Source: Bacteroidales bacterium
GTDB taxonomy: Bacteria > Bacteroidota > Bacteroidia > Bacteroidales > UBA7960
Length of the DNA: 47,648 nucleotides
NCBI GenBank assembly: GCA_003560165.1
Contig: PWJC01000069.1
Span: forward strand, 1 to 47,648
Direction of reading: 5' to 3'
Part shown: positions 1-47,648 of the stretch, in pieces
How positions within the stretch are numbered: position 1 is the stretch's first letter
How the letters are laid out: every line of letters starts with the position of its first letter
Program-made: the position numbers and the translations under genes
Notes under the pieces: model-generated
The model's database searches: none
Seen by the model: the letters and a program-made list of their open reading frames with translations, nothing else
What the model was told of the DNA's origin: nothing

Positions 1-850
1 CAGTTGCGGGCTTGCGTTGTTTTCTCAGCAATATGCCCGAAAGGAGGATGAGGCCGCCCCCGATGATCATGTTCGCGGTGATGGCTTCGCCAAAAAAAAC
101 TGCCCCGAAAAAAACGGCAGCCAGGACCTCCCAATAGGTAAACAGCGAATAATGGCTCATTTTCAGTTTTCGCAACGCCAGGAAAAACAACAAAAAGGCC
201 ACAATGCCGATCAGAAATCCATAGAGCGAGGCCACACTAAACTGCAGGAGGCTTGGGGGTGGGGTGTTGATGAAAATAAAAGGCAAAAAGACCAGGGCGC
301 CGATCAGGTTTTGATAAAAGATGGTTTCCGTTCTCGAATAGTAGGTAAGCTTCTTTTTAAAGATCACGGCGGTGATGGCAAAGATCATGGCAGAGAACAG
401 CATGGCGGCCATGCCGATAAAGTCGCGGTTGCCAAGGCTTATTTCCTTGTCCATATACATGACGACAATGCCGGTAAAGGCCAGTCCGATCAAAGTTGCC
501 GTACGGACCGACACCTTCTCCTTCAGGAACATTGCGCTGAAGATGGCGGCAAATATCGGCCAGGTAAACAAAATAATCACCGCATTGCCGATGGTGGTAT
601 ACAGGTAGCCGATAAAAAAAAGGAACATCCTGGTGGCATTCAGTCCGGAAGCGACCAGCATGATGCCGTAATGGCCCCTGAATAATCTTGTTTTGTTCAA
701 TAAAAAATACACTAGCAACACGGCCACCGGAACAAACATCCTGAAAAAGGTGATGGAGGTGGCTGGCAGATCCAGGAGTTTGATGAACACCCCGCTGGAG
801 CCCCCGATGGTGGAGGCAAGGATAATGGCCAGGTAGGGATTGAGTTTCAT
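1..850 (-). CDS. EamA/DMT-family permease (3' end outside window)
   Basis: The minus-strand frame starts with MKLNPYLAIILASTIGG (ATG at 848-850) and stays open to the window edge, giving 283 visible codons. The product is almost entirely hydrophobic helices with the layout of drug/metabolite transporter (EamA) proteins: two homologous halves of about five helices each. Short charged turns separate them, for example FLKEKVSVRT at the end of the first half and FGEAITANMIIGGGLILL at the end of the second. EamA proteins usually have about 290-300 residues, so only the last few codons are missing. The visible end is the usual basic tail after the last helix (LLRKQRKPAT). The transported substrate cannot be told from sequence. 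The same bases also read as open frames on the plus strand, but those lack hydrophobic patterning. Confidence 0.88.
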   Translation of the reverse strand, partial: MKLNPYLAIILASTIGGSSGVFIKLLDLPATSITFFRMFVPVAVLLVYFLLNKTRLFRGHYGIMLVASGLNATRMFLFFIGYLYTTIGNAVIILFTWPIFAAIFSAMFLKEKVSVRTATLIGLAFTGIVVMYMDKEISLGNRDFIGMAAMLFSAMIFAITAVIFKKKLTYYSRTETIFYQNLIGALVFLPFIFINTPPPSLLQFSVASLYGFLIGIVAFLLFFLALRKLKMSHYSLFTYWEVLAAVFFGAVFFGEAITANMIIGGGLILLSGILLRKQRKPAT

Positions 851-929
851 CGGCAGTTTCAAAGATAGGCAATTCGTGAAGTTTCACAGGATTGTTTGCT
901 GCAGCCGGTGACTTCTCCAACATGGCATA

Positions 930-946
930 ATCCGGAAATTCCGGAT
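930..946. repeat. Perfect 8+1+8 bp palindrome
   Basis: ATCCGGAA-A-TTCCGGAT lies in the 165-bp gap between the head-GIN gene end and the EamA start, both on the minus strand. It has no T-run and so is not a standard terminator. It may be an operator for the EamA gene or a weak RNA hairpin. Confidence 0.3.
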
Positions 947-1015
947 GCTGCCGTCAAGCTTTGCCACGAAATACAGGGCATCGAACACCGGCCTGGGTCC
1001 AGGGCTTCCGGTCTC

Positions 1016-1747
1016 CTATCTGCTGCGATGTACCCGCGACATACCCGAAGTACTGACCCTGACGCCTGCCTGACCTGAAAGGTACAGGGTCGACATGCCC
1101 GACAGCCGGCCCTTTACCCCGTCGTGGGCCTTAAGCCTGGCCGATGAGGTTCCGCTGAGCCTGACCACAACATGTTCGCAGGCAAACTCTTCTCCTCCGA
1201 AATTGGACATTCCGCTGTTGGTCAGCAAAGCAGAGTGGGCATAACCACCGAAATGGACCTTCGATGTCCCCGAACTGATGACTTCCAGCTCAGACAGCCA
1301 GGCATCCACATAGACCCGGGCGATCCCGCTGGTGTTGACAAGCAGCTGTTGCTGATCCAGCGGGGTTTCCACATAAACTGAACTGGCCCCCGACGCCCTC
1401 ACCGAAGTCAGTTCCGGCATACTCACGTGCACATGGATTTTGGTGGCCGGGCTGAAATTAGTCCCGCCAATGGTTTCCAGCCGCAATGCATTGCCCGACA
1501 CACGGACATTCAGGTACTGATGAATGTTGTCGTCGGCAGTGACCTCCACATGCCAGTCTTCGCCGCTGCGGACAAATACCTGGAATATGCCCCCCGCCCG
1601 GATTGCGTCGAACCCATCAAGGTTATGGATCTCGCTGGTCACCTGCCCGCTACCCTTTATGGGGCGGACATTGTTCGTGTTCCCGGCAGTAAGGGTAAAA
1701 AAGGGGAACAAAAGAAAAACGCTCAGAATAATTTGTCTTGTTTTCAT
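1016..1747 (-). CDS. Secreted head-GIN domain (DUF2807) protein
   Basis: This 243-residue protein has a clear signal peptide (MKTRQIILSVFLLFPFFTLTAG). The mature part carries the DUF2807 'head GIN' fold found widely in Bacteroidota envelope proteins. It opens with GSGQVTSEIHNLDGFDAIRAGG and continues as repeating beta-helix-like strands rich in S/G/T, such as LTSVRASGASSVYV, LLVNTSGIARVYVDAW, LEVISSGTSKVHF and GRLSGMSTLYLSG. Length and start fit the family. The function of the family is unknown; some members are called putative adhesins, and I add nothing beyond that. The gene stands alone: the HAD gene upstream ends 416 bp away. A 46-bp element repeated elsewhere in the window lies about 60 bp before the start codon, in the same orientation as the gene. 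Confidence 0.85.
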   Translation of the reverse strand: MKTRQIILSVFLLFPFFTLTAGNTNNVRPIKGSGQVTSEIHNLDGFDAIRAGGIFQVFVRSGEDWHVEVTADDNIHQYLNVRVSGNALRLETIGGTNFSPATKIHVHVSMPELTSVRASGASSVYVETPLDQQQLLVNTSGIARVYVDAWLSELEVISSGTSKVHFGGYAHSALLTNSGMSNFGGEEFACEHVVVRLSGTSSARLKAHDGVKGRLSGMSTLYLSGQAGVRVSTSGMSRVHRSR

Positions 1748-1806
1748 TTGATTATCATTTTTTGTTTTGGTAAAGCAGGAAAGTCAAAAAGTCAAAAGGC
1801 CGAAAG

Positions 1807-1852
1807 GTCGTTTATCATCTGTCCGCAGGCAGTGCGTCTGTTAAAACCCAGG
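1807..1852 (-). repeat. 46-bp dispersed element, copy 1
   Basis: Read on the minus strand, this segment matches 4191-4236 on the plus strand at 40 of 46 positions without a gap. The shared core includes CGCACTGCCTGC and CAGATGATAAACGAC. Weaker similarity continues on both sides: TTTCG and GAC after the core, and an ACCTGTT-like stretch before it. Both copies lie upstream of a gene and point toward it. Neither copy has a sensible reading frame. Confidence 0.6.
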
Positions 1853-2086
1853 TAATCCCAAACAGGTATAAGCGTTTAATGGTTTAAATGTTTAACGTTC
1901 ATCTGTTTATAATTTGATGAATATGGCCAGATGGAGCTCGCCACGTCATAATCATTCGCCCGCAAACTATGCCACGACGTAAAACGGGCATTCATTTCAC
2001 ACAAGCATTATAACAGCACGTTGTATGCCACAGATTATTAACTTCTCATAATCAATACATAGCAAATCCGGACACCCAAACAGAAT

Positions 2087-2121
2087 GTTCCAAATCGTAC
2101 AGTATTTGTACGATTTGGAAC
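2087..2121. repeat. Perfect inverted repeat, 15-bp arms with 5-nt centre
   Basis: The left arm GTTCCAAATCGTACA (2087-2101) is the exact reverse complement of 2107-2121, separated by GTATT. It sits 42 bp beyond the stop codon of the minus-strand HAD gene, so as RNA it could form a 15-bp stem at the transcript end. No T-run follows on either strand, which argues against a classic intrinsic terminator. An operator for a dimeric regulator or a mobile-repeat remnant are alternatives. Confidence 0.6.
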
Positions 2122-2163
2122 AGGTGTCGTTGCGGGGCATCATTCCCCGATCTTTTTATACGG

Positions 2164-2868
2164 CTACATCTTGCTTGCCTTCCCTTGCCGCGAACAGGCA
2201 TGTTCGGATAGGAGGGGTTCGATCCACCCTGCAACATCCTTCAGCGAGCCAACCAGGGCTGAAGGCAAGCCCTCGAGCAAATGCAGGCTTTGGTGACCGT
2301 TGGCCACGATCAGGCAGTCGCATCCTATTTCATGGGACACCTCATGATCGTGGAGGGTATCGCCGATCAGCAATATTTCGCGGGGATCCAGGTTCAGATC
2401 GCTTAGCAGGGCTTTGCCCCTGTCCACCTTGCTGTTTGCGTAATGGTCGGTTAGTCCGGCCACTTTGCTGAAATAGTGCGCTATCCCCAGTTTTTTTATA
2501 CTATCTGCCAATTCCTGTTCGCGCGATGCCGACAGTATCGACTGACCGATCCCCAAACTGTGTATGCGGTCAAGAACAAATCCGGCATCTCCATGAAGAC
2601 TGAAACGGTATTTGTCCGAGGTAAACTCATGGATATATTCTGCTGCCAGTTGCTCGAAAGGCTCTCTTTCAAAATCGAAGCCCAGACGGGCATAATACGA
2701 TTTTACCGGAAAGGTAAAAATACGCCGGTAGGTTTCACGATCAAGCCTGGGCAAACCCCGCCTGCCAAGCAGAGTGTTCATGGCATCAATAACGATATCG
2801 ACATCGTCGAGCAAGGTGCCGTTCCAGTCCCAAATTATATGACAGTACCTGTTCACTGAACGCTTCAT
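2164..2868 (-). CDS. HAD-superfamily hydrolase (phosphoglycolate-phosphatase-like)
   Basis: This 234-residue cytoplasmic protein shows the four HAD motifs in order. Motif I is WDWNGTLLDD (nucleophile Asp14), motif II is LSAS, the motif III lysine is in the SKVDRGKAL region, and motif IV is LLIGDTLHDHE. The helical cap lies between motifs I and II, as in subfamily IA phosphatases such as Gph. The second motif-I aspartate, normally the general acid/base, is Asn16 here. The D-W-N-G-T form is known in a subset of HAD proteins, so this does not mean the gene is broken, but the substrate and even the type of chemistry are uncertain. The start shown puts motif I at the usual distance from the N-terminus. 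Confidence 0.85.
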   Translation of the reverse strand: MKRSVNRYCHIIWDWNGTLLDDVDIVIDAMNTLLGRRGLPRLDRETYRRIFTFPVKSYYARLGFDFEREPFEQLAAEYIHEFTSDKYRFSLHGDAGFVLDRIHSLGIGQSILSASREQELADSIKKLGIAHYFSKVAGLTDHYANSKVDRGKALLSDLNLDPREILLIGDTLHDHEVSHEIGCDCLIVANGHQSLHLLEGLPSALVGSLKDVAGWIEPLLSEHACSRQGKASKM

Positions 2869-2984
2869 CTTGATAGTGAGCTGCTCATCGGACAGCAGGT
2901 GACAGCCCCCGCCTTGCTGGCTGATCCCGAAGCATACTCCGTCATAACCCCACGGTATTCGGGCAATGCTGTTGTCATTACGGA

Positions 2985-4049
2985 TTATTCAGGACGCAAG
3001 GGGCTATAACTGATACCATCTGGCTCTCTTCCGGCATCAAAATGGCCAACAATGCGCATGCTTTCCAGATCGATGATGCTTACCGCATCCGACCGGGTAT
3101 TGGCCACATAGGCCCGGCTGTTATCGGGTACTACCAGGCCAATGGGGATTGAGGTGCCCTCAAACTCGGCAAAATACCGGGTTTCATCGGCGCCTTCGGG
3201 CACGGGAGGAGTCAGCCTGATGCTGGCGAGCTGTTTTCTGTCCCCGGTGTCGAACACGGCAATATCTCCCGAACGGGCATTGCTCACAAGAAAATAACGC
3301 CCGTCGGGGGTAAACTTTGCCCGGATGGGAAAGTCTTCGCAATCCAGGACGTCAAGTACTTCCAGGCTTTGTGTATCGATGATGGTGATCGTGTTGTCGG
3401 CCCTGTTGGTCACCCATACTTCATGGCCGTCCGGATGCACATCGATACCTTCTGCGCCCCGCCCGCTATAAACCTGGGCGATCAGATCACCGTTCTCCAG
3501 GTCAAACACCGTTACGTTCCCGGTTCGTATACTGGGGACAAAGGCCAGCCTGAAATCAGGTGTTGCCGCCACCATATGCGACACATCCTGCTCTGTATAA
3601 AAGGCATTCACCACTTCAAGGCGAGTTGCATCGACCACCAGAAGACTGCGGCTGCCCTCGGCCGTGACGAGTAATCTGTCGGTACCGGTAATCCATTGCA
3701 TTCCGTGCGGACGGGTATGTTCACCAAGATCAATGACCCCGATAAGACGGCCTTCAGGCACATCATATACCGAAAGGGTATTTCCGGCTTGCTCACGGTC
3801 GCCGTAATTGCTGACCACTGCAATGCGGCCGTTATCCGACACCTCCACTTCATGGGGCTCCCTGCCCGAGGGAAGGATCAGCATGACTTCACCGCTCTGC
3901 CGGTCGATAAAGTACACATCATCCCCGCTTTTGCTGGCAACGATCAGTGTTCCGGCGTTGTCCCCATAGCCGGAGGGTTGGTTGCTGCCGCATGAAAATG
4001 ACAACAGCAGGGCAGAAAAACTAACCAGAAATACAATCAATTTTTTCAT
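2985..4049 (-). CDS. YVTN/YncE-type beta-propeller lipoprotein
   Basis: This 354-residue protein begins with a lipoprotein signal (MKKLIVFLVSFSALLLSFSC, Cys20 lipidated, followed by GSNQ). The mature part is a chain of about seven propeller blades with the YVTN pattern, for example GTLIVASKSGDDVYFIDRQS, ADNTITIIDTQSLEVLDVL and RAYVANTRSDAVSIIDLES. Such propellers bind partners or metals, and no catalytic residue set can be assigned. The gene is followed after about 115 bp by the HAD gene on the same strand. Upstream it diverges from the acyl-CoA ligase across a 494-bp gap. The family and the envelope location are secure, but the role is unknown. Confidence 0.88.
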   Translation of the reverse strand: MKKLIVFLVSFSALLLSFSCGSNQPSGYGDNAGTLIVASKSGDDVYFIDRQSGEVMLILPSGREPHEVEVSDNGRIAVVSNYGDREQAGNTLSVYDVPEGRLIGVIDLGEHTRPHGMQWITGTDRLLVTAEGSRSLLVVDATRLEVVNAFYTEQDVSHMVAATPDFRLAFVPSIRTGNVTVFDLENGDLIAQVYSGRGAEGIDVHPDGHEVWVTNRADNTITIIDTQSLEVLDVLDCEDFPIRAKFTPDGRYFLVSNARSGDIAVFDTGDRKQLASIRLTPPVPEGADETRYFAEFEGTSIPIGLVVPDNSRAYVANTRSDAVSIIDLESMRIVGHFDAGREPDGISYSPLRPE

Positions 4050-4543
4050 AGGAACTTTTGCATTATGTTTGACATTTATTGAACTGCCATATAGGGAAGA
4101 CGATGGAACGAATGAACAAAAAAGTTGAAGAGTTGAAGTGTTTAAAGGTTGAATAATAAATACTTAAACTTTTAAACCTGTTAGGTGTTTCCCGGGTTTT
4201 AACTGTCGCACTGCCTGCAAGCAGATGATAAACGACATTTCGACATTTCAGACATTATGACCTGACAACCGTCCTCCTTCCCGAAAAAATTCGTTTCCAT
4301 TAATCCATTGGACGCAAAGGACAAAATAAAAATAGACTAAATTCCCGAAACCGCTGCCGAGAATGGATTTTTTTTAAGCTTCGTTCAGGCGGATGGCAGT
4401 GTACGCTGAACAACGCGATTAAATTTTTGGTTAAAATATTTGTATATTCGCAGCGCCAAAATTCCCAGCGCTGCACCAAACCAGGCCCATCGGGCCCGTC
4501 TTTGTGCTTTGGGCATAAAGAATTGTACGCATAATCAGGATCT
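4050..4543. other. 494-bp divergent gap holding dispersed repeat copy 2
   Basis: This gap lies between two divergent genes and must hold both promoters. It is AT-rich and includes simple sequence (about 4105-4185). Copy 2 of the 46-bp element is at 4191-4236. A possible sigma -7 box, TATATTCG (4443-4450), has TTG 13 nt upstream, shorter than usual, so I do not call it as a promoter. A minus-strand open frame of 89 codons (4300-4569) has no family features and overlaps the ligase start; I do not accept it as a gene. Confidence 0.45.
4191..4236 (+). repeat. 46-bp dispersed element, copy 2
   Basis: This plus-strand copy of the element at 1807-1852 has mismatches at only six positions: 3, 14, 16 and 29-31 of the alignment. 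It ends about 307 bp before the acyl-CoA ligase start and points toward it. It also lies 141 bp upstream of the divergent propeller gene, in the opposite orientation to that gene. Confidence 0.6.
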
Positions 4544-6487
4544 ATGCCATTACCAAAAAACGAACGCATTGCAGCCGATCATCTGGCCGGGCTGTACCGG
4601 AAGGCTGCCGAACGCTTCGAATCCCTGCCTGCCTTTGCCACCCGCGAAAAAGCCCTGGCGTGGAAACCGGTTTCGTTCCGCGAATTATACGAGCAAGGCC
4701 TTGATCTGGCCACCGGTCTGATCGATCTGGGAGTGGAGGCCAGGGAGCATGTGGGTTTGTTCAGCGATAACCGTTTCGAGTGGATGCTCACCGATTATGC
4801 CGTGCAGTTTTGCGGGGCAGTAGATGTTCCCCGGGGCAGGGACGTGTCTGACCCCGAACTGGAATACATCATTGAGCACGCCGGCATCAGGGTATGCTTT
4901 GTCGAAACCGAAGTGCTGCAAAACCGTTTGCTCCGCCTCAAAAACAGGCTGCCGGGCCTGAGCCGGATCATTGTCCTCGATCCGAAGGCCAGATTGAAAG
5001 AGGGCGCATCATCCCTGCAGGAGGTCATGGCTGACGGCGCACGGCTGCGCAAACAGGGCGACAAGCGGGTTTTTGACCGTATAGAGAGCATCCGGCCCGA
5101 CGACCTGTTTACCCTGATCTACACATCGGGTACCACGGGAAGGCCCAAGGGGGTCATGCTCACCCATGCCAATATGACCAGCCAGATCAGGAACCTGCCA
5201 GGGATACACAACCCCAACGACAGGATCCTTTCGGTTTTGCCCATCTGGCATGTGTTCGAAAGGGTTATCGAGATGTACACCATCAGTTTCGGGGGCTGCA
5301 CCTATTATTCGAACATTCTCACACTGGGAGAAGACATGAAAAATGTGGAACCCACCTTTATGGCATCGGCCCCGAGGCTCTGGCAGAAGATCCACGAAAA
5401 GATCATCCAGGGTGTGAAGGCATCCCATCCGGTCAGGCAGGTCCTGTTCCATATCGCCTACTTTTTGTCCCGGCAATACCGGGTTTCGGAATACTTCCTA
5501 ACCCGGAAACAATTGAAAATAAACAAAACACCCCGGTGGAAGCTGAGCCTGCTCTACCCCTTCCATTTGCTTCGCTGGCTCATTGTTTTGCCCTGGTACG
5601 GATTCTTCAATGCGGCCGTGCTGGAACGTATCCGACTGAGTGCCGGAGGTTCCCTGTCGGCAACCATTTCGGGTGGAGGCGCACTGCCCATTCACATCGA
5701 CCGGTTTTTTAACTATGTGGGGATCCCGGTGCTCGAGGGCTATGGACTCACGGAAACCTCACCGGTAATTTCGGTGCGTTCGAAAAGGAACCTGGTGGTG
5801 GGCACCGTCGGCCCCCCGCTGCCCGAAACCAGATTAAGGATAGTGGATGTCGAAACCGGGCAGACCTTGTTCCCCAACCGTGAGCTGGACCACCAAGGCA
5901 GGTCGTTGCGGGGAGAGATCCAGGTTCAGGGCCCCCAGGTTATGAAGGGGTATTACCGGGAAGACGAACTGACGTCCCTTGCCTTTGAGGACGGGTGGCT
6001 GCGTACAGGCGATCTCGGGATGGTCACCCACAATGATTGCCTGAAGATACTCGGACGCTCAAAGGCCACCATTGTTTTGTCGAGCGGAGAAAATGTGGAA
6101 CCCGAGCCCGTCGAAATGAGATTGCAGCAAAGCCAGTACATCGACCACTGCATGGTGGTGGGACAGGACCAGAAGTCATTGGGGGTTTTGATCGTGCCGG
6201 CGCTGGAAGCATTCAGGCAAAACGGCTCCCCAACGGCTACCCTGGCCGACCTGGCCCAAAACGACAAGGCCAGGGAGATCATCCGCCGCGAAATACGCAG
6301 TTTGATCTCCATATCCGGGGGTTTCAAAAAGTATGAACTCATCAGGGATTTCCGCCTGCTCGGCCGCAGCTTCAGGGTGGGCCACGAACTAACCAATCTG
6401 TTCAAGATCAAACGCCATGTGGTAAACCGGGAGTTCGAGGGCGACATTCAGCATTTGTTTAAAAACCAAAGCAAAAAAAGCCGTTAA
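4544..6487 (+). CDS. Long-chain acyl-CoA ligase (AMP-forming)
   Basis: This 647-residue member of the ANL (AMP-binding) family activates a carboxylic acid to acyl-AMP and then acyl-CoA. Visible motifs are the phosphate loop YTSGTTGRPKG (193-203), GYGLTETSP (399-407), and LRTGDLG (486-492), whose Asp490 binds the ribose. The late lysine motif is unusual: the family's GGFK pattern appears near the C-terminus as SGGFKKYEL. The inserted basic segment around 300-370, with a partly membrane-associating look, is typical of long-chain fatty-acid ligases of the FAA1/FadD15 type. The stop codon is 4 bp before the next start, so it is almost surely co-transcribed with the BASS permease. That suggests the ligase traps whatever the permease brings in. 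The exact acyl substrate is not visible. Confidence 0.9.
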   Translation: MPLPKNERIAADHLAGLYRKAAERFESLPAFATREKALAWKPVSFRELYEQGLDLATGLIDLGVEAREHVGLFSDNRFEWMLTDYAVQFCGAVDVPRGRDVSDPELEYIIEHAGIRVCFVETEVLQNRLLRLKNRLPGLSRIIVLDPKARLKEGASSLQEVMADGARLRKQGDKRVFDRIESIRPDDLFTLIYTSGTTGRPKGVMLTHANMTSQIRNLPGIHNPNDRILSVLPIWHVFERVIEMYTISFGGCTYYSNILTLGEDMKNVEPTFMASAPRLWQKIHEKIIQGVKASHPVRQVLFHIAYFLSRQYRVSEYFLTRKQLKINKTPRWKLSLLYPFHLLRWLIVLPWYGFFNAAVLERIRLSAGGSLSATISGGGALPIHIDRFFNYVGIPVLEGYGLTETSPVISVRSKRNLVVGTVGPPLPETRLRIVDVETGQTLFPNRELDHQGRSLRGEIQVQGPQVMKGYYREDELTSLAFEDGWLRTGDLGMVTHNDCLKILGRSKATIVLSSGENVEPEPVEMRLQQSQYIDHCMVVGQDQKSLGVLIVPALEAFRQNGSPTATLADLAQNDKAREIIRREIRSLISISGGFKKYELIRDFRLLGRSFRVGHELTNLFKIKRHVVNREFEGDIQHLFKNQSKKSR

Positions 6488-6491
6488 TCAT

Positions 6492-7547
6492 ATGGAATTT
6501 CCTTCCCAGCTTTTGTATGCCCAGGACCAGGCACTGCTTGCCGTTATGATCTTTGTGATCATGCTTGGCATGGGGGCCAGCCTGACACCAGATGATTTCA
6601 GGGCAGTGGCACGCAGTCCGAGGGGCGTTTTCATCGGCTTTTTGTCGCAGTTCGGACTAATGCCACTGATCGCACTTGGCCTGTCCATTGTACTGGGCCT
6701 GCATCCGGCTTTTGCCATCGCCCTGATCCTCATTGGCTGCCTCCCCGGCGGAACCACCTCCAATATGTTCACATATTTTTCGAGGGGATCTGTGGCCCTT
6801 AGCATCTCAATGACCACCGCATCCACGGTGGTTGCCCTTTTCATGATGCCCATATTGCTGACCCTGTACACCGGCAGGTTTACGGCTCAGATATCGGAAA
6901 CCATGCGGGCGGCTGGAGCAGAAACCGACTTTGTCATCCCTACCGGAAACATCATCAGCTCCCTGGTGCTGGTTCTGGTCCCGGTGATCCTGGGGATGAT
7001 CCTGAGGAAAAAGTCGCCGGGCTGGGCCAAAACTGCCGAAGATACGGCAGGCTTTGTGGCCATCATGGTAATCCTCTACCTCCTGCTCACCGCTTTTATC
7101 CGTCATGGGAGCCTCTTTCTCCAGACACCCATCCAGGTCTATATTGCCACTATAGGACTTGGCATGGCCGGGTTCTTTTTCGGGTACTGGTTCTCGAGGC
7201 TGCTGGGCATGTACCCCCTGTTCCAGAGGGCCATTTCGCTCGAAACCGGCATTCAGAACGGCCCGGTATCCTTTGCCATCATCCTGCTGAGCTTCAACCA
7301 GCCGGTACAGAGCCAGATGCTGTGGCTGGCCATCTTGTATTCGACCTTCATTGTGATGACCTCTTCGGTCATCACCCTTTATTTCAGGCGCAAGGGCAGG
7401 TTCGACTGGGATATCTACAAAAACACCCAGATCCATAACCGCTTGTTTGGCAAAAAATTCGTAACCAACTACCCCGAAGGCTTCCTGCCCCACCGGCTGA
7501 AAACGGACCCCAGCCAGGGGACCTCCCCGGTGCAGAAAAGAGAATGA
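6492..7547 (+). CDS. Bile acid:sodium symporter family (BASS) permease
   Basis: This 351-residue polytopic membrane protein has about nine to ten helices and the family's signatures: MLGMGASLTPDDF near the N-terminus, then LIGCLPGGTTSNMFTYFSRG and ETGIQNGPVSFAIIL. The latter two resemble the broken-helix sodium- and substrate-binding regions of BASS transporters. The C-terminal 45 residues are hydrophilic and probably cytoplasmic. Family members carry bile acids, pantoate, pyruvate and other organic acids with Na+, so the name does not fix the substrate. Its position 4 bp after an acyl-CoA ligase gene suggests uptake coupled to CoA activation. It converges with treY, with only 22 bp between the two stop codons. 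Confidence 0.88.
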   Translation: MEFPSQLLYAQDQALLAVMIFVIMLGMGASLTPDDFRAVARSPRGVFIGFLSQFGLMPLIALGLSIVLGLHPAFAIALILIGCLPGGTTSNMFTYFSRGSVALSISMTTASTVVALFMMPILLTLYTGRFTAQISETMRAAGAETDFVIPTGNIISSLVLVLVPVILGMILRKKSPGWAKTAEDTAGFVAIMVILYLLLTAFIRHGSLFLQTPIQVYIATIGLGMAGFFFGYWFSRLLGMYPLFQRAISLETGIQNGPVSFAIILLSFNQPVQSQMLWLAILYSTFIVMTSSVITLYFRRKGRFDWDIYKNTQIHNRLFGKKFVTNYPEGFLPHRLKTDPSQGTSPVQKRE

Positions 7548-7569
7548 CGCCCCCGGATAAATCCCTGAT

Positions 7570-10179
7570 TTATTCACTGATCATCAAACCCACGGGGGCA
7601 TTTGAAAAGATCTCTGCGGCCGGAATGCTGCCGCTGAACGCCCGGCTCTCCGAAGTAAGCAGATTTTTCCAGCCGGTTTGCAATTGTGCCGGCAAGGCAA
7701 TGCGTGTATTGCTCCAATCAATTTCGGAAAGGTATTCGCCCTCCTGTTTTTGTGATAACCCTCCGGTGATAAGGGGAACAGCAATGATCAGCCGTTGGCT
7801 GTGCCATTGCCGGGCGAACGCCAGCACATGCCGCCTGTATTTTCCCTCCACTTTCAGGGGGAGATAGGCTCCGTTTTCAAACAAATCCGGATTTTCCCTG
7901 CGGAGTTTCAGCAGGGTATGTGTCAGCCAGAGTTTAATCTTTCCGTCAAAAGGTTTCCGGGAAAGCGACCGGATCATGCCGGCAGCTCCGGCCCGATGAT
8001 TGTTTTGCATTTCCTGCAGAAGCCTGAGGCGCTCATGGTAATCCACCTCTTTGCGATTATCCGGATCCACCAGGCTCAGGTCCCACAGTTCGGTGCCCTG
8101 ATAAATATCCGGCACCCCCGGGCAGGTGCATTTCAGGGTGAGCTGGGCCAGAGAGTTTACCACACCCCGCCAGGCCACTTTTTGCTGGAAGGGCAGGAAG
8201 GCCCTGAGGAAGTCATGTTTGGGATCCAGCATGTTCCACACAAAGCTGCAAACGGCTTTTTCGTAGACCTCATCGGGGTGACGCCAGCTAACCTTCCGCT
8301 TGGCTTCCCTGAGGGCTTTTACCAGGTACTGGTCGATCCTGTCTAGGTATTCTTCATCAGCCCTGCCGTCAAACGGGAAAGTACCCAAAAGGGTCTGGTA
8401 AATAAAGTACTCCACGCTTAGCGAGGGCTCCAGCAATCCCGAATCCAGCCTGGTCTTCAATTTCTGGTTCATCTGCATCCATCGGTGAACATTCGATTCC
8501 CACTCACGGGTCAGCTCACTTACTACATTGAGGCGGGCCCGCACATCTTCACCCCGTTTGGTATCGTGGGTGCTTGTGGTGTTCATGGTCAGGGGCCAGT
8601 TTGCCTGCCTGGCTTTCATCTGGCGGTGAAACTCCGATATCGGGATCCCCTTGGCATTGATGGCATCACCTACTTCATTGTGGGCAATAAAGGAGTTATA
8701 CTGGTACATGGAGGTATCCTCCACGCCCTTGGCCATCAGCGGACCGGTGTACTGCATCAGCCGTCTGAAAAAAGACCCCACCTTGCGTATGTTTTCACCG
8801 TCTGTCCTGTTTTTTGAGAACAGAACATCAGCCAGCTTATCCAGTGCAGGGACAATCCCTGGGTTCCGCTGTTTCGCCTGCCGGATAATCTCCCGTACCA
8901 GTTTCCTGTTTTGATTCCGGATGGGGAAACGGCGGGGATAAAGCCGGTACACCGGGCAGGCCAGCATAAATTCTCCAATGGCTTCTTTTATCTCCTCTTT
9001 TGTGACGCCCTCCTGTTTGTAATCCAGCAAGCCCAGCCGGTCAAAGTATGCTGTAATGTTGTTCCACTCTCCGTGCATCCGGGTGGTGAGAATCATTTTT
9101 TTATTCTGGTAAATCAATTCAACCGGTGGTGTTCTGACCTGGGTAACTTCTTTGAAAAGGTTTTTCAGCCGGGGGGATTTCCGAACATCAGTCAGCAGAT
9201 TATTGACCATGGCCAAAAAATCATAGCCTGTACTTCCCTGAACGGGCCAGAACTCCGGAAGGTCTTCGTCCTGCTCCAGGATCTTTTCCGCAACAATATA
9301 TGCTTCCCTGCCTGATAACCGGCGAAGCTGCTGCAGGTAACCGTTGGGATCGTTAAGACCATCTATATGATCGATCCTGAAGCCATTGAGGTGGCCTTGG
9401 TGAAGCAGTTGTGCCACAAAGCGGTGCCAGGCATGAAAAACATTTTCGTCTTCCATGCGCAAACAGATCAGCCCGTTGACTGTGAAGAAGCGGCGGTAGT
9501 TGATCCGTTTTTCGGTTTCCTGCCAGTGGCAAAGTGTAAAATGCTGTTTGTCAAGGACCTCCTTTAATTTTGTCGGATCGCTGTTGTATTTTTCCAGGAT
9601 GCCTTCGACCAGGTCTTTGCCGGGCTTCGTGCCGGCCCGGTCTTTTACAAGGTTTGAAAAAGTATCGGGACTGCATGGATAAACATGATCGAAATACCGG
9701 ATGCAAAAATGTTGATTTTCCCATCCCAGTTTGATCTCCCCCCTGCGAACGGCCTCCTCACGGCTGCTGCCAAGGAAGGGAAGCATAAGGGGGTTGCCGG
9801 GGCCGGGCACGCCCGGTTCGAGGTCAAATACATGATGGAATGGCGAGCGGCTCCCGTTTTTCAGGACGTCCATTAGCCAGTCATTCTTCGGATGATACGC
9901 CATATGATTGGGAACAATGTCCTGCACCCATCCAATCCCGGCTTTCTGAAATTCTCCGGTGAGGCTTTTGAAATGCTGCAGCCTGCCTGTTTCAGGATTC
10001 ATTTCAAGGGGGTTGATCACGTCGTATCCGTGCCCGCTCCCGGGAACGGCCTTCAGCAGAGGTGAGGCATAAATGGTGCCCGGGCCCAGCAGGCTGAAAT
10101 ACTCAAGGTGTGCCTCCAGTTGTTTCAGGGTAAACCCTTTATGGAACTGGATCCTGTAGGTGGATATAGGATCATACAT
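7570..10179 (-). CDS. treY: Malto-oligosyltrehalose synthase
   Basis: This GH13 enzyme turns the reducing-end alpha-1,4 bond of malto-oligosaccharides into an alpha,alpha-1,1 bond, the first step of the TreYZ trehalose route. It opens with PISTYRIQFHKGFTL and ASPLLKAVPGSGHGYDV, typical of TreY. The GH13 residues are in GFRIDHIDGL (nucleophile Asp270), IVAEKILE (acid/base Glu298) and TSTHDTKRGED (Asp539). I place the start at 10179, 7 bp after the treZ stop codon. An upstream ATG at 10209 would overlap treZ by 23 bp and add ten residues not usual in the family. At 869 residues it is within the long end of the family. It is the last gene of the glgX-treZ-treY set. Confidence 0.93.
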   Translation of the reverse strand: MYDPISTYRIQFHKGFTLKQLEAHLEYFSLLGPGTIYASPLLKAVPGSGHGYDVINPLEMNPETGRLQHFKSLTGEFQKAGIGWVQDIVPNHMAYHPKNDWLMDVLKNGSRSPFHHVFDLEPGVPGPGNPLMLPFLGSSREEAVRRGEIKLGWENQHFCIRYFDHVYPCSPDTFSNLVKDRAGTKPGKDLVEGILEKYNSDPTKLKEVLDKQHFTLCHWQETEKRINYRRFFTVNGLICLRMEDENVFHAWHRFVAQLLHQGHLNGFRIDHIDGLNDPNGYLQQLRRLSGREAYIVAEKILEQDEDLPEFWPVQGSTGYDFLAMVNNLLTDVRKSPRLKNLFKEVTQVRTPPVELIYQNKKMILTTRMHGEWNNITAYFDRLGLLDYKQEGVTKEEIKEAIGEFMLACPVYRLYPRRFPIRNQNRKLVREIIRQAKQRNPGIVPALDKLADVLFSKNRTDGENIRKVGSFFRRLMQYTGPLMAKGVEDTSMYQYNSFIAHNEVGDAINAKGIPISEFHRQMKARQANWPLTMNTTSTHDTKRGEDVRARLNVVSELTREWESNVHRWMQMNQKLKTRLDSGLLEPSLSVEYFIYQTLLGTFPFDGRADEEYLDRIDQYLVKALREAKRKVSWRHPDEVYEKAVCSFVWNMLDPKHDFLRAFLPFQQKVAWRGVVNSLAQLTLKCTCPGVPDIYQGTELWDLSLVDPDNRKEVDYHERLRLLQEMQNNHRAGAAGMIRSLSRKPFDGKIKLWLTHTLLKLRRENPDLFENGAYLPLKVEGKYRRHVLAFARQWHSQRLIIAVPLITGGLSQKQEGEYLSEIDWSNTRIALPAQLQTGWKNLLTSESRAFSGSIPAAEIFSNAPVGLMISE

Positions 10180-10186
10180 GATAGTG

Positions 10187-12040
10187 TCAGGTGACTTTAA
10201 AGATGACAATCGACTTTTCCGCTGCTTTTACAGATAATTTATCTCCATCAGAAACAAAGGGAGGCAGGTCATTATCTACAGGGCCGCCCCATTTTTCATG
10301 GGCAGAATAAAGAAGCAGGTTTGTGTTTTCAGCAGACAGCCCGTCAATGGGTACCACAATGCCCTCATCGGCGAAATTCATGATGGCCACCAGGGTTTCT
10401 GCCTCCCCTTCTCTGCGAAGCAATATTGCTTTGCCGGCAGCAGCTTCCTCTGCACGGGTGGCTGATCTGTCACCCGGTTTCAGCAGGGGTTCCTGTTTCC
10501 GCAGCGAGATCAGTTCTTTGTAGAATGACAGCATCTGCTGTTGTGCGGGAGATCCATCCCAGTTCCATTTCAGCTTCGATGCTTCAAAGGTTTCTTCGGC
10601 CGCAGGGTCGGGGGGATCCGCATCCTGGATAAAATCCCGGAATTCCCGTTCTCTTCCTTTGCGCGTCTGATTCAACAAATGGTGGTCGCCGTAGTTAATG
10701 AAAAACAAAAACGGGCTGTCTTCCGCAGTTTCTTCTCCCATAAACAGCATGGGAATGAAAGGGCTGACAAACATAGCGCCGGCAGCCAGCTTCCGGCTCC
10801 CGTGATCCAGCATGGCAGCAAGCCGGTCGCCCTTCATCCGGTTGCCCACCTGGTCGTGGTTCTGGGTGAATACCACAAAGCACTTCCCCGGCTGGCCGAT
10901 GGTGGGCGTGCCGAAGAATTTCTTACGGTGGGAAGAAAAAATCCCGTTATACACCCAGGCATGATTGAACGACTTGCAAAGGTGTTCCACGCCGCCGAAG
11001 TCCGAATAATATCCCTGCCGTTCACCCGTCAACAGGGCATGCAGGGCATGGTGCCATTCGTCGCACCATTGCGCATCGAGCCCGTATCCGTCTTTTGAAG
11101 GTGAGGTGATGTACCGGGTGTCGTTGAGGTCGCATTCCCCGATGAGGAAATGCCTGCCCCCCGTCTGGTCATTGAATGCAGCCACGCAATCGCTGAGTTC
11201 ACGCAAAAAATGCCGTGGACTCATATCCCTGATGGCGTGTACCGCATCCAGCCGCAACCCGTCTACATGAAAGTCGCGCAGCCACATAAGGGCATTTTCC
11301 AGGAAATAATTCCGGACCCCGTCGCACCAGGCATCATCAAAATTCACCGCCTTTCCCCAGGGGGTTTGGTACTTTTCGGTAAAATACGGCCCGAAAGCAT
11401 TGAGGTAATTCCCTTCCGGGCCCAGGTGGTTGTACACCACATCAAGGATGACGGCGATCCCTTTTTGATGGCAGGCGGTGATCAACCTGGAAAATTCCAT
11501 GGGACCTCCATAGGACTGCTGAACAGCGTAAGGGCAGACCCCGTCGTAGCCCCAGTTGCGTGCGCCGGGGAAAGCCGCTACCGGCATGATCTCCACAGCA
11601 TTGACACCCAGGTCGGCCAGGTAGTCGAGTTTTTCCGCTGCCCCCATAAAAGTACCTTCGGGCGTAAAAGTGCCCACATGCAGTTCGTAGATGATCAGTT
11701 CCTGCAGCGGGATGCCCCGCCACTGTGGGTCTCCGGTTTTGCGGATTTTCTGCAGGTCGATGCATTCAGAGAATCCGTGTACCCCATCGGGCTGCGACAA
11801 AGATGCCGGGTCGGGGAAACGGTTTTTGTTGTTGATGCGGAACATATAGCGATCTCCTTCTTCCAGGCCAGGGCATGCGGCCTCCCAGAAACCAACTTCT
11901 TTATTTTGAAGGGGGAAGGCAGTTTTCCCCTCAACCTCCAGGCTGAGTTTGCTTGCATATGGGGCCCATACGCGGGCCAGGGGATCTTCGTCCGGACGAA
12001 AATTCACCCCCTGCCTCCTTCCCGAAAGATCTGTCTGCAT
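10187..12040 (-). CDS. treZ: Malto-oligosyltrehalose trehalohydrolase
   Basis: This 617-residue GH13 enzyme cleaves the maltosyl-trehalose bond made by TreY and releases trehalose. An N-terminal beta-sandwich (VWAPYASKLSLEVEGK) is followed by the barrel. Features visible are YELHVGTFTPEGTF, WGYDGVCPYAVQQSYGGP, DVVYNHLGPEGNY, GLRLDAVHAI (nucleophile Asp265), LIGECDLND (acid/base Glu302) and TQNHDQVGNR (Asp396). The usual TreZ sequence at the second site is closer to AENDLND; here the neighbours of the glutamate are Gly and Cys, but the catalytic residue is kept. It lies between glgX (164 bp upstream) and treY (directly downstream). Confidence 0.94.
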   Translation of the reverse strand: MQTDLSGRRQGVNFRPDEDPLARVWAPYASKLSLEVEGKTAFPLQNKEVGFWEAACPGLEEGDRYMFRINNKNRFPDPASLSQPDGVHGFSECIDLQKIRKTGDPQWRGIPLQELIIYELHVGTFTPEGTFMGAAEKLDYLADLGVNAVEIMPVAAFPGARNWGYDGVCPYAVQQSYGGPMEFSRLITACHQKGIAVILDVVYNHLGPEGNYLNAFGPYFTEKYQTPWGKAVNFDDAWCDGVRNYFLENALMWLRDFHVDGLRLDAVHAIRDMSPRHFLRELSDCVAAFNDQTGGRHFLIGECDLNDTRYITSPSKDGYGLDAQWCDEWHHALHALLTGERQGYYSDFGGVEHLCKSFNHAWVYNGIFSSHRKKFFGTPTIGQPGKCFVVFTQNHDQVGNRMKGDRLAAMLDHGSRKLAAGAMFVSPFIPMLFMGEETAEDSPFLFFINYGDHHLLNQTRKGREREFRDFIQDADPPDPAAEETFEASKLKWNWDGSPAQQQMLSFYKELISLRKQEPLLKPGDRSATRAEEAAAGKAILLRREGEAETLVAIMNFADEGIVVPIDGLSAENTNLLLYSAHEKWGGPVDNDLPPFVSDGDKLSVKAAEKSIVIFKVT

Positions 12041-12204
12041 AATTGTGCTGGATTATACGTGACTAAAAGCTATAAACGGCATTTTTTCGGTAGTGATGGG
12101 GAAGGTCGTGAGACAAATAATTCAGGATCCATCGCTTTAACCAGAAATTATCAGAATAGTTTGCTGCAAACCAAGGGGTGAGCTGAACACCGGGTTTTCA
12201 GAAA

Positions 12205-14343
12205 TCAGGAAGCCTTCTTGGGGCTTTGCAGCAAAACCACAGAACGTTCCTTTACCCTGAGCTCCTGTCCAGGCTCAAGGGTTGTCTGGTCATTTTTATA
12301 AAACCTGCCCTCTCCCGTATCCATGATCAGCATCCAGGACCTGCTAAAATCCTCCGGCGGCAGGCGGAATGTGAGGGATTCGTGGTGTGCGTTGAAAATC
12401 AAATAAAAATCATCGTCTTTCAGTTGTTTCCCGTCGGAGGTCTTGCCAGGGATCCCGTCGCCCGAAAGGTACACCCCGATGGCCTGATCTCCCCCATTTT
12501 CCCAGTCGTGAATGGTCATGATGTTTCCGTCAGGGCGGAACCACTCGATGTCTTTCACCTTGCTTCCGTTTACCGCCTTGTATTTGAACCATTGTTTGCG
12601 TGAAAAAACATGATGCTCAATGCGCAACCGGATAAGTTCTGATGTGAACTCCATCAAATCCCTGTCCATGTTGTCCCAGTCAATCCAGGAAATTTCGTTG
12701 TCCTGGCAATAGGGATTGTTGTTCCCGTTCTGAGTCTTGCCCAGTTCATCGCCGGCCACCAGCATGGGGATGCCCTGTGAGAGCATCAGGGTACTCAGAA
12801 AATTCCTTACCTGCTTTTTTCTCTGGTAATTGATGTCCGCGTCGTCGGTATGCCCCTCCACGCCGAAGTTCCATGAGCGGTTATGACTTTCTCCGTCGCG
12901 GTTGTTCTCACCGTTGGCCAGGTTGTGTTTCTTATTGTAGGATACCAGATCGCGCAGGGTAAACCCGTCATGGGCGGTGATGAAATTGATGCTTGCCACG
13001 GGCCGCCGCCAGTCGTCGTAGTAGAGGTCGGAACTGCCCGTCATCCGCCTGGCAAAATCCCCCAGTTTCTGGCGCTCACCCCGCCAGAAATCCCGCATCA
13101 CATCTCTGTAATGCCCGTTCCATTCCATCCATCCCTGCGGAAAATTCCCAACCTGGTAACCGCCTTCGCCCACGTCCCAGGGTTCGGCGATGAGTTTGAC
13201 CTGCGACAATACGGGATCCTGATGCAGCACGTCAAAAAAGGAACCCCATTTGTCCACATCGCTGAACTCCCTGGCCAGTGCCGATGCCAGATCAAACCGG
13301 AAACCGTCTACATGCATTTCGGTTACCCAGTAACGCAGACTGTCCATGATCAGACGGAGAATGGTCGGGTGTACCGTATTCAGGGTATTCCCGGTTCCGG
13401 TATAATCCACATAGTGACGCTTATTATCGTCCGGGAGCCTGTAATAGGATAAATTGTCGATACCCCGGAAGCAAAGGGGGGGCCCCAGTTCATTGCCCTC
13501 GCCGGTGTGGTTGTACACTACATCCAGGATTACCTCAATGCCGGCTTCGTGCAGCGATTTGACCATGTTCCTGAACTCATAGATCTGCTCTACCCCGGCA
13601 TTGCTACTTGCCGAGTACTCCGGGTGGGGAGCAAAGAAATTGATGCTGTTGTAGCCCCAATAGTTCGACAGCCCCTGTTTGACCAGGTGGCGGTCATGGA
13701 TAAAGTGGTGAACCGGCATGAGCTCCACGGCATTTACTCCCAGGCCTTTCAGGTAGGCAATGACATCCGGATGCCGCAGGGCGGCATAGGTGCCCCGGAT
13801 ATCGTCAGGGATGCCCGGAAACCTTTTGGTGAACCCTTTGACGTGCACCTCATAGATCACCGTTTTGTTCAGCGGGATTTTCAGCTGTGTATCCCCATGC
13901 CAGTCGAACCGGTCGTCGATCACTACGCTTTTGGGGACAAAAGGTGCGCTGTCGCTTTCGCTGAAAGACCGATCCTTTTCCGGATCACCCACCTTGTAGC
14001 CAAACAATGAATCATCCCACTTTTCTATCCCGCTGAGGGCTTTTGCATAAGGGTCAATGCATAGTTTGTTCGGGTTGAAGCGGTGGCCGTGTTCGGGTTT
14101 ATAGGGCCCCTGAACACGGTATCCGTATTGCTGCCCGGGTTTGAGCCCCGGGATGTACACATGCCATTGGTTGTGTGTACGTTCGGTGACGGGAATGCGG
14201 TGTGCTTCCTTCCCGGTTTCGTCATACAGACAAAGTTCAACGGCCGTGGCATTCTCAGAAAACAGGGCAAAGTTCACGCCCTCTCCATCGTATATGGAGC
14301 CCAGCGGATAAGGAATGCCGGGCCAGGTAGTTAAGTCGGTCAT
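12205..14343 (-). CDS. glgX: Glycogen debranching enzyme GlgX/TreX
   Basis: This GH13 debranching enzyme removes alpha-1,6 branches from glycogen-like glucan and so supplies linear chains to TreY. With the start at 14343 it has 712 residues and opens with TDLTTWPGIPYPLGSIYDGEG, the usual GlgX beginning with a CBM48 domain. Catalytic motifs are DGFRFDLA (Asp351), LIAEPWD (Glu387) and FITAHDGFTL (Asp459). A longer open frame begins at 14430, but its extra 29 residues are not family-like, and a full-match -7 box (14418-14425) lies inside that extension. Together these support the shorter start. It heads the glgX-treZ-treY group and diverges from the large regulator gene across about 345 bp. Confidence 0.93.
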   Translation of the reverse strand: MTDLTTWPGIPYPLGSIYDGEGVNFALFSENATAVELCLYDETGKEAHRIPVTERTHNQWHVYIPGLKPGQQYGYRVQGPYKPEHGHRFNPNKLCIDPYAKALSGIEKWDDSLFGYKVGDPEKDRSFSESDSAPFVPKSVVIDDRFDWHGDTQLKIPLNKTVIYEVHVKGFTKRFPGIPDDIRGTYAALRHPDVIAYLKGLGVNAVELMPVHHFIHDRHLVKQGLSNYWGYNSINFFAPHPEYSASSNAGVEQIYEFRNMVKSLHEAGIEVILDVVYNHTGEGNELGPPLCFRGIDNLSYYRLPDDNKRHYVDYTGTGNTLNTVHPTILRLIMDSLRYWVTEMHVDGFRFDLASALAREFSDVDKWGSFFDVLHQDPVLSQVKLIAEPWDVGEGGYQVGNFPQGWMEWNGHYRDVMRDFWRGERQKLGDFARRMTGSSDLYYDDWRRPVASINFITAHDGFTLRDLVSYNKKHNLANGENNRDGESHNRSWNFGVEGHTDDADINYQRKKQVRNFLSTLMLSQGIPMLVAGDELGKTQNGNNNPYCQDNEISWIDWDNMDRDLMEFTSELIRLRIEHHVFSRKQWFKYKAVNGSKVKDIEWFRPDGNIMTIHDWENGGDQAIGVYLSGDGIPGKTSDGKQLKDDDFYLIFNAHHESLTFRLPPEDFSRSWMLIMDTGEGRFYKNDQTTLEPGQELRVKERSVVLLQSPKKAS

Positions 14344-14417
14344 TGTTTGCATCGTGTTATTGATCCTCATGGTATCTATTTTTGCCGAGGCAAATTGTGC
14401 AGATCGGATGTTTTTAT

Positions 14418-14425
14418 CAAAAATA
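14418..14425 (-). promoter_or_regulatory. Candidate -7 box for glgX-treZ-treY
   Basis: On the minus strand this reads TATTTTTG, a full match to the Bacteroidota TAnnTTTG box, 74 bp before the chosen glgX start. No good TTTG -33 box is seen at the expected distance, so support rests on the -7 box alone. Confidence 0.4.
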
Positions 14426-14659
14426 CACAATCAGCGTGAATTCTGCATAAAGGATCCGGGGCCGGTGAGATGCAGCAGGCTTCATTGGCCTTCGGACAAG
14501 ACCACTCAGACGTACAGAATATTTAGGCTCCGATACGGGCCGTCCACTGATGGGTGGCCGGTCAGATGCCACTGGGTTTAACGAATTGATAAGACAGGCA
14601 GGTACCGGGAAATCAGGGCGGCTCAGGCAGTAAACACCATATGCAAAATAAAAGAAGAT

Positions 14660-14667
14660 TATCTTTG
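14660..14667 (+). promoter_or_regulatory. Candidate -7 box for the propeller regulator gene
   Basis: TATCTTTG fully matches TAnnTTTG and ends 21 nt before the ATG at 14689. No clear -33 TTTG precedes it at about 20 nt. The 5' leader would be very short. Confidence 0.4.
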
Positions 14668-14688
14668 TTATCATAATATACGAACATC

Positions 14689-17604
14689 ATGCAAAGTCTG
14701 CATAAAACAGTTATCTTTCTGCTTCTTATAAACCTCTTGTGTTTGCCGGGTTTTGCACAAATCAAGGGCATTGGCCTGCCATTCATAGTCAACCATCCGC
14801 GCCACGAATACCAGGCCGGTTCGCAAAATTGGTCGGTGACCCAAAGCAAACCCGGGTTTATGTATTTCGGAAACAACGATGGCGTCCTCGAATACAACGG
14901 TACCAGCTGGCGCCTTTACCCGGTTCCCAATACCTCCATTGTCCGTTCGGTGAAGGCCGTGGGTGACAAAATCTATGCCGGCGCCTTTGAAGAAATCGGC
15001 TATCTGGCTCCCGGCCACAGCGGCCGGCTTGTCTGGAATTCATTGAACCACCTGATTCCGACCGAATTCCGGAACTTTGATGAAGTATGGAATATTTTCC
15101 ATGATGGCGGGCGGATTATTTTTCAGTCTTTCGCCTACATCTTCATCCTTGAGGAAGGAAATGTTGAGGTCATCAGGCCGGAAGAAAGTTTTGGGTTTCT
15201 GCACCAGGTCAACGAAGATCTGTACGTCTTTGAAGAGGGAAAAGGGCTGATGCAGCTAATGGGAAATGCCTTGTCGCTGCTTAGTGATCATCCGGTATTT
15301 TTCCGCAACGAAATTACCTGCATACTGCCCCACGATCAACATCATTTGCTGATAGGCACCTCCAACGAAGGGGTTTTTACCTGGGACGGCCGGGATCTGA
15401 CCCGGTGGTGGGGGCCGGTAAATCAACACCTTGTAAATGACAATCTGTATTCGGGCCTCAGGTTGAGCGACGGGAATTTTGCGTTCGGATCAATCAGTGA
15501 CGGGGTTTTTATCACCACTGCCGGGGGCGATATACTGCAACATCTCAACCGCTCAAAAGGACTTCAGAACAACACGGTGCTGGCCATGTTCCAGGACCGC
15601 CATAAAAATTTGTGGTTGGGGATGGACAATGGCATTGACTATGTGGAGATCAGTTCGCCGGTGACCCTGTTCAACCACAACCACAACATAGAAAGCACCT
15701 ATGCCACCATTGTGCACAACGGCATCATTTACGCAGGCACAAATCAGGGGCTGTTTGCGGCACGGCTTGAAGATCTGGGCAACCTAACGGATCATCAACC
15801 GGAGTTTCGCCTGGTAGAAGGCACCAAAGGTCAGGTCTGGAGTCTGGAAGTTGTTGACAACACCCTGCTTTGCGGCCACAATTTTGGCGCTTATCAGGTA
15901 AATGGGTTTTCGGCAAGGCAGATCTCTGACATCAGGGGGTTCTGGTCGTTCCTGAAACCCGAACAGCCGGGCAACCGGTTGATTGCAGGGACCTATACTG
16001 GGCTTGTAACACTCGAAAAAAGGGAAGGAAACTGGTACTTTCTTGACAGGATCGCAGGATTCAGGGAGTCGAGCCGCGAACTATACCTCGAAGGCAACAA
16101 CGAGTTGTGGGTGTCGCATGGTTACAGGGGCTTATTCCGGCTTCAGTTAAACGATGACTTCTCACGCATTCAAAGGGTGCAGCTGTATCACGACGAAGCA
16201 AACCTTCCGGCCGAACTCCCCTATAACATCCAGGTAGTGAACGGTCAGATGCGCGTTTCGACCCATAACGGCTTTTTCTATTATGACCACGATCTGCAGC
16301 TATTTGCCCCCGACACCAAAATGAATGAACTGTTTCAGAACAAGGGGTTTATTGATAAAATACATCAGGATGGCAACGGGAACCTGTGGTATTTTACAAC
16401 CACATCCCTCGGGTTGGTGCGCCTGCTCGAAGACGGGACCTACCGGAATATCACCTCACCTTTCTCGAGGATCAATGCGTTTCTGCTGCCTGCATTTCAG
16501 AATCTGTTCAGGCTCGATCCCCAAAATGTATTCATCGGGTCGCAGAACGGACTGGTTCATTACGATTCAGACATCATCAATGTTCAGCAGCAGACGGAAC
16601 AGGTGTACTTTACCGAAGTTTCTTTTTACGGAAAAGAGGTGGACGACCCTTATTTTACACACAGCAATGAAATCAAAGACAACAACAAGCTTATCCCTGA
16701 GCAACCCCACGCCCTTAACTCGGTGAGATTCAAGTTCACCACCCCTGTCTTTGAAAATCCAAACGTCCTTCGTTTCTCATACAGGCTGACCGGATTCGAG
16801 TCTGAATGGTCCGAATGGAGTGAGGTAAACTTCAAAGAATACACAAACCTGCGCGAGGGAGACTATGTGTTTGAGGTGAAGGCGCTGACTGCATTTGGGG
16901 CAGAAAGCGAGGTAAGTTCTTTTCATTTCAGTATAAAACCGCCCTTTCTGCGTTCGGTTACAGCCTATGTGGTCTATGCATTGTTGTTTCTGTTCGTTGT
17001 GGCAGGTAACGCCTATTTTATACGAAAAAGGCTGCTCAGGATCAGGCAAAGAGAAAAGATCGGGCACGAAAAAAGGCTGGCCAGGAGGGAAGAGATTTTT
17101 AAAGCGCAAACGGCACTCAGCAAAAAGGAGATCATGGAACTGCGCAACGAAGGGCTGAAAACTGAAATGAACCATAAGAATAAAGAACTCGCCAACGCCA
17201 CGATGCATCTTATTCAGAAAAACAAAACGCTTACAGAACTCAGGGATGATCTTACCCGGCTTATGAAAAGCCTGCCGTCCGATCATCACGACAAACAAAA
17301 CGTCAACAACCTGCTAAGAAAAGTAAACCGGGACCTTCGAAATGAGAAAAACTGGGAGCTGTTCAACAATTATTTTGATGAAGTGCACCAGGATTTCCTG
17401 AACCGGCTTAAAGAAAAGCATACCGGCCTGATACCCAAAGAGCTGCGTCTTTGTGCATACCTTCGGATGAACCTGTCAACCAAAGAGATCGCTCCACTAA
17501 TGAACATCTCCGTACGCGGTGTGGAGATCAGCAGATACCGTCTGAGAAAAAAATTACAGCTCGACAAAAACACCAATCTTACAGAATATATGCTTTCCCA
17601 ATAA
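14689..17604 (+). CDS. Membrane-spanning propeller/Y_Y_Y/HTH regulator (SusR-like layout)
   Basis: This 971-residue one-protein sensor-regulator has a signal peptide (MQSLHKTVIFLLLINLLCLPGFAQ). A periplasmic beta-propeller region of about 650 residues follows, with two-component-regulator propeller repeats such as FQDRHKNLWLGMDNGIDYVE and GNLWYFTT. Next come a Y_Y_Y domain (about 675-755, FSYRLTGFESEWSEW), one membrane helix (about 760-780, VVYALLFLFVVAGNAYFI) and a basic coiled coil (about 785-860). The C-terminus is a LuxR/GerE-type DNA-binding domain (about 910-971, LSTKEIAPLMNISVRGVEISRYRLRKKL). It lacks a histidine kinase and receiver, unlike hybrid two-component systems. Proteins of this layout control glycan loci in Bacteroidota. 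Its place directly before the beta-glucan genes, and divergent from treXZY, makes it the likely regulator of one or both. Confidence 0.88.
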   Translation: MQSLHKTVIFLLLINLLCLPGFAQIKGIGLPFIVNHPRHEYQAGSQNWSVTQSKPGFMYFGNNDGVLEYNGTSWRLYPVPNTSIVRSVKAVGDKIYAGAFEEIGYLAPGHSGRLVWNSLNHLIPTEFRNFDEVWNIFHDGGRIIFQSFAYIFILEEGNVEVIRPEESFGFLHQVNEDLYVFEEGKGLMQLMGNALSLLSDHPVFFRNEITCILPHDQHHLLIGTSNEGVFTWDGRDLTRWWGPVNQHLVNDNLYSGLRLSDGNFAFGSISDGVFITTAGGDILQHLNRSKGLQNNTVLAMFQDRHKNLWLGMDNGIDYVEISSPVTLFNHNHNIESTYATIVHNGIIYAGTNQGLFAARLEDLGNLTDHQPEFRLVEGTKGQVWSLEVVDNTLLCGHNFGAYQVNGFSARQISDIRGFWSFLKPEQPGNRLIAGTYTGLVTLEKREGNWYFLDRIAGFRESSRELYLEGNNELWVSHGYRGLFRLQLNDDFSRIQRVQLYHDEANLPAELPYNIQVVNGQMRVSTHNGFFYYDHDLQLFAPDTKMNELFQNKGFIDKIHQDGNGNLWYFTTTSLGLVRLLEDGTYRNITSPFSRINAFLLPAFQNLFRLDPQNVFIGSQNGLVHYDSDIINVQQQTEQVYFTEVSFYGKEVDDPYFTHSNEIKDNNKLIPEQPHALNSVRFKFTTPVFENPNVLRFSYRLTGFESEWSEWSEVNFKEYTNLREGDYVFEVKALTAFGAESEVSSFHFSIKPPFLRSVTAYVVYALLFLFVVAGNAYFIRKRLLRIRQREKIGHEKRLARREEIFKAQTALSKKEIMELRNEGLKTEMNHKNKELANATMHLIQKNKTLTELRDDLTRLMKSLPSDHHDKQNVNNLLRKVNRDLRNEKNWELFNNYFDEVHQDFLNRLKEKHTGLIPKELRLCAYLRMNLSTKEIAPLMNISVRGVEISRYRLRKKLQLDKNTNLTEYMLSQ

Positions 17605-17640
17605 AACAGTTTTCTGTTTTTTCACGTTGAGAAAATGGCA

Positions 17641-17802
17641 TTATGCAGCCTTATTTTCATAAGTATCTCTTTCCCAATGTTCAATATATTCATTGATGTA
17701 GTCATGATGTAGCGGATAATTCATTTGTTGCAGCCATGATGTAATCAAATATTTTGTTCTCCCACCATTACTCTTTATAATTGTAGCAGAATAATCAGGA
17801 TC
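17641..17802 (-). pseudogene. Possible decayed 3' gene fragment
   Basis: On the minus strand, 53 sense codons run to a TAA at 17641-17643. They read like real protein (SWLQQMNYPLHHDYINEYIE, then HWERDTYENKAA at the end). There is an in-frame stop just upstream and no start codon near the top of the frame. The stretch is more AT-rich than its surroundings. It looks like the C-terminal remnant of a lost gene. I do not recognise the family. It overlaps the putative promoter of the glucan locus, so chance coding in promoter DNA is the main alternative. Confidence 0.22.
17753..17783 (+). promoter_or_regulatory. Candidate promoter of the beta-glucan locus
   Basis: TTTG (17753-17756) and TATAATTG (17776-17783, 7/8 match to TAnnTTTG) are separated by 19 nt, the expected Bacteroidota spacing. 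Transcription would begin near 17790, right at the 14-bp tandem repeat, leaving a leader of about 80 nt before the PKD lipoprotein. Confidence 0.45.
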
Positions 17803-17818
17803 TTATAATCAGGATCTT
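17791..17818 (+). repeat. 14-bp perfect tandem duplication
   Basis: ATAATCAGGATCTT occurs twice in a row (17791-17804 and 17805-17818) at the predicted transcription start of the glucan locus. The first 13 bases also occur at 4531-4543, directly before the acyl-CoA ligase ATG. It could be a duplicated regulator site or leader element. Confidence 0.55.
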
Positions 17819-17873
17819 ATTGAACTACCATCCAAACTTTATTTATTTATTAAATCAAACAAACAACATGATC

Positions 17874-19367
17874 ATGGAAAAAAACAAAAAAGAAAACTTT
17901 ATCAGGCAGGCGCTCTTCTTTTTGGGCGCATTGGCCGTTATTGCCTTTTTACCCTCCTGCGAAGAGGATGATGATCCCATTCCTGATGATCCCATTGCAA
18001 GCTTCCAGTATGAGATCGATGAAGAAGAACCACTGACTGTTGTATTCCAGAACTTCTCTCAGAATGCCGAAACCTACAGCTGGAATTTCGGCGACGGAAA
18101 TACCTCAGCGGAAGAAAACCCCACCCATACCTATGAGGATTTTGATACCTATGAAGTTGTACTGACAGCTACCAACAGTGCCGGAGTAAGCAGAAGTTTT
18201 ACCGAGGTCATTCAGGTACAGGATCCGTTTGTAGCACTGACACTGCTTGCAGGAATGGAATCCAAAACATGGAAGCTGTACCGTTTAGAAACCAGTATGG
18301 GCGTAGGACCAAACGTGGACTCCAGAGAATGGTGGTCTCTGGAGAACGACGGATCAAGACCTTGCAAGTATTTCCATGAATTCACCTTCCACCGGAACGG
18401 CGATTATGTATTTGATGACAAAGGAAGCATGTGGGGAGAAGGCGGGATATTCGATGAAGAGCTTGTAGGGGAATGCTTTGAGGCTATTCCCGCCAATATG
18501 GTTGGCCCCGAAGGTCAGGACCTCTCTGCATGGCTGGGCGGAACCCACTCTTTTGAATTCGACCCCGCAACCAACATGGTTACCCTTGAAGGATTGGGTG
18601 CCTGGATCGGCATTGTCAAGGTGGGTACCGATGGAGAAGTAAGCGTTCCCCAAAACAGCGTTTCATTCAATGTCGAAATCGAAGAACGCGATGGCTATGA
18701 TTACATGTCTGTGGTTTTTCTGTATCCTGGTGATCAGGATGTAGCATGGACATTTTCTTATGCCCACTACTACGACACCGGACTGGAGCCTGAAGTTATT
18801 CTGGAACCAGCGGGCATTGATCCACTGGAAGAACTGACCCCCACAGAAATGTACAACACTTTTGCGTCAACAAGTGATGATGATGTACAGGTCCTCGTGC
18901 CGACAGAATCTACGGTTGAATTAACGGTAGGTGTGGAAGATCCTGCTGATGCTGACGCGGCAAAGGTCGGGCAGTACAGAAGAGTTGCCGCATTATACCA
19001 GGAGCTTCAGTTTGCAACCGAATATTACATCCAGTTTGATAACTTCACCACTGTATCCATCGATGTTTATATTCCGAGCACCAATGATTTTTCAGGTGCC
19101 CTGACACAAGACATTGCCATCATCATTGCCAACAATCACGACACCCCCGAATGGTGGAACCATCACCTGCAATACGATGTGGATACCGAGGATGTTAAAC
19201 TTGATGAGTGGCAAACATTTACATTCCAGTTAGACGAACCGACCAGTGGTCCCGGAGAAGGCACTCCGCTTGATCGTACAGATCTCAATTTCTTTGCGAT
19301 ATCCATTGGTGGTGGCGGACACGATATTCAAGGAACCTTCTATATCCGCAACTTCAAATTTGAATAA
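17874..19367 (+). CDS. PKD-domain surface lipoprotein, likely glucan-binding
   Basis: I choose the ATG at 17874, giving 497 residues; 17868 is also possible, while an upstream ATG at 17820 would add a tail before the signal peptide. The N-terminus is a lipoprotein signal ending in FLPSC (Cys29), followed by EEDDD, the acidic pattern that directs Bacteroidota lipoproteins to the cell surface. A PKD domain follows (about 38-115, with SWNFGDGNTS). Next is a region starting ESKTWKLYRLE that is rich in aromatic residues (WKLYRL, REWW, YFHEF). A C-terminal beta-sandwich-like region (about 340-497) ends in GTFYIRNFKFE. No catalytic set is visible. By position in the locus it fills the place of SusE/F-type surface glycan-binding proteins. 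Ligand binding is inferred. Confidence 0.8.
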   Translation: MEKNKKENFIRQALFFLGALAVIAFLPSCEEDDDPIPDDPIASFQYEIDEEEPLTVVFQNFSQNAETYSWNFGDGNTSAEENPTHTYEDFDTYEVVLTATNSAGVSRSFTEVIQVQDPFVALTLLAGMESKTWKLYRLETSMGVGPNVDSREWWSLENDGSRPCKYFHEFTFHRNGDYVFDDKGSMWGEGGIFDEELVGECFEAIPANMVGPEGQDLSAWLGGTHSFEFDPATNMVTLEGLGAWIGIVKVGTDGEVSVPQNSVSFNVEIEERDGYDYMSVVFLYPGDQDVAWTFSYAHYYDTGLEPEVILEPAGIDPLEELTPTEMYNTFASTSDDDVQVLVPTESTVELTVGVEDPADADAAKVGQYRRVAALYQELQFATEYYIQFDNFTTVSIDVYIPSTNDFSGALTQDIAIIIANNHDTPEWWNHHLQYDVDTEDVKLDEWQTFTFQLDEPTSGPGEGTPLDRTDLNFFAISIGGGGHDIQGTFYIRNFKFE

Positions 19368-19380
19368 CTATCAAGCTTTG

Positions 19381-19410
19381 GACAATGGCCGGCAATTTCC
19401 GGCCATTGTC
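19381..19410 (+). terminator. Strong hairpin after the PKD lipoprotein gene
   Basis: GACAATGGCCGG (19381-19392) pairs perfectly with 19399-19410 around the 6-nt loop CAATTT, then TCTTT follows. The 12-bp GC-rich stem lies 14 nt past the PKD stop codon and 17 nt before the GH16 start. The short U-tract suggests a partial terminator or an mRNA-stability element rather than full termination. Confidence 0.6.
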
Positions 19411-19426
19411 TCTTTAAAAAACACCC

Positions 19427-20545
19427 ATGCCATCGCTTAAGTTGACCATATCTGCCATCATGTTTGCAGTAACCGCGTTGGTGAACGTTGCCTGCGAGGA
19501 TGATAAGACGTTGAACTTAGGAGATCCTGCCAATTTAATTGTAGACGTAGAGATTGCGGAAGATAAAAGCGGACATGTCCGTATCCAGGCATGGGCCGAT
19601 CATGCGGTTGAATTCCAGTTGCGTATTGGTTCGGCCGATGAGCCCATCGAATCCAACATCACTGGCACTTTTGAATACACATTTATTCAACCGGGCAATT
19701 ATGAGCTGGATATAAGGGCCTACGGCACATCCGGCAGGTATTTGCGGCAGGTCGTGCCCGTGACGATAGTAATCGGGCAGGAAGTATCTCCCGGACAGGG
19801 TTACACAACCCCGCTGCATTATGATGGTTGGGAGCTTGTTTGGCATGATGAGTTCGAAGGCAATTCGATCAATTCAGACAACTGGGTATTTGAAATCGGC
19901 GACGGTTGTCCCCATTTATGCGGATGGGGGAACAACGAGCTCCAGTATTACCGGGCACAAAATGCATGGGTCGAAGACGGTGTTCTGACCATCGAGGCCC
20001 GCAGAGAAAATGCAGGCAACCGCCAATATACATCAGCGAGGATGAAAACACAGGGCAGGCAGTCATTTAAATACGGCCGGATCGACATCAGGGCCCTATT
20101 GCCCGAAGGCCAGGGCATCTGGCCGGCTTTATGGATGCTGGGCAATGACATAGAATCGGTTGGCTGGCCCCGATGCGGAGAAATCGACATCATGGAAATG
20201 ATTGGCGGTAAAGGCCGGGAGAACACCGTACACGGCACATTGCACTGGGATCTGAATGGCCATGTGCAGGCAGGAGGATCCTATACCCTGCCCTCCGGGA
20301 CTTTCGGCGATGAATACCATGTGTTCAGCATCATCTGGAACGAACACCTGATCAAATGGTATGTTAACGACATTCAGTTTTCTCAGATCAACATTACTCC
20401 CAACCACATGACAGAGTTCCACCGGGAGTTTTTTTTCCTGTTTAATGTGGCGGTTGGTGGTAACTGGCCGGGAAATCCGGATGCGACCACTGTCTTCCCG
20501 CAACAACTGCGCGTAGATTATGTGCGCGTTTTTAAGAAACAATGA
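19427..20545 (+). CDS. GH16 endo-beta-1,3-glucanase (laminarinase) lipoprotein
   Basis: This 372-residue protein hydrolyses internal bonds of beta-1,3-glucan. It has a lipoprotein signal (Cys23 in NVAC) followed by EDD, pointing to the cell surface. A small Ig/PKD-like domain (about 30-118) precedes the GH16 jelly-roll (about 130-372). Laminarinase marks are WHDEFEG, WGNNELQYY, the active site GEIDIMEMIG (Glu252 nucleophile, Asp254, Glu257 acid/base) and ALWMLGND before it. The additional Met in the E-I-D-I-M-E pattern is the beta-bulge form usual for laminarinases and unlike kappa-carrageenases or agarases with other surroundings. It sits between the PKD lipoprotein and SusC, and probably makes the oligosaccharides that SusCD import. 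Confidence 0.92.
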   Translation: MPSLKLTISAIMFAVTALVNVACEDDKTLNLGDPANLIVDVEIAEDKSGHVRIQAWADHAVEFQLRIGSADEPIESNITGTFEYTFIQPGNYELDIRAYGTSGRYLRQVVPVTIVIGQEVSPGQGYTTPLHYDGWELVWHDEFEGNSINSDNWVFEIGDGCPHLCGWGNNELQYYRAQNAWVEDGVLTIEARRENAGNRQYTSARMKTQGRQSFKYGRIDIRALLPEGQGIWPALWMLGNDIESVGWPRCGEIDIMEMIGGKGRENTVHGTLHWDLNGHVQAGGSYTLPSGTFGDEYHVFSIIWNEHLIKWYVNDIQFSQINITPNHMTEFHREFFFLFNVAVGGNWPGNPDATTVFPQQLRVDYVRVFKKQ

Positions 20546-20599
20546 AGCGACAAAGGCATCGTATCGTCACTATAAACCAAGTATCTCAAACCTACGAAC

Positions 20600-23500
20600 A
20601 TGAAGAGCATCCTATTTTCCCTGATCTTGCTGATCTCCGTGATTTTCCAGGCCGGCACGCTTTACGCCCAGACCCTTCAGGGCCTTGTCACCGACCGCAC
20701 CACCGGCGAATCACTTCCGGGGGCTACCATCCAGATCATAGGTACCACAAGGGGAACTGTGACCGGAATTGAGGGCGATTACCAGTTAAGCCTCGATGCC
20801 GGCACCCATGTCTTGAGTGTAAGCTATGTTGGCTATATCCCTCAGGAAATTGAAATCAGCATTGAACCGGACGAAACACTCGTCCGCAATATCCAGTTAC
20901 AACCCGATATTACCACCTTTGAAGAGTTTGTGGTGGTGGGCTATGGCACACAGCAAAAAAAGGTTGTTACAGGAGCTATCTCAAGTATCGATGCCGATGA
21001 GATCACTGCCACACCTGTCCTTCGGGTCGAACAAGCCATGCAGGGTAGGGCAGCCGGGGTACAGGTGACCAACCTTTCGGGCCAGCCCGGTGAGGCACCC
21101 ACTGTGCGCATCCGCGGCGCCGGGACAACGGGCAACGCAGAACCCCTGTATGTTGTAGACGGTATGGTCGTAAGTGGGATCGATTTTCTGAATCCCGGCG
21201 ACATCGAATCCATCGATGTATTGAAGGATGCGGCCTCTGCAGCAATATACGGAGCCAGGGCTGCAAATGGCGTGGTGCTCATAACCACTAGGAGCGGTGT
21301 GGAAGGCGATCTGAGCCTCAATTATTCATTCTATCAGGGCATTCAAAATGTGGCACGCTTTGTCGATGTGCTCAATTCAGAGCAATACATGATGATGATG
21401 AATGAAGGTGCCCGGAATGCCGGCAGGACCGAACCATTTGATCTGAATGAGATCCCCAGGCACAATACCAACTGGCAACAAGAATTGTTTGAACGCAATG
21501 CACCGATAGCAAACCATGAGCTGTCGGTAAGCGGTGGTACCGAAAATTCGACATATAGCTCCTCGCTTTCTTATTTTACACAGCAGGGTATTATCGGGGG
21601 AGACCGGTCGCAATTTGACCGGATTACTGCCCGGCTGAATACCCGTCACCAGGTAAATGATTTCATCCGCTTTGGAAACAACCTGGCCTATTCACACATC
21701 ATCAGCAGGGGCATTGCCAGCAATGCATCCTTCAACGCAGCCTACAGCAGCGCCCTGAACATCGACCCCCTCACACCCGTTTTCCAGCAAAATGAAGACA
21801 TACTATCCCAGCCTCCCTATTCGAATCAGCCTGTGGTGACCAGTCGTGATGGGAGGGTTTACGGTATATCACAGAATGTAGGCGCAGAGATTGTAAATCC
21901 ATTGGCATTGCTTGAAATCCAGACCGGAGAAACCAGGGTGGATAAAATTGTAGGAAACGTATTCGGAGAAGTTGAGCCGCTGACCGATCTGACCTTCAGG
22001 ACAACGCTCGGCATCGATCTGGGTTATGTGCTGAATGATGCTCATCAGCCATTGTTTTATCTTAACGGTGCACAGCTGAACACTGAAAAAACCACTGTAC
22101 AGAAGAACATTGACAGGTATTATACCTGGCAGTTCGAAAACACCCTCGCTTACTCCAGGCAAGTGGACGACCACAGCTTTTCGGCGCTGGTAGGTACCAC
22201 GGCCAACAAATCCAACTTCGAAAACCTGTTTGGGTTCAATGCCGATGTAGACGTGAGCAATCCGAACCATGTCTATCTGAATATGGCCACAGATACTGTC
22301 TGGCAAGCCTTTGGCGGAGCATCCCACTCAGCACTCCTTTCGCTTTTCGGACGCATCACCTACGACTATCAGGCCAGATATGCCTTTAATGCCACGGTGC
22401 GCAGAGACGGTTCATCAAAATTCGGCCCGAACGACCGCTTCGGTACGTTTCCTTCTGTTGGCGTAACCTGGATGATCAGCGAGGAAGATTTTTTCCCTTC
22501 GTTGGGGGCCATGGAAGTGATCAAGCTGAGGGCATCCTGGGGTGTTAACGGCAACCAGGAGATCGGCAACTATCAATTTGTCTCAACAATTGACAGAAGC
22601 AGGGGATATATCTTTGGAGGCGGAAGAGCCTTCGGTGCCTCCCCTTCATTCATTGCCAACCGGGATATCCGTTGGGAAGAGTCGGAACAGATCGATGTGG
22701 CCATAGACTTTGGTGCATACAACAATCGCCTGACCGGCACCGTCGACTATTATATCAAGACCACCAGGGGCTTGCTGGAAGTCATTCCCATTCCCGGTCA
22801 TGTGGGCAACGACCCGCCGGTTGCCAATGTCGGCAGCGTCGAAAACAGAGGGGTTGAGATGTCGCTTAACTGGCGTAACTATCAGGAAGACCTTCGCTAT
22901 TCCTTAGGCATAAATGCAGCATACAACAGAAACCGGATGACAAAAATCGGGAATGCCGAAGGGGTGCTTCCCGGTGCAAACTGGGCCGTGGCAGGTATGG
23001 TAACACGCACCGAACTGGGTTTGCCCATTGCCTATTTCTACGGTTATGTCACAGATGGAATATTTCAGAACTGGGACGAGGTGAACAGCCATATTAACAG
23101 AAGCGGTCAGAGGCTGCAACCCAATGCCAGGCCGGGAGATGTTCGTTTTGTGGACGTCAACGGCGATGGCGTGATCAATCCCGACGACCGCACCATGATC
23201 GGCAACCCCACTCCCGACTGGACATTCGGCATGAACGGAAACTTCGAATACAAGCAGTTCGATCTTGGTTTCCTTATTATCGGAACCTATGGAAACGACG
23301 TTTTCAACGGAATAAGAAGGCGCGACCTGAATTCCACCAACCTTTCCACCGATATGCTGAGTCGCTGGACGGGCGAAGGTACCTCGAATACACTACCCCG
23401 TTTTACCTTCAGCGACATCAATCGCAACAACAGGATTTCGGACCTGTACATTGAAGATGCTTCTTTTGTAAGGCTTAAGAATATCCAGATAGGATACGTC

Positions 23501-23698
23501 CTTCCGTCAAGCATGGTGAACAGGATCAATGCAAGAGCCTGGCGGATCTACGTATCTGCAGAAAACCTTATTACCCTCACCAGGTATACAGGGGCCGATC
23601 CGGAGATCGGAGCCCTCAGTTCATTCGACATTGGCATTGACAGGGGTATTTATCCGCAGGCAAGGACGTTCCGCCTGGGTACCAGCTTGTCATTCTAG
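20600..23698 (+). CDS. SusC/RagA-family TonB-dependent outer membrane transporter
   Basis: This 1032-residue protein imports oligosaccharides through the outer membrane with energy from TonB. It has a signal peptide ending LYAQ and a carboxypeptidase-D-like domain (about 25-105, LQGLVTDRTTGESLPGATIQI). The SusC-type motif FVVVGYGTQQKK is followed by the plug domain (about 115-235, PTVRIRGAGTTGNAEPLYVVDG). The rest is a 22-strand barrel ending in aromatic Phe (LGTSLSF), the signal for outer membrane assembly. The length is normal. Its partner SusD follows after 150 bp. The GH16, PKD and GH149 neighbours indicate beta-1,3-glucan fragments as cargo. Confidence 0.95.
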   Translation: MKSILFSLILLISVIFQAGTLYAQTLQGLVTDRTTGESLPGATIQIIGTTRGTVTGIEGDYQLSLDAGTHVLSVSYVGYIPQEIEISIEPDETLVRNIQLQPDITTFEEFVVVGYGTQQKKVVTGAISSIDADEITATPVLRVEQAMQGRAAGVQVTNLSGQPGEAPTVRIRGAGTTGNAEPLYVVDGMVVSGIDFLNPGDIESIDVLKDAASAAIYGARAANGVVLITTRSGVEGDLSLNYSFYQGIQNVARFVDVLNSEQYMMMMNEGARNAGRTEPFDLNEIPRHNTNWQQELFERNAPIANHELSVSGGTENSTYSSSLSYFTQQGIIGGDRSQFDRITARLNTRHQVNDFIRFGNNLAYSHIISRGIASNASFNAAYSSALNIDPLTPVFQQNEDILSQPPYSNQPVVTSRDGRVYGISQNVGAEIVNPLALLEIQTGETRVDKIVGNVFGEVEPLTDLTFRTTLGIDLGYVLNDAHQPLFYLNGAQLNTEKTTVQKNIDRYYTWQFENTLAYSRQVDDHSFSALVGTTANKSNFENLFGFNADVDVSNPNHVYLNMATDTVWQAFGGASHSALLSLFGRITYDYQARYAFNATVRRDGSSKFGPNDRFGTFPSVGVTWMISEEDFFPSLGAMEVIKLRASWGVNGNQEIGNYQFVSTIDRSRGYIFGGGRAFGASPSFIANRDIRWEESEQIDVAIDFGAYNNRLTGTVDYYIKTTRGLLEVIPIPGHVGNDPPVANVGSVENRGVEMSLNWRNYQEDLRYSLGINAAYNRNRMTKIGNAEGVLPGANWAVAGMVTRTELGLPIAYFYGYVTDGIFQNWDEVNSHINRSGQRLQPNARPGDVRFVDVNGDGVINPDDRTMIGNPTPDWTFGMNGNFEYKQFDLGFLIIGTYGNDVFNGIRRRDLNSTNLSTDMLSRWTGEGTSNTLPRFTFSDINRNNRISDLYIEDASFVRLKNIQIGYVLPSSMVNRINARAWRIYVSAENLITLTRYTGADPEIGALSSFDIGIDRGIYPQARTFRLGTSLSF

Positions 23699-23718
23699 TA
23701 ATCACAAGGAACGAAGAA

Positions 23719-23807
23719 ACGAATGAACAACAGAACGAATGAACGACAGAACGAATTTTTTTTTACTTTCTACCTTTTACCTTCTGTCTTCCGTTTTCTG
23801 TCTTCCG
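23719..23807 (+). repeat. Purine and pyrimidine repeats between susC and susD
   Basis: A 16-bp unit ACGAATGAACRACAGA occurs twice (23719-23734 and 23735-23750), followed by a third start, ACGAAT. A run of nine T (23756-23764) comes next, then TTCTGTCTTCCG twice (23782-23793 and 23796-23807). GACAGAA in the purine part can pair with TTCTGTC in the pyrimidine part, so a stem around the T-run is possible. This is unusual content for a susC-susD gap. Confidence 0.5.
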
Positions 23808-23848
23808 TCATCGACATTTCACATACTGAAATATAAAAACCCAACCAG

Positions 23849-25405
23849 ATGAACCATAGATTAATCAAATCACTGCAGGTTTTTCTCATCGCCATTTTTT
23901 TGTTCGGATGCAGCGATGATTTTCTTGACCTGAACCCCCTCGACCAGGTGGTAAGCACAAACTTTTACCAAACCGAAGAAGACGCCTTTCAGGCTCTGGT
24001 GGCTGTGTATGATGTGCTCACCTATCAGTCGACTCCGGGTGTCAGCTGGGCTCCCTTTCTGACTGTGGCCGATGTGCTTTCGGACGATGTCTTTGGCGGG
24101 GGGTCGGATGCCAACGACGGACGGGATTTCAATCAGTTGAACGACCACGACATCCCCGCAGCCAACCCGATTGTTCATGCCACCTGGATCAAGAACTATA
24201 TTGGCATTTACCGGTCAAACCTGTATCTCGAAATGATAGACGGCATCGATGCGGCAGAAAGTTTCAAACAAAGGACCAGTGCGGAGGTGAAATTCATGCG
24301 GGCTTATTTTTACTTCGAGCAAGTCCGATTCTTCGAAAACATTCCGCTGCTGACACGAACCTTGTCGGGGCCATCCGAATACAGCCAGGAGCAAAACACC
24401 CCCAAAGAGGTGTACGATCAGATTGCCCTCGACCTTGTGGAAGCCATTGCCGGCCTTCCCGAATCGGTAACTGCAGCAGAGACCGGAAGGATCACCAAAT
24501 GGGCGGCTCAGGCTTTGCTGGCCAGGATTTACCTGTTCTATAACGGGGTTTACGGAGCCGAACTGATGGCAGGCGACACCACTGTCGACCGGGCTTATGT
24601 GCTCGCACAACTGGAAGACCTGATCGCCAACAGCGGGCATGATCTTTTTCCTGATTATTCGCTCAACTTCAAACTTGCCGGCGAATTTGGGATAGAATCG
24701 GTTTTTGAGATCGCTCACGGCGACACCCCGACCTGGTGGGATTGGGGTTATCCGCGGGGAGGTGCCGGCAATCTGGCTGCCCAGATGCAGGGACCAAGGG
24801 TAACCGGATCAAACAAATGGAACAGGGGATGGAGTTTTGGCACGGTAAGCCACAAGCTGGCAGCGTTCATGGCAGATGACCCCCGCTTCAATTACACCAT
24901 TCTTACCGAGCAGGAACTGGACGGAAATCTTACCAAAGGATACCAACATACCGGATACTTTTCCAAAAAATACAGTTCGGATGCAGAGCACTGGGGGTCT
25001 GCCGGACAGTTTGAACTAAACAGGACCGTCAACTTCCGGGTAATTCGCTTCTCTGATGTGCTTTTGATGGCCGCAGAACTTGGGAGTCCGAATGCCCAGT
25101 CCTACCTCGACAGGGTAAGAGCCAGGGTCGGACTGGATCCCGTACCGGCCAGCCTGGAAAATATTTTCAGGGAAAGGCGGCTGGAACTCTCGCTCGAAGG
25201 CATCCGTTATTTTGACCTTATACGTCGCGGAATGGATGTTGCCAATCAGGAATTAACCCACTCCGGCATCAGGGGCCCCAGATACGAGGGAGACCAACAA
25301 ATATTCGATGTAAGGTTCAACACGGCAACCCGGGGTTTTTTGCCCATTCCGCTGACGGAAATAGACCTTTCTGCCGGTGTGTTTCAACAAAACAGCGGAT
25401 ACTGA
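23849..25405 (+). CDS. SusD/RagB-family surface glycan-binding lipoprotein
   Basis: This 518-residue lipoprotein is the lid of the SusCD importer. The signal ends in FLFGC (Cys21), followed by SDDFLDLNPLDQ, the common SusD start and a surface-export signal. The helical TPR-like core is seen as EVKFMRAYFYFEQVRFFENIPLL, KWAAQALLARIYLFYNG and FRERRLELSLEGIRYFDLIRRG. The last of these is the usual C-terminal SusD motif, before FLPIPLTEIDLS. It follows SusC and precedes the MFS permease. Substrate specificity is inferred from the locus rather than from this protein. Confidence 0.94.
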   Translation: MNHRLIKSLQVFLIAIFLFGCSDDFLDLNPLDQVVSTNFYQTEEDAFQALVAVYDVLTYQSTPGVSWAPFLTVADVLSDDVFGGGSDANDGRDFNQLNDHDIPAANPIVHATWIKNYIGIYRSNLYLEMIDGIDAAESFKQRTSAEVKFMRAYFYFEQVRFFENIPLLTRTLSGPSEYSQEQNTPKEVYDQIALDLVEAIAGLPESVTAAETGRITKWAAQALLARIYLFYNGVYGAELMAGDTTVDRAYVLAQLEDLIANSGHDLFPDYSLNFKLAGEFGIESVFEIAHGDTPTWWDWGYPRGGAGNLAAQMQGPRVTGSNKWNRGWSFGTVSHKLAAFMADDPRFNYTILTEQELDGNLTKGYQHTGYFSKKYSSDAEHWGSAGQFELNRTVNFRVIRFSDVLLMAAELGSPNAQSYLDRVRARVGLDPVPASLENIFRERRLELSLEGIRYFDLIRRGMDVANQELTHSGIRGPRYEGDQQIFDVRFNTATRGFLPIPLTEIDLSAGVFQQNSGY

Positions 25406-25459
25406 TGCTCATAGTCTAGGGGGTATGATCACCTCTTCAATTCAGCAACTTTTATTCTC

Positions 25460-25482
25460 TGGCGGCCTCAAAACAGCCGCCA
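25460..25482 (+). other. Intercistronic hairpin between susD and MFS genes
   Basis: TGGCGGC (25460-25466) pairs with GCCGCCA (25476-25482) around a 9-nt loop, 13 nt before the MFS start. No U-tract follows. It may shield the 3' end of the susD part of the message or lower read-through into the MFS and enzyme genes. Confidence 0.4.
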
Positions 25483-25495
25483 TATCAGATAAATC

Positions 25496-27061
25496 ATGAC
25501 CAAAAGAACCTATACCATATTTATTTCAGTGATTGTTGCCCTGGGTGGATTTCTGATGGGATTCGACAGCGCAGTGATCTCGGGGGCCACTCCTTTCTAC
25601 CGACAGACTTTCGGGCTCAATACCGGATCCATGCTTATCGGGTTCTCTGTGAGTTCTCTGATATTGGGAGCCATCATGGGCAATATCAGCGCCGGCCGCC
25701 TGGCCGATCGTTTTGGCAGGCGCAAGATCCTCATGGTAACGGCCATCCTGTTCGCGGTGAGTGCACTCGGTACCGCCTTTGCTACAGGTATCACCAGCTT
25801 TCTCATTGCACGCATCGTTGGCGGGTTCGGTGTGGGGATGGCCATCCTGGTGGCGCCCATGTATATTGCAGAGATTGCACCCCGCGGGCTACGAGGCAGA
25901 CTGGTTACAGTCAATCAGCTCAACATCGTGCTGGGGATATCGGTGGCCTATTTTTCCAATTACTACTTCCAGCAAACCATCGCCGAGGCAGATCTGAAGT
26001 GGCGCGTCATGCTGGGGGTGGAAGCCATCCCGGCCGTGATTTACCTGGCGCTCCTTTTTATCGTTCCCCGCAGTCCGAGGTGGCTCATGCAAAAGGGCCT
26101 CCACGACGAAGCCCTAAAGGTATTGAGTAAAATCAACAGTGATGAGGGTGCGCAGCGCATCTACCACGAAATTGACCACAGCCTTCATGAGGAGATCAAC
26201 AAAGACAAGGCGCGTTGGTCGGACGTATTTTCTCCCCGGATGAAAACCGTACTGATCATCGGATTTGGTATTGCGTTTTTTCAGCAGATCACCGGCATCA
26301 ATGCCATCTTCTATTATGCCCCCATGATCTTTGAAATGGCCGGGGGTGGCAAGGATGCTGCCTTTATGCAAGCGGCTATTCTTGGGGTTACCAATGTGGT
26401 CATGACGGTGGCTGCCATGTTTGTTATTGATAAATTGGGGCGTAAACCCCTGCTCTATGCCGGTGCCACAGGCATATTTATTTCGATGCTCATCGTATCC
26501 TTTTCTTTCTTCAATGCCGAGTACACCATTGACGACAGATCGATGGTGGCCCTGACCGAGGAAGCGACACAAATGGCAGCACATCCTGACGACATGGCCA
26601 ACATTCTGAAACTCATCGAGTTGAAGGACCAACCATTTGCAAATGAAACGGTTTTTTTCAGCCTGGTAAAAGAGAAGGTGGGGCAGGATACCTACAACAG
26701 CTTTAAAGAGATCATCCTGAAACATTCGATCAACATCAACTCTTTATGGGTGTTGATCGGATTGCTGATGTTTGTGGCTTCCTTTGCCATTTCCCTGGGG
26801 CCCGTAATGTGGACCCTGCTTTCGGAGATCTTTCCCAACAAACTCAGGGGACTGGCCATATCCATTATGGGCTTTTGGAATTCCATTGTCAGTTTCTCCG
26901 TGGCGACCGTTTTTCCTGTTCAGCTCGAATACCTCGGATCGGACAAGACATACCTGATATATGCCCTTTTTGGTTTTCTTACCCTCCTTTTTGTATGGAG
27001 ATTCATACCCGAAACCAAAGGAAAATCACTGGAAGAACTCGAAACCAAACTTATAAAATAG
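25496..27061 (+). CDS. MFS sugar-porter family permease
   Basis: This 521-residue inner membrane protein has twelve helices and sugar-porter signatures: GRLADRFGRRK (67-77) after helix 2, VPRSPRWL (190-197, a variant of PESPRWL) after helix 6, QQITGINAIFYYAP in helix 7, and PETKGKSLEELE near the C-terminus. A hydrophilic insert of about 65 residues (about 340-410, from YTIDDRSMVALTEEATQ onward) separates late helices, where short loops are usual. The start follows the SusD gene by 90 bp. In this locus it probably carries glucose or short beta-glucosides from periplasm to cytoplasm, feeding the GH149-type phosphorylase. Confidence 0.92.
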   Translation: MTKRTYTIFISVIVALGGFLMGFDSAVISGATPFYRQTFGLNTGSMLIGFSVSSLILGAIMGNISAGRLADRFGRRKILMVTAILFAVSALGTAFATGITSFLIARIVGGFGVGMAILVAPMYIAEIAPRGLRGRLVTVNQLNIVLGISVAYFSNYYFQQTIAEADLKWRVMLGVEAIPAVIYLALLFIVPRSPRWLMQKGLHDEALKVLSKINSDEGAQRIYHEIDHSLHEEINKDKARWSDVFSPRMKTVLIIGFGIAFFQQITGINAIFYYAPMIFEMAGGGKDAAFMQAAILGVTNVVMTVAAMFVIDKLGRKPLLYAGATGIFISMLIVSFSFFNAEYTIDDRSMVALTEEATQMAAHPDDMANILKLIELKDQPFANETVFFSLVKEKVGQDTYNSFKEIILKHSININSLWVLIGLLMFVASFAISLGPVMWTLLSEIFPNKLRGLAISIMGFWNSIVSFSVATVFPVQLEYLGSDKTYLIYALFGFLTLLFVWRFIPETKGKSLEELETKLIK

Positions 27062-27067
27062 AAAAAG

Positions 27068-28390
27068 ATGAAGACAGCTTCACTGATCTCCATATTATCA
27101 CTGGCATTTCTGACACTTGCCTGCAATTCAACCCACAGAGAAACCAACAGCTATCTTGGAGAAGGCCCTTCAATTGTGGAGATGCGGGAAACTGACGGAA
27201 AATATCGCTTATTTGTGAATGGCGAGGAATTTTTCGTCAAAGGCGCCGGATGTGAGTTTGGCCCATGCTACAGGGTGGCTGAACATGGCGGCAATTCCAT
27301 CCGCACCTGGCGCACAGACGACGGACAGCGGACGGGTCTTGAAGTGCTCGACGAAGCCTATGAGCACGGCATCATGGTCATGATGGGGCTTGATGTGGCC
27401 CGCGAACGCCACGGCTTTGATTACGACGACGAAGTGGCGGTAACGGCGCAGTTGGAAACGTTCAGACAGGAAGTCAGGGCATTGAAAGACCATCCGGCCC
27501 TCCTGGGCTGGGGCATCGGCAATGAACTGAATCTGCGCTACACCAATAAAAAGGTATGGGATGCCGTAAACGACATTGCCCGCATGATCAAAGAAGAAGA
27601 TGGCAACCATGTAACCACGACCATGCTGGCAGGCATCGGGAGGGACGAGGTGGCCTATATTGCCGAACATTGCCCCGACCTGGATTTTCTGTCCATACAA
27701 ATGTACGGTGATGTCGTAAATTTGGAACAACGCCTCAGCGATGCAGGGTACGACGGGCCTTACCTGCTTACCGAATGGGGGGCTACCGGACACTGGGAAG
27801 TAGAGCAAACCGAGTGGGGTATTCCCATCGAACAAACTTCCACAGAAAAGGCAGAGGCCATCAAACACCGCTATGAAAGCATCATCCTGGCCGATGAGGA
27901 ACATTGCATGGGATCCTATGTGTTTTTATGGGGACAAAAACAGGAACGAACTCCTACGTGGTACGGGTTTTTTACCGAAGCAGGCGAAAAAACGGAAGCC
28001 ATCAATGTCATGGAGTACTTATGGACAGGTCAATGGCCCGAAAACATGGCTCCCCGGATGAATGAGTTCTTTATCGAGGATAAAGGCGGACGTTACGACA
28101 ATGTGTACCTCGAGAAAAACGGGGAGTATACCGCAAGGGTAAGCGTGGAGCACGCAAATGCATCCGAACTTTCGGTCAGAGCAGAGATCATGCCCGAACC
28201 ATCGGAACTGAGTGACGGCGGCGACTACGAGCCCAGGCCGAGGTCCATTGACGGGCTGATCCTTTCGGTCAACCAGGAAACGATCCGTTTCAAAGCCCCC
28301 GAACACGAAGGTCCCTACCGCATTTTTGTCTATGTCACCGACCAGTACAATCATGCCGCCACAGCAAACATCCCCTTTTACGTCAGGTAA
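27068..28390 (+). CDS. TIM-barrel glycosidase, GH158-like, lipoprotein
   Basis: This 440-residue protein has a lipoprotein signal (FLTLAC, Cys19) and starts 6 bp after the MFS stop codon. The fold is a GH2-type (clan A) barrel: FVNGEEFFVKGAG leads in, HGGNSIRTWRTDDG follows, the acid/base is Glu153 in GWGIGNELN, and the nucleophile is Glu236 in YLLTEWGATGHWE. A C-terminal Ig-like domain (about 345-440) ends in AATANIPFYVR. Compact clan-A barrels with an Ig-like tail in beta-1,3-glucan loci match the GH158 endo-beta-1,3-glucanases known from gut Bacteroides. That assignment comes from context and layout; a GH2-like or new subfamily enzyme is possible. Confidence 0.72.
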   Translation: MKTASLISILSLAFLTLACNSTHRETNSYLGEGPSIVEMRETDGKYRLFVNGEEFFVKGAGCEFGPCYRVAEHGGNSIRTWRTDDGQRTGLEVLDEAYEHGIMVMMGLDVARERHGFDYDDEVAVTAQLETFRQEVRALKDHPALLGWGIGNELNLRYTNKKVWDAVNDIARMIKEEDGNHVTTTMLAGIGRDEVAYIAEHCPDLDFLSIQMYGDVVNLEQRLSDAGYDGPYLLTEWGATGHWEVEQTEWGIPIEQTSTEKAEAIKHRYESIILADEEHCMGSYVFLWGQKQERTPTWYGFFTEAGEKTEAINVMEYLWTGQWPENMAPRMNEFFIEDKGGRYDNVYLEKNGEYTARVSVEHANASELSVRAEIMPEPSELSDGGDYEPRPRSIDGLILSVNQETIRFKAPEHEGPYRIFVYVTDQYNHAATANIPFYVR

Positions 28391-28436
28391 TGTTTCATAT
28401 TCTTCAACCAAAAACAACGAACCAAATTCTTCCCTT

Positions 28437-30731
28437 ATGAATCGATGGAACATGCTGGCGGTTATCCTGCTGATTGTGTTGGTTGGCGGCTGCGGCCCGG
28501 CTAACCCAGGGGGACAGGATGATACCTACTTCCGCCGGGCCGACAGCCTCCTTCAGTTGCTCAGCCTCGAAGAAAAAGCGGGGCAGATGACCAATATCGG
28601 GCTTACCGCCCTGACCCAGGGGCCTTTCTGGAACGACTTTGACACTCTGCTGCTGGACACAGCCAAGATGAGGCATCTGCTGCTGGAGTACCATGTGGGT
28701 TCAATCCAGAACAAAGGCATATACCCCCCCTCCCGCGAGGAGTGGCACCGGTTGATCAAAACCCTGCAACAATACGTACTGGAAAACAGCCGTCATCAGA
28801 TTCCATTGTTGTTTGGGATAGATGCGGTGCACGGGGCCAACTATACGGCCGGATCTACCCTCTTCCCCCATCAGATTGCCCTTGCTGCAAGCTGGAATCC
28901 GGAAATGGCAAGGATAACCGGCGAAATTACCGCTTACGAAATGCGCGCTTCCTCACAGCCCTGGAATTATGCTCCCGTGCTGGATGTGAGCATGCAACCG
29001 CTGTGGGGCCGGCTTTTTGAAACATTTGGCGAAGACACTTATATGAACAAGGTGATGGGGAATGCATTCATAGAAGGACAACAGGGAACTTCATTGTCCG
29101 ACACCACCAGCGTGGCCGTATGCCTGAAACATTTTGTGGGCTACGGCACACCATTTACCGGCAAAGACCGCTCCCCCGCCTATATTCCGGAACACTATCT
29201 ACGCCAATACTACATTGAGCCCTTTCGCACAGGCATCGAACAGGGCGCCATTACCGTGATGCTTAATTCCGGATCAGTCAATGGAATTCCTGGACACGCC
29301 GACCGCTATCTGATCACCAATGTCCTCAAGGGAGAGCTGGGGCTGAAAGGCTTTGTGCTCTCCGACTGGGAAGACGTAGGGAGGCTCGCCAGCATGCACA
29401 ACGTGGCCCACGACAGCAAAGAGGCGGCAAAGATAGCGGTGATGGCAGGCCTGGATATGAGCATGGTGCCCTACGATGCAAGTTTCGCCCGCCACATCGT
29501 TGAGCTGGTAACTGAAGGGGAAATCCCCATGAGCCGCATTGACGATGCCGTACGCCGGATACTCTACGTCAAGTTCAGGCTCGGACTGTTTGAAAGGCCA
29601 TGGCACGATCCGTCGGGCTACACAGAGTTCGGTTCGGATGCCTTTGCTGAAAAGAGCTACAGGGCTGCCCTCGAAGGGATTACCCTGCTCAAAAACCAGG
29701 ATGAGTTGTTGCCGCTGAAAAACAGAAACACCAGAATACTGGTAACCGGTCCGGCGTCTGATGCACTTACCGCCCTCAATGGCCCATGGAGCAGAACATG
29801 GGCCGGTGATGATCCGACTTACGATGACCCGGGCAAGAAAACCATTTTGCAGGCAATGCAGGATGTATACGGGACTGGCAACGTGGTGCATACACCCGGG
29901 ACCGGATACGAAGGAGAGGTAGAAAGCGAAGCAATCCTGTGGGCTAAAGCAGCCGGTGTCGATGCAATCCTTGTTTGTCTGGGCGAAAGGCCGGCCACCG
30001 AAAAACCCTCCGATATCGACGAACTGGATTTGCCGTCAAATCAGCTCGAGCTGGTCAAACGCCTCCATAAAAGCGGCAAGCCCATCATTCTGGCTACACT
30101 TCAGGGTCGTCCACGCATCTTACGCGATATTGAGCCTTTGGCAGGGGCCATTTTTCATGCCTATTGGCCAGGCCACGAAGGAGGGCGTGCACTGGCCAGC
30201 CTCATCAGCGGCAGGGAAAACCCAAGCGGCAAACTTCCCTACACCTGGCCACGTTACAGCGGCACATTGCATACCTACCAGCACAAAGGCAGCGACAAGC
30301 TCGACGGTGAGTTTGGAACGGAAGGATTTCACCCCCAATGGGAGTTTGGTCATGGGCTGAGCTATACAAACTTTACATATAGCGGCCTGGAAGTTTCGGC
30401 CGACACACTAAACACCGGCGAAGAGCTCGTTTTAAGGGTCAATATACGCAATACGGGGCCCTACAACGGGAAAGAAGTGGTTCAGCTGTACCTGCGCGAC
30501 CTGGTAGCCTCCATTACCCCCGACGACCGCAAGCTCATTGCTTTTGAAAAAATCCATCTGGCATCATGGGAATCAACAACACTGGAGTTCACCGTCAAAT
30601 ACGAAGACCTGCAATTTGTTGACCTGAATAACCAATGGATTGCCGAAAGAGGTGATTTTGAGCTGCTTGTCGGGGGCTTGCCCTCAGATATGCTAAAGTC
30701 CGGGTTTTTCTATACGGGCAAGACTCCATGA
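28437..30731 (+). CDS. GH3 beta-glucosidase lipoprotein
   Basis: I start at 28437, so that the signal MNRWNMLAVILLIVLVGGC (lipidated Cys19) is N-terminal. An open frame extends upstream to 28326 but overlaps the previous gene and would add a non-signal tail. The 764-residue enzyme has the GH3 barrel (LLSLEEKAGQMTNIGL, FGIDAVHGANY, the nucleophile Asp310 in FVLSDWEDVGRL). Then come the alpha/beta sandwich (EGITLLKNQDELLPLKN) and a fibronectin-III-like C-terminal domain (FGHGLSYTNFTYSGL). GH3 enzymes remove glucose from the non-reducing ends of beta-1,3 oligosaccharides. As a lipoprotein it acts in the envelope, so it competes with uptake and intracellular phosphorolysis. Confidence 0.93.
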   Translation: MNRWNMLAVILLIVLVGGCGPANPGGQDDTYFRRADSLLQLLSLEEKAGQMTNIGLTALTQGPFWNDFDTLLLDTAKMRHLLLEYHVGSIQNKGIYPPSREEWHRLIKTLQQYVLENSRHQIPLLFGIDAVHGANYTAGSTLFPHQIALAASWNPEMARITGEITAYEMRASSQPWNYAPVLDVSMQPLWGRLFETFGEDTYMNKVMGNAFIEGQQGTSLSDTTSVAVCLKHFVGYGTPFTGKDRSPAYIPEHYLRQYYIEPFRTGIEQGAITVMLNSGSVNGIPGHADRYLITNVLKGELGLKGFVLSDWEDVGRLASMHNVAHDSKEAAKIAVMAGLDMSMVPYDASFARHIVELVTEGEIPMSRIDDAVRRILYVKFRLGLFERPWHDPSGYTEFGSDAFAEKSYRAALEGITLLKNQDELLPLKNRNTRILVTGPASDALTALNGPWSRTWAGDDPTYDDPGKKTILQAMQDVYGTGNVVHTPGTGYEGEVESEAILWAKAAGVDAILVCLGERPATEKPSDIDELDLPSNQLELVKRLHKSGKPIILATLQGRPRILRDIEPLAGAIFHAYWPGHEGGRALASLISGRENPSGKLPYTWPRYSGTLHTYQHKGSDKLDGEFGTEGFHPQWEFGHGLSYTNFTYSGLEVSADTLNTGEELVLRVNIRNTGPYNGKEVVQLYLRDLVASITPDDRKLIAFEKIHLASWESTTLEFTVKYEDLQFVDLNNQWIAERGDFELLVGGLPSDMLKSGFFYTGKTP

Positions 30732-30775
30732 GCAAAACGGGGCAGCCGCAGGCTCTTCCTTTCTTATGAACCCCT

Positions 30776-33700
30776 ATGATTTATGACTCCATGTCACAAC
30801 CTCCTCCGTATATCAATGCACAACCCCTGCACCTGCCAGCCAGAGAAGTAAAGGGCCATCTTTCAAAAATTGAGGGCGAAGCTGTTTACTGCATAGAGAA
30901 CTACGATCTCATGAAGCCATTCCTTATGAGCGTGGTCAGCAGCAGCGATCTGTGGCTTTACCTCTCGAGTACCGGAGGCCTCACAGCAGGAAGAAGGAAC
31001 TACAACAACGCCCTGTTTCCCTATTACACCGACGACAAGATCCACGAGGCACATCCGGTAACCGGGCCAACAACGATCATCCGGGTTAAGGACAACCACA
31101 AAATGCAACTATGGAAGCCCTTCTCAATATGTGAGAAAGGACTCTACCGGATGGAACGCAAGCTGTACAAAAACATTCCGGGCAACAAGGTCATCTTTGA
31201 GGAGATCAATTTCGACCTGCAGCTCAGATTCCGTTATGCTTGGATGGGCAGCGACCTGTTCGGATGGATCAGAAAATCGATGCTGACAAATCTATCCGGG
31301 AAACCCATTGAAGCAGATGTTTGCGACGGGCTGCTGAATATCCTTCCCTGGGGCATAACCCGCGAGACCCAAAGCATGATGAGTACGCTGATGGATGCCT
31401 ACAAGGTCTGCGAATATTTGCCTGAATCAAAGATGGCCCTGTATTATCTGTCGTCCATCCCCGTAGACCGTGCAGAGCCAAGCGAAGCACTCCGAACCAA
31501 CACGGTGTGGAGCACCGGGCTGGAGCCCGACATGATGGTGCTGAGTCACGGGCAGCTTAGCAATCTTCAACAGGGTGGTAAGGCGGAAGCGGAAAGCAAA
31601 ATGGTGGGACAAAAAACCGCCTTCCTGTTAAACACGAAGTTGAGGCTGGAAGCAAAGGGGGGGAAAAATTGGTACATCGCAGCAGATGTGGCAAAGGACA
31701 TTTCAGACGTATTGTCTTTACAGAACCTGATCGGCAACGCGAAAGACCGTGCCACCCTCGTTGAAGAAAGCATCATTCACGACACCGGCAAACTCTCAGA
31801 TATGGTTGCCCGTGCAGACGGGAAGCAGAAAACAGGCGACCCCCTCAACGACTGCAGGCATTTTTCCAATACGCTGTTTAACATCATGCGGGGCGGAATA
31901 TTCGAAAACGATTATCAGGTACAGCTGAAGGATTTTCTGGACCACCTGCGCAACAGCAACAGGGCGGTATGGCGAAAATACCGTGACGCCTTTGCCAGGG
32001 GGGTGGAAGTGATGGAGCTGCAGGAATTGATTCAGTTTGCCAGATCACAGAACGATGCTGACATCTTCCGGCTGACCCTGGAATACCTTCCCCTGAGTTT
32101 CGGTCGCCGCCACGGCGACCCCAGCCGCCCCTGGAATTATTTTGATATCCGCGTAAAGAATCCGGATGGCAGCCCTTCGCTGAACTACCAGGGCAACTGG
32201 CGGGATATTTTTCAAAACTGGGAAGCCCTTGGTTTCTCTTTCCCTTATTTTCTGTCAGGCATGATCACCCGCTTTTTAAACGCCTCCACCGCCGACGGGT
32301 ACAACCCTTATCGCATCACACGGGACGGATTTGACTGGGAAGTGACGGAGCCCGACAATCCCTGGGCCAGTATTGGTTACTGGGGCGATCACCAGATTAA
32401 TTACCTGCTACGTTTGATGGAGATGCAGGAAAAATTCTTCCCGGGGAGTTTGTCCGATTACTTTAACGACCGCAACTATGTTTACGCACAAGTGCCCTAC
32501 CGCATCCGTCCTTATTCCGAAATACTGGCAGATCCGCAGGATACCATCCTCTTCGACACCGAACTCCATCTCCGGCTGATCGAAAGGAGCAAAGCAGAGG
32601 GCAATGACGGCAAACTTTACCGGCCGAAGGATGGCAGGATTCAAAAAGCCGGCTTCATGGAAAAGATCCTGGTTAGCCTGCTGACCAAATTGAGCAACTT
32701 CGTACCGGAAGCAGGCATTTGGCTGAACACCCAACGACCCGAATGGAACGATGCCAACAACGCCCTGACCGGAAACGGGACCTCCATGGTTAGTCTGTAC
32801 CACATCAGGCGCTTTGTAAACTTCCTTCAGGGCCTTATTCAGCAAAGCCACTGTCCGGAATTCGTTATGGCCAAAGAGGTGTTTGTTTTCCAACAAGCTG
32901 TAACGGAAGTTTTCAACCAACATACGCATCTAATAACAAAGGGATTTTCAGGAAATCAGCGCAAAACAATGACCGACCTGCTCGGGCAGGCGGGAGAAGC
33001 CTACAGGGAGTGCGTTTATGACGGCTTTTCGGGCCAGGACAACAAGCTTCCACGGCAGAGCCTGATCGATTTCTGCGGAATGGTGCTGAAGTTTCTCGAT
33101 CAGGCGATTGAATCCAACCGCCGTCCGGACAATCTGTTTCATTCATACAATCTGCTCGACTTTCGGGACGACAGCATTGAGATCAATCACCTCAGCCTGA
33201 TGCTCGAAGGACAGGCAGCCATCCTCAGCAGCGGATACCTCTCCCCTGCCCGGACACTCAGCCTCATAAAATCCCTTTTCAGTTCAGATTTGTGGCGGGC
33301 AGACCAGCAGAGTTTTATGCTTTATCCGTTTCGCAACTTGCCTGGCTTTCTGGATAAGAACACTATCCCACGGGAGAAAACACAGCAGTCCGAATTGCTG
33401 CAGCAACTCGCAGCGGCAAACAATACGGACATCATCTGCCGTGATGAGGCCGGTGGGGTTCACTTTAATGCCTCCCTGAAGAACGCCAATATGCTGAAAA
33501 AAGCCCTCAACAGGCTGCCCGAAGACATTGACCGGGATTTGATCAGCAGGGGAACTCCTGTTGTTCTGGGCATCTACGAGAGCGTATTCAACCACAGGTT
33601 TTTCACAGGCCGTTCAGGATCGTTCTATAAATACGAAGGACTGGGCTCGATTTACTGGCATATGGTGTCGAAGCTGTTGCTGTCACTGGGCGAACGCATC

Positions 33701-34219
33701 ATCGACTTTGCAACAGAAGAATCCGGCCAGCCACCTTTGCCGGAACTTAAAAAGCACTATTACCGAATAAAAGAAGGCCTGGGCCTGCACAAAAAACCAG
33801 AAGACTACGGGGCCTTCCCCACCGATCCGTATTCTCATACCCCCCTCATGATGGGGGCGCAACAACCCGGCATGACCGGACAGGTAAAAGAAGATATCCT
33901 GAGCCGGTTTAACGAACTGGGGCTGATTGTGAAAAACGGGAAAATACATTGTATCCCTGTCCTGCTCAGGGACGAAGACTTTTCTGAAAAAGGGGAAGCC
34001 CTGTTCAGTTTTTGCGGCATCGACATGAAATGGCAGAAAGGCCGGCAGGGGGGATTGGAAGTGGTCATTCAGCCGCAGAGTCCATCGCCCCTGACCCTCA
34101 GGCAATCTTCCGGGGCAGCGGGCCAGCCACCAACCTCAGGGGCCCGGCCTTCATTACCAGCCCTGCAATTGGGCATTCCGGAAGAAATTTCAGAAAAGAT
34201 ATTTCGCCGCCGGTTTTGA
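30776..34219 (+). CDS. GH149-type beta-1,3-glucan phosphorylase
   Basis: This very large protein (1147 residues, no signal peptide, so cytoplasmic) has the (alpha/alpha)6 look of GH94-related phosphorylases. The most telling segment includes FGRRHGDPSRPWNYF, then GNWRDIFQNWEALGFSFP with the likely catalytic acid Asp477, then DGYNPYRITRDGFDWE and IGYWGDHQINYLLRLMEM. Size, motif order and location fit GH149, enzymes that cleave beta-1,3-glucan with phosphate to give glucose-1-phosphate; typical GH94 disaccharide phosphorylases are near 800 residues. It starts 44 bp after the GH3 gene and is the last gene of the run. An alternative start is Met6 (30791). The last 40 residues are Pro/Gly/Ser-rich. 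A GH161 enzyme is the main alternative. Confidence 0.72.
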   Translation: MIYDSMSQPPPYINAQPLHLPAREVKGHLSKIEGEAVYCIENYDLMKPFLMSVVSSSDLWLYLSSTGGLTAGRRNYNNALFPYYTDDKIHEAHPVTGPTTIIRVKDNHKMQLWKPFSICEKGLYRMERKLYKNIPGNKVIFEEINFDLQLRFRYAWMGSDLFGWIRKSMLTNLSGKPIEADVCDGLLNILPWGITRETQSMMSTLMDAYKVCEYLPESKMALYYLSSIPVDRAEPSEALRTNTVWSTGLEPDMMVLSHGQLSNLQQGGKAEAESKMVGQKTAFLLNTKLRLEAKGGKNWYIAADVAKDISDVLSLQNLIGNAKDRATLVEESIIHDTGKLSDMVARADGKQKTGDPLNDCRHFSNTLFNIMRGGIFENDYQVQLKDFLDHLRNSNRAVWRKYRDAFARGVEVMELQELIQFARSQNDADIFRLTLEYLPLSFGRRHGDPSRPWNYFDIRVKNPDGSPSLNYQGNWRDIFQNWEALGFSFPYFLSGMITRFLNASTADGYNPYRITRDGFDWEVTEPDNPWASIGYWGDHQINYLLRLMEMQEKFFPGSLSDYFNDRNYVYAQVPYRIRPYSEILADPQDTILFDTELHLRLIERSKAEGNDGKLYRPKDGRIQKAGFMEKILVSLLTKLSNFVPEAGIWLNTQRPEWNDANNALTGNGTSMVSLYHIRRFVNFLQGLIQQSHCPEFVMAKEVFVFQQAVTEVFNQHTHLITKGFSGNQRKTMTDLLGQAGEAYRECVYDGFSGQDNKLPRQSLIDFCGMVLKFLDQAIESNRRPDNLFHSYNLLDFRDDSIEINHLSLMLEGQAAILSSGYLSPARTLSLIKSLFSSDLWRADQQSFMLYPFRNLPGFLDKNTIPREKTQQSELLQQLAAANNTDIICRDEAGGVHFNASLKNANMLKKALNRLPEDIDRDLISRGTPVVLGIYESVFNHRFFTGRSGSFYKYEGLGSIYWHMVSKLLLSLGERIIDFATEESGQPPLPELKKHYYRIKEGLGLHKKPEDYGAFPTDPYSHTPLMMGAQQPGMTGQVKEDILSRFNELGLIVKNGKIHCIPVLLRDEDFSEKGEALFSFCGIDMKWQKGRQGGLEVVIQPQSPSPLTLRQSSGAAGQPPTSGARPSLPALQLGIPEEISEKIFRRRF

Positions 34220-34247
34220 TCTCAGCTGCCGGATACCTTATTTCCCT

Positions 34248-34273
34248 GGAGCCAGTTCCTGCTGACTGGCTCC
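34248..34273. terminator. Stem-loop between convergent phosphorylase and glutamine synthetase genes
   Basis: GGAGCCAGT (34248-34256) pairs perfectly with 34265-34273 around an 8-nt loop, in the 106-bp convergent gap. Outer arms CTGCCGGAT (near 34227) and ATCCGGCAG (near 34315) are also complementary, so a larger nested stem is possible. There is no strong T-run on either side; it is probably a bidirectional end signal. Confidence 0.4.
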
Positions 34274-34325
34274 CATTGGTTCCACTATCTATTCAACAAG
34301 CAGGTCAGCAGCTCATCCGGCAGGA

Positions 34326-36515
34326 TTACTTTACAAACAGCAATTCGCGGTATTTTGGAAGGGTCCATAATTCATCGTCAATGAGCACCTCCAGTTTGTC
34401 CACGTGGTAACGGATCTTATCAAAATAAGGCAAAACTTCCCTGCAATAGAAGGCCGAACGGTGTTCGGGCGTTTCCAGGGCGTTGGCTTCCTTTCTTTTT
34501 TCGATCATTTCCTTGACATATTGACGGATGGAACTGATGTGGTCCGATATTTTCCCGATCACATAGACCTGCAATTCCGACTGCCGCTTAAATTGCTCAG
34601 GGGGAAGGATTTCCTTTAAGCCGCGGACGTTTTCGACCAGGATATTCTGATAGCGGATGGCCGTCGGAATAATATGGTTGCCGGCCAGATCGGCCAGCGA
34701 GCGGGATTCAATCTGGATCACCTTCGCATAGTTTTCGTGCCGGATTTCCCAACGCGCAACCAATTCCCTTTCGGAAAACACTCCGGTTTCGACAAACAGA
34801 CTTTTGGTCTTATCAGAAATATAGGCAGCAAGGGCATCAGGCGTGTTCGAAATGTTCGACAGCCCTCTTTTTTCCGCTTCCCGGACCCATTCTTCACCAT
34901 ACCCGTTGCCTTCAAACAAGATGTTCCGCGACTCCATAATAAATCGCCTGAGTGTGCGAAATATGGCCTCGTCCTTGTCCACACCCTGGTCCATGGCCTT
35001 ATCCACCTGTTTTTTAAAGATTTTCAGGCTATCGGCCAGAATCGTATTCAGCACGATCAGCGAAGGGCCACAGTTGGCCGACGAACCCACCGCCCTGAAT
35101 TCAAATTTATTTCCGGTAAAGGCCAGCGGAGAGGTCCTGTTCCTGTCGGTATTATCGATAATCAGCCGGGGGATCTTGCCAATGTTCAGCTTCAGCTCGG
35201 TTTTCTCATCGGGCGACATCTTCTTCTCTTTCACCATTTTTTCCAGATCATCGAGTATCCCGGTAAGCTGGCTGCCGATGAAAATGGATACGATGGCAGG
35301 CGGGGCCTCGTTGGCGCCCAGCCGGTGGTCGTTGCCCGCCGAAGCTATGACCGCCCTGAGCAGCTCGGCATGTTCATGCACCGCTTTAATAATGTTGACA
35401 AAGAAGGTCAGAAACAGCAGGTTGGTTTTGGGCGTATGACCAGGGCTCAATAAATTCTTTCCCGTGTTGGTGGCCAGGGAGTAATTGTTGTGTTTTCCAC
35501 TGCCGTTGACCCCGGCAAAGGGTTTTTCATGGAAGAGGACCCTGAACCGGTGCTTCCTGGCAACACGGTCCATGATGCCCATCACCAACTGGTTGTGGTC
35601 AACGGCAATATTGGCTTCCTCATAAACGGGAGCCAGTTCATATTGATTGGGTGCAACCTCGTTGTGCCGGGTTTTTACGGGGATGCCCAGTTTCCATGCT
35701 TCCAGCTCAAACGCCTTCATAAAGGACGACACCCGCGACGGGATGGCACCAAAGTAATGGTCTTCCATTTGCTGTCCCTTTGCGGGGATATGCCCCAGCA
35801 GTGTCCTTCCAGTCATCACAAGATCCGGCCGCGCATGAAACAAGGCCTCATCCACCAGAAAATACTCCTGTTCCCACCCCAGGGTGGGAAATACCTGCTC
35901 AATGCTTTTGTCAAACATCTGGCATACCTCCACCGCCACTTTATCAAGAACGGAAATGCTTTTCAGCAGTGGCATCTTGAAATCGAGCGACTCTCCGGTA
36001 TAAGCGATAAATATGGTGGGTATGCACAGGGTATTGTCCACGATGAACGCCGGAGAAGATGGATCCCATGCGGTATACCCACGGGCTTCGAAGGTGTTCC
36101 GCAGCCCCCCGCTGGGCAGGCTCGAAGCATCGGGCTCCTGCAGCACCAGTTGGGCCCCTCCGAACATTTCCATGGACTGGTTGTCCAGGGCAGGTGTAAA
36201 AAAAGCATCGTGTTTTTCTGCAGTGGCTCCGTTCAGGGGCATAAACCAATGGCAGTAGTGTGTGGCGCCTTTGCTTAAGGCCCATGATTTCATGGCGCTT
36301 GCAACCTGATCGGCAATTTTCCTGTCGATGGGTTCGGCCTTGTTTTTATGACCGGCAACGGCTTTAAAAACATCTTCGGGCAAATAATCCCTCATGACCC
36401 TGTCGCCAAACACGTCGGCTCCATATAATCCGGTTATCCTGCTCGGATAATCGGGCGCTTTTTGTGTGGTGTGGGCCAGGGCCTTATCCAGGGCAGAAAA
36501 TCTCCGATTGCTCAT
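34326..36515 (-). CDS. glnN: Type III glutamine synthetase
   Basis: This enzyme makes glutamine from glutamate, ammonia and ATP. With the start at 36515 (MSNRRFSALDKAL) it has 729 residues, the normal size of the GSIII class that is common in Bacteroidota. An upstream ATG at 36554 would add 13 residues and leave no room for the promoter at 36541-36571. Motifs are KGATHYCHWFMPLNGATAEKHDAF (a GSIII hallmark), the ATP and metal region GSGKHNNYSLAT, NRTSPLAFTGNKFEFRAVGSS, and LGWEQEYFLVD with glutamates for metal. The C-terminal extension is helical. It stands alone, convergent with the phosphorylase gene. Confidence 0.95.
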   Translation of the reverse strand: MSNRRFSALDKALAHTTQKAPDYPSRITGLYGADVFGDRVMRDYLPEDVFKAVAGHKNKAEPIDRKIADQVASAMKSWALSKGATHYCHWFMPLNGATAEKHDAFFTPALDNQSMEMFGGAQLVLQEPDASSLPSGGLRNTFEARGYTAWDPSSPAFIVDNTLCIPTIFIAYTGESLDFKMPLLKSISVLDKVAVEVCQMFDKSIEQVFPTLGWEQEYFLVDEALFHARPDLVMTGRTLLGHIPAKGQQMEDHYFGAIPSRVSSFMKAFELEAWKLGIPVKTRHNEVAPNQYELAPVYEEANIAVDHNQLVMGIMDRVARKHRFRVLFHEKPFAGVNGSGKHNNYSLATNTGKNLLSPGHTPKTNLLFLTFFVNIIKAVHEHAELLRAVIASAGNDHRLGANEAPPAIVSIFIGSQLTGILDDLEKMVKEKKMSPDEKTELKLNIGKIPRLIIDNTDRNRTSPLAFTGNKFEFRAVGSSANCGPSLIVLNTILADSLKIFKKQVDKAMDQGVDKDEAIFRTLRRFIMESRNILFEGNGYGEEWVREAEKRGLSNISNTPDALAAYISDKTKSLFVETGVFSERELVARWEIRHENYAKVIQIESRSLADLAGNHIIPTAIRYQNILVENVRGLKEILPPEQFKRQSELQVYVIGKISDHISSIRQYVKEMIEKRKEANALETPEHRSAFYCREVLPYFDKIRYHVDKLEVLIDDELWTLPKYRELLFVK

Positions 36516-36540
36516 ATCTGAAGGTTTTGGTTTGAAGCCC

Positions 36541-36571
36541 CCAAGATATGGCAATTTTCAAGACCGTGCAA
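36541..36571 (-). promoter_or_regulatory. Candidate promoter of glutamine synthetase
   Basis: Read on the minus strand, TTG (36571-36569) is followed after 20 nt by TATCTTGG (36548-36541), a 7/8 match to TAnnTTTG. The leader to the ATG at 36515 would be about 20 nt. Position and spacing agree with the shorter start. Confidence 0.45.
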
Positions 36572-36583
36572 TTTATTTTATTG

Positions 36584-36660
36584 TTTTTTTTATTATCCCC
36601 CCTTATTTTTTGCCATCCGAACATTTTTTTATGCTTTTTTTTATATGCCCCCCTATTTTA
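36584..36660. repeat. Imperfect direct repeat of T-tract/C-tract upstream of glutamine synthetase
   Basis: Two similar blocks of about 25 bp, each a run of eight T, then TATTAT or TATATG, then about six C, then TTATTTT or TATTTTA, begin near 36584 and 36635, about 51 bp apart. They lie between the glutamine synthetase promoter and the end of the Lon-related gene. They may be regulator sites or only low-complexity DNA. Confidence 0.35.
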
Positions 36661-36740
36661 TACCTGTTGTGCATTATTTTTTTAAACAGCCGGAAGCTCC
36701 CGAAGGGACCGGAAGTTCCCGGACGCCCCGGCATGCGGCC

Positions 36741-39161
36741 CTACGCATCGGCGCTACCCCCCGGGGCGGAAAAATCCCTGGCGGTTTGGGCAAACGACCT
36801 CAATCGCTCCTCGACTTTGCGATTAATGGTTTTTTCAGGATACACTCCTTGTTCATCGCGCTCGCCGGCCGGCACCCCGGTAAGGATCTCAAGGCCCTCG
36901 TCAATATGTTTCACCGCGTAAATGTGGAATTTCCCCTGCTTCGAGGCTTCGACCACCTCCCTGCGCAGCATGAGCTGTGGCTTGTTCGCCTCGGGTATCA
37001 GCACCCCCTGTTCTCCGGTAAGTCCGCGCTGATCGCATACGTCAAAAAAACCTTCGATCTTCTGGTTGATCCCACCTACTGCCTGTACCTGACCATGCTG
37101 GTTGACCGAACCGGTGACAGCGATCCACTGCCGGATGGGCACCTGGGCCAGCGCCGACAGCAGGGCGTAAAGCTCGGCAGAGGAAGCGCTGTCGCCCTCT
37201 ACCCCGGCATAACTCTGTTCGAATACCAGACTACCCATCATGGACAATGGCTGGTCAGGAAGGTAACGTCCGGCAATGAACCCACTGAGTATGAGCACAC
37301 CCTTTGAGTGGATGGCCCCTCCGAGCTTAGCTTCCCGTTCAATATCAACAAGCCTTGAAGGGCCTACCCTTACGCGGGCGGTGATCCTGCTGGGCCTGCC
37401 GAACATCAGTTCGCCGATCTGCAAAACCGAAAGGGCGTTCACCTGTCCTTCCTGCGCTCCCCGGGTGTCGATGAGCAGTCGTCCCTTTTCCATTTCTTCC
37501 GTAATGCGGCCGCGTATGCGGTCGGCCCTGTAAATCCGGGCATCGATGGCTTTCCGCACATCCTCTTCCGAAACGGTATCCCGGCCATCCTCACTGGCCC
37601 AGTAATCCGCTTCTCTCAGCAGATCGGTCAGTTTACGCATCTGTACCGAGATCTTTCCGGCATCGCCCGAAAAACGCGACGCCTGTTCCACGACCCGGCC
37701 TACGGCATCCTTGTCAAAGGGGCGCAGCTTGTCGCGGCGAACAAGGGTGGCGACCCATCTGGCATAAAGAGATACGGATTCGGTTGTACGGTCGATGTCT
37801 TCTTCGAAATCAACAGCCACCTTAAAGAAATCGGCAAATTCGTTGTCGAGCTGGTACAGCAGGTAATAGATCAGCCTTTCCCCGATCAGGACCACCTTTA
37901 CGTTCAGGGGGACGGGTTCGGGCTCGAGCGAAACGGTCGACATCATTTGGAGCGCCTGTCCAAGACTTTCTGTTTGCACTTCGCCGGCCTGAAGACAGCG
38001 CTTCAACCCTTCCCAGGCGTGGGGATGAGTGAGCACTTTAAACGCATCGAGGATCAGATAACCTCCGTTGGCCCTATGCAAGGCCCCTGGTTTGATCAGG
38101 GTGAAATCGGTGGTGAGGGCCCCCATCTGGGCAACATGCTCGATCCGCCCCACAAGATTCTGAAAAGCAGGGTCGTCTTCGTAAATAACCGGTGCCCCGC
38201 TGCCCTTGCTGTGATCGACCAGCACATTCACCTTATACCGGTGGAAGATGGCCTGGGTCGGATCGGGTTGCTGCATGCCAGGAATTACCATGGGTTGCTG
38301 TTGTCCGTCCTTTGTCTCATGAAACTGCTCGGCATGATCGATCAAATCGTTTTGTATGGCCTCAAGATGCTGAACTACCTCCGGCAGGTCCTCGTACTTT
38401 TTTTTCAGTTCTTCCATCATGGACGAAACGGTGGCCCTGATGACTTCACGGCTGAGCTCCCTGACCTTACGCTGCGCTTCGCGCTGCCATTTTGGTTGTT
38501 GCTGTATCGATTCACCAAATTTCTTTTGAAACTTGTTTATTTTTTTCTGAATCTCTTCACGCTCATCCTCCGACAGTTTGTTTATCTGTTCGGGCATAAG
38601 CACTTCCCCGTTTTTAATGGGCGCAAAAGCAATCCCAGCGGGTGTTTCGACAAGGGCTATGCCTTCTTTTTCCGCTTCTTCCTTCAGGTCCGAAATCACT
38701 TCCTGCTGCTTATTCTTGAATTCCTCCTCGATTTCCTGCCGCCGGTTCCGGAATTCATCGCTGTCGAAGGCAGAAGAGATGGCCCCACGCAGATCGCGAA
38801 GCAATTCATTGATGTCCTCGCTGAAGCCTTTAACCCGGCCCGCCGGAAACTCAAGATACAGGGGGCGGTGGGATTCTTCAAAATTATACACGTAACACCA
38901 CCCCGAAGGGACCTCCTCGGCGGCAGCTTTTTTCTTAAGGTATGTTTTGATGGATGCATATTTCCCTGATCCGCTCGGCCCCATCGCATACAGGTTGAAA
39001 CCCTTTTGACGGATAGAGAACCCGAACTTCATTGCCTGGTATGCCCTGTCCTGCCCCACCGAATCGGTGGTATCGTCGAGGTCGTCGGTTGTTTTGAAAT
39101 CAAGGTCGCTGACCGGGAAGGGTACTAAGAGCTCTTCGTGCTTAATTTTCCATTGTTCCAT
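36741..39161 (-). CDS. Lon-related AAA+ ATP-dependent protease
   Basis: This 806-residue protein belongs to the Lon-related group without the classic Lon N-domain (AAA_32 type). It has a Walker A motif, GPSGSGK (61-67), near the N-terminus. A long coiled-coil insert in the ATPase region (about 145-260) is rich in K/E/Q. The second ATPase half follows, with NGGYLILDAFKVL and VKVVLIGERLIYYLL. The C-terminal Lon peptidase domain has catalytic Ser658 in EGDSASSAE and Lys701 in GGINQKIEGFF. The 43-residue distance between Ser and Lys equals that of Lon. It degrades damaged or regulatory proteins in the cytoplasm. The tail after the peptidase domain is Gly/Ala/Pro-rich. It is not linked to its neighbours by function. 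Confidence 0.92.
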   Translation of the reverse strand: MEQWKIKHEELLVPFPVSDLDFKTTDDLDDTTDSVGQDRAYQAMKFGFSIRQKGFNLYAMGPSGSGKYASIKTYLKKKAAAEEVPSGWCYVYNFEESHRPLYLEFPAGRVKGFSEDINELLRDLRGAISSAFDSDEFRNRRQEIEEEFKNKQQEVISDLKEEAEKEGIALVETPAGIAFAPIKNGEVLMPEQINKLSEDEREEIQKKINKFQKKFGESIQQQPKWQREAQRKVRELSREVIRATVSSMMEELKKKYEDLPEVVQHLEAIQNDLIDHAEQFHETKDGQQQPMVIPGMQQPDPTQAIFHRYKVNVLVDHSKGSGAPVIYEDDPAFQNLVGRIEHVAQMGALTTDFTLIKPGALHRANGGYLILDAFKVLTHPHAWEGLKRCLQAGEVQTESLGQALQMMSTVSLEPEPVPLNVKVVLIGERLIYYLLYQLDNEFADFFKVAVDFEEDIDRTTESVSLYARWVATLVRRDKLRPFDKDAVGRVVEQASRFSGDAGKISVQMRKLTDLLREADYWASEDGRDTVSEEDVRKAIDARIYRADRIRGRITEEMEKGRLLIDTRGAQEGQVNALSVLQIGELMFGRPSRITARVRVGPSRLVDIEREAKLGGAIHSKGVLILSGFIAGRYLPDQPLSMMGSLVFEQSYAGVEGDSASSAELYALLSALAQVPIRQWIAVTGSVNQHGQVQAVGGINQKIEGFFDVCDQRGLTGEQGVLIPEANKPQLMLRREVVEASKQGKFHIYAVKHIDEGLEILTGVPAGERDEQGVYPEKTINRKVEERLRSFAQTARDFSAPGGSADA

Positions 39162-39385
39162 GGGGTTTGGGTTTTTATGTGCAGGTTAAGAAGACATTCC
39201 GGGCTTTTCACGGGTACCTGATCCAACAAGTGATCTGAGGTCCGGCAGTTCACCCGAGTCTTTTCCCATAACCATTCCAAAACCGGCCCCGCCGGCTCTA
39301 AATCCCATGAGGTCCCACAGTGGCTGGTGCAGGCAGGATACAGGAAGAGCTTATGGCACAGCGGGGTTCAGGAAAAAGGGGGAAC

Positions 39386-39441
39386 TGTTGCACATTTTCT
39401 ACAAAGGGGGTGAGTTTTGCACAACAACAAAGGGGGTTGAG
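39386..39441. repeat. Two G-rich direct repeats beyond the M42 peptidase gene
   Basis: TTGCACA plus a few bases and then ACAAAGGGGGTGAG (39386-39414) is repeated as TTGCACAACAACAAAGGGGG and TTGAG (39415-39441). A third G5 run occurs just before. They lie within the 291-bp gap between the M42 peptidase stop codon and the Lon-related start. No gene is seen in that gap. Confidence 0.35.
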
Positions 39442-39452
39442 CCGATCCGGTT

Positions 39453-40511
39453 TCAGGGTATCAGATCGGTGTGTTTGTCAATTGTTTTGCAGAAGCCCGC
39501 AATTACCTTAATCGCACGTTCGGCATCTTTCAGGGAAACGATTTCGTTGGGGCTGTGCATGTACCTGAGCGGAACGCTCACAAGCCCGGTGGCCACCCCT
39601 CCTCTGGAAAGCTGTACGGCGTTGGCTTCGGTTCCCGTATTGCGGGGCGAAGCCTCGAGCTGGTAGCTGATACCGCCCTGTACGGCTGTATTTTTCAATA
39701 TGGAGAGCACCCTGCTGTTGATGTTTGCCCCTACATGGAATACGCATCCTTCGCCCAGCTTGATGTCGCCGTGCTTGTTCTTGTCGATCGATGGATAGTC
39801 GCTTGCATGGGTAACGTCGACCGCAATGCCGATATCCGGTTTGATCGTGTAGGCGCTGGTCACCGCCCCCCTGAGCCCCACTTCTTCCTGCACTGAGGAA
39901 ACCACATAGATGTGCGGAAGTTCGCGCACTCCGGCCAATTCCCTGAGCACGGACGACACGATGAACACCCCGATCCTGTCATCGAGCGACTTGGAAGCGA
40001 TCAGGCCTGCCGGAAGTTCCGTAAGTGAAGGCATGAAGGTACCATAGTCGCCCACCGACACCATCTTTCTGGCCTCTCCGGCAGAGCCCGCGCCAATATC
40101 TATCCAGAGGTCCTCGAGTTTTACCGCCTTGTTCCGCTCGTCACGGTCCATCAGGTGGATCGGCTTTTTCCCGATAATGCCGTCCAATGCCCCGCCATTA
40201 CCGTATACCCTGACGGCCAGCCCCGGCAGCAAAGCCGGGTCGACCCCGCCGATGCTGTCGAAGCGCACACAGCCATGGTCATCGATATGCCGCACCATAA
40301 AGCCTATTTCGTCTATATGGGCTGTGAGCATGATCTTTTTATCCAGGCTTCCCTTTTTGTATGCGATCACATTTCCATGCACATCTGTTCGTACATCATC
40401 ACAAAAGTCCGAGGCAAAAGACCTGAACACCTTTTGCACTTCCTGCTCAAATCCCGAAGGGCCGGGGGCTTCAAGGAGTTTCTTCAGGTAATGGAAATCC
40501 TTTATCTGCAT
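39453..40511 (-). CDS. M42-family metallo-aminopeptidase
   Basis: This 352-residue cytoplasmic enzyme is of the M42 (FrvX/TET aminopeptidase) family, which removes N-terminal residues from peptides; old annotations call such proteins endoglucanase. Metal and catalytic residues are visible: His65 in TAHIDEIGFMV, Asp177/178 in KSLDDRIG, the general-base pair Glu209-Glu210 in VQEEVGLRGA, Asp232 in IAVDVTHA, and a late His in MHSPNEIV. GNVIAYKKGS matches the usual N-terminal lead. It has no signal peptide. The gene diverges from the 74-residue small protein gene. It is unlikely to act on glucans despite the nearby glucan locus. Confidence 0.93.
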   Translation of the reverse strand: MQIKDFHYLKKLLEAPGPSGFEQEVQKVFRSFASDFCDDVRTDVHGNVIAYKKGSLDKKIMLTAHIDEIGFMVRHIDDHGCVRFDSIGGVDPALLPGLAVRVYGNGGALDGIIGKKPIHLMDRDERNKAVKLEDLWIDIGAGSAGEARKMVSVGDYGTFMPSLTELPAGLIASKSLDDRIGVFIVSSVLRELAGVRELPHIYVVSSVQEEVGLRGAVTSAYTIKPDIGIAVDVTHASDYPSIDKNKHGDIKLGEGCVFHVGANINSRVLSILKNTAVQGGISYQLEASPRNTGTEANAVQLSRGGVATGLVSVPLRYMHSPNEIVSLKDAERAIKVIAGFCKTIDKHTDLIP

Positions 40512-40654
40512 AAAACAGTGTTTTAAAATAAGTGGTTACCAATGCTGGGTTGTGCTCATTGCATGCGCACTTCATAAAGATACATGAAAAACCTGCACCA
40601 TCGGCTTTTGTTTGCATCTCCACCCCGGCATTTCCCAACTCCGGATTCTGTTGA

Positions 40655-40686
40655 TTTGCTATTTGTCCGGCTGTTCATTAACTTTG
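40655..40686 (+). promoter_or_regulatory. Near-consensus promoter for the 74-residue protein gene
   Basis: TTTG (40655-40658), 20 nt of spacer, and TAACTTTG (40679-40686) match the Bacteroidota -33/-7 consensus completely. The leader to the ATG at 40721 is about 28 nt. This is the best promoter in the window. Confidence 0.6.
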
Positions 40687-40720
40687 ATCAACCCCTGCTC
40701 ATATCCTAAAAAACAATACC

Positions 40721-40945
40721 ATGGAACTACAGAAAGATAAAAGCCGCGAAAACAGGATCAGAAGGCAACTGGCAAGGCACGGGTTTTTGCTTCGCAAAAG
40801 CCGGAAACAAGTTTCGTCCAATAATTTCGGTGGCTACCTGATCAAAGAACAATCCACAGACTCTGTGCTGGCGGGAAAACGTTTTGATCTCCAACTGGCC
40901 GACGTAGAAAATTGGTTCAAGGAGTGGCAAAAAACAAAGGGCTGA
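40721..40945 (+). CDS. Conserved-looking 74-residue basic protein
   Basis: This small soluble protein has a strongly basic N-terminal half (NRIRRQLARHGFLLRKSRKQ). A pattern follows, NFGGYLIKEQSTDSVLAGKRFDLQLADVENWF, in which a GGY strand, a 'V-L-A-G' turn and a DVENWF helix can be made out. I recall similar short proteins of unknown function in Actinobacteria, Firmicutes and phages; no function is established. It has its own near-consensus promoter and is followed by a small hairpin at 41043-41061. Two transcription signals around a 225-bp frame make it very likely a real gene. Nucleic-acid binding is plausible from the charge but not shown. Confidence 0.7.
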   Translation: MELQKDKSRENRIRRQLARHGFLLRKSRKQVSSNNFGGYLIKEQSTDSVLAGKRFDLQLADVENWFKEWQKTKG

Positions 40946-41273
40946 CCCCAGACACTGCAAACTGTTTCCCTGATTGGTGCCGGATCCGGCTGCAGAGGAC
41001 AGATTACCTCCACTGACCCCAGATTTATGCTCACTCCGTTGTGGCCCAATCTGATTGGGCCTCATAAACTGCAAGGAAACGGATTATTGGTCAATGGCCG
41101 TTATTGATCATTTTGTGTCCGGTCGTGGACAATCGCGAAGGGGACTCAGGGGATCACTGCCTCATAATATCCTTACAACTTGATATTTGCATCCTGTGGC
41201 TCAGTTTATGATGTGCAAACAGCAGGATATCCTGCCGATGTCCGCCCTATGGTAAACCAATACAACCGAACGC
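40946..41273. other. 328-bp gap: repeat, hairpin and palindrome
   Basis: No gene is supported. CTGACCCCAGA occurs at 40942-40952, overlapping the small gene's stop codon, and again at 41013-41023. GGCCCAAT-CTG-ATTGGGCC (41043-41061) is a possible end hairpin for the small gene. GCAGGATATCCTGC (41222-41235) is a perfect 14-bp palindrome 38 bp before the permease start and could be an operator. Confidence 0.4.
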
Positions 41274-43709
41274 ATGCTCCGTCACTACCTGATCACCACC
41301 TGGAGAAACATGATGAAAGGGAAGCGTCATTCCCTGATGAACTTATTCGGGCTGGCCATCAGCATGACCGCCGTACTGCTCATTTCCCTCTACATCATCG
41401 GTGAGCTGTCGGCCGATCGTCAGCATAGCAAAGCGAACAGGATCTACCGTATAAGCTACCAGCAGTTGCAACCTTTCCCCATGCGGACAGCCCTCTCTTC
41501 GGCACCTCTCGGCCCGGCCATAACCGGGCGCTACCCCGGAATCCTTTCCTTTGTGCGCATGATGTACCCCAGCCAGTTCACGGGTAATTTCCTGGTGAAC
41601 TTTATGGACAAAACAGTGTATGAAGACGGTGTGCTCTTTGCCGACACCAACTTTTTTGACTTTTTTGATTATGAATTTGTGTATGGCAACCCGGAACAAG
41701 CATTGGCAGGACCTGACAATATTGTACTGATTCAGGAAAAGGCGCGCCTGTTTTTCGGGGATGTCGACCCGGTCGGGCAAATCCTGCGGATTAACGGCAC
41801 CCATCCCATGACGGTGAGCGCCGTGGTCAGGCCTCATAAAAACCTTACCCACCTGCGATTTCATTACCTTATCCCCTTTTACACCATCACCGATTTAATC
41901 GGGACGAGTTTCGGATCCCTCATCAGTTTCAGCACCCACAACGGCCACACCTACCTCATGGTGGAACGGAATTTTGACCTGGACGCCTTTATTGAGGCAC
42001 ATCTCGAAGACATTGTACGCCGTTACCTGGCCAGGGATCCCGATGCAGAGAACCCGCTCGACATGATCCGTCTGGATTTCACCCCCCTCAGAGAGATCTA
42101 TTTCGACAACAATGCCCTGGGCGATCTTCCGAATCCGGATCCGGTCCCCAATAAAGGCAACAAGAACCAACTGCTGGTATTTGGCCTGCTGGCGGTATTT
42201 CTGTCGGTTATTGCGGTAATCAACTATACCAATATGTCCATTGCCCGTTCCACCAAGCGGTCTAAAGAAGTGGGCGTACGAAAAGTCCTGGGGACATCTC
42301 CAAAACAATTGTTCGGGCAATACATCGGAGAGGCCGGATTGTTTGTCCTTCTTGCGCTCTTCATGGCGCTGCTCCTTTCCGAAATCCTTATTCCCCGATT
42401 TAACTCCCTCATGAACAAGTCCCTTTCCCTGACCGTACTGCTCGAACCGGGTAAGATGCTACTGCTTGCCGGCTTCGTTCTGATCATGAGTTTGATCTCG
42501 GGAAGCTATCCGGCCGTGTATATGGCGCGCATCCGTCCGGCAGATGCCCTGAAGGGACAGTTTAAAATTAAGGGAAAAACACTGGGGATTAAAAGCATAC
42601 TGTTCTCCTTTCAGTTTTTTGTGTCGGTATTCATGATCGTATGCACCCTGCTGGTGTACCAGCAGTACAGATATATGGAGCAAAAGGACATGGGCTTTGC
42701 CTCCGGGAACCGGATCAGTTTCATGCTTCCCGACGCCGGACAGATCACCCCTGAATGGGTCGCATCGTTTAAGACCAGCCTGCTTCAACACGTTGACATT
42801 CAATCGGTGAGTAGTGCCCGGCGCAACCCCCTACCCGGAAGGATGATTGAGACCTGGTCGTTCCCGGTCGAAAAGGAACACGGCAAAGAGGAGGCCATGC
42901 TCCGCATTGGCCATATCGACACACATTTTCTGGAACTGTTCAATATCCCGGTGGTGTCGGGTCGTTCCTTCTCCACCGATTACCCAAGCGACTTCCAAAA
43001 TGGGGTATTGTTGAATGAAACCGCCGTCAGGGATTTTGGCTGGAAAAACCCGGTGGGCATGTCGATCCAGCGTTACGACGATACATACCGGGTATTGGGC
43101 GTAGTAAAAGACTTTCACTTCTTTTCCCTGCACCAGCCCATTGAACCCATGATGCTGCTGGCTACAAACAGCGGACGCGAGGTGAACGTACTGCTCACCG
43201 AAGACCGGGTAAGTACCGGTCTGCAGGCCATACAGGAGACCTGGAAGGACTTCCTCCCGGAGTACCCCCTCGACTATAGCTTCATCGAAACCCAATTGGC
43301 GGCGACCCTGAGCGAGGAAAGAAAAACTGCGGGATTGCTTTCGGTGATGGCCGTCTTTGCCATCTTTATCAGCCTGGCGGGCCTTTTCGGAATATCGGCA
43401 TTTGCAGCCGGGCAGCACACACGCGAAATTGCCATCAGAAAAACCTACGGCGCCAGCTTATTGAATATCGTGGAGGTGTTGTCTCGGGGCGTGGGTCGCC
43501 TGCTGGGTATATCGCTGATTTTGGCGATACCCGTTTCTTACCTTTACATGAGCCGTTGGCTGGAGGGGTTTTCGTACCGGATCGCACTCACTCCCTGGCC
43601 CTTTCTTGCAGCAGCAGGGTCAGCGGCCCTGATCGCCTTTTTAACGCTCTGGTTCCATGCAGCAAAAACGGCAGCCGGAAATCCGGTGGACCAACTCAGG
43701 GGGGAGTGA
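41274..43709 (+). CDS. MacB/FtsX-type ABC transporter permease
   Basis: This 811-residue inner membrane protein begins with MLRHYLITTWRNMMKGK, the usual start of Bacteroidota FtsX-like permeases. A first helix (about 22-45) is followed by a periplasmic MacB-type domain (to about 295). Three helices (about 298-320, 352-372, 394-415) come before a second half with a helix at about 441-462, a second periplasmic domain, and three helices (about 687-710, 741-760, 773-795). The cytoplasmic motif TKRSKEVGVRKVLGTSP and its second copy TREIAIRKTYGAS are the ATPase-contact sites. No ATPase or membrane-fusion gene is next to it, so it must use a partner from elsewhere. Such proteins serve in efflux or lipoprotein-type mechanotransmission. 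Confidence 0.92.
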   Translation: MLRHYLITTWRNMMKGKRHSLMNLFGLAISMTAVLLISLYIIGELSADRQHSKANRIYRISYQQLQPFPMRTALSSAPLGPAITGRYPGILSFVRMMYPSQFTGNFLVNFMDKTVYEDGVLFADTNFFDFFDYEFVYGNPEQALAGPDNIVLIQEKARLFFGDVDPVGQILRINGTHPMTVSAVVRPHKNLTHLRFHYLIPFYTITDLIGTSFGSLISFSTHNGHTYLMVERNFDLDAFIEAHLEDIVRRYLARDPDAENPLDMIRLDFTPLREIYFDNNALGDLPNPDPVPNKGNKNQLLVFGLLAVFLSVIAVINYTNMSIARSTKRSKEVGVRKVLGTSPKQLFGQYIGEAGLFVLLALFMALLLSEILIPRFNSLMNKSLSLTVLLEPGKMLLLAGFVLIMSLISGSYPAVYMARIRPADALKGQFKIKGKTLGIKSILFSFQFFVSVFMIVCTLLVYQQYRYMEQKDMGFASGNRISFMLPDAGQITPEWVASFKTSLLQHVDIQSVSSARRNPLPGRMIETWSFPVEKEHGKEEAMLRIGHIDTHFLELFNIPVVSGRSFSTDYPSDFQNGVLLNETAVRDFGWKNPVGMSIQRYDDTYRVLGVVKDFHFFSLHQPIEPMMLLATNSGREVNVLLTEDRVSTGLQAIQETWKDFLPEYPLDYSFIETQLAATLSEERKTAGLLSVMAVFAIFISLAGLFGISAFAAGQHTREIAIRKTYGASLLNIVEVLSRGVGRLLGISLILAIPVSYLYMSRWLEGFSYRIALTPWPFLAAAGSAALIAFLTLWFHAAKTAAGNPVDQLRGE

Positions 43710-43745
43710 ACTTCATTGCCCCATCGGCTCTTCTGAACACCCCTT

Positions 43746-43757
43746 CCTGCCGGCAGG
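43746..43757. repeat. 12-bp perfect palindrome in the convergent gap
   Basis: CCTGCCGGCAGG lies between the convergent FtsX-type permease and epimerase genes (gap 43710-43800). With no loop or T-run it is a poor terminator; it may be chance in GC-rich DNA. Confidence 0.25.
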
Positions 43758-43800
43758 CGTTCGCGTCCACATCCTGCGGGACATCCCGGACTGTATCACA

Positions 43801-44916
43801 TCAGGCCGGCTGGCCTATGGAAAAGCTTTTGAGTGAATTCAGATAATCGTCCGGCACCCTGAGCCCCAGTCCTGGACCTTCCGGCAGGGTCACCAATCCA
43901 TGCTCATGATAGCTGATCCCTCCTTCTACCGGATCAAATGCAAGCATCAGCGGAGAATCAAAATCAAAATACCGGATCTGATCGCTGACACAGGCCAGGT
44001 GGGCGCATGCCGTAAATGCGATCTTCGACTCGACAAAGCCACCGATCTGCATGGGCATCCCGTGTTGCTCTGCCAGCTTAATGATCTTCAGCGCCTTGAA
44101 TATGCCGCTCGACTTGCCCATTTTCAGGTTGAACATATCACAGGCCTGAAGCCCGATCAGGCGTTGCGCATCGTGGTGATCCGAACACGACTCATCAGCC
44201 ATGACCGGAACAGGGCTGGACTGCCTGACCTTTGGCAGGCTCATAAAATCCCAGCGGGGGATGGGTTCTTCACAATACTGGATCTGATAGGGATAAATGC
44301 CCTGCAGGGTTTCAATGGCCTCCCCGACAGACCAGCCCTGGTTGGCATCTACCCTGATGGCAATATCCGGACCAATGCTTTGCCTGATCGCGCGGATGCG
44401 TTCCACATCGGTTTTCCCCGAATCACCCAGTTTGACTTTCACGATCCGAAAGCCCCTTTCAACAAGCTCCAGGGCATCAGCGGCCATTTGCCCCGGATCG
44501 CCCATGCTTACCGTATAATCGGTAATGATCTCCCTGGCATTGCTGCCGCCCAGGTATTTATAGAGCGGCTGTCCGGCAGCCCTTGATGCCAGGTCGTACA
44601 AGGCAATGTCGAAGGCGCTTTTGATGCCGGTGTTTCCATAGATCATCCGGTCCATAACCCCCATGCAGTCTTCCATATTGGCCGGATCGCGGCCGATAAG
44701 GTGGGGGGCAAGGTAGCGGGCCACTTCAAAGGCGCTCTCCATGGTTTCGCCGTTAATGGTCATAAACGGACTGCATTCACCATAACCGCTGAGCTGGTTG
44801 TCGGTGGATATTTTTACAAGAATGTTCCTGGCGTGGTCAAACCGGCCCAAAGAAATGACAAATGCCTTTTTCAGCGGAACAGGCAATTGGTACACTGATA
44901 TCCCGGTAATGCGCAT
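43801..44916 (-). CDS. Dipeptide epimerase-like enolase-superfamily enzyme
   Basis: This 371-residue cytoplasmic enzyme of the mandelate racemase / muconate lactonizing group shows the base Lys162 in VKVKLG, metal ligands Asp190 (VDANQGW), Glu216 or 217 (YCEEPIP) and Asp241 (MADES), and a second base lysine in NLKMGK (265 or 268). A D-F-D-S-P motif near the C-terminus resembles the D-x-D/T site with which dipeptide epimerases hold the substrate amino group. The likely reaction is epimerisation of L-Ala-D/L-Glu or another dipeptide, as in cell-wall peptide recycling. The specificity cannot be read with certainty. It stands alone, convergent with the permease gene. Confidence 0.88.
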   Translation of the reverse strand: MRITGISVYQLPVPLKKAFVISLGRFDHARNILVKISTDNQLSGYGECSPFMTINGETMESAFEVARYLAPHLIGRDPANMEDCMGVMDRMIYGNTGIKSAFDIALYDLASRAAGQPLYKYLGGSNAREIITDYTVSMGDPGQMAADALELVERGFRIVKVKLGDSGKTDVERIRAIRQSIGPDIAIRVDANQGWSVGEAIETLQGIYPYQIQYCEEPIPRWDFMSLPKVRQSSPVPVMADESCSDHHDAQRLIGLQACDMFNLKMGKSSGIFKALKIIKLAEQHGMPMQIGGFVESKIAFTACAHLACVSDQIRYFDFDSPLMLAFDPVEGGISYHEHGLVTLPEGPGLGLRVPDDYLNSLKSFSIGQPA

Positions 44917-44987
44917 AGTAAGGGTATTTAATTATACTGCACACGAATATATGATTTATTTTAACGTACCTGCAGTGTACGGGAATA

Positions 44988-45015
44988 AAACCGGGGCCGC
45001 TACAGGCCCCGGTTT
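44988..45015 (-). terminator. Intrinsic terminator of the PEMT-like gene
   Basis: AAACCGGGGCC (44988-44998) pairs perfectly with 45005-45015 around GCTACA. On the minus strand the 11-bp GC-rich stem is followed by TTTTATT. It lies 58 nt past the stop codon of the gene at 45073-45804. It is the most convincing terminator in the window. Confidence 0.75.
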
Positions 45016-45072
45016 GAAATAATGCTGCGGCATCCGTTCGGCGCACCAGTAAATATCCGTCGGTTTCATGGC

Positions 45073-45804
45073 TTAACCACTTTTTTCCTCATCTGCCGGC
45101 AGTTCATAGATCAGCTTCATATCCGGCTTCTCAGTGCAATAATAATGCACCCATACATAAGCGTGTTGAAATATCGCCACGCTCAAAGCTGCCTGAGAAC
45201 CGGTGAATAATGCGATCGACCACAATAAGAAAAATGCGAACGCATACATGGCGTTGCTGTTGTACTTAAAGGCACCCTGACGCACCAGGGGCATCTGCCT
45301 GTACGCAGTTCGAAAATGGTCTCCGCCGATGGCCCTGCGTATGCCAAAATACCTGATGGTGGACCAAAAGGTATATATGGCCGGGAGGATTAATAAAAGG
45401 GCGAGTCCTGCAGCCAGTGTTTGGGGAAGTTCAAGTGTGGTCCGGGTTGCCTTTGCCAATCCAAATACCAGAACCGGCCTTGCAGCAAGAAACGGGATAA
45501 AAAGCACACTCCACACAAACAAATCAGCGCCCCCGAATATCCTGGTGAATACAGCCCACCCTAGCTGCAAACGAAAGACAATCCATACGATCAGCTGATG
45601 AAGGACGGGCACTCCTGTGGCCAACCAAAACCAGGCAGCGTCGGTGATCCCGAGCCAGGATCCCTCGTTCATTGCCGGGGCGGCAAAGGTCCAGCTTACA
45701 GGCACCAGGATCAGCAGTGCGGACAAATGCCAGATCTGCCGGTGAAAAAAATACCTCCACGAACGCGCGCTCAAATACCACAGACGCTGTTTGCCCGTAT
45801 TCAT
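45073..45804 (-). CDS. PEMT/ICMT-like integral membrane protein
   Basis: This 243-residue protein has about six membrane helices (for example WHLSALLILVPVSWTFA, LFVWSVLFIPFLAARPVLVFG and TLAAGLALLLILPAIYTFW). The C-terminal part follows the membrane methyltransferase pattern of phospholipid or isoprenylcysteine methyltransferases: PLVRQGAFKYNSNAMYAFAFF, then HAYVWVHYYCTEKPDMKLIYE. In that family this segment binds S-adenosylmethionine. The usual H/N-P-M-Y is S-N-A-M-Y here, so catalytic competence is uncertain. A clear terminator follows the gene. No substrate can be named. Confidence 0.6.
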   Translation of the reverse strand: MNTGKQRLWYLSARSWRYFFHRQIWHLSALLILVPVSWTFAAPAMNEGSWLGITDAAWFWLATGVPVLHQLIVWIVFRLQLGWAVFTRIFGGADLFVWSVLFIPFLAARPVLVFGLAKATRTTLELPQTLAAGLALLLILPAIYTFWSTIRYFGIRRAIGGDHFRTAYRQMPLVRQGAFKYNSNAMYAFAFFLLWSIALFTGSQAALSVAIFQHAYVWVHYYCTEKPDMKLIYELPADEEKSG

Positions 45805-45964
45805 CGAGCAGTGATTTGATTGGTGTATTCCGATAAAACAAACACAATGGATTTAAGAGGCGGCCAGGCCTTGGGTTGCGCAATAGCTGTTCAGACCTGC
45901 CGCATAAGCGAACGCAGGGGCTCTGAAAAACAATCTGTCCGCGTACCGGCGGGGCAATGAAGCG

Positions 45965-45989
45965 GGTCATCCATATCCTGGGGATGACC
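45965..45989. repeat. Inverted repeat upstream of the PEMT-like gene
   Basis: GGTCATCC (45965-45972) and GGATGACC (45982-45989) form a perfect 8-bp stem. It lies in a 259-bp gap (45805-46063) with no other supported feature, between the small membrane protein's end and the PEMT-like start, both on the minus strand. Confidence 0.35.
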
Positions 45990-46063
45990 TGCCCGGATGC
46001 ACAGCGCGCCCGGGGATTAGGAACGCCCCATGGTCTGTAAAGCAAGAAGGCCGGGACCCCATA

Positions 46064-46249
46064 CTAATCCCTGGCAAGCGCCCAGATCACAATACCGGCA
46101 ACGGTGATCAGGCCGCCCAGGAATACAATGGCATTGAGGTTCTTCTGAACGTTCTTTGCTTTTTTCAACTGGGCAGAACCCAGACCTTTTTCCTCAATAA
46201 AGCTTTCAAGCTTTTTCATGCGTTCTTCGTATTCTTCCCTGAAATCCAT
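46064..46249 (-). CDS. Small single-helix membrane protein (61 aa)
   Basis: I start at 46249 (MDFREEYEERMKKLESF). The frame is open further upstream to 46399, but that part crosses the 46281-46302 hairpin and does not look like protein. The product has a charged helical N-terminal half (EEYEERMKKLESFIEEKG) and then one membrane helix (LNAIVFLGGLITVAGIVIWAL). Small proteins with this shape are common and mostly uncharacterised. It lies 155 bp after the outer membrane protein gene on the same strand. Confidence 0.6.
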   Translation of the reverse strand: MDFREEYEERMKKLESFIEEKGLGSAQLKKAKNVQKNLNAIVFLGGLITVAGIVIWALARD

Positions 46250-46280
46250 ACTGTTGGGTTTTAAGTGATACAACATCATT

Positions 46281-46306
46281 AAACTTCCGGAACCGGAAGT
46301 TTTTTT
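46281..46306 (+). terminator. Hairpin with T-run between OMP and small membrane protein genes
   Basis: AAACTTCCGG (46281-46290) pairs with CCGGAAGTTT (46293-46302). On the plus strand T's continue to 46306, but no plus-strand gene precedes it. On the minus strand it follows the OMP gene by about 100 nt without a good T-run. It could act as a weak end signal for the OMP gene. Confidence 0.35.
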
Positions 46307-46403
46307 GAAACCATTCCTTGTATGAAGATAAGGATTTGATGGCAAAATCGCAAGCCCGGACGGGAGGTTATGGCCGTTTTGTATGCTCGTTACGGCCAAA
46401 AAC

Positions 46404-47576
46404 CTAAAAACTCAGGGTAAAACGGGTGTAGAAATCGAAGATCTGCCTCCTCTGCTTCGCATCCGTTGGCCTGTATTGTTCGCCCCTGCGCCGGAAGCGG
46501 AATTCGTAATGGATCCATGAAGCAATTGTATAGCGATACCTCATTTCCGCCATGGTGACATTGGGGGCAAAACTTGACGAGATCATCCAATGCGGGTCGG
46601 TCTGTCCATAAAGTATACCCACCCTGTGGCGCTGAAAAAAATGATTGACATAAGCGGAAACCTGCCATGAAACAGCCGACTTCCCGGGCAGTAGCCGGTC
46701 ATCTGTGATCTGCAGCCCGGCATCTGCCGGTCTCGGGGCCACAGGGATATAACCCAGCTCTCCTCCAATGAGGTATTCCTCACCTCCCATACTGAATGAC
46801 GGTCTGTACATCCATCGGGTGGAGAATGCCGCATGATTTCTCAGTTCGCCGTCGCGGTAAAAACTCCGGGGGGTGATCGAGACACTGGCCTCACGCTGTG
46901 CCCACCTGCCCCCTGTGTTGCGGTGCTGGATATTGGCGTAAGCGGAAACCCTTGCTGCCGCCGATTCGTCGAACCGGATGGGATACCGGGCTGCATGTGA
47001 GCTTCCCGAAGGGCTGTTGTGGCTGCCAATCAGATGCAGCCGCCAAGTGCCTGTCGCATCCCATTCCAGCCATACGCCATCGGTGTGGGCGATGGAGAGA
47101 TTGGCGGCATAATAGCGGTCAACGCCTTTGGGGATAAAGCCCGACAACGGAAAACGTCCCTGGAAGCGTCCAAAAGTCAGTTTCAGTCCGGGCCTGCCAT
47201 GCCACCTGATAAAAAGTTCATCCACCGTGGCTGTTCCGGCCGGATAACTGCCGCTGCCAGCCGTATAGCCCCTGAACAGGAAGTTCATTTCTTCCTGGTT
47301 TGTTGACAGCCGGGTTGCGGCACGGATGCGGAACAACAGCTTATTCCCGGGCTGATAACCGATCCCGAACCTGGCCCTGAGGTTCATCGAATGATCCGTA
47401 TGCTGCGACCCGTCGCGATCGGTGGTGTTTACATAGTAATATACAGGCCGGATGTAGATATGGTAATCAAAGGGTTCTGACGAAGGGGCAGAGGCCTGAA
47501 CGGCATACGCCGACCGTAATGCAATCAGCAACACAAAAATGGATTTTCTGAACATAAGCCGGCTTAGTTTATTCAT
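46404..47576 (-). CDS. Beta-barrel outer membrane protein (porin-like)
   Basis: I choose the ATG at 47576, giving 390 residues with a signal peptide ending in SAYA (cleaved before VQASAPSS). Longer starts to 47642 place unrelated residues before the signal. The mature protein is alternating hydrophobic/polar strands with many aromatic residues at strand ends (YHIYIRPVYYYVN, SMNLRARFGIGYQ, KLTFGRFQGRF, RYRYTIASWIHYEFRFRR) and ends in FTLSF with terminal Phe. This is the pattern of a barrel of about 16-18 strands, similar to porins that work as channels for sugars or anions. The WHGRPGLKLTFGRF segment recalls alginate-export-type porins. The cargo is unknown. Confidence 0.75.
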   Translation of the reverse strand: MNKLSRLMFRKSIFVLLIALRSAYAVQASAPSSEPFDYHIYIRPVYYYVNTTDRDGSQHTDHSMNLRARFGIGYQPGNKLLFRIRAATRLSTNQEEMNFLFRGYTAGSGSYPAGTATVDELFIRWHGRPGLKLTFGRFQGRFPLSGFIPKGVDRYYAANLSIAHTDGVWLEWDATGTWRLHLIGSHNSPSGSSHAARYPIRFDESAAARVSAYANIQHRNTGGRWAQREASVSITPRSFYRDGELRNHAAFSTRWMYRPSFSMGGEEYLIGGELGYIPVAPRPADAGLQITDDRLLPGKSAVSWQVSAYVNHFFQRHRVGILYGQTDPHWMISSSFAPNVTMAEMRYRYTIASWIHYEFRFRRRGEQYRPTDAKQRRQIFDFYTRFTLSF

Positions 47577-47648
47577 TGCATGCAGTGACCGAAGCGGCAG
47601 TATTGGACGCCCAGCCCAAACAACCCTCATAAAGATGAACATGAAAAG

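Follow-up and report, generated by a model that had tools for sequence, protein, structure and literature searches.

A short dispersed repeat with internal tandem arrays, mostly facing gene starts, in the genome of a Bacteroidales bacterium

Two similar 46-bp stretches lying in front of unrelated genes in one contig of a Bacteroidales bacterium raise the question of whether they are members of a dispersed small repeat family, leader elements acting in RNA or sites for a shared regulator, the three possibilities offered by a sequence-only reading of the 47,648 nucleotides analyzed here (the window). The pair itself held up, as positions 1807-1852 (minus strand) and 4191-4236 (plus strand) aligned gap-free with 40 of their 46 positions identical, and the similarity said to reach past them extended to 92 nt at 79% identity (1795-1886 vs. 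4157-4248). Scanning the window for other sites within 20 mismatches of either 46-mer gave none beyond the pair. The two had been judged too similar for chance, and when copy 2 was used as a query genome-wide it retrieved copy 1 with E = 5.1e-17; chance is therefore excluded. Their non-coding status agreed with our gene calls, which here and below were made by a purpose-written script and not by a standard gene finder, and we found nothing to support as a gene the mechanical open reading frame at 1427-1855 (plus strand) that overlaps copy 1. Both copies were flanked on each side by short octamer arrays. The features of the window that bear on the question are listed below; copies 1 and 2 were both among the 38 rows used to build the two profiles whose scores are given.

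1016 to 1747, minus strand: head-GIN (DUF2807) gene downstream of copy 1 (PF10988, E 6.2e-32), starting 45 nt from the core
1780 to 1797, minus strand: octamer array at the tail of copy 1 (period 8 by tandem repeats finder; plus-strand unit AAAGTCAA)
1793 to 1883, minus strand: core of copy 1, holding 1807-1852 (nhmmer 79.4 bits, E 3.5e-23; profile R1 76.1 bits)
1874 to 1895, minus strand: octamer array at the head of copy 1 (period 8 by tandem repeats finder; plus-strand unit GTTTAAAG)
1897 to 1910, minus strand: ATAAACAGATGAAC, abutting the head of copy 1 on its upstream side (sequence and position)
4123 to 4153, plus strand: octamer array at the head of copy 2 (period 8 by tandem repeats finder; unit AGTTGAAG)
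4163 to 4250, plus strand: core of copy 2, holding 4191-4236 (nhmmer 87.7 bits; profile R1 90 bits)
4233 to 4256, plus strand: octamer array at the tail of copy 2 (period 8 by tandem repeats finder; unit CGACATTT)
4419 to 4450, plus strand: promoter-like block in front of the ligase gene, beyond copy 2, with TATATTCG at 4443-4450 (alignment A2)
4544 to 6487, plus strand: AMP-binding gene of the acyl-CoA ligase type that follows copy 2 (PF00501, E 2.9e-77), its start 293 nt from the core
23699 to 23848, plus strand: array site lacking a core, before a SusD-like gene (tandem repeats and sequence)

A perfect inverted repeat with 14-nt arms (GTTCCAAATCGTAC) and a 7-nt spacer was also present at 2087-2121, between the end of a HAD gene and copy 1.

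Searching the rest of the genome, a 2.71-Mb bin (184 contigs, 95% complete), supported the first of the three possibilities. Profile R1, a sequence-only profile built from 38 copies, gave at least 71 matches at E ≤ 0.01, these 38 included (150 of 1539 candidates scored), and BLAST with copy 2 gave at least 54 (40 of 95 candidates scored). Many similar copies thus occupied unrelated intergenic sites of one genome, as is expected of a dispersed intergenic family. We put their number at about 60-70, between genes, and the counts of genomic context given below rest on 67 of them, with C37:9640, C42, C156 and C27 of the 71 left out; copies at contig ends may have been counted twice, as in each of two pairs the members had a 60-mer in common. 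Of the 67, 42 lay no more than 400 bp from a contig end, and in 36 of these the array side pointed outward; the repeat probably accounts in part for the splitting of the genome into 184 contigs. A second dispersed repeat, around AATCAAGGCCGGTT and AGTAAGCAGGCC, stood beside several copies, often near contig ends (L102, L117, L118, L121, L123 and L141, on contigs C82, C122, C172, C45, C178 and C56).

Outside this genome the family was not recovered. R1 had no match in 20 other genomes of the genus (up to 150 candidates scored per genome), and among 393 genomes of the order (up to 10 candidates per genome) it matched only its own genome and, at 21.7 bits, one locus in G304, which we took as a chance match because 170 inspected bases there held neither arrays nor core. 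An exact core pattern of 23 letters had no match in a wider contig collection, in which records near the genome itself were possibly not included, and no viral contig matched the exact core patterns of this family or of the G005 family described below. The sequence-only reading had named a lack of further copies and of conservation in relatives as what would speak against it; further copies proved abundant, but the core was absent from all 20 congeners. We conclude that the two stretches are almost certainly the middle parts of members of a short, non-coding, species-limited dispersed repeat family. The six closest named relatives of the ligase protein (78-80% identity) came from Bacteroidales bins, isolates named CSSed... 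or T3Sed..., names that presumably stand for soda-lake sediment.

Read toward the downstream gene, a copy consists of heptamers, octamers, a core of about 90 bp and octamers of the CGACATTT type, followed by the gene's leader and ATG. The 5′ arrays comprise the heptamers AGAAGAC and AGGTAGT, then the octamers GAACGATG and GTTGAAGA, and then TTAAACTT, a recurring order that was read from part of the copies, with the arrays present varying by copy (in C127 and C45:10755, a AACAGCCA-type array took the place of TTAAACTT). When 38 copies were aligned, several core blocks were near-invariant, and alternative 3′ halves of the core occurred, a pattern that suggests mosaic copying. Array lengths and outer ends differed between copies, and the arrays blur the ends of the element; on contig C96, two cores stood in tandem, the tail octamers of the first grading into the head octamers of the second. 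Several copies had arrays starting right at the upstream stop codon, and in others a stretch that looked terminator-like by eye intervened. Arrays also occurred without a core, as at the site listed above, which spans from a stop TAG (23696-23698) to the ATG at 23849 of the SusD-like gene (PF14322, E 3.3e-26) and contains octamers of the GAACGAAT type, heptamers of the TTCTGTC type and a single CGACATTT; the gene preceding it had no Pfam match in the 565 residues scanned. Exact arrays of period 7 and period 8 reached 27.7 and 57.8 per 100 kb, respectively, in 60 loci of this genome that had been selected for holding the repeat; the corresponding values were 3.8 and 1.4 for 40 loci from relatives, and 3.5 and 0.3 for another 40 that are more distant. 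The octamer count in this genome was 656 with overlaps counted, and a reversed-pattern control gave 8 in G003 and 209 in this genome, the latter because an array in its A-only form is almost unchanged by reversal.

The copies were polar with respect to genes. None of the 67 overlapped a gene by more than 40 nt, and once those without the relevant neighbor had been omitted from the respective counts (6 without a downstream and 36 without an upstream neighbor), 50 of 61 faced a gene start and 11 a gene stop (P = 2.3e-7 for at least 50 under random strand), with a median of 46 nt from core to start. When only copies lying over 300 bp away from each contig end were counted, 21 of 25 were start-facing and 4 were not, and between co-directional genes 16 ran along the direction of the genes and 3 opposed it. 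Each copy of the window pair had been said to point toward the next gene start. This was borne out for copy 1, with the DUF2807 start 45 nt past its core, but only loosely for copy 2, from which the ligase start is 293 nt away with a promoter-like block conserved in five orthologues in between. These orthologues (L160, L161, L162, L164 and L165) share TTAAAT...GTATATTTG, which aligns with window positions 4419-4450, and R1 gave no match in 39 loci from the closest relatives of the ligase, a set that contains these five (L164 being represented by 144 upstream bases only). Because this block lies downstream of copy 2, the ligase transcript probably does not include copy 2, unless there is a further promoter.

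We scanned ten proteins against Pfam, eight of them downstream neighbors and two others flanking the window copies (a HAD hydrolase and a beta-propeller). The eight neighbors were a DUF2807 protein, an AMP-binding protein, a glutamine amidotransferase, TldD/PmbA, tyrosyl-tRNA synthetase (TyrS), peptidyl-tRNA hydrolase, a fumarase-type lyase and ribosomal protein L13. No shared function was visible among the Pfam-scanned proteins and the beginnings of the remaining neighbors. From its context, we take the amidotransferase to be HisH and the preceding gene, in which an aminotransferase domain is followed by one of imidazoleglycerol-phosphate dehydratase, to be HisB. The hisB-hisH gap measured about 261 nt here vs. 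11-24 nt by eye in 5 of 13 relatives (G002, G004, G010, G011 and G015), and was longer in the other 8.

The repeat was absent from the orthologous gaps of relatives that we compared, and octamer runs were present at some of them: of the three loci examined, hisH and tyrS were preceded by such runs in G005 and G006, and pth, whose upstream gene matches ribosomal L25, was so in G005 (the G006 pth locus was incomplete and left out). Counted with overlaps, CGACATTTCGACATTT occurred 80 times in G005, 21 in G010, 9 in G006, 8 in the genome studied here and once each in G018 and G020, and in none of 15 others. A different octamer array, GATTCAAC, was seen just before tyrS in G007 (L267), as if octamers were particular to each species.

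The congener G005 proved to carry a parallel family, in which the same octamers are embedded in another conserved sequence. Its array places numbered 56 by hand count, of which 43 were read; 3 had no called downstream neighbor, and the other 40 all faced a gene start (the neighbor genes L392 and L407 each being counted for two arrays). The distance from array to start was exactly 80 nt in 12 of the 40 and 78-81 nt in 17. Conservation stood at 90-95% of rows through ATGAA, dropped to 70% at the next base and then to 26-47%. ATGAA was also found directly before the 5′ module in 9 of the 16 copies having that module, of which 3 follow another repeat copy and 2 resemble one duplicated locus, so that about five cases are independent. 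The 5′ module itself contains a 6-bp stem, CCGGGC/GCCCGG (loci L370, L375, L384, L389 and L400); the stem reads CCGAGC/GCTCGG in L370 and L400, with both sides changed, and other copies break one to three pairs.

Taken as a whole, our preferred explanation, to which we give a probability of roughly 0.6, is that of a non-coding, species-limited dispersed repeat that spread from its arrays and carries no shared regulatory signal. Spread would proceed by copying, recombination or template switching starting in the octamer arrays, and octamer runs already present before genes would seed insertion and set its direction. The octamer runs at orthologous loci and the tandem pair on C96 hint at such array-seeded spread, a step that we put forward tentatively and at somewhat short of even odds; the search for an enzyme, which covered the Y1 family, and the copies themselves revealed no enzyme and no insertion intermediate. 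Within operons such as hisB-hisH, the repeat would be transcribed along with the genes as a spacer that is not translated, and any effects on expression would be by-products, not a common signal. Against this explanation of an unselected repeat, the polarity and the 46-nt median could reflect selection for a leader function, and three of six stretches folded better than shuffles.

A different account of the polarity supposes start-codon-anchored modular elements in this genus, which would copy themselves to a place immediately before or at a start codon, oriented along transcription, and supply a new leader, the octamer being shared between species and the core replaced. The case for such start-directed insertion comes from the relic-like ATGAA starts before the G005 5′ modules together with ATAAACAGATGAAC beside copy 1. 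An ATGAA in that position resembles a start left behind by insertion, and copy 1 may be arranged likewise, its upstream ATAAACAGATGAAC reading as a leftover gene start. All these relic-like starts are no more than suggestive, since ATAAACACATGAA is similar to the leader that such genes usually have. We regard this account as doubtful. If insertion were truly directed to gene starts, leaders would be rewritten genome-wide in one direction, and the orthologous gaps of close species would let the steps of insertion be ordered. Even if the repeat were neutral filler, matching upstream sequences in such genomes need not imply co-regulation.

The same polarity could instead mark a leader element under selection, with the repeat setting translation or mRNA stability from 5′ untranslated regions by means of its arrays and hairpins. 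The 50 of 61 start-facing copies with their median of 46 nt argue for this, as do the G005 arrays (40 of 40 start-facing, 12 at exactly 80 nt, conservation through ATGAA), and folding was good in half of the cases: for six stretches compared with shuffles, z was -3.1, +0.9, -2.8, +0.4, -1.1 and -3.3, three of the six being better. The RNA leader suggested by the sequence-only reading gained no support from Rfam or from covariation. With Rfam 15 at gathering thresholds, there were no matches in the whole window, and we set aside a described RNA family. RNAalifold returned one five-pair stem with no compensatory change. Two named hairpins had standard pairs in 77.8% of cells vs. 25-56% in slid controls, but their covariation score of 0.064 was matched by 75 of 500 shuffles and their 6 doubly changed cells by 47 of 500, and a covarying structure found no support, as covariation did not exceed shuffles. 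Stem 1 says little on this point because it is nearly invariant, and since several core blocks are near-invariant among the 38 copies, missing covariation is weak evidence. The core hairpin was broken in many copies, and a hairpin of head octamers with the following array, suspected by eye, gave mixed folding. Also weighing against a selected leader are the 11 of 61 stop-facing copies, the position of copy 2 upstream of a conserved promoter-like block, the lack of a visible common function among neighbors and the absence of the core from 20 congeners. We consider selection for a leader unlikely, and the repeat is probably not a dedicated regulatory leader.

A promoter borne by the core likewise found no support. 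TTTG-N17-22-TANNTTTG is the Bacteroidetes-type promoter motif; in the 43 of 50 start-facing copies that lie within 120 nt, it occurred in 1 segment vs. a shuffle mean of 0.3 and maximum of 3, and TANNTTTG alone occurred in 1 of 43 vs. 4.2.

How the repeat moves bears on its relation to known elements. REP elements are short dispersed intergenic repeats with hairpin potential and a REP-associated tyrosine transposase. The present repeat is likewise short, dispersed and intergenic with hairpin potential, but its core hairpin is often broken and the 95% complete bin had no match to the Y1 transposase (PF01797) in a search that was positive in 5 of 14 control genomes, and we rejected a Y1-mobilised REP on the latter ground. 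A MITE mobilised by a transposase encoded elsewhere, its arrays internal or acquired, would account for copies that are dispersed and absent from the compared gaps of relatives. It also has a precedent in the Bacteroidales, BrickBuilt of Porphyromonas gingivalis, which is described as an intergenic MITE of leader, internal tandem repeat and tail, with the keyword "species-specific repeat"; one strain has 19 copies, the repeat unit is a single one of 23 nt, the ends are small inverted repeats, and segments showed promoter activity in E. coli (PMC4596501). The host order, the intergenic location and the layout of leader, internal tandem repeat and tail are matched here. In contrast to BrickBuilt, the present family numbers about 60-70 copies, combines several units of 7 and 8 nt whose order recurs, lacks a strong inverted repeat within its core and is polar toward starts, the last being unexpected for a plain MITE. 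The best ungapped inverted match between halves of the core consensus scored 8, which is not strong and concerns the core only, the outer ends of full copies being variable arrays. With array lengths and outer ends variable and Y1 transposase not matched, we think a MITE quite improbable. A common DNA site through which one regulator would control a regulon, the last of the three original suggestions, has in its favor conserved blocks upstream of many genes, but a conserved stretch of about 90 bp plus arrays, neighbors without visible common function and a core confined to one species leave it very improbable.

Besides BrickBuilt, the closest known kind is that of the TAACTGA heptamers of Beggiatoaceae, Cyanobacteria and some Bacteroidetes, short direct repeats many of which lie just upstream of start codons in the forward direction, with mixed heptamer assemblages in some Bacteroidetes and contigs that break in the repeats (PMC4679880). 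The octamer tails here and in G005 likewise form short-unit direct repeats before starts, as in the TAACTGA/STRR type, with units that differ from TAACTGA; the TAACTGA type described there is a single heptamer without a conserved core, whereas here several octamers and heptamers surround one. A survey of prokaryote satellites reports that some abundant bacterial families derive from heptamers (PMC6749651). The present family differs from the known kinds in unit length, core and polarity. Open-licence PubMed Central, searched mostly through titles and abstract openings, yielded no account of a Bacteroidales repeat that joins octamers to a core and faces gene starts, which is weak evidence. The repeat is a short dispersed repeat with internal tandem arrays, of an ordinary kind, whose layout and orientation are unusual. 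Upstream of copy 1, a block at 1897-1965 (minus strand) with GGCGAGCTCCATCTGGCC and ATAAACAGATGAAC recurs once in G005 (L370, 775-789) and is perhaps an older leader element.
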